Program-made: the position numbers and the translations under genes | DNA from: a virus | DNA length: 46,502 nt | IMG/VR virus record: IMGVR_UViG_3300036983_000096 | Location: 1 to 46,502 of that record | Strand: one strand, 5' to 3' | Shown: piece after piece, positions 1 through 46,502 of the stretch | How positions within the stretch are numbered: the first letter of the stretch is position 1 | Layout: every line of letters starts with the position of its first letter | The notes under the pieces: model-generated | What the model was told of the DNA's origin: nothing | Database searches by the model: none | What the model saw: only the letters and a program-made list of their open reading frames with translations

Positions 1-127
1 GGTTCGAGTCCCGTAACAAGTGCGCACAGAACACTATGGAGGCGTTCTCCTACATCAACCAACAAATGCAAGCCGTTCGCTATCGCCAATGTGAAGCACA
101 CTGCGGCTTGCATCGGACGTTGTATGC
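1..127. repeat. 127-bp exact direct repeat, left copy
   Basis: Bases 1-127 are identical to 46270-46396, and the two copies diverge at the next base (128 versus 46397). The left copy begins exactly at the first base of the window. I infer a repeat node of an assembly graph, since 127 is a common largest k-mer, so the genome is probably circular or permuted with a unit of 46,269 bp. A genuine duplication of the 5' part of a small gene remains possible. Confidence 0.9.
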
Positions 128-176
128 CATTTGTAAACCGCTAAGATCGCACGACGTGTGCGAGGAGGAAGAATGA
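36..176 (+). CDS. small hypothetical protein (46 aa)
   Basis: An ORF of 46 codons starts with ATG at 36 inside the terminal repeat and ends in a run of Glu codons. Its TGA overlaps the ATG of the next gene by 4 bp (ATGA), which suggests translational coupling. The product is Cys/His-containing and I recognise no domain. No Shine-Dalgarno precedes the ATG, and the frame is open to the edge of the window, so the true start may lie further upstream. The same N-terminus recurs at 46305 with a different, longer C-terminus. It may be real or a remnant. Confidence 0.35.
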   Translation: MEAFSYINQQMQAVRYRQCEAHCGLHRTLYAICKPLRSHDVCEEEE

Positions 177-685
177 AAAAATATATTGCTTACTATGCTG
201 CTGCTGGTGATTCGGAAGAATTTGACACAATCGAAGAGGCAAAAGATTGGTTGGTTGAATACGATTTGCAGGGCGAAATTGCAGAAGAAACTATCGATGG
301 GTATAATTACATAGCAGAAATTAAACTGGTATCGCACTGCCCCGTAACCCACAGAAAAGAAGATTATAAAGAAGGAGAGTGGCCTTACGATCCCGACTTC
401 GATACAATCCACGATATCCAGTACGTAAAGCCAGAAGACCGCACGTCCTGTGCTCCGGACAGCGGTTTACAAACAACAAACAACAACCAACAGCTCAACT
501 ACGCCAGCCTCAAAGCAGGCCAGCGCAGATTGAGCAGGACGTTCGGAATAAAGAATGCCGCGCCAGAAAACAGCGGAAGCCCGGCAAACAACTTACCTAA
601 TCACGAAAATTGCCCTTGGTGTAAAAAGGTGCTGGTATATCAGCTCATGTGTCCAGATAGCGAATGTCCAGGTAGTGGTGACTAG
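173..685 (+). CDS. hypothetical protein with C-terminal Cys pairs
   Basis: This is a 170-residue protein. I chose the ATG at 173 because GAGGAGGAAG lies directly in front of it; the frame is open to a GTG at 158. The N-terminal half is acidic and rich in aromatic residues. The middle is Asn/Gln-rich and low complexity. The C-terminus has CPWC followed by two further Cys in a spacing like a small zinc ribbon (residues ~145-166). It is the first clearly readable gene of the left plus-strand early cluster. I do not recognise the family. A small zinc-binding early phage protein is the most that can be said. Confidence 0.75.
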   Translation: MKKYIAYYAAAGDSEEFDTIEEAKDWLVEYDLQGEIAEETIDGYNYIAEIKLVSHCPVTHRKEDYKEGEWPYDPDFDTIHDIQYVKPEDRTSCAPDSGLQTTNNNQQLNYASLKAGQRRLSRTFGIKNAAPENSGSPANNLPNHENCPWCKKVLVYQLMCPDSECPGSGD

Positions 686-727
686 ACTTCGAAAATAATC
701 ATCGGATTATAAAGGAGAAAAAGATGT

Positions 728-789
728 AAAATCCGCACTTGTATCGAAATCCGAAGAGGTCGCACCTGTCAAAGGCGAGTGCGGATTTT
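728..789 (+). other. perfect 12-bp inverted repeat after an ATG-TAA start-stop
   Basis: AAAATCCGCACT (728-739) pairs perfectly with AGTGCGGATTTT (778-789) across a 38-nt loop. Just upstream, AAAGGAG (711-717) precedes ATG immediately followed by TAA (724-729), a one-codon start-stop element. This looks like a structured leader in the 686-951 gap. A decayed gene is the alternative. Confidence 0.5.
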
Positions 790-865
790 GATCCAATGTC
801 GCATCGGAATCCCCGAACAAAGAAAGGAACAAAGCCTATAAGAAAAAAACAGGAGAAAAAAGTAG

Positions 866-889
866 ATGGCCACGTTGTTGATAGTCTAA
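866..889 (+). CDS. possible 7-codon leader peptide
   Basis: A Shine-Dalgarno AGGAG (851-855) precedes ATG at 866, which encodes MATLLIV and stops at TAA 887-889. The stop overlaps an ATG at 889 (TAATG) that is in frame with the following gene, so re-initiation could give that gene a longer N-terminus. A 7-bp hairpin (CCGTGCC 903-909 with GGCACGG 916-922) follows immediately. The arrangement resembles a leader or attenuator but could be chance. Confidence 0.3.
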   Translation: MATLLIV

Positions 890-951
890 TGGTGAGAACA
901 CTCCGTGCCGATCGTGGCACGGAACACCTAAAATCAAGGACAGAGAATATT

Positions 952-1404
952 ATGAATGAAAACATCCCAAATGGTTTTATACAAATCGATAATCCTGATT
1001 TCCCCCGATTGACGCCCGATCAAAAAGCAGTGGTAATTGGTCGTATCGATTGGGACCCCAGTTTTAAGCCAGCAGTGTTGTTAGCACCTGAAAAAACTGA
1101 GCCCGTTCGCGATGAATCTGTGACATGCCTGGATTGCCAGATCTGGAAAGAGCGCCTCGATGCTGCAGCAGAATTAATAGTACAGCTGCAAAAGCGGGAT
1201 CTTCCGGGTGCTGAAATATTCGGCAGGTTTTATTGCGAAATACAATTGATGAATGATACACCAACCTATAAGGCATCGGCAAATAAAGATGATCTCTCAT
1301 TTATTGCGCATGGTGACACAACTGAAAATGCATATGAGAAATTATCAAACATGATTGATGGTGCCAGGATCTATGCACAATACCTGAAAACTAAATGGAG
1401 CTGA
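952..1404 (+). CDS. hypothetical protein (150 aa)
   Basis: I place the start at ATG 952, with AAGGA about 12 nt upstream. An in-frame ATG at 889, coupled by TAATG to a 7-codon leader, would add 21 residues. The predicted protein has a CLDC pair near residue 60 and a central helical segment, and its C-terminal half reads like a small soluble alpha/beta domain. It lies in the left plus-strand early cluster, 16 bp before an HTH protein gene. I do not recognise the family. The gene call is good and the start is uncertain. Confidence 0.65.
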   Translation: MNENIPNGFIQIDNPDFPRLTPDQKAVVIGRIDWDPSFKPAVLLAPEKTEPVRDESVTCLDCQIWKERLDAAAELIVQLQKRDLPGAEIFGRFYCEIQLMNDTPTYKASANKDDLSFIAHGDTTENAYEKLSNMIDGARIYAQYLKTKWS

Positions 1405-1420
1405 AGTAAGGACCCGAATT

Positions 1421-1705
1421 ATGGAATTGACAAAACAAAATCTGATAGAGTTGGCGGATGCAATTTACCACACATTGCAGGAAAAACGTTTGGTTGCAAC
1501 TGGCCCGGATTTTACGGTCATCGAGCTCGCAGCGCTCCTGGGTGTGAGTCGGGATACCATCGATGATCATATCTATCATGGCGAGTACTACCACGATAGC
1601 AAGCGAATGTTCCGTCGTGAGGAGATCCTTTACCGCCGATCGACCGGACAGGATATCTGTAAGGGTAACAGATACAAGACAAGGGCTGAAAAATGCAAAG
1701 CATAA
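1421..1705 (+). CDS. HTH DNA-binding protein
   Basis: This 94-residue basic protein has a helix-turn-helix signature at residues ~33-55 (IELAALLGVSRDTIDDHI), as in small MerR/excisionase-like or HTH_17 proteins. The segment after it is rich in Arg and Tyr and could be the wing. AAGGA lies upstream of ATG 1421. It overlaps the next gene by 13 bp. As a small DNA-binding protein in the block ending with the integrase, it could be an excisionase or an early regulator. That role is inference; the HTH is visible. Confidence 0.7.
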   Translation: MELTKQNLIELADAIYHTLQEKRLVATGPDFTVIELAALLGVSRDTIDDHIYHGEYYHDSKRMFRREEILYRRSTGQDICKGNRYKTRAEKCKA

Positions 1706-1938
1706 GAACGGTACATCTGGGTACACAAATGTTGGAGTTTTCATCGTTCCAGCAATGGGTCGATCATGCCGCTTCATGGTTTGTTCGTGCAAAAAAAGAG
1801 TTTTGCACAAATAAATATATCTGCCTTGATAATAAGGGAAGGGTTTGTATGAGCGGTGGAGAGTTTATGCGCGCGGATCGCGAGGGGACATTCCCGGTGA
1901 AGGTCTATTCCATTTTAACTAAAGAAGAAAATACATGA
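1693..1938 (+). CDS. hypothetical protein (81 aa)
   Basis: This 81-residue protein overlaps the preceding HTH gene by 13 bp and the following gene by 4 bp (ATGA), as is typical of a compact phage early operon. It is of mixed composition with several aromatic residues in the first half and a C-terminal segment predicted as beta (KYICLDNKGRVCMSGGEF). No domain is recognised. The tight packing supports the call better than the sequence does. Confidence 0.65.
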   Translation: MQSIRTVHLGTQMLEFSSFQQWVDHAASWFVRAKKEFCTNKYICLDNKGRVCMSGGEFMRADREGTFPVKVYSILTKEENT

Positions 1939-2243
1939 AGATTAAATTCAGTCACAAATATCATAAACTTTTGGTTCCAGGAGCAACTGCTGAGTATATC
2001 GAAACAGCTATCCTTCTCGATGTCGTGCCCATTAACTTGGAAGATGTGTCCAAAGCGTTTCTCGATTATGACACTGACGCGGGGCTGTTCGAGCTGCCCA
2101 AATCAGGTATATACATGATGCTCATTTTTTGCAAAGAACGGTCTTGGGATCTCTTCACGACATTACGACGGTGGACACCTGATAAACAGACATACTACCG
2201 ATCAGGCATAGGTAAAATATTCGACATTGAAATCAAGTCATAA
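1935..2243 (+). CDS. hypothetical protein (102 aa)
   Basis: This 102-residue protein starts at an ATGA overlap with the previous gene. It has a basic N-terminus, a central acidic stretch and a C-terminal part rich in Arg, Trp and Tyr. No motif is recognised. It is followed by a 34-bp gap holding a good Shine-Dalgarno for the next gene. Confidence 0.7.
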   Translation: MKIKFSHKYHKLLVPGATAEYIETAILLDVVPINLEDVSKAFLDYDTDAGLFELPKSGIYMMLIFCKERSWDLFTTLRRWTPDKQTYYRSGIGKIFDIEIKS

Positions 2244-2277
2244 CCCTCTCTCAACAAATCTTATAGGAGCCTTACTC

Positions 2278-3183
2278 ATGAAACTCAATTGGCAGGTAAG
2301 AAACATTTCTGAACTCTGTTCACTTATAGTTGATACCCCGGATAATTTATCGTGTAAGATGTTTGAGATGAGATCGTATCCCAATTTATTAATCAGAAAC
2401 GCTCTTATCCGGTTCATGAGGTCAAGAGGGTGGACTATTGGGATTGATCCTAATGTAAAAAAGAATTTTGCATCGATCTCTAAATACCACCATAGTGGGA
2501 GGAACGCATTACTCGAGGTCGATATAGAGCTTTCACCCAGATATATTGAGGTGCACTTCTTTCAAAATGTTGTATTTGAAAATGTAAATGGGGGGAAATA
2601 CGATTTCGACAAATTGAAAAAAATGCCCTATCTTATTAAGCTTAGTTATTATAAGGAATCACAAAAGATCTGTGATTATCTGCACCGGGAATTCTCGATG
2701 GAAATTATCCAGCAAACGCCACCAGACGATGCTATCGAACATATCTTGTATAATCACCGGAGTAATAGCTTTACAAGGAATAAAATTAAATCGATACACG
2801 AGATCCCACAGTACATGAGCGATTATGATCATAAGTATAATTCTACCGATCGGGATGGAAAGAAGATCACGTGTGGCCAGCTCAAATATTTCAGGGATTG
2901 GAATGGCCGGCTGAGCCGTGGGTATGCCTGGCATAATATCAATAATATGTGGTGGGTAGTTGAACGCAAGAATAGTCTGAGAAACATTGCATCTTTTGAC
3001 ATGTTTGACCTTACAGATGCAGACAAAAATCAGCGCAGGAAAGTAAAGGCAAAAATTCCCGAATCATACACCCTAAAAATGCGAAATATTGAACACCTGC
3101 TCTGTAAAAGATCTCTTATCTGCATTGAAAAAGAAAAAAGTAGCCTAACCGGGAGTCATCATGCACATCTACCAAATGAATGA
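2278..3183 (+). CDS. hypothetical phage protein (301 aa)
   Basis: The ATG at 2278 is preceded by ATAGGAGCC, so it is preferred over an in-frame start at 2227. The C-terminal half contains a compact, aromatic-rich stretch (around residues 215-240, with YFRDWNGRLSRGYAWHN and then NMWW) that reads like a conserved phage domain, but I cannot name a family. The C-terminal 50 residues are strongly basic, which would suit nucleic-acid contact. It overlaps the next gene by 23 bp. The gene is confident and the function unknown. Confidence 0.75.
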   Translation: MKLNWQVRNISELCSLIVDTPDNLSCKMFEMRSYPNLLIRNALIRFMRSRGWTIGIDPNVKKNFASISKYHHSGRNALLEVDIELSPRYIEVHFFQNVVFENVNGGKYDFDKLKKMPYLIKLSYYKESQKICDYLHREFSMEIIQQTPPDDAIEHILYNHRSNSFTRNKIKSIHEIPQYMSDYDHKYNSTDRDGKKITCGQLKYFRDWNGRLSRGYAWHNINNMWWVVERKNSLRNIASFDMFDLTDADKNQRRKVKAKIPESYTLKMRNIEHLLCKRSLICIEKEKSSLTGSHHAHLPNE

Positions 3184-3424
3184 CGTCGATACTGTTTGTG
3201 CCAATACAGAGCAGGAAGCAAAAGAGATTTACAGAAAGTACGTGCTTGAGTGTCATGGCAGCCTGGATGACTTTGAGTATGATATTCAGGAGATGTACCA
3301 GATCCCCGATGAATACCTTGATACGAAAAGAGTATGGGATGATGATCACAAGAAAGTATTGACGTTCCGGCAGGCATTAACCAACCAACCCGGACCTGGT
3401 CCCTTTTCCTCAACCGAATACTGA
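3161..3424 (+). CDS. small acidic hypothetical protein
   Basis: This 87-residue acidic protein starts at ATG 3161, with GGGAG 7 nt upstream inside the end of the previous gene. The composition (many Asp, Glu and Tyr) is like small phage inhibitor proteins, but no family is recognised. It is the last small gene before the integrase. The gap 3425-3521 holds the integrase ribosome-binding site. Confidence 0.65.
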   Translation: MHIYQMNDVDTVCANTEQEAKEIYRKYVLECHGSLDDFEYDIQEMYQIPDEYLDTKRVWDDDHKKVLTFRQALTNQPGPGPFSSTEY

Positions 3425-3521
3425 TATCCCAACAAGGCAGGAGATTTTGCATTCTTACCCCGTCCCCGTATATTTTCCCCGTAGCCTCGCTATCCGTCAT
3501 TCTTAAGGAGATGGATAGCTT

Positions 3522-4742
3522 ATGTCTAAAAAATTAATAAAAAAACAGTTGGCTGCCGGCATCTTCCTGCTGAAAAGCGGGGAAGTCTGGATCCGGGCAA
3601 CCAAATGGGGCGTACCTGGTAAGCGGGAGGACACTCTTCCTGCAGGTACAACGCTCACCCGGGCATCCGGACGACGCGATGAACTACTCGAAGAGCTCGA
3701 GAGTCTCAAGCGCAGCGCCATCGATGCAGCCCGGGAGCAAAACCCCTGCTCTTTGACATATGACACACTCAAGGACCTCATAGAACTACATCGTAGAGAT
3801 CTGGGCTGTTACCGGTTTGATCGAACTTTTGCCGACATCGAGAAACGGTATGGACCGACTGCAAACGATCTCGATGCTCTAAAGGCAGCGTATCAGGAAA
3901 ATGAGCGATGGATGGAGACGTACATATCTAAGTTGACAAAAAAGGAACTTAGCCCGTGTACGAAAAACCATTATCGTAGAATTTTTAAGATGATTTTCCG
4001 CCATGCCCACGATGAAGGAAAATTACTCGACAAAGGATCACCTGCTGCGAGAGTGCCCCTAAGGATAAAGGTTGCATCTGCAAAGAAGCTCGCTCGAAAA
4101 CGAATCCTGAGCGAAAGTGAGCAGGCAAAGCTACTAAAAAAAATGGGCGACCCGGCAATTCCGATCTCGATCGATGACTTTATCTACCATAATGGGATGC
4201 TATGGCCATCTGAAAAGAGATCCACACTCAGGTGGGTAATAGGTTTCGCATTGGTGAACCCCATTCGCCCTGGTGATGTCCGTGCGATGAGAAAATCAAG
4301 CTACTGTCCGATCCGCAAGGAAGTAAAATTCTTTGCATCGAAAACAGCGGAGCGGACCTGCAGTTATACATATCTGCGAAACATTCCCGAGTGGTTTTCA
4401 GCTTACGTTGCATCGATCCCCAGCGATTGTCCCTGGCTATTCCCAATTTTATCTGTTGACACCAAAGGAGTGGTCAAATGGCAGAAGCGGGGGAGCTTCA
4501 AAACTGCATGGGTAAATTTCATGGGAAGGGTGGGTCTCGATGATTTTCATTTCCACGATCTAAAGAGGTGTGCTACTACCTATATGAGAAGAGTACAGGG
4601 CTACACTCCCGATGAATTCAAAGCTCTGGGACTGTACTTCAGTGACATTATAGATGTATACACCGACTTCAAGGCAGATGCGGTTCCCCGCCGTGAGATG
4701 GTTGACAAGGCTAAACTCGTTGAATTTTCCAAAACGGCATAA
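3522..4742 (+). CDS. int: tyrosine recombinase / phage integrase
   Basis: This 406-residue integrase should join attP (just downstream) to a host tRNA-Lys gene. AAGGAG precedes ATG 3522. Residues 1-75 look like an arm-binding domain, ~115-180 a SAM-like core-binding domain and ~195-390 the catalytic domain. Visible active-site residues are R249 (NPIRPGD), K274 (SKT), H345 and Y380 (DVYTDF). The second catalytic position reads HDLK, so the usual Arg is Lys348, with Arg349 next. The usual LGH box reads LGLYF. The spacing from H345 to Y380 is normal. It is the last plus-strand gene and is convergent with the small minus-strand operon. Confidence 0.93.
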   Translation: MSKKLIKKQLAAGIFLLKSGEVWIRATKWGVPGKREDTLPAGTTLTRASGRRDELLEELESLKRSAIDAAREQNPCSLTYDTLKDLIELHRRDLGCYRFDRTFADIEKRYGPTANDLDALKAAYQENERWMETYISKLTKKELSPCTKNHYRRIFKMIFRHAHDEGKLLDKGSPAARVPLRIKVASAKKLARKRILSESEQAKLLKKMGDPAIPISIDDFIYHNGMLWPSEKRSTLRWVIGFALVNPIRPGDVRAMRKSSYCPIRKEVKFFASKTAERTCSYTYLRNIPEWFSAYVASIPSDCPWLFPILSVDTKGVVKWQKRGSFKTAWVNFMGRVGLDDFHFHDLKRCATTYMRRVQGYTPDEFKALGLYFSDIIDVYTDFKADAVPRREMVDKAKLVEFSKTA

Positions 4743-4746
4743 AAAA

Positions 4747-4776
4747 GGCGTACATGTACGCTCATACATGTACGCC
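4747..4776 (-). terminator. hairpin: minus-strand terminator and integrase arm site
   Basis: GGCGTACATGTA (4747-4758) and TACATGTACGCC (4765-4776) form a perfect 12-bp stem with a 6-nt loop. On the minus strand the stem runs into six T residues (4741-4746), so it should terminate the small minus-strand operon. The half-stem ACATGTACGCC recurs on the other side of the tRNA-like core (4971-4998), so it is probably also an integrase arm-binding site. Confidence 0.7.
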
Positions 4777-4829
4777 TCGATATTAAGTGAATCACTTTTC
4801 TACTCGTAACTCACCTTTTTTAAAGAACT

Positions 4830-4873
4830 TACACCATTCAGGACTCGAACCTGAGACCCGCTGATTAAGAGTC
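4830..4873 (-). other. attP: attP core: 3' half of tRNA-Lys(CUU)
   Basis: Read on the minus strand this is the 3' part of a tRNA. The anticodon loop CTCTTAA (anticodon CUU, Lys) is at 4865-4871 and the 3' anticodon stem TCAGC at 4860-4864. The variable loop GGGTC is at 4855-4859. The T arm is TCAGG-TTCGAGT-CCTGA (4838-4854), followed by the 3' acceptor strand ATGGTGT and discriminator A. The bases before the anticodon loop (AAAGA) do not pair with TCAGC, so no full tRNA exists here. Placement beside int is typical of attP in tRNA-targeting phages. Confidence 0.88.
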
Positions 4874-4970
4874 TTTCTTAAAATTTTCATCCCGCTAAAA
4901 CAACCCTTATTATTCAATGGGTTATTGCCGTTCGAGTTTTTGTTGACTGGCAAAGATCGGCATTTCTCGG

Positions 4971-4998
4971 GGCGTACATGTACGCCGACATGTACGCC
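4971..4998. repeat. integrase arm-type repeats, distal side
   Basis: A perfect 16-bp palindrome GGCGTACATGTACGCC (4971-4986) is followed by another ACATGTACGCC (4988-4998). The same motif forms the hairpin at 4747-4776. Copies on both sides of the attP core, roughly 70 and 110 bp away, match the P and P' arm layout of tyrosine-integrase attP sites. Binding is inferred. Confidence 0.65.
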
Positions 4999-5048
4999 AA
5001 ATCTTTTACACATGAAACGACGATGGGTAGCGAGGCTGCTTTCTATTA

Positions 5049-5249
5049 TCAACTTTCGTCCACAACATTTGTGCGGCGTTCCTTCAGTTCGACACGTAAT
5101 GTAGTGACCTCATCCTTAATTTCTATGAGCGTCCCTCTGATTGTCCTGATATAAAACGGGACCATGAACCAAACAGCTGCCCAGACAAACAGTATTGTCA
5201 CGATAATGCCACCGATAACAACATAGCCCTCTACGGATATTTTATCCAC
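5049..5249 (-). CDS. small single-pass membrane protein
   Basis: This 66-residue protein starts at GTG 5249, with AGGAGG about 6 nt upstream. Residues ~9-32 form one strong transmembrane helix, followed by a charged, probably coiled-coil tail. It is the last gene of the small minus-strand operon between attP and the endolysin terminator. A membrane role such as exclusion or lysis accessory is possible, but the family is not recognised. Confidence 0.7.
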   Translation of the reverse strand: MDKISVEGYVVIGGIIVTILFVWAAVWFMVPFYIRTIRGTLIEIKDEVTTLRVELKERRTNVVDES

Positions 5250-5299
5250 ACGTATCCTCCTGGTTATTTGTTGTTGTTGATAATATATTTATTACCGCT

Positions 5300-5512
5300 C
5301 TATCCCCGACTGTTTGAAAGGGCATCATAAGCCGCATGGGTTTCATCAGCTAATTTCTTCAACGATTGACCGGCTTTCAATCTGAATTCTGTTTCTGTCC
5401 TGGAGAACTCAAGTGCTGCGGTAATCAGCATCCGTAAGGGCCTGAACTCTGTACCGGCCGTGAATCGCTCGTATATACACCTAACAGGTGCGGATAGCTC
5501 TCTTGTTTTCAT
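5300..5512 (-). CDS. small hypothetical protein (70 aa)
   Basis: This 70-residue protein has its ATG overlapping the stop of the upstream gene (ATGA). It is mixed basic/acidic and mostly helical by composition. The second half resembles a short amphipathic helix pair. It is the fourth gene in the operon headed by the RHH regulator. No domain is recognised. Confidence 0.6.
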   Translation of the reverse strand: MKTRELSAPVRCIYERFTAGTEFRPLRMLITAALEFSRTETEFRLKAGQSLKKLADETHAAYDALSNSRG

Positions 5513-5658
5513 ACGGCCCCCACTGCAGCGGAAACCTTCAGAGCGATCTCTGCAAGGCGATCAGATACCGATTGCTCTGTTTCGACAGCCAACCGCACGA
5601 TATCGCGATGGATTGCCACTAATTGGCATTGTAGACAGTTGCATTCGTTATGCTGCAT
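5509..5658 (-). CDS. small hypothetical protein with Cys cluster (49 aa)
   Basis: This 49-residue ORF starts at ATG 5658 with GAGGGG upstream, and its TGA overlaps the next ATG by 4 bp. It has CNCLQC near the N-terminus (residues 6-11), then a helical tail without further Cys. It overlaps the end of the upstream gene by 11 bp. Good packing and ribosome-binding site support it; the function is unknown. Confidence 0.6.
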   Translation of the reverse strand: MQHNECNCLQCQLVAIHRDIVRLAVETEQSVSDRLAEIALKVSAAVGAV

Positions 5659-5866
5659 TGTAACCCCCCTCAAGCGGAAGGGAATACCCTACTTCTGCAG
5701 GCACGCCATGAGAGACGAAAGCATTCCTGATCCTGAGAGCCAATAACAATGAACGACCACGGAAAACGGTACGCCCGGCGGTAACAACTACAATGAAGTT
5801 CTGGGGGGATACAACCTTAGCGCCGGTTGTAAGCGTAGACACTTCGCGCAAAGTATTTTTACTCAA
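5648..5866 (-). CDS. small hypothetical protein (72 aa)
   Basis: I place the start at TTG 5866, because AGGAGG lies 7 nt upstream. The frame is open to a GTG at 5922 that has no ribosome-binding site. The product of 72 residues is beta-rich in the middle and basic. It lies between the RHH gene and the Cys-cluster gene. No domain is recognised. Confidence 0.6.
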   Translation of the reverse strand: MSKNTLREVSTLTTGAKVVSPQNFIVVVTAGRTVFRGRSLLLALRIRNAFVSHGVPAEVGYSLPLEGGYNAA

Positions 5867-5942
5867 CGCTCGCCTCCTGTACGATAGGTGGAGAGAATAG
5901 GCCTTGTCGAGTGCTTCCAACACTTGGCAGGGCCGTTATTAT

Positions 5943-6098
5943 TTAAGCCTTATTTATCTTCCGAATGTAATCTTTTATTGCGAGAACCAGGGCACTGGAT
6001 ACGGATCGCGAATCTTTCTCCGAAGCTTTCTCGAATTGCTTTTTAAGATCCGGATCAATCCGTGCACCTATAAACTCGCCTTTGTCTTTCTTTTCCAT
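5943..6098 (-). CDS. ribbon-helix-helix (Arc/CopG-like) regulator
   Basis: This 51-residue protein has a short N-terminal strand (residues ~6-12, GEFIGARID) followed by two helices around a Ser-Val-Ser-Ser turn, the pattern of ribbon-helix-helix repressors. It is the first gene of the small minus-strand operon. Its promoter (TATAAT) ends only 9 nt before the ATG, so the mRNA is probably leaderless. An 11-bp palindrome in the promoter suggests autoregulation. The fold is assigned from pattern alone. Confidence 0.7.
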   Translation of the reverse strand: MEKKDKGEFIGARIDPDLKKQFEKASEKDSRSVSSALVLAIKDYIRKINKA

Positions 6099-6107
6099 GT
6101 TAGATAA

Positions 6108-6135
6108 ATTATAACATTGTTAAAAGCAAAATCAA
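6108..6135 (-). promoter_or_regulatory. promoter of the small minus-strand operon, with operator
   Basis: On the minus strand there is TTGATT (6130-6135), a 16-bp spacer and TATAAT (6108-6113). The perfect palindrome TAACATTGTTA (6112-6122) overlaps the -10 edge and is a likely operator. With 9 nt from the -10 box to the ATG, the transcript should begin at or within a few bases of the start codon. Confidence 0.7.
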
Positions 6136-6151
6136 GTCCTTTCTAATAATT

Positions 6152-6183
6152 AAAAAAACCGCCTCGGATTTCTCAAAGGCGGT
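6152..6183 (-). terminator. rho-independent terminator of the late operon
   Basis: The 7-bp GC-rich stem ACCGCCT/AGGCGGT (6158-6164 with 6177-6183) is followed on the minus strand by seven T residues. It lies 27 bp downstream of the endolysin stop and separates the late operon from the small operon. Confidence 0.85.
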
Positions 6184-6209
6184 CCAGTATACTGCACTTT
6201 GCATTTCCT

Positions 6210-6644
6210 TTACTTCAAAAACATCTTCGGATCAACAATCAACCCAACCTCATGCCAGTGTGGTTCCCGGTGCTCCCGGTACCGTGCCCAGAATCCATAC
6301 GCCGGGCGAAGGTCTAAATGAAACGAATACGCGATCTGGTTATAATAAACCCCGATCCCCTTAAACCCTGCCTCAAGAGCTGCTTTAAAGACGTCGCTGA
6401 CTGATACCGGTCCATCCTCCTCATAAAGGGCACAGTCGCCGGCCATGCCTTTTTTGTGCCATATGCTATTGTGGTTTCCTGTGGTCAGCCCCCCGGGTAA
6501 GAGCGTGACCCGTCGCCCCACCAGGTCACGAAACTTATCATAAGCGGACAAGAGAGAACCATCCACGTCGTTGAGTTTTGCTCCTGTACGTGTTACCTCG
6601 TCAGCAGTAAAATTCCGAATCCCGGCAAAATCCTCGAGAATCAT
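6210..6644 (-). CDS. M15A-type peptidase endolysin
   Basis: This 144-residue protein should cleave the peptide part of peptidoglycan at lysis. The ATG at 6644 overlaps the upstream stop (ATGA) and has GAGGAAAG before it. The M15A zinc motif is visible as H63-x6-D70 (HKKGMAGD) and H109 (YSFHLDLR), with the GIGVY segment between them as in D-Ala-D-Ala carboxypeptidase-like phage lysins. The length matches a single-domain lysin. There is no signal peptide, so export would need a holin. It is the last gene of the late operon, right before a terminator. Confidence 0.82.
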   Translation of the reverse strand: MILEDFAGIRNFTADEVTRTGAKLNDVDGSLLSAYDKFRDLVGRRVTLLPGGLTTGNHNSIWHKKGMAGDCALYEEDGPVSVSDVFKAALEAGFKGIGVYYNQIAYSFHLDLRPAYGFWARYREHREPHWHEVGLIVDPKMFLK

Positions 6645-6943
6645 AATGCTTTCCTCGATGTAAATTTTTCTTCCACTTTCACTATTGCCGCTTCCCCGAG
6701 AATGGGTTGATCCATTCCGACAAATGAGGCTTTGGCGTGAAAATACCAATACCCAACTTCATTGTTTAGGGCCCCTGTTACCCTTGCTTTTAGCTTGGTT
6801 GTTCCTTCGACAGTGGCAACCAGTTCGCCAATAGTTTTTGAAACCGGTTTTTTATATATGATTTTTGGATCTGTCGCACCGGTCAAGGTTATTCCGGTTT
6901 CAAGCACGATGTCGTAAGGTTGCGTTTCGATAATTGCGCTCAT
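6641..6943 (-). CDS. small Ig-like / tail-associated protein (100 aa)
   Basis: This 100-residue beta-rich protein is coupled by ATGA overlaps on both sides. Its layout resembles small phage proteins with a beta-sandwich as found next to baseplate and fibre genes: a hydrophobic first strand, a DPKIIYKKP segment and a GYWYFHAKASF strand. A structural tail accessory role is inferred from place and composition. No family is assigned with certainty. Confidence 0.6.
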   Translation of the reverse strand: MSAIIETQPYDIVLETGITLTGATDPKIIYKKPVSKTIGELVATVEGTTKLKARVTGALNNEVGYWYFHAKASFVGMDQPILGEAAIVKVEEKFTSRKAL

Positions 6944-7239
6944 ATAATCGACTCCGTTTCCAGGGTTACACAGATGGTACTAAGTTCACTTACTGCGGGC
7001 GTGATGATCGAATCGTCAGCAATTGACACTACAAATGGTGATAGCTCCGAGATCCGCTCGGAAATCGTACTCATATTTTCTATTCTTTCGACCATGGCAC
7101 CATCCTCCTCGATAAGTAACGCCATTAGGCTGAGCCTATTAATAATCTCGATGTATGCCGCTACAACAGCCCAGAGACTTACGTAGATATATGCTCTGGT
7201 CTCGTTGGATCTATACATGTAAGATTTGCTTATGATCAT
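6940..7239 (-). CDS. hypothetical protein (99 aa)
   Basis: This 99-residue protein lies between the tail-fibre block and the endolysin, with 4-bp overlaps on both sides. A moderately hydrophobic segment (residues ~16-45, AYIYVSLWAVVAAYIEII) could be an amphipathic or membrane helix, followed by an acidic helical tail. A lysis-accessory role such as a holin is possible but not supported by a family match. Confidence 0.55.
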   Translation of the reverse strand: MIISKSYMYRSNETRAYIYVSLWAVVAAYIEIINRLSLMALLIEEDGAMVERIENMSTISERISELSPFVVSIADDSIITPAVSELSTICVTLETESII

Positions 7240-7913
7240 GGCTGCAGCCCCTCAGATGATGGGATACCGTCACCATCATACGTCACATTGACCACTGCAT
7301 CGCCACCAGCCCTGTACTGAGTAATTTTTTTATCGACAATAGTGTTGACTCTGTTCAATAAATACTTTTTGAAGTCTTCTGTTGAGAGCTTCCCGCTTTC
7401 AATTCCTTCGATCGCTGTTCCAATGCCGTCAAGGGTTTGCCTATCTGTTTCATCGAACGTGGTCTGAGGGAGAGCCATGAGCCTATTATGTTCTTCAGTA
7501 GAGAGTCCAGATCCACTTGAGACCGTGACGACAGTGCCCGCTGCACTAAGAATATTGACTTCTGTGACAAGGGGATTGGGCAAGAATGGGTCCCCTCCAC
7601 TAACCTGCACGAGATTCCCCCCGTAGACTTTGAAAACTCCACTTGACTTAGTTGAGTAGATGAGCCACCCGTCCAGTAATACGATTGTGATACTGAGCTG
7701 GACTCCAATGTTAACGTCAAGGTAGTCTTTCCCTGACGCGTTGCAAATTTTGGGGAAGGCAATGCCTGTCGTTGAATTCTCTGCTTCTCTGCAGGCATTT
7801 GTCAGCTCCTGTATTGTTACGTTATCAATTGTATTCTGACAACTGATAATCTGTGTTGAAAAATTAAAAGTGTAAGTACCGGCGAGGCCGGTATATACAT
7901 ACGTTACTGCCAT
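7236..7913 (-). CDS. putative tail/fibre-associated structural protein
   Basis: This 225-residue protein lies downstream of two large structural genes. The N-terminal ~140 residues are beta-rich with many Thr, Ser and Gly. A helical segment (residues ~145-200) follows, and the C-terminus is a short beta segment. The position suggests a baseplate or fibre attachment role. No family is recognised. Confidence 0.6.
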   Translation of the reverse strand: MAVTYVYTGLAGTYTFNFSTQIISCQNTIDNVTIQELTNACREAENSTTGIAFPKICNASGKDYLDVNIGVQLSITIVLLDGWLIYSTKSSGVFKVYGGNLVQVSGGDPFLPNPLVTEVNILSAAGTVVTVSSGSGLSTEEHNRLMALPQTTFDETDRQTLDGIGTAIEGIESGKLSTEDFKKYLLNRVNTIVDKKITQYRAGGDAVVNVTYDGDGIPSSEGLQP

Positions 7914-7938
7914 ATCAGCCCCTTTCCGTTGAAGGTAA

Positions 7939-9660
7939 TTAGTTACCTATAACGTAATCAGGATTACGAGATGCTGGTACGGCAAGTCCGGTGTTAGTGA
8001 TAGATGCTGCCACCTCAAATGGGATGATCTGATTTCCACCTGCACTGGAATTTCTAACCCTGACAATTACTGTCCGGTCAGCTACATATTGTAAACCAGA
8101 TTTAACCACACTCGTACCAGCTGTTTGTTCGTCGATATACCCAACATACGCTCTGTCCGTATTATTATACGCTCTATCCAGGGTAACAGCATTCAGAGTA
8201 AATACCGCTCCAGTCCACGAGGAATATGCGTATCTTTGTTCGGTAGCCGATGACGTATCCACAACTCGAACAAACCCAGCCTGAGGTGTATCTTTCGGTA
8301 TCGATACCGTTACCTCGAAAGTGCCAGCACCAAGAGTATTATTCGTGTTGTGACTTGTGAACTGAGTCTTATCAACTGACCCATTCAGAGTCTTGAAAAC
8401 TGCTACGCGATCTGTGGCAACGAGTCCGGTAACCGAAACAGCCATTGTTGACGGTGGATTGTGCTGCACATTTGAAGTATCAGTCGCGATATATGACCCA
8501 GTCCCTACATTGATCGGATAAGCACCCTGCTGGAAAATAAGCGTCGTACCGGCCATCTGTGCAAGAGGAAACGCCTTGTTAGGAGTGTACGCCACGTTTG
8601 CTTTCTGGTACAGAGGAGCGGGAACGCTATTTAGCGTCTGTGAAGTCCTTTCCCCTGATATCATCCATTGTAAAGCTTGGTAAACGATCGCTTGAGTCTG
8701 TGATACTTCGTCCACCCTACACACATAGTTTTCGTTGACTCCTGAGTCGTCTATGTCTGCCGAATAGGTACCGAAATCCACAGCTATAGAAGCGGTAGCT
8801 CCTGTACCTCCGTGGGCTACAGCCACATAAGCAGCGACCTGTACGCTACTAAGAGTTATAGCACTATCCGCCTGGGTCGCAAGAGCGGCCACCACACGGC
8901 CACCAGCTGATAAATCCGCACTGGCGTTGCTGTACGTGTCGCCGTAGTTACGATTGTACACCTCTATGAGACCTGAATCGATCAGAGTGCCGGCTTCCTT
9001 AACCTTGACCAAGATATCGATGTGTTTTGACCCTACCCCGCTATTACCAGTTCCCCACCAGCCAGTAAGAATTGCTCCATTCTGGTCAATGTAGGGTGAT
9101 CCAGAATTCACGTCACCGACAGTTACCACATTACCAAAAAGTTCCTCACCTGTGGTGCTTGCTCCAGAAGTTGTACCTGCGCCCGTTCCAGTTGTAATAG
9201 TAATGGCTTCTGCTTCATCAAACAAATCGTCGGCAGCGTCCATTCTGACCCACCATTTGCGATCTGTATTGTCGTAGTCAAGAAGCTTGCCCGTGTCACC
9301 AGTGGTCCCGCCAACAACCGCTTTGCCTATGTCCCCTGCTACGGCTCCGGTATAACCACCTGCAGCAAATGACAAGACACGAATGGCAGTGTTATAGCCA
9401 TTGGTCAAAAGTGAGGCACCTTTGAGGTGTTTTACAAGTGCTTGCTGTATATACCAACCATTTGCCAAAACGTAGTTCAGCTCTGAGGTATTTGACCCAA
9501 AGGGTACTGTGTCATCGAGCTGCACCAGTTCGTCAAATGTATCCATAATTGATGTATACATCTGGTTTACGGTGTAAAATGTTGACCCAGCCAGGAAAGT
9601 AGTTTCCCCGTACAAACGCCTGTTTACATAATCAATAAGAATGTCGTCAGCGATACCCAT
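7939..9660 (-). CDS. large structural protein, likely tail-tip/fibre
   Basis: This 573-residue protein starts at ATG 9660. The first ~90 residues are helical. The rest is rich in Gly, Ala, Thr and Ser with long beta-type stretches (residues ~90-570), typical of tail appendages. It lies in a row of appendage genes after the tail-tip gene. No enzymatic motif is seen. I cannot say which appendage it is, and sequence similarity to known fibres is not evident by eye. Confidence 0.65.
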   Translation of the reverse strand: MGIADDILIDYVNRRLYGETTFLAGSTFYTVNQMYTSIMDTFDELVQLDDTVPFGSNTSELNYVLANGWYIQQALVKHLKGASLLTNGYNTAIRVLSFAAGGYTGAVAGDIGKAVVGGTTGDTGKLLDYDNTDRKWWVRMDAADDLFDEAEAITITTGTGAGTTSGASTTGEELFGNVVTVGDVNSGSPYIDQNGAILTGWWGTGNSGVGSKHIDILVKVKEAGTLIDSGLIEVYNRNYGDTYSNASADLSAGGRVVAALATQADSAITLSSVQVAAYVAVAHGGTGATASIAVDFGTYSADIDDSGVNENYVCRVDEVSQTQAIVYQALQWMISGERTSQTLNSVPAPLYQKANVAYTPNKAFPLAQMAGTTLIFQQGAYPINVGTGSYIATDTSNVQHNPPSTMAVSVTGLVATDRVAVFKTLNGSVDKTQFTSHNTNNTLGAGTFEVTVSIPKDTPQAGFVRVVDTSSATEQRYAYSSWTGAVFTLNAVTLDRAYNNTDRAYVGYIDEQTAGTSVVKSGLQYVADRTVIVRVRNSSAGGNQIIPFEVAASITNTGLAVPASRNPDYVIGN

Positions 9661-9691
9661 AGTATGCTCCCTGCCTGCAAGGCTTTAAATG

Positions 9692-11986
9692 TTAGATTAT
9701 AATTAAATCCGATTCTTGAGCGACCCAAACCGTGGCACCTGTACTCGTTAACATTGCATTTGTTTCATATGGCTTATAATAAGGAGTTGCTGATCCTTTA
9801 CGCACACGAATGGTTAGCAGTTCCGCTGACCCATTATACGGCACGTTAGTAACTACTATATTTCCCGTCCCTGATTGAGTACCGCTGGCGATCACCTGCG
9901 CTGTCGTATTATTGTATAACCACCAGCGAGACCCATTCTTGACGTTTTGCAATGTAACCGTTACCTCGTCAAGAGGATACAGGATAGTAGAGTCAACCGT
10001 TGTACTCCAGTTAAGCAACCTAATAAAATCCGTCTTTGACCCAGATGCATGAGAAACTCGCACCTTGAATCTGAACCCAGTAGTCGAGTTAATACTGTGA
10101 TCATCAAGATTAGCTATTGTTAAGGAACGCCAGTCACTATAACCTGACCCAAGATCAATTTGGTATTGCAAAGTGAAGTTGCCTGGATTCGTACCAGCCG
10201 TATTTACCGCCCCTCCAGCCGGAAAAGCAGTTATACCTAAAATCCAATGTGGCCACGTAAATTCTATATACCCGCCAGCAGAGTTTATGAAGATTGCACC
10301 ATTAAGATTAAATTTGACATCTCCTGAAATAACAGCTTGCGTGTAGGATGGTGTATAGGGATTAAATAAAACCCCCATAAGGCCCGATGTCGCCGCTGTA
10401 CGTATTTCATAAAAATGCGTATTATATGCAACACCGATATTTTCTGGAATGGGGTTAGTGGGAGTACAGTCTACCCCTTTAAAAATTGAAAAGTAAGGAC
10501 ATCCTTGCGACTGGAACAAAAGGCTATTAAATAATGCAGTTTTTACATTCTGTAAAATCACTTGTATTGGGACACCAAAACCAGAGTAAAGTAACCCAGT
10601 AGTATACCCAGAGAACGTACATCGTACAAATTTACTTAGCGCTGGCCAGTCCGCCCGAATCGCATAATCGCTAAGCACGTTAAGAGTACTATTTTTCACA
10701 AGACTTGGTTTCTGAATAACTCCCTGTGATTTCGGGGACGTATATCCATCAGTACTCAGAGATAAATTATCAATAGTCACGTTGGCACAGTTGGTATTCC
10801 CTATGGCCGGACTATCATACGACCCGTAGGCAAGCCCATGCGGAGAATCGCTCCACTTAATATTTTGCATAGAAATATTAGAACTATTCTCCATTTTAAA
10901 TTGAGCACCTATAACTTTTGAATTTGTAATGGTACATCCAACCGCAAAGTTCATATATATAGCGCAATCGTTTGTGGAATTGCGTTTAATCGTATAAAAT
11001 TCGCAATTGTCTATACTGACATTGAATAAATAGTAAAAGTATATAGCGCTGTCACCATCTTGATTACAAAATTTACAGTTTGTAAATGTCAAACTATCAC
11101 TGTATTGGGGTTGTATAGGGGAGATGTGTGTTGATATGTATCTATCTATACCGATGCCCATATAATCAAAGGTGCATCCAAAACAATTATCCATATACGA
11201 ACATCGAGTAAAACCTACATGGGAAAAATTTAGTCTTTTAGCCCTACTAAGTGGAGCGTCGACACCAAACATATAACATTTAGCAAGTGTCACAATCCCA
11301 CCATTACCTAGATCAATGGCCACATCATCACCGAGGGCTGGGTGTATCGTGCGTGTACCATTACTTATAACAGTTCCGAATCCGATATTATAAACTCTTA
11401 CTTTTGCATTATTCGGTACGACAGCACCACCCTTACGTCCAACACTCGCCCCACCATCACCAAAGGTGATGACTCCGGTGCTATTATTATAACTGAACCA
11501 TTTTCCAAGTTCACCACATCCTATATCACTCAAAGCTAAATCACCAATGTTTAACCAAATTTCATATACCCCTGTACCTGACCCAGTCTCTACTTCAATT
11601 GTACCTGGCTCATCTTTGGCATTATACCCAGCTACTGCAGTCCAGCCAGTAGTTGTTTGTGAAGCATTACCATTGCCTGTGTAAATCGTTATATAGTTAC
11701 CGTCAGCAACCAACTCACATTCTTGCTTAAACTGCCAGTTACCCCGGTAAGGACCGTAAAGAACCATAGACTGACTCGTTGATTCGTTTACAAGACGCAA
11801 CTTGGAAAAACCAGCGGTACAGTCAATTTTAACACCTACAGCCAAGTCCGCGAGTCCTTGAGCATCGATCGTTGAGCGGTCAATAGTTAATGTAGCCCCA
11901 TTATTTATGGTGATTACATTATCAAATGCCTTAGCCGATGCCATGTCTTTCCAGTCAGTGTTTGCAGATATGGTTTCATTAGCCAT
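9692..11986 (-). CDS. parallel beta-helix tail spike/fibre protein
   Basis: This 764-residue protein is expected to be an adsorption appendage. From about residue 200 to 480 it shows repeating short strands with Asn/Cys/Ser turns (patterns like FTNCKFCNQDGDSAIYF and FSHVGFTRC), as in right-handed parallel beta-helices of tail spikes and pectate-lyase-like proteins. The C-terminal ~200 residues form separate beta domains. No catalytic residues can be assigned by eye. It starts 3 bp after the following small gene's end in the late operon order. Confidence 0.72.
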   Translation of the reverse strand: MANETISANTDWKDMASAKAFDNVITINNGATLTIDRSTIDAQGLADLAVGVKIDCTAGFSKLRLVNESTSQSMVLYGPYRGNWQFKQECELVADGNYITIYTGNGNASQTTTGWTAVAGYNAKDEPGTIEVETGSGTGVYEIWLNIGDLALSDIGCGELGKWFSYNNSTGVITFGDGGASVGRKGGAVVPNNAKVRVYNIGFGTVISNGTRTIHPALGDDVAIDLGNGGIVTLAKCYMFGVDAPLSRAKRLNFSHVGFTRCSYMDNCFGCTFDYMGIGIDRYISTHISPIQPQYSDSLTFTNCKFCNQDGDSAIYFYYLFNVSIDNCEFYTIKRNSTNDCAIYMNFAVGCTITNSKVIGAQFKMENSSNISMQNIKWSDSPHGLAYGSYDSPAIGNTNCANVTIDNLSLSTDGYTSPKSQGVIQKPSLVKNSTLNVLSDYAIRADWPALSKFVRCTFSGYTTGLLYSGFGVPIQVILQNVKTALFNSLLFQSQGCPYFSIFKGVDCTPTNPIPENIGVAYNTHFYEIRTAATSGLMGVLFNPYTPSYTQAVISGDVKFNLNGAIFINSAGGYIEFTWPHWILGITAFPAGGAVNTAGTNPGNFTLQYQIDLGSGYSDWRSLTIANLDDHSINSTTGFRFKVRVSHASGSKTDFIRLLNWSTTVDSTILYPLDEVTVTLQNVKNGSRWWLYNNTTAQVIASGTQSGTGNIVVTNVPYNGSAELLTIRVRKGSATPYYKPYETNAMLTSTGATVWVAQESDLIII

Positions 11987-11989
11987 AAT

Positions 11990-12229
11990 TTATTTCCCCA
12001 TCTTCCCATCAATTTTTGCCGCTCTGCCGACAATGATATCAGGATTTGTAATTCTAATCAACTGTTCATTACATAGACGTTCTAACACTATTGATATTTC
12101 GTTCATCACATTTTTCGTCGCTTCTAACTCAGTGTTTCCTGCCGTTTCTTCCGTAAACTCAAAGCTGAGTACCCCGGTTATCTCCCACAATTGGTAGGGT
12201 AACCAGGTATCGTTTTTTATTGGGGCCAA
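11990..12229 (-). CDS. small hypothetical protein (79 aa)
   Basis: This 79-residue protein probably starts at TTG 12229, one base after the stop of an 11-codon mini-ORF with a strong ribosome-binding site, so translation may be coupled. It is mostly helical. Its end (AAKIDGKMGK) is nearly the same as that of the next gene upstream (VARIEGKMGN). The function is unknown. Confidence 0.55.
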   Translation of the reverse strand: MAPIKNDTWLPYQLWEITGVLSFEFTEETAGNTELEATKNVMNEISIVLERLCNEQLIRITNPDIIVGRAAKIDGKMGK

Positions 12230-12230
12230 T

Positions 12231-12266
12231 TTACTCTTTCGATCCCGCCTTAATGGTTCTGTTCAT
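12231..12266 (-). CDS. possible 11-codon mini-ORF
   Basis: AGGAG lies upstream of ATG 12266, which encodes 11 residues and stops at TAA 12231-12233, one base before the TTG of the downstream gene. It may serve to bring ribosomes to the TTG start, or mark an old frameshift. Weak evidence. Confidence 0.25.
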   Translation of the reverse strand: MNRTIKAGSKE

Positions 12267-12276
12267 AGCCCCACTC

Positions 12277-12597
12277 CTAATTCCCCATCTTCCCTTCAAT
12301 TCTCGCGACTGCCAGATTAGTGATGTTCATCTTATCATGCAAATCATGTATATCCTCGCGGATCTCCGAAAACTTCAACGTCATATCCATTTTCATGCCG
12401 TCAATATGCCCGTGACATTCATTTTTCAGTACGTACTTGGTACCATTGACCTTTGCAACTTCGGCTTCATCCTTTTTGCTCTGTATTTCTTTTTCTTTAA
12501 TTTTATAAAAAATAAAGGCGCAGAATATCAGAGCGGCTGGTCCAGGTGCCATCTGAAAAAGCTTTTCGACAAGTTGCATTATTTCGGTCATCTTCAT
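12277..12597 (-). CDS. small membrane protein with coiled coil
   Basis: This 106-residue protein has one transmembrane helix (residues ~18-32, PAALIFCAFIFYKI), then a long charged helical tail likely to form a coiled coil. The topology resembles some single-pass phage holin-like or lysis accessory proteins. Its place between fibre genes is unusual for a holin, and the family is not recognised. It shares a short C-terminal motif with the next gene downstream. Confidence 0.6.
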   Translation of the reverse strand: MKMTEIMQLVEKLFQMAPGPAALIFCAFIFYKIKEKEIQSKKDEAEVAKVNGTKYVLKNECHGHIDGMKMDMTLKFSEIREDIHDLHDKMNITNLAVARIEGKMGN

Positions 12598-12643
12598 CGG
12601 TCCCGGTTATGCGGGGATGAATGCATCCCCGCGAAAGTGGTTT

Positions 12644-13030
12644 TTAATCTTTGGTAGTGACTTCTTTTTTGTCGATCAGTTTCGGTTCATTAAGCTGCTC
12701 GAGGAGATCCCTGCAGCGAAGCCATGCGTGGGGGCGCTGACCGGCCATTCCTTCGAAAGCAGTTTTCAGGGCGTTCATATCTTCCTGGTCGACATCGATA
12801 TGTTCTTCGGTTGCATTCAAATTTTCAACGGCGCCAACACAATCCATCAGCTGCATCACCCGAGTGGTTTTGCTTTCTTTATTTGCCGCAATGTCAAACA
12901 AATTAGAAAGCATCGCGATCTCAGTCTCACGAACGTCAAGTTTAGTCGGTCCGTTCTGAGTTTGTACGGTAATGCTTTTTGCTGCTGCTTTTGTTAAATT
13001 GATTCTGTAAAGATCACTTACTCGTGCCAT
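12644..13030 (-). CDS. hypothetical protein (128 aa)
   Basis: This 128-residue, mostly helical protein lies directly downstream of the big tail fibre gene. The sequence is charged with no membrane segment. It might be a fibre chaperone, since such proteins often follow fibre genes, but nothing in the sequence proves it. Confidence 0.6.
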   Translation of the reverse strand: MARVSDLYRINLTKAAAKSITVQTQNGPTKLDVRETEIAMLSNLFDIAANKESKTTRVMQLMDCVGAVENLNATEEHIDVDQEDMNALKTAFEGMAGQRPHAWLRCRDLLEQLNEPKLIDKKEVTTKD

Positions 13031-13057
13031 GGTTCTGCCCCTTTGTTAATGGTAGAT

Positions 13058-15817
13058 TTAGTATCCAGTTAAATAGTATCCACTCTCTGATCTGATCAAC
13101 ATGTATCCAAATCCAGGATTAATAGTTGCGTCATATTGAGTACCATCGGGACGATTAAATCTTAGTGTTTGATTGGTACTTGTTCCATTCAGTATAACTA
13201 CACAGACGCCACCTACAAGAGTTCCTACCAATAGAGTGAGTCTATAGGTGACCCCGCTATTCACCATTCTACACCGAGAATAACTTGTCGGGGTAAATGA
13301 CCTATTTCCCCCTGACATATCTATATCTTCTAGCATAGGGAACACCATCTTATTCATACCCATTTCAGCAAACGATACAGCCGAGTCAGTTTTCACTGCC
13401 TGATTAATATAAGATGACCAACCTGCCAGATTGGTTACTGATAATTGGTCTGCCCCTCCTGAATTATGCTGTGATGCATGTGTAGCAGCGGCGGCACCCA
13501 CGTCGGAATAAGACAAAGAACTAAAAGCGAAAGATGTGGGAGACGTAGCTTTAAGTACATGGCCTGTTGTTAACCCAGATACGGTATGTTTTGATGCATC
13601 TACTAAAATGTGCGAAGAAGGTTCCCTTGCATCGTACAAACGAGTATCATTACCCCTGCAGGCTTGGTAGTATGCTGTACCAAAATCGACAGATACTGTT
13701 CCACTTGAAACGAGTAGACCAGATTCGTATTCAAGACCAACCCTAAGATGTCCAGCATTTGTCCTATCACCATACCCGTATGATGCCCCATTAATAGCAT
13801 GGGCAATAGGCGAATAAACTGAATTATGATCGTGAGCTGTGGGAGAGTACACCCCAGCATGATCATGGCCAGATGCAGCTGCACCCACCTCAGTATACGT
13901 AGGAGTAGTCCAGGAGTATGTACCTGACCCATTGTTCTTGAGCCAGCCAGAGGCATCTGCAGGAAGTAAAGCATCAGCCCCTCCCCCCTTATGCGTAGAG
14001 GCGTGAGCACCAGGAGCTTGAGCTGACCCCACACTAAAATTTCCGCTTGCATCACAAAGGACAGTCCCTGCACCAAGAGAAGTAACCCTGAAAGAAGCGC
14101 AGACCAAAGCCTGACCTGTATGGTTATGGGTAGATGCAGAAGCACCAATGTCTGCGGGGGTTAGTGCATCAGAACCACTCGTGTAGTGTGTTGTTTTGTG
14201 AGCAGCAGGAGTAGAACCAGAACCTACATAAAGCTTACCATAGGCATCAGAAAGAACAGTGCCCGCACCATATTGCGGTAATCTAATACCTGCGGGGAAT
14301 TCACTATGCTTGTTAGCGTATAGGTATAAATAACCAAGTGACCCCTCTAAAACTAACCTCCCACTTTCATCATCAGAACAGTCAACAGTAAAAAACGAAC
14401 GATTGACTGTGTGTGAATAGCATCTTATTGCATATCTACCATAAGTATCATCTCTCGTTTTTATGTGCAACATACTGTAGGGGCCATCGTTATTGTATGG
14501 GCCTATGTATGCAACACCTAATACGGGATGTCCCAATATTTGAAATAGGTTAGTGTTAGCTGCACTTTTAAATTGTAGTGAATCGCTCCATTGACTCACT
14601 GCCTTTATACCATTTTTCCAGGTGAGGGTAGTTGATAATGTAATACCTCCGGTCACATCTAACGTGTCAGTTGGTGTATCAATGCCGATGCCGACTTTAC
14701 CATCACCTTTTATTATAAAGTGTTTAGCCGAATATCCACTAGACGTTACCAACATGGCTACGTCAGTTGCTCCATTCCTACCAAGGACAACAAATCCAGC
14801 AGAGGTATCAAGTGCATTAACTTGTAAGCGCCAGCCATTCCAATAAGTGCCACCTACTAATACGTTACTGTTAAACCACGATTCGCCTACACCGCTTATT
14901 TGTGTTTTTGCAACAGCAGGTGAAGCTATATCATATAATCTTAATACGCCGCCATTTGTTGCACTATACTCAAAGTGGGCAACCCTTTTCTCATTGGTAG
15001 AAAAGTACATTGCAGTATAATCAGTTTTTAGTACTGGCATATTTAACGTAGGAGAATCAGGCCAGCTTCCTGCCGCTTTAGTTAATCCAATATATGTCCC
15101 ATATCCCGTTGCATTATAAGCCTTAACAGATACAAAATATGGGTTAGATGTAGTCTTAACTGCTTGGTCAAGATAGTCATCAAACAGTTTACCACTATTA
15201 GCACTCACACTATGCCAGTAGTGACTACTCCAGCCAGACACAAGTCCACCCGCTGGTTGATAACCAAACCACACTCCCGCAACGTTCCGCTTAAGGAAAT
15301 ACTCAAGTCCATCAGCCCCTGGCAAAGTAATATCAGAGTGTGAACCAAAGGTATGCGCGTGAGTATGTAGGGCATTTGCATCCACACCACCAGTAAGAAC
15401 GTCATACTGGGTCAGTTTGTCCAGATGACGGTACGAGGTGTTGCCGTTGTTAAGAAGTGCTAAATCATCATGGTTATGATTATGACCTGCCAATGCATAG
15501 AGTGAGTTGTGGTGATGCAAGGAACTTGCATCACCTGCACCGGTGAGTGTGGTAAGGCTGCTAAGCGTCACGCTGCTTGTCTTAAGTAATCTGTTAGCGC
15601 CTGTAAACACAATACGATCCGCAGTCCAGTTGGCCACATCATACGTAGGAATTTCGTGATATGATCCGCCGTGATCTTTGTAAAGAAGGTGATTAAAGTC
15701 GTCGGTTTGCACCGACAATTGGTACGGCTTGATATTGGCAAGTAATAATGCCCGGGTGTTATTCGGCAAAATATAGAGCGTCGGGGTTGCCCCTGGGAAC
15801 TCGTATGTATTACTCAT
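13058..15817 (-). CDS. tail fibre protein
   Basis: This 919-residue protein is expected to be a receptor-binding fibre. It has repeated His/Asn/Gly-rich collar segments (for example THNHTG and HAGVYSPTAHDHN) and several THxxGGADAL repeats between residues ~110 and 790. A segment with GKVGIGIDTPTDTLDVTGG near residue 375 is common in phage fibres. The C-terminal ~110 residues are a beta-rich tip. No self-cleaving S74 chaperone domain is seen. The start overlaps the stop of a 31-residue ORF by 4 bp. Confidence 0.85.
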   Translation of the reverse strand: MSNTYEFPGATPTLYILPNNTRALLLANIKPYQLSVQTDDFNHLLYKDHGGSYHEIPTYDVANWTADRIVFTGANRLLKTSSVTLSSLTTLTGAGDASSLHHHNSLYALAGHNHNHDDLALLNNGNTSYRHLDKLTQYDVLTGGVDANALHTHAHTFGSHSDITLPGADGLEYFLKRNVAGVWFGYQPAGGLVSGWSSHYWHSVSANSGKLFDDYLDQAVKTTSNPYFVSVKAYNATGYGTYIGLTKAAGSWPDSPTLNMPVLKTDYTAMYFSTNEKRVAHFEYSATNGGVLRLYDIASPAVAKTQISGVGESWFNSNVLVGGTYWNGWRLQVNALDTSAGFVVLGRNGATDVAMLVTSSGYSAKHFIIKGDGKVGIGIDTPTDTLDVTGGITLSTTLTWKNGIKAVSQWSDSLQFKSAANTNLFQILGHPVLGVAYIGPYNNDGPYSMLHIKTRDDTYGRYAIRCYSHTVNRSFFTVDCSDDESGRLVLEGSLGYLYLYANKHSEFPAGIRLPQYGAGTVLSDAYGKLYVGSGSTPAAHKTTHYTSGSDALTPADIGASASTHNHTGQALVCASFRVTSLGAGTVLCDASGNFSVGSAQAPGAHASTHKGGGADALLPADASGWLKNNGSGTYSWTTPTYTEVGAAASGHDHAGVYSPTAHDHNSVYSPIAHAINGASYGYGDRTNAGHLRVGLEYESGLLVSSGTVSVDFGTAYYQACRGNDTRLYDAREPSSHILVDASKHTVSGLTTGHVLKATSPTSFAFSSLSYSDVGAAAATHASQHNSGGADQLSVTNLAGWSSYINQAVKTDSAVSFAEMGMNKMVFPMLEDIDMSGGNRSFTPTSYSRCRMVNSGVTYRLTLLVGTLVGGVCVVILNGTSTNQTLRFNRPDGTQYDATINPGFGYMLIRSESGYYLTGY

Positions 15818-15909
15818 CCGTAAAACCCCTCTCTATCCGGGTGCTCATCGCCACGCTCCACCATCGACCGATAGATCCCCTGCCATTGTGCCAGCGTAGT
15901 GGCTTCCAT
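15814..15909 (-). CDS. 31-residue ORF, possible frameshift tail of the tail-tip gene
   Basis: ATG 15909 opens 31 codons ending in a TGA that overlaps the fibre start (ATGA). The same frame runs back without a stop into the T10 tract at the end of the tail-tip gene, so losing one T there would fuse a 40-residue extension to that protein. It may be translated alone from a weak AGGG site, as an extension, or both. The composition is protein-like (two Trp in repeated WQG). Confidence 0.5.
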   Translation of the reverse strand: MEATTLAQWQGIYRSMVERGDEHPDREGFYG

Positions 15910-15928
15910 GATTTCGCCCTGCCAATAG

Positions 15929-18900
15929 TTACTCAAAAAAAAAAGCCGTTGGGATCGCCGTCAAAATGATCACCTGAACATCAACGCTATTTTTATTTTT
16001 TTTCTTTTTGACTCTTTCGATCACGACTTCAACCGCAATATCGGCCGTTTGGTGTGGCAACCTTATCTTTATATGTGTCCCTACATGCCAGGATTTACCG
16101 ATCCCGTAGCTCACAGAGAACGATGTTCTCTTCTTGTCCATCCAGTCGACCATGCAATTTAATTTCCAAACAGCATCTTCGTACCTGTAAATCCACCGCT
16201 GATCCATCAAGCTACTATCGCATGGTTCCATCTGTCGATACTTTAACCATAGCGCGTGGCACTTATTCCAAAGGGGTTCGCCGTCTACATCTAAAAGCCC
16301 AGGAGTAAAAGCAGAGTTCCATGCGGTTTCTGCAACTCGCGTGATGTCAATAACTCCCAAATATTTTTGAGAGCCGATATCATAAGCGTACCTTAGTTTG
16401 GGCTCAACGAAAACATCAGATATCGAGGGCTCTATCATGTCACCAATGTCGCCAATAATTTCACCGAGAGTTATTACTGTTGCTGGATAGGTTAACTCCT
16501 GGAGGTAGGAAACGCACTCTTTTCCGGTTTCATCTTGGTAGCTTACAAGATAAAAGTCATTGCATATTGATTTTACGACCGAGTCATTCCACGCATTGCC
16601 TTCATCGGTGATCTGACGTGCGACTCTCACGGCCTTCGGATCTGCAAGCGTTGCATCATCAAAGGAGCCGTCACCAGAGGTTTTTATTAGTGCTCCTGGT
16701 GAATACTCATGTCCCCAATCCTTTGTAATCCCGAGCTCAGACCAGTTACCAAGACGTAAGGCGTGCTCCATCACGTCAAGAGGAGATTCAATTAATGCGC
16801 CACTGTTTTTTCTCGTCACTGCCCACGCAGATCCAGACCAGTAATAGTACAGATTCTCGTCTGCAACGTGAATAGCATACCCAATCGTTGGGGTTGTAAA
16901 ATGCCATGTTGCACCATCCCATTGGGCTATTTTGTTCCCTTGGTTAGCCCATACTCCAGCCCCTGGTGATGAAACCAAAAAAACCGAGAAGTCTTGAACA
17001 ACCTCTGGGGGCTCTTGTAGGTCTTTGTCAAGTGCGGTGTACTGATATATTCCAAGTACATTGTTGTCCCACAAATCGTTAAAAGTCCGGCCGCTGCTTA
17101 CTAAAAAAACAGAATCCTTTACATTTGATGCTTTCTCGAAAATCACGCATATTTCAGAAAGTTCGCATGTTACGTAGGTTTGAACCGTTGAATTAAATAG
17201 CAGGACACCTTCTATAATGCTGTTGTATTCATCTTTGCTTGAGAATGGAAGCTCAAATTTATGATTTGCGGTATTCAGTTTATACCCGCTCGTCATACGG
17301 CCAGCGACCCCGTCCCAGGTCCCGTTTACCATATCGTTTTTTTGCAAAAAGTACTTGTTTTTAGTTGCAGGATCATCGGAAAAGTAAAAATCTGGGAGAC
17401 TTCGAATAAATTGCGGGTGACCAGATACAGCATCAGGGGGATTTTGTACAAAGCTTTGTATGGTATTTCCATAATAACGTCTTAAAACAATCTCCGTTTT
17501 AACCGTAGAATCTGTTTTCAGCCATATCCCGATGTACACTTTTTCAAACTCGTATTCGGCCGGTATACTTGGTAATTTGAAACCGATCGCTATTTTGTGG
17601 TACTCTCCGCAGATATCGTTTGTGTGGAACGAAATCTTGTTTGTCAAAGTCTGATCGACTATCGAATTAATCGAGCCGTCAACAACTAAAGCGGGGGTCT
17701 CATAATTACTTTTATATAAGCCATTTTCGATCTTTGTAAAGTCGGCGTAACCGAACAAACTCAAGGTTCCACTATCTTGCCATTTTATGTCTTTTAATGG
17801 CAAGAGAATATAGCCGGGAATTGTATTGATATCATTTGAGATAAAATCATTAAATAGTTCCAATTCATTCTTGGATGTACTGCTACTTACTGAGCAGGCA
17901 TAGCTTGGAATTCGCTGATATCTGTCATCCTGGTATACAAAAATCTGAGCTGTATCCGTTGCGTCGCCCACTGGATCCAGGGGCCCTATGCAAGGCCAAG
18001 AATCAAGTTTATATTCACCAAAGCTCTTAAGGATTTTTACCCAAGATCTGTCTGCACCAGTGATTGCAAGGTCGCCATCCTCGAAAATGGCATTGACCGT
18101 AACATACAGATACCCTTGGTCTAATTGCCATTTATCTATTCGTCTGATTTGTCCTTTTCTATCACCAGCAACAACAGAAAGGTACAAAGTATCTACAGGG
18201 GATTGTTCCGCGAATGATGCTGATATAATAGTGCCTGCTAATAGTATTCTGTATTTAATGTATAAACCATTGATCGCCACCTTATCTATAATGCAAAAAA
18301 AATCAGTTACCGGATTATAATCATAATCGTATATGTCGGTATTTTTTAGCGCTATTAAAGCATCTTTCGAACGTATCGCATTTGCAAGGCGAGGTACCCT
18401 TATCTGATTATTATCGGTGTATTCAGGTAAATACTTTCCGAAAGTTATTGGAACCTGATCGCCCACAACGTCTGTTGTAGCCTGTTCTGATTCTTTGATT
18501 TTACTACCAAGATCAGATCGTCTTTTTGCCCACATGCTTGACTTCACGATAAAGGAGAACGTTGAACTCCAATTTGAATCTTCACAGGTACCGGTGAAGA
18601 TCACGGTGCGTGAAACGCTATCGGCATCTTCATCAGTGCCGACAAACTCAATCACCTCACATTTAAGACCATTTAGATTGATTCCGAGCTCTTGAATTTT
18701 AAGAGAAAACTGTGTTGTATTAATAAGATTAACCCGAATATCATCCAACTGAACAATGCCACCCCCAACTCGGTAATCACCTCCCTGGTTGATGTCAATG
18801 TCGCTGGAGATCAGCCCCGGGGTCCACGTTTCACCTACCCCTAACATGGGGGACTCCGAAAATCGAAATTCAGAGTTGCCGGCAATGGTTGAATAAAGCC

Positions 18901-18973
18901 CTATATCCGTCTTCGTGCTTATTACCTTATCTGTAAATATGCGCACGCCGAAAATGGTGTTGAGTGCGCTCAT
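15929..18973 (-). CDS. tail tip / central baseplate protein
   Basis: This 1014-residue protein is the largest tail gene after the tape measure. I chose ATG 18973 because it overlaps the upstream stop by 4 bp. The sequence is beta-rich throughout with a charged C-terminal region. By position (tape measure, distal tail protein, this gene, fibres) it corresponds to the tail-tip or gpJ-like hub of siphoviruses. No peptidase or lysin motif is visible. The coding sequence ends in ten T residues (15935-15944) just before GAG TAA, a potential slippage site. Confidence 0.72.
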   Translation of the reverse strand: MSALNTIFGVRIFTDKVISTKTDIGLYSTIAGNSEFRFSESPMLGVGETWTPGLISSDIDINQGGDYRVGGGIVQLDDIRVNLINTTQFSLKIQELGINLNGLKCEVIEFVGTDEDADSVSRTVIFTGTCEDSNWSSTFSFIVKSSMWAKRRSDLGSKIKESEQATTDVVGDQVPITFGKYLPEYTDNNQIRVPRLANAIRSKDALIALKNTDIYDYDYNPVTDFFCIIDKVAINGLYIKYRILLAGTIISASFAEQSPVDTLYLSVVAGDRKGQIRRIDKWQLDQGYLYVTVNAIFEDGDLAITGADRSWVKILKSFGEYKLDSWPCIGPLDPVGDATDTAQIFVYQDDRYQRIPSYACSVSSSTSKNELELFNDFISNDINTIPGYILLPLKDIKWQDSGTLSLFGYADFTKIENGLYKSNYETPALVVDGSINSIVDQTLTNKISFHTNDICGEYHKIAIGFKLPSIPAEYEFEKVYIGIWLKTDSTVKTEIVLRRYYGNTIQSFVQNPPDAVSGHPQFIRSLPDFYFSDDPATKNKYFLQKNDMVNGTWDGVAGRMTSGYKLNTANHKFELPFSSKDEYNSIIEGVLLFNSTVQTYVTCELSEICVIFEKASNVKDSVFLVSSGRTFNDLWDNNVLGIYQYTALDKDLQEPPEVVQDFSVFLVSSPGAGVWANQGNKIAQWDGATWHFTTPTIGYAIHVADENLYYYWSGSAWAVTRKNSGALIESPLDVMEHALRLGNWSELGITKDWGHEYSPGALIKTSGDGSFDDATLADPKAVRVARQITDEGNAWNDSVVKSICNDFYLVSYQDETGKECVSYLQELTYPATVITLGEIIGDIGDMIEPSISDVFVEPKLRYAYDIGSQKYLGVIDITRVAETAWNSAFTPGLLDVDGEPLWNKCHALWLKYRQMEPCDSSLMDQRWIYRYEDAVWKLNCMVDWMDKKRTSFSVSYGIGKSWHVGTHIKIRLPHQTADIAVEVVIERVKKKKNKNSVDVQVIILTAIPTAFFFE

Positions 18974-19800
18974 AGATAATCCTTTATCCAAAACGACATT
19001 GGAACTTCAAAGAAATCGAATTCCTTGTGAATTATTTCGAAAGAAAGATTCAGATTATTACAAACATACGTCCCACTGTTTCCGCCAGATGGTCCTGCGA
19101 AATAAAAGTCGGTTTCAGTTAATACATTGATATCTAAATTCCGGGATACAACCAGTTGATTAACGAGAGCAGCTGCATTGCTTTGATTCAAATGCTGCTT
19201 CCATTGAACTTCAACCATATCAGCACTATACCCTATGCCTACATTAGATACAACCCCACCCTTGGAAACAGTCGTTACTCCGGCTTTTCCGTATCTCAAT
19301 CCAAATCCTGCTTCTGGATAGGACAGACCAGCAACGCTTCCAATTATCAGATCGCCTTCCGGCACCTGTGCAGGAAGACCGTACGGAGTAAGAGCTGAAA
19401 TTTTGAGTTCCAACTCATGATTGAAATATTTATATGGACTGAGTAGCATTCCACTCGGATCATAATTAAGGATTTCTATCGTAAAATCACCCGTGTCGCC
19501 TTTGTCGGGACCAGCCGGAAACCATCCGGTTGGTGTTGAACCTAAATGCAGCGTAATGACCTGATCCCTGGCTTGGTTAGAGCCGAGTATGAAATCAAAT
19601 AGCAATGATGCACCGGGGTTTCCTGACAAATGCTTCGCGCCTTTTATCGTTCGATAATCAAACGCGTTTCCATTGTCGAAAAAGAAATACCCTGTAAAGC
19701 TTTTAGCTTTCTCGATAGCCATGTTGACATTCACAGAATACCCATACTGAGGCGGTACCACCTCGATTGTTGTGCCATTGCATTCCAGGGTGATGCTCAT
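18970..19800 (-). CDS. distal tail-like protein
   Basis: This 276-residue protein follows the tape measure gene with a 4-bp overlap and precedes the tail-tip gene with another. It is beta-rich without a membrane segment. The place is that of distal tail (Dit-like) or lambda gpM/L-like minor tail proteins. The assignment is from synteny. Confidence 0.65.
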   Translation of the reverse strand: MSITLECNGTTIEVVPPQYGYSVNVNMAIEKAKSFTGYFFFDNGNAFDYRTIKGAKHLSGNPGASLLFDFILGSNQARDQVITLHLGSTPTGWFPAGPDKGDTGDFTIEILNYDPSGMLLSPYKYFNHELELKISALTPYGLPAQVPEGDLIIGSVAGLSYPEAGFGLRYGKAGVTTVSKGGVVSNVGIGYSADMVEVQWKQHLNQSNAAALVNQLVVSRNLDINVLTETDFYFAGPSGGNSGTYVCNNLNLSFEIIHKEFDFFEVPMSFWIKDYL

Positions 19801-21707
19801 CGCATACGCCTCTCTACTTCCTGAAGTACCCTGTCCGCTTTTCCTTGTCTGATTTCCTCGTGAAGGGTATCGGACAAGTGGCCTGATTGGTCATAAAAAT
19901 TGACTACCATTGACGCTGATGACCGGCCCGATGGGCCGTTGATATTGGGGGATGACTCCGGGGTAATCTGTACATGCTCACGACGCCCCGGGTTTTCACC
20001 GACCATGATTAACTGCGGGCCTGACGTATAATAATCCGCACCGAGGCCAAACTTTGCTGCCTGTATCGATGCAATATTCGCAACACCCGCGGCGATCGCT
20101 GCAGCAGCAGCCACTGCGCCGAGGGCGGGTCCGACATAGGGGATCCCCGCCATGGCTTTGTACGATGCTACCGCTCCGGAGTACGTATCCCATATTGCCT
20201 GTGCGGTCGCGATCGCTTTGTAAATACCGGCGAATTCCTTCCACCTGGCTGCAACAGTTTGTAAATTACCAACCATCTGAGCGGCGCCCGCGCGCGCGTT
20301 CTGAATTTGCGTCTGCAATACCATTCTATCAAGTGCGATTTTATCTGCAGCATATGCTCGGTCAATGTTGGCGAGGGCGTCTTTGTTGCCGGTGTGTTGC
20401 TGCCTGAGAATCTCATAGCGATTGTAGAACGCAGCATATTCACGCTGCGATTCATCTTCTATAAGGGCGGTACGGGCATCCGATGCAAGTTTGGCGGTTT
20501 CGGTCCGCCCCCGTTCCATGTCTTCAAAATGTTGCCTGGCTGTAGCGGCATCTTTTTCCCGCAAATCTTCTTGCCACTTCTGTACTGCCTCTTGTATGGC
20601 CTTTTCCTCTTCGGATTGCTTTACGGCATACTGGATATTCATTTGTGATGGGAAACCACTTTTCTGTGCAAAATCTTCAAACGAGCTTTTCCCTTTGGGC
20701 CCAGAGGGAGGTGCTGGAGGGTTAAGACTGTTTAACTCTTTTTTTAGATCTACAATTCTTTGTAAAGCCTGTGATGTTGTTAAAAGAGTCCCCCCATCGA
20801 GACCCGACATGATCTCTCCGGATGGCTTATTTGCTATCTGTGTACGCAAGTGTAGTATAGTCTTATTGATTTCCTCTTCGCGGGACTTGATCTTATACGG
20901 TGCTTCTGTGTTTGATGGCTTAGCGAGCTGATCCCTCATGATTCCGATGGCGCTGGCAGCCCTGGCAGCGAGGTCGGCTACTTTTATTAGTGCCGGGGCA
21001 AATGCGACAGTGATATTGGCGGATGCAACTTTAAAAGCCCGGTCCATTCGCTCCGCGGAATCTTTCGCATCGGCCATGCTTTTAACAGTTCTTGTGTCGA
21101 GAATTTGACCGTACTTTTCAGCTTCCGCCATCTGCTTTTTAATTTCAGCGGATCCCATTGCTATCAAAGGATTCAATTCTATTGCAGCCTTGCCAAACAG
21201 CTTTTGTGCAACGCCGGCAGCATATGTTTTGTCACGCATATCTGCCAATGCAAATACGGCCTCGTTTGTCAACTGCGTAGAGTCCTTCAATCGGCCATTT
21301 GTATCGTATATTTCAATTCCTAATGTTTTAAAAGCTTCCTGAGATTCTTTCGAGCCCGTTGCTGCTGCATAGGCACTTACAGATATCTTATAAAAACCCT
21401 TCTGTGCTTGTTCAACCGATGATTTATTGAGCCGTAGTACATAGTCCCACCGCTGAACCGAATCCGATGTCATGTTAAGCTTGCCGGACAATGTGTCAAT
21501 CTGATCGGCAAATTCTATAGAATTCTTAGTCATGTTTCTTAAAGAGTTGCCAATTGCAACCGCAGCTGTGAGCCCGAGAGCGACACCAAATGTCGCATGT
21601 AACTTTCTTGCAGAAAGCGCCAGTGAATCAACATTAAGCCTGGCATTCTTCAGGTTGTTGGAAAGGAAATCTCTTCCACGCAATATGACTTCGAGTTCAG
21701 CTCCCAA
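19797..21707 (-). CDS. tail tape measure protein
   Basis: This 636-residue protein sets the tail length during assembly. Its N-terminal 300 residues are largely helical, with hydrophobic patches and a tape-measure-like pattern (residues ~40-250). A charged coiled-coil region at ~330-480 and an Ala/Gly-rich hydrophobic segment at ~530-565 follow. It is short for the family, so the tail is probably short for a siphovirus, of the order of 0.1 micrometre by the usual proportion. It lies right after the tail-chaperone pair, as expected. Confidence 0.88.
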   Translation of the reverse strand: MGAELEVILRGRDFLSNNLKNARLNVDSLALSARKLHATFGVALGLTAAVAIGNSLRNMTKNSIEFADQIDTLSGKLNMTSDSVQRWDYVLRLNKSSVEQAQKGFYKISVSAYAAATGSKESQEAFKTLGIEIYDTNGRLKDSTQLTNEAVFALADMRDKTYAAGVAQKLFGKAAIELNPLIAMGSAEIKKQMAEAEKYGQILDTRTVKSMADAKDSAERMDRAFKVASANITVAFAPALIKVADLAARAASAIGIMRDQLAKPSNTEAPYKIKSREEEINKTILHLRTQIANKPSGEIMSGLDGGTLLTTSQALQRIVDLKKELNSLNPPAPPSGPKGKSSFEDFAQKSGFPSQMNIQYAVKQSEEEKAIQEAVQKWQEDLREKDAATARQHFEDMERGRTETAKLASDARTALIEDESQREYAAFYNRYEILRQQHTGNKDALANIDRAYAADKIALDRMVLQTQIQNARAGAAQMVGNLQTVAARWKEFAGIYKAIATAQAIWDTYSGAVASYKAMAGIPYVGPALGAVAAAAAIAAGVANIASIQAAKFGLGADYYTSGPQLIMVGENPGRREHVQITPESSPNINGPSGRSSASMVVNFYDQSGHLSDTLHEEIRQGKADRVLQEVERRMR

Positions 21708-22104
21708 AATTCGCCTTGTCCCTTTTACGTTGCAATTCCAACATTTTGTCTTGGTACGTTGTCACAAATCTGACGAAAACACTTAACGCGTTTACCAATA
21801 CCATACTTTGCTGTAGGTATGGTTTTCCATCAGGGTATTCTCCCTGTTTCCAGTATCGTAAAAATGCAGGCAACAACCGCGAGATTTTTGGATCTCGAAC
21901 CAGCGCATTCGGGCAGCGATACACTGGTATTCGGTTGTTGCCATGACAATGCTTGCATCGTTTCTTTTTCCCTTGGCATACTATACACTCTTCAATTTCC
22001 CATACCGGCTTGTGCTTTTTCCTGTTTACATTTCTTTTGCAGCCACGACTTTTTTGTTGTACCTTCGAGCATCTATCACAGGTAAATGGGATATACCTGG
22101 TCAT
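21697..22104 (-). CDS. tail assembly chaperone extension (T-like), Cys-rich
   Basis: This ORF (135 residues from the internal ATG at 22104) lies between the first chaperone gene and the tape measure. Its frame is open upstream to an A AAA AAG heptamer at the very end of the chaperone gene. A -1 shift there would give a 256-residue fusion (22466 to 21697), as in lambda G-T. The extension has Cys pairs CDRC, CIVC and CKHC and further Cys near residues 9-65, like a zinc ribbon or DnaJ-type Cys repeat, followed by a helical C-terminus. It overlaps the tape measure by 11 bp. Independent translation from ATG 22104 is less likely because no good ribosome-binding site is seen. Confidence 0.8.
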   Translation of the reverse strand: MTRYIPFTCDRCSKVQQKSRGCKRNVNRKKHKPVWEIEECIVCQGKKKRCKHCHGNNRIPVYRCPNALVRDPKISRLLPAFLRYWKQGEYPDGKPYLQQSMVLVNALSVFVRFVTTYQDKMLELQRKRDKANFGS

Positions 22105-22121
22105 GACAGTCGCAGCTGCAA

Positions 22122-22466
22122 TTACTTTTTTAGGTCGTCGAAATCGCCTCCGAGCAATTGAGGAATGATTTTGTGTATTGTGCTCGCAAGTAAATACAGG
22201 TCACCGGCTTTAAACGCTGATGCTGGATTATTCTCTGGGAATTTGACGTCTGTTCCTTCCCATCCAACGAGAAAAAAGTTGATGAGCGATTTCATATACT
22301 TCCGATATGCTGCGCTTTCATCCGAAGTTCCCTTCGCTTCCTGAGCCGTATCGGCAATTCGATTATATTCCTCTTCGTCATCAATGGTGAGATAGCGAAA
22401 TAAAAAAACCATACGGCTTTGTTCGTCGGTATGTCGGTATGGTTTTGATACGTCAAGTGGAATCAT
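22122..22466 (-). CDS. tail assembly chaperone (G-like)
   Basis: This 114-residue, mostly helical and acidic protein lies between the tail tube gene and the tape measure, the fixed place of tail assembly chaperones. The last codons are CTA AAA AAG TAA, so a slippery heptamer lies directly before the stop. The unshifted product is this protein, and the -1 product adds 142 residues from the next ORF. It should coat or guide the tape measure during tail assembly. Identity rests on place and on the frameshift signal. Confidence 0.82.
   Translation of the reverse strand: MIPLDVSKPYRHTDEQSRMVFLFRYLTIDDEEEYNRIADTAQEAKGTSDESAAYRKYMKSLINFFLVGWEGTDVKFPENNPASAFKAGDLYLLASTIHKIIPQLLGGDFDDLKK
22125..22131 (-). 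promoter_or_regulatory. -1 programmed frameshift heptamer A AAA AAG
   Basis: On the minus strand the phase is CTA AAA AAG TAA, so both tRNAs can re-pair after a -1 slip. The new frame continues with GTA ATT GCA and stays open to 21697. A GCAGCTGC palindrome follows within 15 nt. Confidence 0.85.
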
Positions 22467-22510
22467 AGCTGCCCCTATGTGTCAAATGTAAATTGTTTAT
22501 TTCCCTTTAG

Positions 22511-23500
22511 TTATGCTGCTACTGCAGTATCAAGCTGAATTGATAGATCGTTGTCCACGAAAATGCCAGAGAGATCCCAGCACTGTATGCCGCCATGTTC
22601 GGAATAGTTGCAGCCAGTGATCAACTGTTTTGCACTCGATATCGTAATTTTGTTTGGAACAGTTCCCCAGGAGATACTAAGAGCCGCTTTAGTACGGGCA
22701 TACAGGAGCGCCTCGGGATCAAATGTGGCTGGTTTTTCTATGTAAACCTTTGATGTCCACTTGAGTTTTCTTCCGCGAACAACGGTCAAACCCTTACCAT
22801 ACGATACACGGGGGTTTAGTCGGGGCTGTGCTTCCTGAGAAAAAGATATTTTAAAATCAACAGGAACAATCGTGCTGTTCGCCATAATCGAAACAGTGGC
22901 GTTCTTTACTTCAGGTATCAGGATGCCCGATGGTGATGTGGTTGCCTGAGTCCCTACTACTGCAGCCGCAACATACGCCCCTTTCCCACTCAGGCTAAGC
23001 ATGGCGGTTGACTTGTCAAAGTCGATGTTAAGATCTCCACCGAACATCAGGTTGCCGCACTTGCGTACCACGCTTGAGTTAGCGTCCAGGTTTCCCGTGT
23101 AACCCCAGACCGTTGCATCTTTCCATTCAGACTGTTTGTTGCTGAATGTGTAAATGTACCGGTCATTTGCCAGATCTGCGTCGCTATCGCTAGCTGTTTC
23201 TTTCATGCCCAAGCACGGTAGAAGCTTGCCAACATAGCCGGTATTACCTTCAACTCCACCCGTCCGTAGCGGTACAGAAAGCGAAACTGATGCTTCAGAC
23301 GGTCCAATCACCGGTTCATTCTGAGGAAAGCCGGCACCAACAAGCGCCATTTCAGTAATGGATGGATCGAACTGGAGCTGCGCACCAGATTCTACTTCAA
23401 GTAGATCCGACGCAATCAGAGCAACTTCTGGCGTTCCGAAGGTCGTTTGCTGTTTGAACAGAACTTGGATAAGATCGAGAATCTGGGTTTCACCGGCCAT
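22511..23500 (-). CDS. major tail (tube) protein
   Basis: This 329-residue protein builds the tail tube. The sequence is beta-rich with a Gly-rich N-terminal part and strand patterns typical of tube proteins. The C-terminal ~90 residues resemble an extra beta domain. Place between the tail terminator and the tail chaperones is the siphovirus norm. ATG 23500 lies 3 bp after the upstream gene ends. Confidence 0.8.
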   Translation of the reverse strand: MAGETQILDLIQVLFKQQTTFGTPEVALIASDLLEVESGAQLQFDPSITEMALVGAGFPQNEPVIGPSEASVSLSVPLRTGGVEGNTGYVGKLLPCLGMKETASDSDADLANDRYIYTFSNKQSEWKDATVWGYTGNLDANSSVVRKCGNLMFGGDLNIDFDKSTAMLSLSGKGAYVAAAVVGTQATTSPSGILIPEVKNATVSIMANSTIVPVDFKISFSQEAQPRLNPRVSYGKGLTVVRGRKLKWTSKVYIEKPATFDPEALLYARTKAALSISWGTVPNKITISSAKQLITGCNYSEHGGIQCWDLSGIFVDNDLSIQLDTAVAA

Positions 23501-23502
23501 TT

Positions 23503-23970
23503 TTATCCCCTTTGATATGGATCAAATTCGTTAACATTTGCAATTATCATTACATTTACGTAGATCCCAACTTCAACAGGATCATAAACCGCATACGGTC
23601 CATAACCATCCCAGTGTGTTCGTGCAGCAAGTCCACCCCGTTGATTATCTGCCATTATCATTTTGCATAAATCGGCAGCATCATTTTTTATGACTCTATC
23701 TAATGGTGGATTGCTTTTCCCCGAATCATTAATTCGATTGTCAACCAGATACATGGTATATCGGATTTCGCACGTTGCTCGTTTATTGGCCCTGTTTGTC
23801 ACGGTTACCTGGGGACTGGACAATCGGACAAATGGGTACCTGTTTTCAGGGTCGTCATCTATCCTGGCTTCCTCAACGGTGATAGCGTTATTCTCATCAC
23901 GAATGAGAAATTTCCCGGCAACTGAACCGAGAAGGTTTTCGGTTATTTGTGATATAATTGAGTCAGCCAT
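23503..23970 (-). CDS. tail terminator / gpU-like minor tail protein
   Basis: This 155-residue protein directly precedes the tube gene in transcription order, as tail terminators do. It is alpha/beta with a central conserved-looking segment (RYPFVRLSSPQVTVTN). The start overlaps the upstream stop (TAATG). Assignment is by synteny and size. Confidence 0.65.
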   Translation of the reverse strand: MADSIISQITENLLGSVAGKFLIRDENNAITVEEARIDDDPENRYPFVRLSSPQVTVTNRANKRATCEIRYTMYLVDNRINDSGKSNPPLDRVIKNDAADLCKMIMADNQRGGLAARTHWDGYGPYAVYDPVEVGIYVNVMIIANVNEFDPYQRG

Positions 23971-24647
23971 TATTCTACCCGTGTATTTCCCTTTGTCATT
24001 CTGTCAATTGCGCGCTGCATCTGCTTTTCGCCCCGTTGCGGTATTCCCGGCAAACGAGCGCTCCAGTCGCGTTTGAAAGAAAACTGTGGTCGAACAGTAA
24101 TGTTTCTTGCGCCAATAAATAAAAGCGTATGTCCCCGACCCTTAATCCCGCTGTCGTCAAAAAACATCATTTGACCATTGACCATGGCAGGATCAAGGGC
24201 TGATTTATCATAAAGTTTCCGGAATTCTGATTTGAATGCCTTTGTCACACCGATCTTCGCCAGGTTGTCGTAAACAGGGAGCGGCATCCACTGACCATGT
24301 GGTGCAGATGTATAACCGGTTTCCATGGCTGCCAAATTCCGGGCAAAATTAAAACGTTGTTTTAATCCGACGCCCATGCGCAGCTCCATTTTGTCAATCA
24401 CATTCCGATGATCGATGTATCCTCTGAAAAGCCGTGCTGTCTTTTCCGACCACTGCCCTGGTCTGCCCGATAACTGCTTGTTAAGTAGCCTTTGACGAAA
24501 TTTCCCATCTTTGAATTTGTCGCCGACAAAAAAACGTCGTTCTGCACGAAACCATCTAAGCATAGCGTCTTTAAATGCTTTGGGTGCATGCTCAAATATC
24601 CACTTGAGCTTTTCATCCCCAAACAATTCAATGGTTTCGTTTGACAT
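23970..24647 (-). CDS. neck / tail-completion protein (gpZ-like place)
   Basis: This 225-residue, strongly basic protein (many Arg and Lys in the first 100 residues) is in the place of head-tail completion or minor tail proteins such as HK97 gp10 or lambda gpZ. It is coupled by TAATG overlaps on both sides. No catalytic motif is seen. The specific role is inferred from gene order. Confidence 0.6.
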   Translation of the reverse strand: MSNETIELFGDEKLKWIFEHAPKAFKDAMLRWFRAERRFFVGDKFKDGKFRQRLLNKQLSGRPGQWSEKTARLFRGYIDHRNVIDKMELRMGVGLKQRFNFARNLAAMETGYTSAPHGQWMPLPVYDNLAKIGVTKAFKSEFRKLYDKSALDPAMVNGQMMFFDDSGIKGRGHTLLFIGARNITVRPQFSFKRDWSARLPGIPQRGEKQMQRAIDRMTKGNTRVE

Positions 24648-24991
24648 TAGCGCTGTAGTCCAAGTTCCCAGGACCCATTGTCCTGGCTAAGTATTTCAGC
24701 AACGCGAAAATCGGTTTTTAAATCACCGATGTTCAGCGATATTTGTACGATATCAGCTTTAGGTTTAATTGATGTACACCCCTTAACTGCACCACGGGAA
24801 ATGTTGACAGAGATTACAAACTTCTTGGATGTAACGCTGCCAAAGCCATCGTTAATCCTGAGGGGCTTATTATCGCGATTGACAATTAAACGTATTGTCC
24901 GCTTAACCCCGTCCTGTGTATAAAAGCCATCTTCCCCGAACTCATCGAGGAAGAGGTCTTCAAAATCACGAATCAGATCTGTTTCAGTCAT
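24647..24991 (-). CDS. head-tail connector-like protein (114 aa)
   Basis: This 114-residue, beta-rich protein lies between capsid-region genes and tail-completion genes, where lambda has gpFII. It overlaps the next gene by one base (TAATG). A stopper or connector function is inferred from the position. Confidence 0.6.
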   Translation of the reverse strand: MTETDLIRDFEDLFLDEFGEDGFYTQDGVKRTIRLIVNRDNKPLRINDGFGSVTSKKFVISVNISRGAVKGCTSIKPKADIVQISLNIGDLKTDFRVAEILSQDNGSWELGLQR

Positions 24992-25504
24992 TTACTCTTC
25001 AGTCCCGTTCGCTTCGCATATTTTCTTTGCTTTGTTATAAGCAAAGCCCTTACTTATCAGATCTTCTTTTCTGACTCCAGAAAGCTTTTCAAGACTATCG
25101 TATCCAGCCTTTACAAGCGCCTCGATAGTCTCACTGTCAACTTTCTTGAGCTGATATGGAGGAACGAACACGGAAGCATCCACCACAACCGGTGCACTGG
25201 TTATTGTTGCACTTCCTGTTATCTCGGGAATTGCCGGAACAATCGGTAATTCTGGGATTGGAGGCATATCTGGTAATTCCGGTACAGATGCATCGGCGGG
25301 TGCCACCAAAATTTCTGAAACACCTGATTCCACCGGTGGGACAGGCATTGTTGGGACGGGAATAACCGCAGCCTCTTCCCTGACCTCAACAGCTTTCAAT
25401 CGAACCAAGCGCTCGATGTCATCCTGATCGGTCAATTCAAAAATCGTACCGGGAAGAATATCCTCGTGATTTATTCCAATACTAACAAGAGCTTTTAACT
25501 TCAT
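24992..25504 (-). CDS. head-tail region protein with helix-hairpin-helix-like end
   Basis: This 170-residue protein has three parts. The N-terminal ~45 residues form a small beta/alpha domain (MKLKALVSIGINHEDI). A Pro/Val/Ile-rich linker of repeated P-x-PELP type spans ~50-115. The C-terminal ~45 residues read like a helix-hairpin-helix (GYDSLEKLSGVRKEDL). It stands where lambda has gpFI, beside the capsid gene. No enzymatic activity is expected; a capsid or packaging accessory is likely. Confidence 0.6.
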   Translation of the reverse strand: MKLKALVSIGINHEDILPGTIFELTDQDDIERLVRLKAVEVREEAAVIPVPTMPVPPVESGVSEILVAPADASVPELPDMPPIPELPIVPAIPEITGSATITSAPVVVDASVFVPPYQLKKVDSETIEALVKAGYDSLEKLSGVRKEDLISKGFAYNKAKKICEANGTEE

Positions 25505-25552
25505 GGCTTTTCCTTTTCAAAAGTGCCCGAAATGAAAAAGGAAGGCCCTGTA

Positions 25553-26722
25553 TTACAGGACCGTCCCATATAAGAACCCATCGATCTGGGTTGGAATCGG
25601 CAGAGGAGCCGACTGGAGGCGTACCCATTGTACGCTTGGGTCTTTTACTGCCCATGAGTCAGCAAAGTACTGCAATACAGCATTGCCGGCTTCCATGTCC
25701 TGTATGCATGCATATGCTCGTTTGGTTTGGGCCCCCGATGAACCGCACAACACACCGCCTGCAGGAATGAGGGATTGTCTTGCGCCATTGCCATCGATGT
25801 ATTTACCCTGGTACACCCAAATTTCACACATCGGATCGTACCAATCACAAACCTTCTGAGCTCCATTGTTCATCATTTCAGGTTTGACATCACCAATGAC
25901 CATACGACGATTTTCGAGCACTTCTTTGACTTTCGCATGATTGATGAATGCACGCCACGCAGTAAGGCTCATAACGACTTTGTCCATTGTTAATCCACTA
26001 TCATCCAAAATCAGTGTACCCCATGTATTCAATCGACCTATGGGATCGGATAGTGCGTTGGACCATAAATCATTATTAGCCAGAATCACTTTATGTGTAT
26101 TGAGCATCCCGAAATCTACAGTGCGCTTTACACCATCGCCCTCGACAAGTACGGCGCCAGTGGTCAGTGCTTGCGCTGCCATCCACTCTTCTCGGCGAAT
26201 AATCCGGTTCATCATTATCTTCAGATAACGTGCGACCTTTTTCTGGATCCGGGATTCACCGGAATCCTGTGGGCCATAGATTGTTTTCCCTGGATCTCTG
26301 ATAAGTAGATCCTGCGGGGTTAAAGCCATTTTCTCTTTGATATACGCTGGCTTAAAAGTGCTGGTTGTATACCCATCAGCAGCAACAACTTTACCCTCAA
26401 CAACCGGTGCAACAAACGCAGCCATCCGTTCGCCATCTCGTAAAATGTCAACGTCGACGGTGTCACTATCTACTGTATCTATTTCCCTAAAGAAAAGATT
26501 CAGGAGAAAGGTGGTCGGTTGACGCATGTATTGAACTGCCGCAAGAAGGGTGCGCGTAGAAAACATATCAACAGCACCAATTATCGCGACGCCTATTCCC
26601 AACCCAATATCAGATCCCGCTGCCGCGATATTGGTTTGATTGGGTAGCACCAGAGACAGCAATACAACCGGGGCGATAAAAATCGCCAGATACCAGAAGA
26701 GGCTCTCGAAAAACTTTTTCAT
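25553..26722 (-). CDS. major capsid protein, gpE family
   Basis: This 389-residue protein forms the head shell. From about residue 53 the sequence follows the lambda gpE family (FFREIDTVDSDTVDVDIL, then GYTTSTFKPAYIKEK, and the C-terminal YACIQDMEAG and RLQSAPLPIP segments). The first ~52 residues are an extra stretch with two hydrophobic segments (residues ~6-27 and ~38-52), which lambda gpE lacks. AAAGG precedes ATG 26722, so I kept this start. An ATG at 26566 would give a normal gpE length but has a weak ribosome-binding site. The extra part could be a processed leader or a membrane-targeting segment. Confidence 0.88.
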   Translation of the reverse strand: MKKFFESLFWYLAIFIAPVVLLSLVLPNQTNIAAAGSDIGLGIGVAIIGAVDMFSTRTLLAAVQYMRQPTTFLLNLFFREIDTVDSDTVDVDILRDGERMAAFVAPVVEGKVVAADGYTTSTFKPAYIKEKMALTPQDLLIRDPGKTIYGPQDSGESRIQKKVARYLKIMMNRIIRREEWMAAQALTTGAVLVEGDGVKRTVDFGMLNTHKVILANNDLWSNALSDPIGRLNTWGTLILDDSGLTMDKVVMSLTAWRAFINHAKVKEVLENRRMVIGDVKPEMMNNGAQKVCDWYDPMCEIWVYQGKYIDGNGARQSLIPAGGVLCGSSGAQTKRAYACIQDMEAGNAVLQYFADSWAVKDPSVQWVRLQSAPLPIPTQIDGFLYGTVL

Positions 26723-26797
26723 AAAAAATCCTTTTTAAAAAGGTAAATACGGTTTACGATTACGAATTACAAAAACATTCTCATTACGTCACCGCAG

Positions 26798-27436
26798 TTA
26801 CTGCGCTGACGACGCTGCTAAAAAGATCGAGCGTGCTCGAAGCTGTTCCGCATGATCTGCAACAACCGATGCACCACCAAAAACAAGTGCTGCACTGTTG
26901 AACTGACCAACATCATAAACCGGTGCATTGACAACATCGGCTGCTGTGGCGTCAATTGCTTCAGAAAGAACGCACTCAGCAATGTGACTTCCGTCCGTGT
27001 TCGCCTTATTGCATGCGCGGTATTTTCCACTTCCCGCAGCGACCGTAAGTGTGAATGAATCACCAACGACGAAATCGTTTGCACCATCTGCGATCGTAAT
27101 CGCGAAATGACCATTGGTATAGGCAACCGCTATAGTCAGATCTGCCATACGAATGCCGTCCGGGTCCACCACCTGGAATCTACCAGCGTTAGCCGCTGCG
27201 GCTATGCAGGTAAGCTTATAAGCGCCAACCTTTGCTTTTGCGCCAACAGTAATAGCTCCGGCAACACCATCACCTGTGTTACCAGCAGTTGCAGCAATAC
27301 TACCTGCACCGGTAATGATCTTCCCGAGCACTGTGCCGCGGCCCAATACTCCTTCGCCGGATAGTACCGTGACATGTTTTGTCACGATGTCAAAATCGCC
27401 ACCGATCAGGCGATCTGGGGTATGAGTCTCACTCAT
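26798..27436 (-). CDS. head decoration protein, gpD family
   Basis: This 212-residue protein is about twice lambda gpD. The N-terminal GDFDIVTKHVTVLSGEGVLGRGTVLGK and the C-terminal Asp/Ala-rich segment fit the gpD superfamily. A central ~90-residue Ala/Gly/Thr-rich beta insert enlarges it. It lies between the protease/scaffold and the capsid gene, as in lambda. It should stabilise the capsid after expansion. Confidence 0.8.
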   Translation of the reverse strand: MSETHTPDRLIGGDFDIVTKHVTVLSGEGVLGRGTVLGKIITGAGSIAATAGNTGDGVAGAITVGAKAKVGAYKLTCIAAAANAGRFQVVDPDGIRMADLTIAVAYTNGHFAITIADGANDFVVGDSFTLTVAAGSGKYRACNKANTDGSHIAECVLSEAIDATAADVVNAPVYDVGQFNSAALVFGGASVVADHAEQLRARSIFLAASSAQ

Positions 27437-27477
27437 TGTTCCTCCTGGAATCTGGTTATTATTTCAATGCCCGGTTT

Positions 27478-27921
27478 TTAAACAGTAATCTCGTCTGCCA
27501 ATTTCGCCATAGCTTTTCCCAGCTCCTCTTCCGCAGCTGCAGCAGCAGAACTAGCAGGAGCATTCGATTCGATAGTTCGGATCTGGGCCGCAAGGTCTCT
27601 GCCGTCTGCAGTGATCGCAGTTGCAATCGTAGTAGTGGCCGTTGCCTGCGCTTCAAGAATTTTTACTGCAACGCTTTCCTTTGTTGCAGTAGCATCGAGT
27701 AAAGCGGCATCGATCGCTGCCTGTCCCGCAAGACCAGCGGCTGTCTTAAGCGACAAAATACCCTGAATTCGGCCGCGCTCTTTAGTAGCAGCTTCGGTAG
27801 ATGCTGCCGAAATGGCTGCAAGCTGTACTGCCTGAGCTTCGTCCGATGCAGCTTTTTTACCGGCATCGAGTACTGCGCTGTAAACTTCAGGATGCTTTGT
27901 CTGGAGCTCTGTGATATTCAT
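27478..27921 (-). CDS. nested scaffold protein (Nu3-like internal start)
   Basis: ATG 27921 lies in frame inside the protease gene, with GAAGGAGGG ending 8 nt upstream. It gives a 147-residue helical, Ala-rich protein identical to the C-terminus of the protease. Lambda makes Nu3 in the same way from the 3' end of gene C. It should form the inner scaffold of the prohead and be removed by the protease. Confidence 0.8.
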   Translation of the reverse strand: MNITELQTKHPEVYSAVLDAGKKAASDEAQAVQLAAISAASTEAATKERGRIQGILSLKTAAGLAGQAAIDAALLDATATKESVAVKILEAQATATTTIATAITADGRDLAAQIRTIESNAPASSAAAAAEEELGKAMAKLADEITV

Positions 27922-28773
27922 AAAGAATCCCTCCTTCGGGGTGACGTTATATTGTGAAAGAATCTTTTCCAAACTACCGACTTCATCTATCATGCCCGCG
28001 GAAAGAGCTCTTGATGCAACCATTACTCCGCCCTCGCCAAAATCACTTACAACCTTATCGCTCGTCACTCCGCGGTGTCTGGCGACCGCCGAAATAAAAA
28101 TATCAGCAAGATCATCAACAATTTTTTGAACCTCTGCCCGTCCCGCTTCACTACTGGGACTGAGCCGTTTCTTGGGACTTTGAGAGGACACAATTTCTAT
28201 TTCTTTAAGCCCGTTCTTTTTGTCCCACTCCGACCAATCCGTATACGTCGACACTACCCCGATTGACCCGACCTCGGATGTATCGGCAGCCACAATCCGG
28301 TCTGCTGCTGTAGCAATCCAATAAGCTGCTGAGGCACCCAGGCCATACACATATGCGACAATCGGTTTTTTTCCACGGGACTCGTAGATATACGTAGCAA
28401 GTTCGGATACTCCCGTGATGTCTCCACCAGGGGAATCGATGTTCAAAACGATAGCTTCAACTGTGGGGTCCTCGATCGCAACTGTCAAATCCTTGGCAAT
28501 CGTGGCAATAGATGCAGCACTTGACCACGAAGAAAAGTATCCACCACGGGGGACGATTGAACCTATGATCGGGATAATTGCTACCGAGCCACGAGTATCG
28601 GTTCGCCTGCTTCCAGGAAGTGGCTCGCCGTCCCTTACCTGTAAAGCATTGCGAACTTCGGTATTGAGTTCGTTTAAAGAAAGGTTGCGTTTCGCAATAC
28701 CAACAATGGTTTCCAGAACTTCACGGGTAATTGCCCACCTGTGACTCGAAAGCCAATCAACCACGTGATTCAT
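27478..28773 (-). CDS. S49 capsid maturation protease with scaffold domain
   Basis: This 431-residue protein combines a SppA/gpC-like S49 peptidase (residues ~60-280) and a scaffold-like C-terminus (~285-431), rich in Ala, Thr and charged residues and predicted helical. The likely catalytic Ser lies in GLGASAAYW, and the NIDSPGG motif is the typical oxyanion region. It overlaps the portal stop by 4 bp. The second half begins with an in-frame ATG at 27921 behind a strong GAAGGAGGG site, so a separate scaffold (Nu3-like) is probably made. Confidence 0.9.
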   Translation of the reverse strand: MNHVVDWLSSHRWAITREVLETIVGIAKRNLSLNELNTEVRNALQVRDGEPLPGSRRTDTRGSVAIIPIIGSIVPRGGYFSSWSSAASIATIAKDLTVAIEDPTVEAIVLNIDSPGGDITGVSELATYIYESRGKKPIVAYVYGLGASAAYWIATAADRIVAADTSEVGSIGVVSTYTDWSEWDKKNGLKEIEIVSSQSPKKRLSPSSEAGRAEVQKIVDDLADIFISAVARHRGVTSDKVVSDFGEGGVMVASRALSAGMIDEVGSLEKILSQYNVTPKEGFFMNITELQTKHPEVYSAVLDAGKKAASDEAQAVQLAAISAASTEAATKERGRIQGILSLKTAAGLAGQAAIDAALLDATATKESVAVKILEAQATATTTIATAITADGRDLAAQIRTIESNAPASSAAAAAEEELGKAMAKLADEITV

Positions 28774-30362
28774 TTATCCTCCTGCGAATTATCAGAATTA
28801 TCTTCCTGGTCTTCCTTATCTTCCTGGTCTTTTAGATCCTTATCTTTTGTGCCGTCAACCACGGTTGGTGCACCGTACTTTTCGGTGACCAATCTCTCTT
28901 CACGGGCGCCACGATCAGACATGGAATCCCAGTCATCACCGTCAATAAGAGCAGTTTCTTTGCTGTACGTTGACAAACGGCTCTGAATTCGCATTACAGC
29001 GGCTTTAGTCTCAACAACGGGATTGATCTGACCTTGACCTTGACCCAGCCAGCGAGATCCGCTCCATGCTTCTCGTGTCGCAATACTGTCAATAAATCCA
29101 GGTGCTTCTATTCGCCTTTTTAGAACTGATTCAAGAAGCCACATTCGGTATATGGGCTTACAGAACTGGCGCTCCACATTGACCACACGATGCATGTTAC
29201 ATGATTTGTAGGCCTCGAGGAGAGCCGCGCGCGCAGCGCTATATGATGATTCAAAATGAGAGATCAAAACTTCATACGGCATACCGATTGCAGTTCCAAC
29301 TTGTTTCATCATTGAAGAGAAGAATGGATCATAGGCGGCATTGGGACGTTTTGCATCTGCAATCTGTACCTCTTCCTCATCTGCTAATGAGATGATGTTG
29401 CCGGGGCCCATTTCATAAACGTTTTTATCATCATCGTTCTCATTGGGTTTTGAAACCTGACGATCTGTGGAAATACCATTACCGAGTATATCTGTACTGC
29501 CGGACGACGTTTTGACAAAAACTGTAAAAAACGAACTTACAACTGCAGCCATGAGCTCTGCTTCACTTAACCTGGTTGCCTGCTTCAGGGTTTCGATTAC
29601 CGGTGCAAGAAGAGGTACACCCCTGCGTTGCCCAGGGCGCAGTTTATCGTAAATATGAAACACTTGACGGAAACCGGTGCGCTTTGCAAATGCCTCAATT
29701 CGAACCCAGTCATTATTAAAAAATCCGAGACCACCCGGGTGACGCTTTGAAATGTGGTATGCTACGGGTGCCCCATCAGTGTCGACTTCCACACCGCCGG
29801 CTATCGTCTCGTCGTCTATTTTACCCAAGGGATTTGAGACCATGTCGGCTTCGAGGATTTTTATTCTGAGATCGTAAACAGACCCGGGACGAGGTATTGA
29901 CATGGGTAAATAAAAAACATCTCCGCTTGACAATTTAGAAATGTAAGACAAAGTCTGAAGTTGATAAAAATCACATGTGCGTTCTGCATCACAATCGTTG
30001 TTTTCTGCCCAAATCCTGAACTCTCGCTCAACGTTTTGTTCCCATTCTTCGGCTTGTTCGGCTGTAAGTTTTAAAAACTTACTATCTATCCGTGCTTGTA
30101 ATGTTAGCCCATATCCTACTACGTGGGTCTTATATTTATCGACTGCGGCTGCCGCAATCGGGCTATTCATGATCAGATCACGGGATGATGCTCGCATTTC
30201 CTCCAGTTTAGGTATTGTGTCTGCATCGGCAGATAGCGCGGATGGATTCCATCCGCGCATCGATCGCCGCGATGAGCCACTTGAAATATACCCTGAGGAG
30301 GCAAGTTTTCGACCAAGGTAGTCGAAGAGGATCGGACTTTGGGGATTGTGTTTGGCGCGCAT
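28770..30362 (-). CDS. portal protein, lambda gpB family
   Basis: This 530-residue protein forms the dodecameric portal ring for DNA packaging and head-tail joining. The sequence has the family's features: an N-terminal SRRSMRGWNP segment, NSPIAAAAVDKYKTHVVGYG, and the central RRGVPLLAPVIETLKQ. The acidic C-terminal tail is rich in Asp, Glu and Lys. I chose ATG 30362; a GTG at 30389 would add 9 residues. Neither has a clear ribosome-binding site, although the gene is certain. It overlaps the protease gene by 4 bp. Confidence 0.9.
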   Translation of the reverse strand: MRAKHNPQSPILFDYLGRKLASSGYISSGSSRRSMRGWNPSALSADADTIPKLEEMRASSRDLIMNSPIAAAAVDKYKTHVVGYGLTLQARIDSKFLKLTAEQAEEWEQNVEREFRIWAENNDCDAERTCDFYQLQTLSYISKLSSGDVFYLPMSIPRPGSVYDLRIKILEADMVSNPLGKIDDETIAGGVEVDTDGAPVAYHISKRHPGGLGFFNNDWVRIEAFAKRTGFRQVFHIYDKLRPGQRRGVPLLAPVIETLKQATRLSEAELMAAVVSSFFTVFVKTSSGSTDILGNGISTDRQVSKPNENDDDKNVYEMGPGNIISLADEEEVQIADAKRPNAAYDPFFSSMMKQVGTAIGMPYEVLISHFESSYSAARAALLEAYKSCNMHRVVNVERQFCKPIYRMWLLESVLKRRIEAPGFIDSIATREAWSGSRWLGQGQGQINPVVETKAAVMRIQSRLSTYSKETALIDGDDWDSMSDRGAREERLVTEKYGAPTVVDGTKDKDLKDQEDKEDQEDNSDNSQEDK

Positions 30363-30454
30363 GGTTAAAATATAGCGCCAAATATTCACTTACAACAGAC
30401 ACCAAAACGGACCAATAAGGTCCACGCGGGCACATCCGGTGCCAATTAGTGCCA

Positions 30455-30679
30455 TTAAATATCTACCGGCATCACTCTTTTCACCCGGGGAGCACCGCTT
30501 CCCGTGGAAATTCGATCAACCAGACGTTGCCATTCGATACGTCCCTTACGTATTTCTGCCAGATCTGCCCTGGTAACAGACCTATTACCGATCTGATAGG
30601 CCTGACCTTTGAGTATTGCCGCTTCTGCAGATATGTATGCGGCAAGCATTTCGGTTGCCTGAACAAGTGACGTTCCCAT
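30455..30679 (-). CDS. head-tail joining protein, gpW-like
   Basis: This 74-residue helical protein matches the pattern of gpW/DUF6148 joiners (AYISAEAAILKGQAYQIGNRSVTRADL). It lies between the terminase and the portal, as in lambda. GAGAGG precedes ATG 30679. It should seal the portal before tail attachment. Confidence 0.82.
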   Translation of the reverse strand: MGTSLVQATEMLAAYISAEAAILKGQAYQIGNRSVTRADLAEIRKGRIEWQRLVDRISTGSGAPRVKRVMPVDI

Positions 30680-30702
30680 AGTACACCTCTCTTTCGTAAA
30701 TG

Positions 30703-30873
30703 TTAAAAAATGTCCCGCTCTATCCGTTCTACGACAACAAATTTCCGGTTGGGCCTTTTAATTCTTATCTCTGTGCAAATTTGGATTGCAGTTTCACATC
30801 TATTTGTTTCTGCAATCTGCATTCTATCTTTCGAGTTAACTTTTTCGATAACATAGGATTTTCTTTCTCTCAT
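30703..30873 (-). CDS. small hypothetical protein (56 aa)
   Basis: This 56-residue basic protein starts at an ATGA overlap with the terminase stop, with GAGGGGCTC before it. It is rich in Arg, Lys, Glu and Ile and may be a small nucleic-acid-binding or connector protein. It is short but well packed between terL and the gpW-like gene. Confidence 0.6.
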   Translation of the reverse strand: MRERKSYVIEKVNSKDRMQIAETNRCETAIQICTEIRIKRPNRKFVVVERIERDIF

Positions 30874-32765
30874 ATTTGAGCCCCTCGCGATATAACACGC
30901 CGGGCTTTTTTTGCAACCGGTCGTGTGAAGTCTGATTGATAAACCCGTTTTTCCTGTGCCAACAACTCAAGGTTCGGGTTCAAAACCTTGAGAGCTGCGT
31001 ATGCATAAACAAAACAGTCGAGTGCTTCATTACGTTTACCAGCCGGCAGATCCCACTGGCTTTTAGGGAGACCAGCAGAGTGCCGGATCAACTTTCTTTC
31101 CGCTGTCAGCTGGTCGAAAAACTTTTCATCTACGGTATCCGGAAAGTGGATATATCCGGGACCGGGCTTTACAATGTTTTTTAAATTCGCATAGAGATAA
31201 TCCTTTCCTTGATCTGCACCAACAAGAATGAGGTATACACCATTTTTCTGTTTTGATGCCCTACTTACAATACCACGCCCTGCGCCTGCCATGCCCTTTA
31301 TAGCCCAAACGCGACGCCATTGTCGAGGTAGAACAAACCCGTAAACTTCATCGGTCGCATGGCCTTGCGAGTCTATACAAGTAGTAGCGATATTCATCAT
31401 TGCACCCGACCGGTGTTCCCATTGCATTAACAAGTGCTGATCTACCAATTCCCAAACATCGCTCTGCTTTGTATTTCCCAGAAATATGCAATGGTCAATC
31501 AACCAGCACTCGCCTTTTTCACCCCAACCATAAACAGAAATCTCTACGCGATCGTCATGGGTATCCGCTCCCGCAGTCAAGCATAAGACCCCTTCCGGAA
31601 CAATTGCATCGTATTTCTCGACGCGTTTTGCTAACCAATGGGAATCAATCGTTGGAGTAATTTCCGAAAACACTTCTCCAAGAACAGTGTTTACCCATAC
31701 TTTTCGAAGAAGTGGATCCCCGATCGCAGCCAGGTGAGAACGTACAGCATCAACCCATGAGAACCAGCCCAGAGGAGAATATAGCGCTGACAGATGAAAC
31801 CCCGCCATCTTCGCCTTTGGCTTATGCTTAATCCACTGCCCATGCTCGAGCATCCATGGCTTGTGATATTCTCTAATTTCTGCTTTACAGTGGTCACATT
31901 TTAAATGTACACTATCTTCAATTAGAGCCCCGGAATCATCTGTCAAATACTTTATGTTTGACCACTTAATAATCTGTGGCTTTTTACAGTAAGGGCAGGG
32001 AACATAGAAATATCGTTGATCACTCTCATTGAACTTTTTTTCAATACGGGAAGATCCGGCAATGGTTGGAGTACTTGCGTAAAAACGTTTTTTCCTACTA
32101 AAATTTGTCGTCCTACGAATTGCGAGCTCCAGCGGATCCCCTTCACCATCGGCATCCCGGGGATATCCATCTATTTCGTCCGCATATAGATATCGAGCCG
32201 GCATCGAGCGCAATCCAGCTGCGCTATTCGCACCGGTAATTTTAAGTATTCCACCAGGGAAGTCCTTCTGTAGTGTCGTGTTCCCCTTGTCTCTGCTTTT
32301 ATTGTCCGAAACTTTACCTTTCAGTTGCTCACATGCAGCAATTGACGGCTGCAAACGTTGCTTAGAATTCGTTTTTGCCTGATCAATTGTAGGTTCTACC
32401 CATAGAATCGGACCCGGCGCATTTGCCATGTTGTAAATAATGCAATTCATCATGGTTTCGGTAGCAGCAATCTGTGACCCCTTCATAAAAGCAACGTCCT
32501 CGGTGTGCGATGAGGGAGACAATTCATCCATAATCTCGCGCATATATGGCACCCTGGATGTCCTCCACTGACCTGGTTCACCTGATGCCTCTGAGGGGAT
32601 AATCCTGTTTTCGTCGGACCAGTCTGCGATTGATATTTCCGGAGGAGGTCTAAAACCTTCAAGGAAATAGCTTAAGCAGTCCTGTATGGGTTTGTCGAAA
32701 TCGGTTTCGGACAAATCACATTTGTCATTAATGGTATTATTTTCACAAACCGTCAAACTTACCAT
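30870..32765 (-). CDS. terL: terminase large subunit, lambda gpA family
   Basis: This 631-residue protein is the ATPase-nuclease that packages DNA and cuts cohesive ends. It shows the gpA-family N-terminal ATPase (FMKGSQIAATETMMN near residue 95, ILWVEPTIDQAK, Walker B YADEIDG near 195), a CPYC...CDHC zinc pair near ~257-300, and a C-terminal nuclease starting with ADTHDDR near residue 400. ATG 32765 lies inside the end of the small subunit gene. The family suggests cos packaging. Confidence 0.95.
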   Translation of the reverse strand: MVSLTVCENNTINDKCDLSETDFDKPIQDCLSYFLEGFRPPPEISIADWSDENRIIPSEASGEPGQWRTSRVPYMREIMDELSPSSHTEDVAFMKGSQIAATETMMNCIIYNMANAPGPILWVEPTIDQAKTNSKQRLQPSIAACEQLKGKVSDNKSRDKGNTTLQKDFPGGILKITGANSAAGLRSMPARYLYADEIDGYPRDADGEGDPLELAIRRTTNFSRKKRFYASTPTIAGSSRIEKKFNESDQRYFYVPCPYCKKPQIIKWSNIKYLTDDSGALIEDSVHLKCDHCKAEIREYHKPWMLEHGQWIKHKPKAKMAGFHLSALYSPLGWFSWVDAVRSHLAAIGDPLLRKVWVNTVLGEVFSEITPTIDSHWLAKRVEKYDAIVPEGVLCLTAGADTHDDRVEISVYGWGEKGECWLIDHCIFLGNTKQSDVWELVDQHLLMQWEHRSGAMMNIATTCIDSQGHATDEVYGFVLPRQWRRVWAIKGMAGAGRGIVSRASKQKNGVYLILVGADQGKDYLYANLKNIVKPGPGYIHFPDTVDEKFFDQLTAERKLIRHSAGLPKSQWDLPAGKRNEALDCFVYAYAALKVLNPNLELLAQEKRVYQSDFTRPVAKKARRVISRGAQI

Positions 32766-33429
32766 CAGCCAATTTCCTCATGCCTTGTTTTAATTCGCCG
32801 TTCATGATGTCCTGTATTTCTTTCTCATCAACAACAACCATTTCGGCGACGTTTTGCCGTTGAATGTCTAACAGATTTCTTATGAATGCTGCCAGAATTG
32901 GAGATATTCGAGGGGGTATATTGAGAATGTTTTGCTGTATGGTCTGTGAATAATTGAAAAGTTTCACCATCAATGCGTCTTTGGGTACCAGGGCATTCCT
33001 CTTTTCCCAATATTCAAGCTCTGCCGTTTTAGCTGCAAACTTTTCACGGAGAGCCCGGTCCTTGTAATATGAGTCAACGTCCTCATTCGACTTCTCGGAT
33101 TTCTTCTTTCCTGGATCCGGCTTCGATTGTTCCGGAATGAGATCATTGATAAATGATTGTGCTTCGCCATCCGGAGCAACATACTGTGGGCTGCAGATAG
33201 AATCATCGGTTTTCCCAGCTTGCCGGCGAGTTGGTATTCGCTGTTGATCGAGATCTGTCTTTTGCTGCCAGTCGAGATCTGCTTGATCGGAATCGAGAAA
33301 CTTGAATATTCTGCATCCATGTGGCTCTTCTTTGGTGACAACAATCCGATTGTTCTTAATGGCCTCCTGGACAGAAGATAACGATACTCCCCGGTGCCTT
33401 GCGTATTCTCGTAGTGTCATTAGAGTCAT
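32743..33429 (-). CDS. terS: terminase small subunit (gpNu1-like)
   Basis: This 228-residue protein recognises the packaging site. The N-terminus is a winged helix-turn-helix (TLREYARHRGVSLSSVQEAIK, residues 4-24) as in gpNu1. The middle is charged and the C-terminal ~90 residues are helical, as for the large-subunit-binding part. It is the first gene of the late operon and lies 12 bp from the TGACCA repeats. It overlaps terL by 23 bp. Confidence 0.85.
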   Translation of the reverse strand: MTLMTLREYARHRGVSLSSVQEAIKNNRIVVTKEEPHGCRIFKFLDSDQADLDWQQKTDLDQQRIPTRRQAGKTDDSICSPQYVAPDGEAQSFINDLIPEQSKPDPGKKKSEKSNEDVDSYYKDRALREKFAAKTAELEYWEKRNALVPKDALMVKLFNYSQTIQQNILNIPPRISPILAAFIRNLLDIQRQNVAEMVVVDEKEIQDIMNGELKQGMRKLADGKFDGL

Positions 33430-33441
33430 ATATTCGATCTC

Positions 33442-33480
33442 TGGTCATGTATGACCACGGGTGACCAGGCCCGTTGGTCA
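33442..33480. repeat. TGACCA repeat cluster next to terS (possible cosB)
   Basis: Four copies of TGGTCA/TGACCA occur at 33442, 33452, 33462 and 33475. The first two form a 14-bp palindrome GGTCAT-GT-ATGACC. They begin 13 bp upstream of terS. In lambda the terminase-binding R sites lie in the same place relative to nu1, so these may be terminase sites, or operators of the late promoter. Confidence 0.55.
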
Positions 33481-33831
33481 TGTGTTTATAAATGCAAAAA
33501 ACGGGCAAAAATGAGCAGTGCTCTTTTTGTCCGGGGTGACAGGACCGGGGTTTGTTGTCAGCTAAATAAAAGCTGGGCGGCTTTGCCAACCCCCTCGGGA
33601 TGCTTCTCCAGAGGGACCCGTATGAGTGAAGGGGAGCCAGTATGCAGCTCACCCTCCCTGGGTTCATTCTGGGTTATTCGTGAGACACTACATGGTACAC
33701 CTCTGTCGATAATAGTTTAATAATGATTGTTGACGTGTGAATCATTATGATGCGACATACAAAAACAATATAGTGTGCGGTTTTGTTTTTCAGGGACAAG
33801 GTTTAACCGATATTCGGTAGGTGTTTGCAGG

Positions 33832-34145
33832 TGCTTACACTGCTTACATGTGTGCTTACATCTTTTGCTTACACTTACTTATATATATATCAATACTTTA
33901 TATTATTATATGTATATGTAAGCAGTATAATAAAGAAAATCGCGAATATATATAGAGGTAATGTGACTACCTTTTGATAACCATTACCGGAATAGAAACC
34001 GTATATATATAAATGTAAAAACTTGCTTATCGCGCTAACGTTTACAATTGATAGCTATAAGCCATTCATAATAGGACTGATAGGGGTAAGCAAAGCTGTA
34101 AGCGGATTGCGTAAGCAGTAAGCAGCTCAGGGCAGATGTGCTTAC
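33832..34145. repeat. paired iteron arrays (GCTTAC) around an AT-rich core
   Basis: GCTTAC occurs at 33833, 33842, 33854, 33867 and 34140. Its complement GTAAGC occurs at 33918, 34086, 34098, 34111 and 34118. Nine of the ten are TGCTTAC. Spacing in both clusters is mainly 9-13 bp, about one helical turn. The stretch between them (33876-34085) is AT-rich with TATATA runs. This is the layout of an iteron origin, or of a partition or operator site. There is no replication initiator gene next to it. Confidence 0.7.
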
Positions 34146-34292
34146 GCAATAATATTACCTATTGTTAACTTATATAATAAGGTACGTACATTAATTATGT
34201 GAATTCATTTTTGGGGTGAATATGTGATGTGCAGTTTTATGAAAAACAATATAGGAAATAATCGGAGAATGTTGGTAATTATATTACGATAA

Positions 34293-34748
34293 CTAACGAT
34301 GAAGTTTAATAGATCGCCTCAATTTGTTACCAATTGAGAGTTCCCATATGCCGTGTGCACCACCAATAACACATCCGGTTATCCCCCGGGTGTAGGCTTT
34401 TTTCCACCCGCGATCATCATTTGATGCTGCAATAAGTACCGATATCGCACCAATACCGGCTGCAGCGACATAAAAACCTCCCCAAAACGAGTGGTAATTG
34501 CTTAAATCAAGCAAGGCGTTCGGTACAGCATTTTGCTCGGTTTGATTTCGCTTCAAGGCCCAATCATAATCAAAGCATTGATTCGCCCCTTTTGTGTCTA
34601 TACGACTGTTGTTCAGTTGTCATGTCGTCGAAGGGAATGAAACTTTTAGTTTCAGGTATGTTGTATCATCAAAGGGGGAAGCGGCCTGTGCCGATGCTAA
34701 CCCCGTAAGGAATGCTACCAGTAAAATGAAGTGCGCTTTGTTATTCAC
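34293..34748 (-). pseudogene. signal-peptide membrane ORF split by an in-frame TGA
   Basis: From GTG 34748 the frame is open to 34293 except for one TGA at 34620-34622. Before it lies a 42-residue part with a signal peptide. After it the same frame continues with Q-L-N-N-S and an 87-residue end with a hydrophobic segment (FWGGFYVAAAGIGAISVLIA) and a C-terminal basic helix. The downstream piece has only a TTG (34556) and no ribosome-binding site. Either a nonsense mutation or UGA readthrough (UGA followed by C) would explain this. TGA is an ordinary stop in other genes here. Confidence 0.55.
34620..34748 (-). CDS. short secreted protein, upstream part of the split ORF
   Basis: This 42-residue product starts at GTG 34748, inside the end of the lipoprotein gene (TGTGAATAA overlap). 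Residues 1-22 are a signal peptide (KAHFILLVAFLTGLASAQA, cut after AQA), leaving about 20 residues. It may be a truncated form of a longer membrane protein (34293-34748). It is probably expressed with the lipoprotein in the lysogen. Confidence 0.5.
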   Translation of the reverse strand: MNNKAHFILLVAFLTGLASAQAASPFDDTTYLKLKVSFPSTT

Positions 34749-34908
34749 ATTTCCAATCCTTGACCCCTCCATGATGAGAGCAGGCACCACTGCCTGTTGC
34801 TGTACTCTCTGATCCGTCGTTGCAAGTTGCTCCCGTTCTGGTGCATGGCGCAAGAGAAGCACATGACATCATCAGAAAAAGAAAGGCTATCAAAGTGAGT
34901 TTGAACAT
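34741..34908 (-). CDS. small lipoprotein, DUF3761-like
   Basis: This 55-residue protein has a short signal sequence with lipobox LMMSC (lipidated Cys16). A Cys-rich end follows, with CNDGS and ACSHHGGVKDW, which resembles the DUF3761 pattern. I prefer ATG 34908 over an in-frame ATG at 34938, which would place the hydrophobic segment far inside. It lies downstream of the repressor terminator on the same strand. Phage lipoproteins of this size often act in superinfection exclusion; here that is inference. Confidence 0.7.
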   Translation of the reverse strand: MFKLTLIAFLFLMMSCASLAPCTRTGATCNDGSESTATGSGACSHHGGVKDWKCE

Positions 34909-34924
34909 AAAGTGTCCCAAAGGT

Positions 34925-34949
34925 AAAAAACGGAACAAGGTGTTCCGTT
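34925..34949 (-). terminator. rho-independent terminator downstream of the repressor
   Basis: The stem AACGGAAC (34929-34936) pairs with GTTCCGTT (34942-34949) over a 5-nt loop, followed on the minus strand by six T residues. It separates the repressor gene from the lipoprotein gene, which then needs its own promoter or read-through. Confidence 0.8.
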
Positions 34950-35012
34950 TGTATCAAAATACTACGTAATGTAAAGAATTATGAAAACACGTCGCATATT
35001 AAAAGCCAATCA

Positions 35013-35507
35013 TCATCGTTGGGACGCGCGCTCGACACCCGTCGTTTTTTTGTTATTACGGATATCGTTTAGCGCGCGCGATGGTTTTTCTTGTTGCGAT
35101 GTAGATAGGGCAATGTTCTCGATCTTATCCAATGATAGTACTAGCCTGCCAAAATATTTATCAACAATTTCGCGGTAAATACGTGCTTCGGCTTTAGCGT
35201 TGATCAATTCGCGTTCAAGATCAGTCAGGTGCGTTGGATTCGTTTCATTGGGAGTGTGTTCAGCCTGGGGCGACCTAACAACATTTGTTGTTGATTGTAG
35301 TAAATCGTTAACAGATCCACTCACAAAAGAATTCCAATCGAAACCGAAAGCTTTAATAATCCTGTTTACATGTTCGATCGGTACTCGTGTTCCTTTTTCG
35401 TAATTATGCACATTTTGCTGCTTTGAGCCTATTTTTTTGGCAAACTCAGCCTCTGAGAGATTCATTCTCTCCCGTAATTCCCGAAGCTTTGTAGAGATGT
35501 TTTGCAT
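35013..35507 (-). CDS. phage repressor, HTH_3 (cI/Cro-like)
   Basis: This 164-residue protein has an N-terminal HTH_3 domain at residues ~7-60 (LSEAEFAKKIGSKQQNVHNYEKG). The C-terminal ~80 residues are helical and charged and are probably for dimerisation; no LexA-like Ser/Lys protease is seen. It is divergent from the early genes. Operators TAACAA-N6-TTGTTA lie between them, one of them starting 3 bp upstream of its ATG, so it should repress both directions. A LexA-type cleavage induction is not supported, so induction may use another signal. Confidence 0.88.
   Translation of the reverse strand: MQNISTKLRELRERMNLSEAEFAKKIGSKQQNVHNYEKGTRVPIEHVNRIIKAFGFDWNSFVSGSVNDLLQSTTNVVRSPQAEHTPNETNPTHLTDLERELINAKAEARIYREIVDKYFGRLVLSLDKIENIALSTSQQEKPSRALNDIRNNKKTTGVERASQR
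35276..35293. promoter_or_regulatory. possible third repressor operator inside the repressor gene
   Basis: TAACAA-CATTTG-TTGTTG matches the operator pattern TAACAA-N6-TTGTTA except for the last base. It lies inside the repressor coding sequence, about 215 bp from its start. Looping or chance are both possible. Confidence 0.35.
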
Positions 35508-35509
35508 AA

Positions 35510-35527
35510 TAACAAAAATATTTGTTA
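35510..35527. promoter_or_regulatory. repressor operator 1
   Basis: TAACAA-AAATAT-TTGTTA, an 18-bp site with perfect 6-bp arms. It begins 3 bp before the repressor ATG, so it can block the repressor's own promoter or leader. Confidence 0.75.
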
Positions 35528-35534
35528 CGAACCC

Positions 35535-35563
35535 TTGACTTTAACAACGTTTATTGTTAATTT
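35535..35563 (+). promoter_or_regulatory. early rightward promoter with repressor operator 2
   Basis: TTGACT (35535-35540), a 17-bp spacer and TAATTT (35558-35563) form a plausible sigma70 promoter. Operator TAACAA-CGTTTA-TTGTTA (35542-35559) fills the spacer and touches the -10, so repressor binding should exclude RNA polymerase. The distance between operator centres is 32 bp, about three helical turns. Confidence 0.78.
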
Positions 35564-35642
35564 AGTGAGTGTGTGAGGAAGACATGGTCTAAGTATACAA
35601 GAAATATACCAGAAAATCAATAACACCTTTTAAGGAGCAATT

Positions 35643-35783
35643 ATGAAAGAAGTTCGGGTCACAGTAGAGGATGAGGTATTTGAAAGAAAAAAAAAGACAG
35701 ATTACACCTGGTCTGAGTTGTTGATTTTGGGAATTGAAACTGCAGAAAGTAGAAAGTTGGCACCGAGTACCACTACCAAATAA
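35643..35783 (+). CDS. ribbon-helix-helix-like early regulator (46 aa)
   Basis: This 46-residue protein starts at ATG 35643 with AAGGAG about 6 nt upstream. An N-terminal strand (VRVTVEDEVF) and helices around YTWSELLILGIE fit a small RHH/CopG-like protein. It is the first gene from the early promoter and lies opposite the repressor, the place of Cro. A Cro-like role is inferred. Confidence 0.65.
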   Translation: MKEVRVTVEDEVFERKKKTDYTWSELLILGIETAESRKLAPSTTTK

Positions 35784-35795
35784 ACGAGGTAATTC

Positions 35796-36152
35796 GTGGA
35801 ACAGGTTACATTAATAAATATGAAAGATGCCTACAGCCGATTAAGAAAATTTAATATCGTCTACAGGGGTTCATGGTCTAAGTGCTCGGATGCGATTTGC
35901 CTATTTTGCGGTGGGCTTGTGCGGAATGGCATTTGTCAAAACGAGGTATGCGGTACTGCTGTTGTTTGTTGTTCGTGTGGGAAAGTAAAATACCCAGATG
36001 GTAGTTATAAAGCGAGTGGTATCACGCCCAAAAAAGTAAGCCATAGCGTATGCATCGGATGTATTAAGGAGATCTATCCACCAACACAAGTAAAAATGTT
36101 CCTTTCAAAGATGATAGCAAGGAAAATTATAAAGGAGCTTACCAATGGTTGA
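35796..36152 (+). CDS. Cys-rich zinc-binding protein (118 aa)
   Basis: This 118-residue protein has two pairs of CxxC (CLFC near residue 35, CCSC near 59) and two further pairs nearby, a likely double zinc ribbon, and a basic C-terminus. It is the second early gene, 12 bp after the RHH gene, and overlaps the next by 8 bp. A DNA- or RNA-binding role is plausible. No family is named. Confidence 0.7.
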   Translation: MEQVTLINMKDAYSRLRKFNIVYRGSWSKCSDAICLFCGGLVRNGICQNEVCGTAVVCCSCGKVKYPDGSYKASGITPKKVSHSVCIGCIKEIYPPTQVKMFLSKMIARKIIKELTNG

Positions 36153-36624
36153 AATTTTCGAACTTCCCCAGTACCCGCTACCGTTCCCGCGAAAGTTTAT
36201 AGGCCATTTTGCAAGCCCTGTGCTTGCTATGATAAAAATGAAATGGACGAAGGAAGAGATGCAGTCAGCGCTCAATGGTGCAATAGACCGGGATGATGAT
36301 ACAAAGAATGTAGGATCGGGAATAGTTCGTGATCGATACATCCTTGAATTCACACCGGAATGGTTAAACAAGCTGGCCTGTGATGAATTAATATCAAATT
36401 ACCCGGAGGGTATGAGCTTTGACGACATGGCTGTCATTTTAGATGTAACCCAAAGTGCGATAGAAAAAACTTTGGACCGAGCGAAAAAACGATTAAGAGA
36501 CTCAGGGCAGTTCCTTAGGCTTGTGCGACTTGTCAGTTTACTCAGGGAACTGCACTACCACGGTGGTAGTAGTGGTCTTGATAAAGAATTCAAGGTGAGT
36601 ACAAAAATAACGATTGTAAATTGA
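36145..36624 (+). CDS. HTH protein with sigma-70 region 4-like domain
   Basis: This 159-residue protein has an HTH at residues ~90-120 (MSFDDMAVILDVTQSAIEKTLDRAKKRL), the pattern of sigma factor region 4. The first 80 residues are not recognised. It is the last gene of the first early segment and converges on the primase gene with an 8-bp gap. It may be an early or late regulator; a full sigma factor lacks evidence because region 2 is absent. Confidence 0.7.
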   Translation: MVEIFELPQYPLPFPRKFIGHFASPVLAMIKMKWTKEEMQSALNGAIDRDDDTKNVGSGIVRDRYILEFTPEWLNKLACDELISNYPEGMSFDDMAVILDVTQSAIEKTLDRAKKRLRDSGQFLRLVRLVSLLRELHYHGGSSGLDKEFKVSTKITIVN

Positions 36625-36632
36625 TCACCAGG

Positions 36633-39341
36633 CTAATCCTCCCCCTCGTAAATAGTCGACCAGGGAATGCCCGTTGCCCTGGTCGACGCTCCAAAAAAAC
36701 GAACACAATTCTTCCCTTCAGCTCCCGGTAATCTACGCAACAATCGGCCCCAAGTCTGGGACCATGTCGTCTTTTCGAGGATGCGCTTTATACCCGTGTG
36801 ACTGTCGCTGATCCACACCAACCATCCCTTATCTTTATCTTCAGTAATCCGGATACCGAGTCTTTTCAAGGTTTCTTTGTACAGTACATCGGTTTCATCC
36901 TCATATGCAGCAGCTACCCCTGTCAACTTAGTGAGTACAGCCAGCATTTCGCTGATGCTTTTGTGTCCTCTGTCCTTTGGTAATAAGACCGTGTGTTGTA
37001 GGATTGCATCGAGACAGTTGCGTTCGTCCAATACACCCGGATCTTGCATCTGGCTTGGTTCGAAGTCCTTTATGAAATCATTCAAAGAACTCTCATCCAC
37101 TAAAGCGTTCGACATAAGTCCCCAGGTGCCTGCCAATAGTGTGCCGATCTGATCTCCCGAACGACGATTACCAAGCTTTTCGGAAACCGCTCTTGCAAAG
37201 ATTAAACAGTTTTCTTTCAAGACCGGAACCTGCTTTATTGCCCGGGCTCGTAGTGCAGCACACCATTCCGGAGTCATGGTTGTGGCTATCTTTTTGTTGA
37301 GGCCGGCGAAAAGAACCTCTCGCTCGTGGATATTTAACCATGTTGGTACCTGTAACGTTGCAACAACAACTCTTGTTTCGTCTGCATGCTGTGGCATATT
37401 GACAGTTATGCTGCTCAAGCAAAATACAGAACGTATATCATACTCTTGAGCCCGGCCGTACTTTGATCCTTTTGTTATTTTGGCATCAGTCTGGCTCGAT
37501 GACTGGCGCATGAGCTCCAGCACATCCTCCATATCCCGTTCACTCTCATCGAAAAGGACCGGAAGCGCATCACTTGCTAATTTTTGTCTGATCCCGGCAG
37601 CTGTTGATTTCGACTGGAAAAAGGCACGAAACGGACCAAGGGTGGGTGCAATTATGTTTTGTAGTACCGTTGTCTTCCCTGATCCCGATGATCCCGTGAC
37701 CCAAATGTGTGGACGCCAGGATAGTGCTCCGCAAATTGTCGCGATGAAACACCAGCCGGCAACGTAGAGTGAGTGTATTGGATTTTCCCAATGTAAGCAC
37801 TGCATTATTTCAATCAGCTTTTTTGATTCGTCATCCGGTAAAGGTACTGTTTGAATGTCCCGAATAGCCCGACCGGACTCATACACGAACTGACTATCGA
37901 TATCGGCAATGTTGGACCGGTCGCCATCAACCATAAGGTGGTCACCAAGATGCATTATCACGCGACCCCTATCCCACCAGGCCCCACGCCCCCGACACAA
38001 CGTTGGATCATACACCGATCGCTCTTCGTTGCCCCGAAGAACAGCATCAACACCACGTTGCCAATCCGGGAACCCCTTCTTGCCTGGGAACTTTGACCAC
38101 CACCAACTGAGTGGTGCTAACGTCAACAGCGCATTTGCCGTGTGCCCCTCGCCCTTGATGCCTTTAATTTGGCCAGTAGCATGAGGTAAATAATAGTAGT
38201 ATTCTCGGTCATACCCCAGGCATTTGAACGGGGCATCTTTAAGAGGGTTTTCTGCCAAAAAGTAGTCAGCATCTGGGGGGGCAATCGAGTTTTTACTTAT
38301 AAACTCCTGGACATCCTGCAGGGTCCACTTATCAGTGTTAATGGCGTCCCAGCAATCCCATCCGTCGGGTTTATTATCAGCCGTATCGACAATCTTAATC
38401 GTTTTTACCTTTTTGCCCACAATATCAGCGATAGTCAAAGCAGCCTGAAATCCTGGCTGGTCGAGCTTTCGCATTACTTCGCCAGCGTTAGGGTGCTTTT
38501 CATCATAAACTTTCTTGTCGGAGTCTGGCCAGTATGTAAAAACCCTGCCGTTCAGTGGCTTCCAGTTAGTTTTGCGTACGGCTTTACATCCACCCGGCCA
38601 AGTGATAACAACTATAGGGATCTTGTGATTATCAAATAGCAGCTGCAGCGCATCAGCACACTTTTCTCCTTCAACTCCAATCACGTCATAATCTGGGAAC
38701 TGATATAGCCGGCCAAGATTATAGAGCGGTCGCGGATCCGGAAAGGAAAGGAATTTCCATTCTCTTTTACCGGCACTGTTTTTCCAGTACGCCAGTGGAA
38801 CAACTTCCTTTCCACCGTGCGGTTTCTCATATCTGCACGCATACCCGATAGTTTTACCATGCTCATCTGTATATGCCCAATACTGACCAATTTTATATGA
38901 GACCCAGACTTTATTCTCAAGTCGATTGAAGCTTTCTGGTTTCGGAGGTGCATCGTCTGGAATGGGGTAGACTATTGTCCAATCAGATTTCTTTTTAAAC
39001 GGAAGTTGTGAGGGTGTTGATGCGGCCTGAGGAGCAAATGGCGTCTTGTCATCCATAGGGATGTTTAATTGCCGGGCTAACTCTTTCGCGGCCTCACCCT
39101 GCCGGATACCGTTTATATATGCATAAAGCGATATCGGATCATTCCCCTTATCGTTTGTTGCAAAATCCATCCAAACGCACGATTGCAAGTTTATTTTAAA
39201 TGATCCGGCTTCTTTATCCGATCGCGTGGGGTTTAGTGCTACATAATCAGCACCCTCAATCCGCCCCCCTGGTAACCAGTTATTCAACAGTGTCTGTAAA
39301 TTAAAAAGCGCTGCCTCATTGATTTTATCAAAGTTTATCAT
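36633..39341 (-). CDS. primase-helicase with TOPRIM and DUF927-like ATPase
   Basis: This 902-residue replication protein has an N-terminal primase-like part (residues ~1-100), a TOPRIM motif near residue 220 (DVIGVEGEKCADAL), and a DUF927-like helicase with Walker A VTGSSGSGKTTVL near 550 and arginine-rich motifs behind it. It resembles phage and plasmid primase-helicases. It lies alone on the minus strand between two plus-strand early segments. No strong Shine-Dalgarno precedes ATG 39341. It is the main replication protein, and the origin may be the iteron region at 33.8-34.1 kb. Confidence 0.85.
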   Translation of the reverse strand: MINFDKINEAALFNLQTLLNNWLPGGRIEGADYVALNPTRSDKEAGSFKINLQSCVWMDFATNDKGNDPISLYAYINGIRQGEAAKELARQLNIPMDDKTPFAPQAASTPSQLPFKKKSDWTIVYPIPDDAPPKPESFNRLENKVWVSYKIGQYWAYTDEHGKTIGYACRYEKPHGGKEVVPLAYWKNSAGKREWKFLSFPDPRPLYNLGRLYQFPDYDVIGVEGEKCADALQLLFDNHKIPIVVITWPGGCKAVRKTNWKPLNGRVFTYWPDSDKKVYDEKHPNAGEVMRKLDQPGFQAALTIADIVGKKVKTIKIVDTADNKPDGWDCWDAINTDKWTLQDVQEFISKNSIAPPDADYFLAENPLKDAPFKCLGYDREYYYYLPHATGQIKGIKGEGHTANALLTLAPLSWWWSKFPGKKGFPDWQRGVDAVLRGNEERSVYDPTLCRGRGAWWDRGRVIMHLGDHLMVDGDRSNIADIDSQFVYESGRAIRDIQTVPLPDDESKKLIEIMQCLHWENPIHSLYVAGWCFIATICGALSWRPHIWVTGSSGSGKTTVLQNIIAPTLGPFRAFFQSKSTAAGIRQKLASDALPVLFDESERDMEDVLELMRQSSSQTDAKITKGSKYGRAQEYDIRSVFCLSSITVNMPQHADETRVVVATLQVPTWLNIHEREVLFAGLNKKIATTMTPEWCAALRARAIKQVPVLKENCLIFARAVSEKLGNRRSGDQIGTLLAGTWGLMSNALVDESSLNDFIKDFEPSQMQDPGVLDERNCLDAILQHTVLLPKDRGHKSISEMLAVLTKLTGVAAAYEDETDVLYKETLKRLGIRITEDKDKGWLVWISDSHTGIKRILEKTTWSQTWGRLLRRLPGAEGKNCVRFFGASTRATGIPWSTIYEGED

Positions 39342-39407
39342 GATTGCTTTTTTGTTATTGTTGAGGAAAGTGGCTTATAGCCCCAATATAAACAGTTGTA
39401 TTTCAAA

Positions 39408-39457
39408 TCAGGGACATGGAACGAAAACAAAAAAAACTTCACTTCGATTGTCCCTGA
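39408..39457. repeat. inverted CAGGGACA repeats in the divergent primase region
   Basis: TCAGGGACA (39408-39416) and TGTCCCTGA (39449-39457) form an inverted pair of 9 bp each across 32 nt. The same CAGGGACA occurs at 33791-33798 next to the iterons. They may be operators of a regulator. A 14-bp palindrome GTCAATTTATTGAC also lies at 39529-39542 in front of the next plus-strand gene. Confidence 0.45.
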
Positions 39458-39557
39458 AAATCGAATCTTGATATTATCTTGGTTTTGTAATCGACGCGCA
39501 ATCTCAGAATAAAACCGGATTATACACTGTCAATTTATTGACCCACGGGGGTGTTTT

Positions 39558-39689
39558 GTGCCAAAAATTTTAATAGAAATAGAGATCGAGCTACCGAATC
39601 GAATCTCGGACACTGAAGAGATGAAGCGCCTATTTGCTGATATTGAACGGGAAACCAAGGACAGTGCCCGGGAGTTGAGTCATGAATAA
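39558..39689 (+). CDS. small hypothetical protein (43 aa)
   Basis: This 43-residue ORF starts at GTG 39558 behind GGGGGTG, and its stop overlaps the start of the next gene by 8 bp. It is charged and helical, with strand-like EIEIEL at its start. It opens the second plus-strand early segment. The function is unknown. Confidence 0.55.
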   Translation: MPKILIEIEIELPNRISDTEEMKRLFADIERETKDSARELSHE

Positions 39690-39900
39690 AACCGGTGAGG
39701 GTGAGATTCTGCTTTTCGATTGCGAGTTGTATACGCGATGGCATGAAAAAGTATCATTGCGCACGATTAAGCGTTGGCGAGCGGAAGGCAAAGGGCCTGC
39801 ATTTTTCAAGCTTGAGGGCAGGGTTGTTTATCAGCTGTCAAAAATAGTCGAGTATGAACGGGCTCAACAACAAAAAAGCGATTTGCTGGGAAAGGGATAA
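39682..39900 (+). CDS. excisionase-like HTH protein (HTH_17 type)
   Basis: This 72-residue protein has a MerR/HTH_17-like winged helix (residues ~15-55, VSLRTIKRWRAEGKGPAFFKL). That family includes excisionases and small phage regulators. It is coupled to the previous gene by overlap and is followed by the kinase gene one base later. An excisionase is possible although it lies far from attP (about 11.3 kb around a circular map). Confidence 0.72.
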   Translation: MNKTGEGEILLFDCELYTRWHEKVSLRTIKRWRAEGKGPAFFKLEGRVVYQLSKIVEYERAQQQKSDLLGKG

Positions 39901-39901
39901 A

Positions 39902-40402
39902 ATGAACACGATTCGAATCTGTATCGGCTTCCCGGGATCGGGTAAAACAACCTGGGCAAAACAATATATCGAAAAGCATCGGCCCCAAAACAAAACAGCA
40001 ATCGTTTCTCCCGATGCGTTCCGGGAAATGATAAATGGAAAATACCTTTTCGACGACAGTCAAGAAGCCCTCATCTTAAGAATGACACTTGACTGCACCA
40101 GATTGATTCTCACGAACGGCCTCGATGTAATTATTGACGAAAGCAACTACATACTTACTGCAAAATCACGGGCGCAACTCATGAAAGATATTCGACGATA
40201 CGAATGCGTGCTTGGCAAGTTAAGAGTCGGTGCAGTACTCTTCGATGCACCAGTATGGACCAGTATTGATAGGCGCATTATGTTCCCCCACGGAAAGTAC
40301 GATGCAAATCACTGGACAACCGTCATCCTCAATATGGCATCAGTATTTGAACCGGTTACAGATACTGAATCATTTGATTTTTTCGAGAGGGCCTATGAGT
40401 AG
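39902..40402 (+). CDS. P-loop kinase, polynucleotide kinase-like
   Basis: This 166-residue protein has Walker A GFPGSGKTTWAK near residues 8-19 and DVIIDESNY near 79-87, typical of the polynucleotide/zeta-toxin-like kinase fold (AAA_33). ATG 39902 is one base after the upstream stop. The second half resembles the lid of nucleotide kinases. It may repair nucleic-acid ends broken by host defences, as T4 Pnk does, but the phosphatase part is absent. Confidence 0.82.
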   Translation: MNTIRICIGFPGSGKTTWAKQYIEKHRPQNKTAIVSPDAFREMINGKYLFDDSQEALILRMTLDCTRLILTNGLDVIIDESNYILTAKSRAQLMKDIRRYECVLGKLRVGAVLFDAPVWTSIDRRIMFPHGKYDANHWTTVILNMASVFEPVTDTESFDFFERAYE

Positions 40403-40895
40403 TCAAATAGAGAATCCGGACCTAACAAAGTACGCGCACGGTGAAAATGGTGCATGGATATTCCTCCCGAGGCAATGTCCAGATTGTAAAAAAATCTTTA
40501 CCCCTGATAACGATGATCAGGAGAAATGTGAGGAGTGCATGAGTAATAAACCTGTTGACAAAATGACCGAAGTGGAATTAAAAATTAACCGTCTCAAAGG
40601 TCGGCTTGGTTACTACCGAAAGACTGGTGACTCGGAAAAGGTTGCGCAACTTGAAAATGAGATAAGGGTTTTGCTGGGTGAACCTGTGGTTCCAGCACCA
40701 CCTCTTGTCCCTGTTGCTACAACCATAACCGTTTCTCAGAGGTCCAATACTCCGCGTGACATTATTCAGTCATTACAAACATCCGCCCGGGCTGCAATGG
40801 TAGGCTTCTCTGCCGATCAAATTGTGATCTCGCAGGAGAAAATAGTAATCACTGGTCGAAACTTCAACATCGATATAGGAATAATTAACAAATGA
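40395..40895 (+). CDS. hypothetical protein with zinc ribbon
   Basis: This 166-residue protein starts at ATG 40395 with an 8-bp overlap with the kinase gene. It has CPDC and CEEC pairs near residues 28-48 (a zinc ribbon), a helical middle (Lys/Arg/Glu), a Pro/Val linker and a C-terminal beta segment. It overlaps the next gene by 4 bp. The function is unknown. Confidence 0.68.
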   Translation: MSSQIENPDLTKYAHGENGAWIFLPRQCPDCKKIFTPDNDDQEKCEECMSNKPVDKMTEVELKINRLKGRLGYYRKTGDSEKVAQLENEIRVLLGEPVVPAPPLVPVATTITVSQRSNTPRDIIQSLQTSARAAMVGFSADQIVISQEKIVITGRNFNIDIGIINK

Positions 40896-41308
40896 AATTA
40901 AACATATATATAGCCAGTAGCTGGAAAAACCAGCATGCCGTCGAGATGCTCACTGATTTGCTCCGAAAAAGAGGTCACTCGGTGCACTCGTTCGTTGAAA
41001 ATGCTCAAACCGGTGAAGGAAAAGTATCTACCGAAATCGATCTTGACAAGTGGATCGAATCCGAGGAAGGTCGGCAAAAGTTTCTATATGACACAAGCTG
41101 CGCAATGACCGATGACCTGGTGATTTATATCGGGCCAAGTGGCACCGATGCATGGGCGGAGGTCGGTGCCGCTTTCGCCTCGGGTACTACTATTATCGGC
41201 CTTTGGGCAAAAGGAGAACCGGCAGGTTTAATGCGTCGGATGGTTACCAAATGGTTCAATAACTATTTCGACATGTGTAAATATATTGATCCTCTTATTA
41301 CCGTTTAA
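40892..41308 (+). CDS. nucleoside 2-deoxyribosyltransferase-like protein
   Basis: This 138-residue protein has the N-terminal strand NIYIASSWKN and the segment DDLVIYIGPSGTDAWAEVGAAFASGTTIIGL typical of the nucleoside deoxyribosyltransferase superfamily, in which the Glu in the AWAEVGAA motif is the usual nucleophile. It may act on nucleosides or their derivatives (related folds occur in SLOG/MazG-linked nucleotide enzymes). It could modify phage DNA precursors or counter nucleotide-based defence; both are inference. Confidence 0.75.
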   Translation: MKLNIYIASSWKNQHAVEMLTDLLRKRGHSVHSFVENAQTGEGKVSTEIDLDKWIESEEGRQKFLYDTSCAMTDDLVIYIGPSGTDAWAEVGAAFASGTTIIGLWAKGEPAGLMRRMVTKWFNNYFDMCKYIDPLITV

Positions 41309-41341
41309 CATAATCACCATTACTTTTACCAGGGAGCCTTT

Positions 41342-43042
41342 ATGTCCTCTCAGAACAACTTGCAAACTCCGGTACTTATCAAATGTTCAATAATACATCC
41401 ATCCCCGGATAACAAGCGATCGGTCACCGATGAGTATATCGATGAACTTTCGAAGAACATCGATGAGGTTGGTTTAATGCATTACCCCATTGTTCGCCCG
41501 CACCCGTCAATTGATGATGAATATGAACTGGTGATCGGTGAGCAGCGTTGGAAGGCCTGTTCAAGGCTGTGGAAAGAAATGCCTGTTATAATCCGTGAGC
41601 TTGATGATCGAACAGCCCACATCATGATGTACACCGAAAACATAAAACGCTTTGATCTGAGCCCTATTGAACAGTCGCGCGGTATCAATCTCCTGGTGAC
41701 TGATGGTTTCACTTTCGAAGAGATCGCCGACAAGCTGGCAAAGCCCGTTTCGTGGGTCGCCCGGCGAGCAAAACTTCAGGACCTGTCTGCAGCCTGGAGA
41801 GAATTACTGGCAAATCAGGAAAGCGATATAAGCCGATGGCCAGTATCACACCTGGAGCTGGTCGCCCGTTTCGAGCACCACATCCAGGACGAATTCTATC
41901 GCGAGCACATCGAAGAAAACGATGGAACCTACACACTGGGAGAACTAAAGGGATACCTGGATTCGTACCTGCTTAAATTGACAGCAGCACCATGGCGGAT
42001 CGATGATTCTGATTTGTGTCCCGAAGCTGGTGCGTGTACCGATTGTCAAAAGCGGACATGTGCCCAGCAAAACCTTTTCGAAGTTTTAGAGATAAAAGGC
42101 AAAAACATTGACCAGTGCACAGATCGGGTTTGCTGGACAAAAAAGATCGAGGCTTTCATAACCATGAAAGAGGCATCACTCAGGTCTGAAAATAACCAGC
42201 TTATCAAAATTAATAATGCCGGTTATTCAGGGGGCTTTCTCCCAAGTGACCATGAGCTAAAGACAAATTCATTAAAGAATTGGGAATATAACGAATGTAA
42301 AAAGTCTGATCAGGGAGCCCGACAAGCGATAATAGTTGATGGTCCAGGTGCGGGTCAGACCAAGTGGGTGAAACCTCAGTCGGATGCTGCTGCAGCAAAA
42401 GCATTCGCAGAACCTAATACAAAATCCTTGAAAGATCGCAGGGAGGCGTTGGAAAAGCGTCGTAGAGTATTGGTGCTTAAGAAACTCATTGAGATGATAG
42501 AGGCAGAGTTAAAAACTCCTGCAAAGATGAAAAAACTAAAGCAAATGGATCTCCTCCGTGCGGTGCTTGTTTTCGGGTCGAAAAACTACAGTTATGTAAC
42601 TGATGAGCGCATCAATTACTTCGATCAAGATGGATGGGGTGACTATGAGGAAATATCCGATGAGTTCGATACACCATCTGAGATCGCCATTGAACTGTGC
42701 CGTTGCACACTGCCTTTTTGGAAGCAGGAATTGTGTATATGCCGGGACGGATCCACGAATTTGGATTTTGCGAAAAAGGTTTGTCAATTTTTACAAATTG
42801 ACATCGACGCGATTATCACGTCAGCTGCAGAAGAAATAAAAGAGCCTCGTGCATGGGCAAACCTGAAAACAGATGGAACACCTAAAGCCGCTCCAGCAAA
42901 AAACGCCTCTGTAAAAAAGGAAAAACAAACCGTATCCAAAGGAAAAACAGGTTCAAAGTCCCCGAAAAAGGCTGCAAAGAAAACGTCGTATACTGCAGCG
43001 GAAGATGATCCTGCATCTGATGATGACATGGGTGATGAATAA
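41342..43042 (+). CDS. ParB-like protein with central Cys cluster
   Basis: This 566-residue protein has an N-terminal ParB/Spo0J domain (residues ~10-110 with GEQRWKACSRL and ENIKRFDLSPIEQ) and an HTH near 115-150 (FTFEEIADKLAKPVSWVARR). A Cys cluster lies at ~220-265 (CPEAGACTDCQKRTC, then TDRVCW), and the tail is Lys-rich then acidic. AGGGAGC precedes ATG 41342. No ParA partner is in the window. Such ParB-like proteins are common in phages as DNA-binding regulators or nucleases; the iterons at 33.8 kb could be its sites. Confidence 0.85.
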   Translation: MSSQNNLQTPVLIKCSIIHPSPDNKRSVTDEYIDELSKNIDEVGLMHYPIVRPHPSIDDEYELVIGEQRWKACSRLWKEMPVIIRELDDRTAHIMMYTENIKRFDLSPIEQSRGINLLVTDGFTFEEIADKLAKPVSWVARRAKLQDLSAAWRELLANQESDISRWPVSHLELVARFEHHIQDEFYREHIEENDGTYTLGELKGYLDSYLLKLTAAPWRIDDSDLCPEAGACTDCQKRTCAQQNLFEVLEIKGKNIDQCTDRVCWTKKIEAFITMKEASLRSENNQLIKINNAGYSGGFLPSDHELKTNSLKNWEYNECKKSDQGARQAIIVDGPGAGQTKWVKPQSDAAAAKAFAEPNTKSLKDRREALEKRRRVLVLKKLIEMIEAELKTPAKMKKLKQMDLLRAVLVFGSKNYSYVTDERINYFDQDGWGDYEEISDEFDTPSEIAIELCRCTLPFWKQELCICRDGSTNLDFAKKVCQFLQIDIDAIITSAAEEIKEPRAWANLKTDGTPKAAPAKNASVKKEKQTVSKGKTGSKSPKKAAKKTSYTAAEDDPASDDDMGDE

Positions 43043-43311
43043 TGAAACGGGTTCATTCGGTTTTGCTAAATGATAACTGCACTGTCAACGATGACGGTGC
43101 AGTTTCATTCGACAGTGGCGTGCAGTACTCCGCGGATGAAATTCGGGCCCTCCGAGGAGCTCCATCTGGAGTGGTTAAGAATGCGCATCATGTAAAGATG
43201 TTTTTCGGCGGAGTAGTCGAGTACATCCCTAATCATCAATTGGTTCGTAGGCGGGAGCAGGGAGTCGAGGTGGAGTTCCCGAAAATACCAATTGGTAAAA
43301 AGGCTATTTGA
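43042..43311 (+). CDS. hypothetical protein (89 aa)
   Basis: This 89-residue protein starts at a TAATG overlap with the ParB-like gene. It is basic in its second half and beta-rich in the first. No domain is recognised. Translational coupling with the neighbours supports expression. Confidence 0.65.
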   Translation: MKRVHSVLLNDNCTVNDDGAVSFDSGVQYSADEIRALRGAPSGVVKNAHHVKMFFGGVVEYIPNHQLVRRREQGVEVEFPKIPIGKKAI

Positions 43312-43313
43312 TT

Positions 43314-43745
43314 ATGGATACAGAAGTGGTGCTCTATACGGTAGGTGGGTATCCTGCATCTGAGGCACGAGTCTGGGACAAGTGTTCATACCAGGAACTG
43401 GGTGAAATAATACATCTACTGTCTAAGGGTTTAAAAGAATCCCGGAGAAAAGCAGTAGGCAAGTATTTCGAAATGCGAAGGTATTTCATCAAAGAGGTTT
43501 TCGAAGATTACGTAGATGCGCTCGATCAGATGAGAGTCGAAAAGGGATTTCCCAAAGTAAGAGATGAAATTGACGCAGTGCGACACGAGCTAATAAAATA
43601 CGGGTCCCCAACGGATATGAGTCCCAAGCCCGAATATCTGCCTTTACAGTCGGATATCCCGATGCGAATTGCTGTACCGAGTGTTCGTAAAATTGAAAAG
43701 GTAAAACCGATCAACGCAGAATGCGAGCAGATTTCACTCTTTTAA
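43314..43745 (+). CDS. hypothetical protein with C-terminal clamp-binding motif
   Basis: This 143-residue protein (ATG 43314; a TTG at 43308 is also possible) is helical and charged. Its last five residues are QISLF, a close match to the QxSLF motif by which bacterial proteins bind the DNA polymerase sliding clamp. This suggests a replication- or repair-linked role. It is followed by a gene that also ends in SLF. Confidence 0.7.
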   Translation: MDTEVVLYTVGGYPASEARVWDKCSYQELGEIIHLLSKGLKESRRKAVGKYFEMRRYFIKEVFEDYVDALDQMRVEKGFPKVRDEIDAVRHELIKYGSPTDMSPKPEYLPLQSDIPMRIAVPSVRKIEKVKPINAECEQISLF

Positions 43746-43755
43746 GGAAATCCTT

Positions 43756-44628
43756 ATGCCAACACGGATTCAGTGGTGTAAAAATTCGGATGGGTCACAG
43801 GGTGAAACCTGGAACCCTTGGCAGGGCTGTACAAAGATTTCGGAAGAGTGCAGATATTGTTACATGTTTCGGGAAAAAGCTCGATTCGCACAAGATCCGA
43901 CACGGGTAGTAAGATCATCCCAAAAAACATTCGACAAACCAAGATCGCTACCTGCAGGCACAGTCGTGTTTACATGCTCGTGGTCCGACTTCTTACATGC
44001 TGATGCAGATGCGTGGAGGGGTGAGGCCTGGGACATAATTAGAATGTCAAGCGATAAGGTTTTTATAATACTTACCAAGCGGATCGAACGGGCCAGGGAT
44101 CACCTGCCAAAGGACTGGGACGAAAACTTCCAGCATGTATGGCTCGGTATTACTGCAGGAGACCAGATAACATTTGATAAGCGATGGCCATACCTGTCTC
44201 AAATTCCCGCATCTGTTTATGTAATCAGTCATGAGCCGGCACTCGGTTTAATATCCTATCCACAGGATCTTCTATCAAGAAAAGATCGAGCCTGGATAAT
44301 TGCCGGGGGTGAAAGTGGCACGAAAAGCGAACCCGTCCGACCATCTCACCAATTGTGGATCCGGAACGATAGAGATCAGTGTGTCGTTCATGGCGTACCG
44401 TTCTTTTTCAAATCTTGGGGTGAATGGGTGCATGGTGTACGCGACTGTGCTGGATACCAGCTGCAAAACATGAATTACACTCACGGCCTCGACAATACTG
44501 TGAAATGGGTGGTGGGTGGGATATCCGTGCGGGTGGGCCGTGCCCTGTCAGGTCGTTTAATTGACGGTCGCACATGGGACCAGGTACCTCAGGTAAGTAT
44601 AGGCAGTAATGAACCATCATTATTCTAA
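43756..44628 (+). CDS. DUF5131 protein (phage Gp37/Gp68 family)
   Basis: This 290-residue protein begins with a cysteine motif C25-x6-C32-x2-C35 (CTKISEECRYCYMF), as in the radical-SAM-like DUF5131 family. The conserved TCSWSDFLH, ILTKRIERA and IAGGESG segments are present. AAGGA precedes ATG 43756. The family is widespread in phages and mobile elements; its reaction is not established. The protein also ends in SLF, after Glu-Pro, a weaker version of the clamp motif. Confidence 0.88.
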   Translation: MPTRIQWCKNSDGSQGETWNPWQGCTKISEECRYCYMFREKARFAQDPTRVVRSSQKTFDKPRSLPAGTVVFTCSWSDFLHADADAWRGEAWDIIRMSSDKVFIILTKRIERARDHLPKDWDENFQHVWLGITAGDQITFDKRWPYLSQIPASVYVISHEPALGLISYPQDLLSRKDRAWIIAGGESGTKSEPVRPSHQLWIRNDRDQCVVHGVPFFFKSWGEWVHGVRDCAGYQLQNMNYTHGLDNTVKWVVGGISVRVGRALSGRLIDGRTWDQVPQVSIGSNEPSLF

Positions 44629-44637
44629 GGGGTAGAA

Positions 44638-45225
44638 ATGAAGCTCTTTGATGTAAACTATGAAAGTATTCCAGTTCTGTCAACAGCGTTTACAAGAAGC
44701 GAGGATATAATCGGTCGTGGAATACAGTTTGTGAGAGGTGGTGTTGATGCTTTAATGGACCCTGTTTACCCTAATCATGCGTTGTTAGTCACCATTGACA
44801 GGACACAGAAGTTCGCCACGGAAGAGACGTTCCATGGTCTGGTTGAGAACTCGCTTGATCGTTACAGGGAAGTGCGAAACAGGATTGTCGCTTGCCTCTA
44901 CTGGACCGGTTGGGACGACCCGGTAAGAAGAGAGGAGGCTCTGGATTACCTGACATATATACGTCGAAAACAGGGCGATCGACAAACCAAGGTGGGAAAA
45001 TATAATCCCTGGGGCCTTGGATCTTTTATTCCCGGAATACGGAGGCTGCCGTTTTGTAAACCTCACCCGGAGAGCGAGTGGTGTTCTGAAAATGTTGCAT
45101 CAATACATAAGAAATTTGGTGCCAAATTTATTAACAAAACAGAACTTGCTCCGGATCAGCTGATGCCTGTCATGTATCAGGCATCCGATGTAAAGTTGAT
45201 TCTCAATTTTTACAAATACAAATAA
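44638..45225 (+). CDS. permuted papain-like (YiiX/NlpC-type) amidase
   Basis: This 195-residue protein shows the permuted NlpC/P60 layout. His47 (NHALLV) lies in the first part and Cys149 (WCSENVASI) near the end, with Glu63 a possible third residue. Families of this type cleave peptidoglycan peptides or related amides. There is no signal peptide, so it acts in the cytosol or needs another route. It is in the early plus block and not the lysis block. GGGG precedes ATG 44638. Exact substrate unknown. Confidence 0.7.
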   Translation: MKLFDVNYESIPVLSTAFTRSEDIIGRGIQFVRGGVDALMDPVYPNHALLVTIDRTQKFATEETFHGLVENSLDRYREVRNRIVACLYWTGWDDPVRREEALDYLTYIRRKQGDRQTKVGKYNPWGLGSFIPGIRRLPFCKPHPESEWCSENVASIHKKFGAKFINKTELAPDQLMPVMYQASDVKLILNFYKYK

Positions 45226-45243
45226 CTTTACAAGAGGGGCTGT

Positions 45244-45495
45244 ATGGCTCAAGACAATGTTTCAAAAGAATGCGTCAAGTGCGGGAGTATCAAAATAAAA
45301 GGCAAATGGTACCAGCCACGCCGGGCACCAGCTCACGCACCGGTTTACAAGGGTGCAATATGTGATGACTGTCAAAGGAAAAAAGATGAAGCCAGTACTG
45401 ACAATTCGAGTAGTGTACAAACTAAGAATCCTTTGTCTCTTCAGGGAACTATTACCAAAGGGAATGGTTCTAGAGCTCCGGGGGCGAAGTGGTAA
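45244..45495 (+). CDS. small zinc-ribbon-like protein (83 aa)
   Basis: This 83-residue protein has CVKCG near residue 11 and CDDC near 40, a zinc-ribbon-like pair, and a low-complexity C-terminal part. AGAGGGG precedes ATG 45244. Its 3' third overlaps the next gene out of frame. Confidence 0.65.
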   Translation: MAQDNVSKECVKCGSIKIKGKWYQPRRAPAHAPVYKGAICDDCQRKKDEASTDNSSSVQTKNPLSLQGTITKGNGSRAPGAKW

Positions 45496-45673
45496 ATGGA
45501 GAAGAGTGCTTGTTCCAGTTGGAGAACTCTTCGATACGTCAAGGTGTCGAGAGATTCGTCCAGTACGAATAAGAGATGTCTTAATCTTTTCAGTTATTAC
45601 CTATCGCTTCCCAATTTCAGCATCTATCCGATTGAAATTTAAAAATATCATTGATCGTGCGAAGGAAATCTGA
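45386..45673 (+). CDS. basic hypothetical protein, out-of-frame overlap
   Basis: This 95-residue, Arg-rich protein starts at ATG 45386 with AAAGGA about 7 nt upstream and overlaps the zinc-ribbon gene by 110 bp in another frame. Its end is close to the start of the next gene. The composition is plausible for a small nucleic-acid-binding protein. It may alternatively be an ORF shadow, though the region after 45495 would then be empty. Confidence 0.5.
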   Translation: MKPVLTIRVVYKLRILCLFRELLPKGMVLELRGRSGKWRRVLVPVGELFDTSRCREIRPVRIRDVLIFSVITYRFPISASIRLKFKNIIDRAKEI

Positions 45674-45674
45674 T

Positions 45675-46166
45675 ATGCAAAAGCCACCAGGGTACGACAA
45701 TATTCCTGCAATAACGTTCGAGCAGCGGGATCCGCCTGCAGGAGGGCATGTTTTCAAAGTTTACGGTGTCGAGTTACTTAATCCGGATACTGAGAAAGAA
45801 CAGCTTTCTCTAAAACTTGATATAGAAGAGGGACCATTTACAAATCATTTCAGTAGGCAATCAGACCAGGTGGGGGCAGATCGGCTCCTCAGAATACGCC
45901 AGGAGACCAGAGGCGAAAAAACGAAACCCTACTTTAAGGGCTTGATCACTTCTTTTGAAGAGTCAAATAACTTGTACAAGTGGGATTGGGTTGAAAGAAA
46001 TCTGCTTTACAAGGTGATTGGTGGGAACCTGAGATATCATGAATATCTTACGCAATCACAGTTTATAATCCTGTTACCCGGCATCGCACACACCTGTTCT
46101 GTACAAACCGTGCACGAAGGGAAGATCAAGGCGTTGCCGGTCAGAAAACTTAAACAAAGTTCGTGA
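45675..46166 (+). CDS. hypothetical protein, DUF669-like composition
   Basis: This 163-residue protein starts at ATG 45675, with AAGGAAATC upstream; an in-frame start at 45651 is less likely. A GGHVFKVYGVEL segment followed by LSLKLDIEEGPFTNHF resembles phage DUF669-type proteins found near single-strand binding or recombination genes. I do not assign the family firmly. Confidence 0.65.
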   Translation: MQKPPGYDNIPAITFEQRDPPAGGHVFKVYGVELLNPDTEKEQLSLKLDIEEGPFTNHFSRQSDQVGADRLLRIRQETRGEKTKPYFKGLITSFEESNNLYKWDWVERNLLYKVIGGNLRYHEYLTQSQFIILLPGIAHTCSVQTVHEGKIKALPVRKLKQSS

Positions 46167-46200
46167 TTGCCCAAGTTGGTTGAAATAGGAGAACGCTTTT

Positions 46201-46422
46201 ATGTTAGTAGGTGCGCGTGTGAAAAGTGAGCCAGGCGGGTCCCTGCTTGCACACCTGCACGCCTTAGAGGGTTCGAGTCCCGTAACAAGTGCGCACAGAA
46301 CACTATGGAGGCGTTCTCCTACATCAACCAACAAATGCAAGCCGTTCGCTATCGCCAATGTGAAGCACACTGCGGCTTGCATCGGACGTTGTATGCAATT
46401 AATCGCGCTCTGGAAATCATAG
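46201..46422 (+). CDS. questionable ORF crossing the terminal repeat
   Basis: ATG 46201 has a good AGGAG site, but the 73-residue product has a composition more like a shadow frame (rich in Ser, Thr, Arg and Cys). The alternative frame starting at 46305 reads more like protein. If the genome is circular, this frame would end after about 70 codons past the joint. A short frame switch between the two cannot be excluded. Confidence 0.3.
   Translation: MLVGARVKSEPGGSLLAHLHALEGSSPVTSAHRTLWRRSPTSTNKCKPFAIANVKHTAACIGRCMQLIALWKS
46270..46396. repeat. 127-bp exact direct repeat, right copy
   Basis: This copy is identical to bases 1-127. Downstream, 46397-46502 is unrelated to 128-233. Confidence 0.9.
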
Positions 46423-46502
46423 CCGGGGCGCAAGAACGCGGCATCGTGCCGCGAAGAGAAAACAAAATGCAAATAGCGGCAATATTCGTAGCAAAAGACA
46501 GC
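46305..46502 (+). CDS. partial small protein sharing the N-terminus of the 36-176 ORF
   Basis: ATG 46305 opens a frame identical for the first ~30 codons to the ORF at 36 and then continues with a different, protein-like sequence to the end of the window (66 codons, no stop). No ribosome-binding site is visible. It is either the true longer gene of which the left copy is a fragment, or a variant from a related phage. Confidence 0.35.
   Translation, partial: MEAFSYINQQMQAVRYRQCEAHCGLHRTLYAINRALEIIAGAQERGIVPRRENKMQIAAIFVAKDS

Follow-up and report, generated by a model that had tools for sequence, protein, structure and literature searches.

The window analysed here, the whole of a 46,502-base virus record, carries an array of ten short repeats that is very probably the origin of phage replication used by the phage's own primase-helicase. 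Judged from sequence, a site of the same kind, built on a different repeat word, is present in dozens of related phages and plasmids, usually in the same slot. This reading is supported by computation: the clusters are paired, the AT content is extreme, some two thirds of the relatives have arrays, the array is placed between helicase and terminase, and the iteron word is linked with the helicase C-terminus. An unexplained repeat becomes in this way a predicted origin with a named initiator, and this rule can be applied to phages and small plasmids, some of them from cultured hosts, to locate candidate origins where no annotated ones were seen. No description of an origin family of such arrays was found in the open-access papers searched, and its novelty is provisional; the genome paper of phage phi1422 lists no such repeat or origin. 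The window also encodes an integrase, a gpA-type terminase, a lambda-type portal, a cI-like repressor, a 902-aa primase-helicase and a ParB-like protein. No near-identical DNA was found among public phages.

Structure of the repeat array

Ten copies of GCTTAC are contained in 314 noncoding bp, at the positions and on the strands given by the preliminary description (Table 1). As it also reported, nine of them read TGCTTAC, the exception being the minus-strand CGCTTAC at 34098, and a near-copy, TGCTTAT, lies at 34024. Clusters A and B are mutually opposed, with one stray copy apiece. The earlier statement that no gene explains the array holds as well, the sole overlapping frame being of a chance size (50 aa). 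It had been proposed to count the motif over the whole genome: GCTTAC occurs 23 times in the record against 16.3 expected, which is only a mild excess, so that the signal is clustering and not frequency. TGCTTAC is concentrated in the array, where 9 of the 12 copies in the record fall within 0.7% of the sequence. The maximum number of any 7-mer within 314 bp reaches 9 there, as against 3-4 in 60 simulated first-order Markov sequences.

At the core between the clusters the AT content is the highest of the whole 46.5 kb record, whether windows of 60, 100 or 200 bp are taken (starting at 33881, 33863 and 33874, respectively). The array thus has two features of an iteron origin, a short noncoding repeat clustered beyond chance and an AT-rich region between the iterons. 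The cumulative GC skew, another check suggested at the outset, does have its minimum near the array (32844), but this is given little weight because it coincides with a switch of gene direction. No match to Rfam was obtained.

Table 1. Features of the window that bear on the proposed origin
Feature	Position	Strand	Remarks
Iteron cluster A, four forward TGCTTAC	33832-33872	+	copies at 33832, 33841, 33853, 33866
AT-rich core, candidate DNA unwinding element	33873-34085		AT-richest part of the record
TATATATATATCAATAC in core	33880-33896	+	also in L034 array
Stray reverse iteron, inner edge of cluster A	33918-33924	-	
Iteron cluster B, four reverse copies	34086-34124	-	copies at 34086, 34098 (CGCTTAC), 34111, 34118
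Outer forward iteron beyond cluster B	34139-34145	+	
Primase-helicase, 902 aa, proposed initiator	36633-39341	-	TOPRIM-like N-terminal half, AAA+ helicase, C-terminal domain
C-terminal domain of primase-helicase, candidate iteron binder	residues about 765-902		
Terminase large subunit (terL), gpA type	30870-32765	-	far flank of syntenic slot
Terminase small subunit (terS)	32743-33429	-	far flank of syntenic slot
Candidate cos region, TGTCACCCCGGA	33448-33563	-	L004 has the same at the same place
cI-like HTH protein	35013-35507		between array and helicase gene
Sigma-region-4-like HTH protein	36145-36624		between array and helicase gene
ParB-like protein	41342-43042		

Arrays in relatives of the primase-helicase

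A single-sequence scan with the helicase found no relatives. The alignment-based scan gave 570, from which 80 viral contigs were kept; together with 8 named phages and plasmids, 88 relatives were fetched. An automatic filter, requiring at least 5 copies and little ORF overlap (both the ORF filter and the cluster statistic are simple), was passed by 63 of the 89 helicase-family records, the window included, as having a comparable noncoding array. Against the proposal counts that about a third of the relatives have no array by this filter, some of the contigs being short. The arrays of L114, L127, L147, L164 and L178 were doubtful and were dropped from the correlation and AT tests, while L100 and L103 had been missed by the filter and were added, leaving 60 records for later tests.

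The arrays of the relatives are made of other 6-7-mer words and mostly start less than 100 bp past the helicase stop codon. Since the 80 contigs include many that are related to one another, the argument is carried by non-redundant counts: a 6-mer is found at least 7 times within 450 bp after the helicase in 10 of 29 non-redundant relatives, compared with 1.8% of 1072 other windows taken from the rest of the same contigs. In several other relatives the array lies 2-12 kb downstream of the helicase, as in the window; L106, which has the closest helicase (41%), carries it 2.1 kb past the helicase gene, ahead of terL. Iterons are thus downstream of the helicase gene in the window and in most relatives, as in systems of the SaPI Rep/Cch type. 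L119, L122 and L142, with the array 7-10 kb upstream of the helicase, count against the origin reading.

The window reads on the minus strand helicase (39341-36633), array (34145-33832), then terS and terL (from 33429), and the order helicase - array - terL is kept in 19 of 19 records with all three elements (18 if one doubtful array is left out). The preliminary description had stated that no initiator is adjacent, which is misleading, as the end of the helicase gene is 2.5 kb from the array and the same order is seen in every relative with all three; the distance and the two regulator genes lying in between do nevertheless count against the origin reading. In 55 of 60 records, 100 bp of DNA in the top 1% of the locus for AT content falls within the array, which is true of 10% of random spans. 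Direct inspection showed paired clusters with an AT core between them in L102, L142, L183 and L101.

The eight named relatives have helicases 24-36% identical to that of the window, and each has a compact array of a short word, nearly all of it noncoding. Among the words are TGTTACC in Bdellovibrio phage phi1422, TGTTAGC in Arsenophonus plasmid paPv13, GGTAAYA in Atlantibacter plasmid pLH84-a-B, CCGTTAG in Synechococcus S-H1 and CGGTTACC in Pseudomonas phage Dolphis (L103), whose array also holds the ATATCAATAC portion of TATATATATATCAATAC. The linear plasmid paPv13 (L101, NZ_CP123517.1; 9.6 kb) has only seven annotated genes, which include those for a protelomerase, a terminase small subunit and the helicase part of the window-helicase family; it appears to be a minimal replicon or satellite derived from a phage. 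Together with the 19 kb Atlantibacter plasmid it looks like a natural small replicon of this type.

The TGCTTAC word in other contigs

Conservation at the same place in relatives, named earlier as a decisive point, was borne out for the position and the kind of element; the exact word TGCTTAC recurs there only in L034. This contig is a distant structural relative of the window (shared proteins 22-37% identical). In the slot upstream of terS it has, like the window, TGCTTAC iterons and the core sequence TATATATATATCAATAC; the fragment ends at its array and does not reach a helicase. The closest terL (59%) belongs to L004, a fragment showing no helicase. Upstream of its terS, in AT-rich DNA, there is a GTTGC/GCAAC cluster of eight copies in 560 bp, which exceeds all of 2000 Markov sequences, and the word GTTGC is close to the GTTGCAA iteron of the helicase relative L108.

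When viral contigs were scanned for three copies of TGCTTAC, 69 stretches were found, and the raw counts are meaningless because the reversed control word gave more (91). The only difference, a weak one, concerned two-stranded arrays, 7 for TGCTTAC versus 2 for the control. Many of the 69 stretches are one-stranded with an even spacing of 7, 8, 15 or 30 bp, and such repeats are probably in part coding; several more are within or close to genes that encode replication proteins of other families (DUF927, DUF5906, VapE, Prim-Pol). A search of genome contigs with TGCTTACATGTNTGCTTAC gave five matches, about the number expected by chance, none of them with an array. A two-stranded TGCTTACC array was noticed in L030 (2639-2894) beside a DUF927 and HTH_56 (Cch-like) helicase, which suggests that similar iteron words arise with unrelated helicases. 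In L050 (4585-4832) and L064 (8724-8981), TGCTTAC/TGCTCA arrays stand directly after a DUF5906/D5_N helicase gene.

Primase-helicase and its link with the iteron word

The C-terminal 563 residues of the helicase were modelled with a mean pLDDT of 87. In Foldseek the model matches the AAA+ primase-helicases SaPI5 Rep, NrS-1, D5/E5 and MCM at E about 1e-6 to 1e-5, with a low overall TM of 0.3-0.5, and the predicted fold is that of an AAA+ self-loading helicase. No significant match to the DUF927 or D5_N/Primase_Cterm Pfam families was obtained for the window helicase, and it can therefore be said that it works like SaPI Rep/Cch, not that it is one of them; DUF5906 was weakly matched in 2 of 36 helicase relatives. 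The last 138 residues form in the model a confident small domain of helices followed by two-stranded beta-hairpins (pLDDT 91), for which alone Foldseek returned no PDB match at E 0.001.

Among 35 non-redundant members, iteron similarity follows C-terminal identity when the helicase core is controlled for (partial rho 0.34, p 0.0005), and core identity adds nothing once the C-terminus is given. In a sliding-segment scan that left out iteron sites within the gene, the highest score was that of the last 45 residues; segments 505-549 and 680-724 also pass, and for this reason the correlation with the C-terminus is taken as support and not as proof. Of the binders considered in the preliminary description (ParB-like protein, primase-helicase and small HTH proteins), the sequence data favour the primase-helicase as the best candidate and lend no support to the others. 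It is tentatively proposed, at somewhat less than an even chance, that there is a large family of phage and satellite primase-helicases, so far undescribed, in which a fast-evolving C-terminal domain without a solved structural relative reads a private iteron word. Such words are often of the form TGNNNNC. If the proposal is true, many replication specificities would be built on one conserved origin layout, with a recognition code readable from sequence. Matched helicase C-termini and iteron words make initiator specificity and replicon compatibility directly testable.

Proposed mechanism and comparison with known systems

By analogy with SaPI Rep, Cch2 and P4 alpha, the most likely mechanism is one of assembly, melting, loading and priming. 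Subunits of the primase-helicase would bind the TGCTTAC iterons by the C-terminal domain and would probably form two hexamers, one for each of the opposed clusters. The assembled helicase would open the AT-rich core, be loaded onto the separated strands and unwind the DNA bidirectionally, primers being made by the TOPRIM-like N-terminal half.

In SaPI origins, two sets of iterons flank an AT-rich region. As reported by Ubeda 2007 (cited in PMC7581432), SaPI Rep uses its C-terminal domain to recognise short iterons that immediately follow the rep gene, and apparently does so as two hexamers. The window would resemble this system in having a helicase initiator with iterons downstream of its gene, C-terminal recognition being here a proposal. 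Unlike SaPI Rep, the window protein joins primase and helicase in one, with its TOPRIM-like N-terminal half, the hosts of its family include Proteobacteria and cyanobacteria, and the iteron words differ. The putative origins of SCCmec Cch2 and Cch are similar in that iterons lie downstream of the helicase gene, and the C-terminal domain of Cch2 was found by gel shift to bind direct-repeat iterons at that place (PMC7581432). Cch2 has three AAGTG iterons and separate CCPol-MP priming proteins, whereas the window has ten TGCTTAC-type copies, and there is no detectable sequence relation between Cch2 and the window helicase. Phage P4 uses ori together with a separate crr element. Its alpha protein, like the one proposed here a primase-helicase fusion with origin repeats, binds these repeats by a winged-helix domain, then unwinds and primes (PMC4234260), while the C-terminal domain of the window protein has no PDB match (Foldseek, E 0.001). 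In plasmid pRN1 an essential noncoding origin is located directly downstream of the primase-helicase gene ORF904 (PMC4234260), a comparable placement, but that origin is a stem-loop and not an iteron array, and the ORF904 primase is of the archaeo-eukaryotic type.

Alternative explanations

Three other readings agree with what lies around the array but not with the comparison of relatives, and are less likely than an origin. The preliminary description had left the choice between an iteron origin and a partition site; the former is strongly supported, while it is improbable that the array is a parS-like site at which the ParB-like protein segregates an extrachromosomal prophage. The genome does encode such a protein, and so do PY223 and ZRG1, relatives with displaced arrays. 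However, arrays abut the helicase gene in paPv13 and pLH84-a-B, neither of which has an annotated parB, as well as in phi1422 and S-H1, with no annotated parB in the part of these records that was read. The iteron is also non-palindromic, and the array keeps its position relative to the helicase. No ParB relatives were confirmed in viral contigs. The cluster downstream of the ParB-like gene includes a DUF5131 protein of unknown function (phrog_2045, 43756-44628).

Cos sites of the lambda type sit upstream of terS, and the array is found about 400 bp upstream of the terS of a gpA-type terminase. A cosB-like role, in which the repeats would be sites of the terminase small subunit guiding DNA packaging, is nevertheless very unlikely, since the arrays of most relatives are at the helicase end, often kilobases from terL, and a better cos candidate, TGTCACCCCGGA, with further GTCACC/GGTCA repeats near it, lies between array and terS and is common to L004, which is without TGCTTAC arrays. 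That the array serves as an operator for the cI-like or the sigma-region-4-like HTH protein, whose genes both lie between array and helicase, is hardly credible, as promoter-like sites show no excess (3 versus 5.2 in shuffles), a cI operator does not look like ten non-palindromic sites that enclose 200 bp of AT-rich DNA, and the arrays track the helicase, not the repressor.

Other features of the window

No whole tRNA was detected in the window by ARAGORN. The record opens (1-30) with GGTTCGAGTCCCG, a sequence similar to a tRNA T-loop. In the stretch 4747-4999, directly downstream of the integrase gene (3522-4742), copies of the palindrome GGCGTACATGTACGCC flank a sequence like the 3' half of a tRNA (about 4838-4872), and this stretch is probably attP with integrase arm sites.
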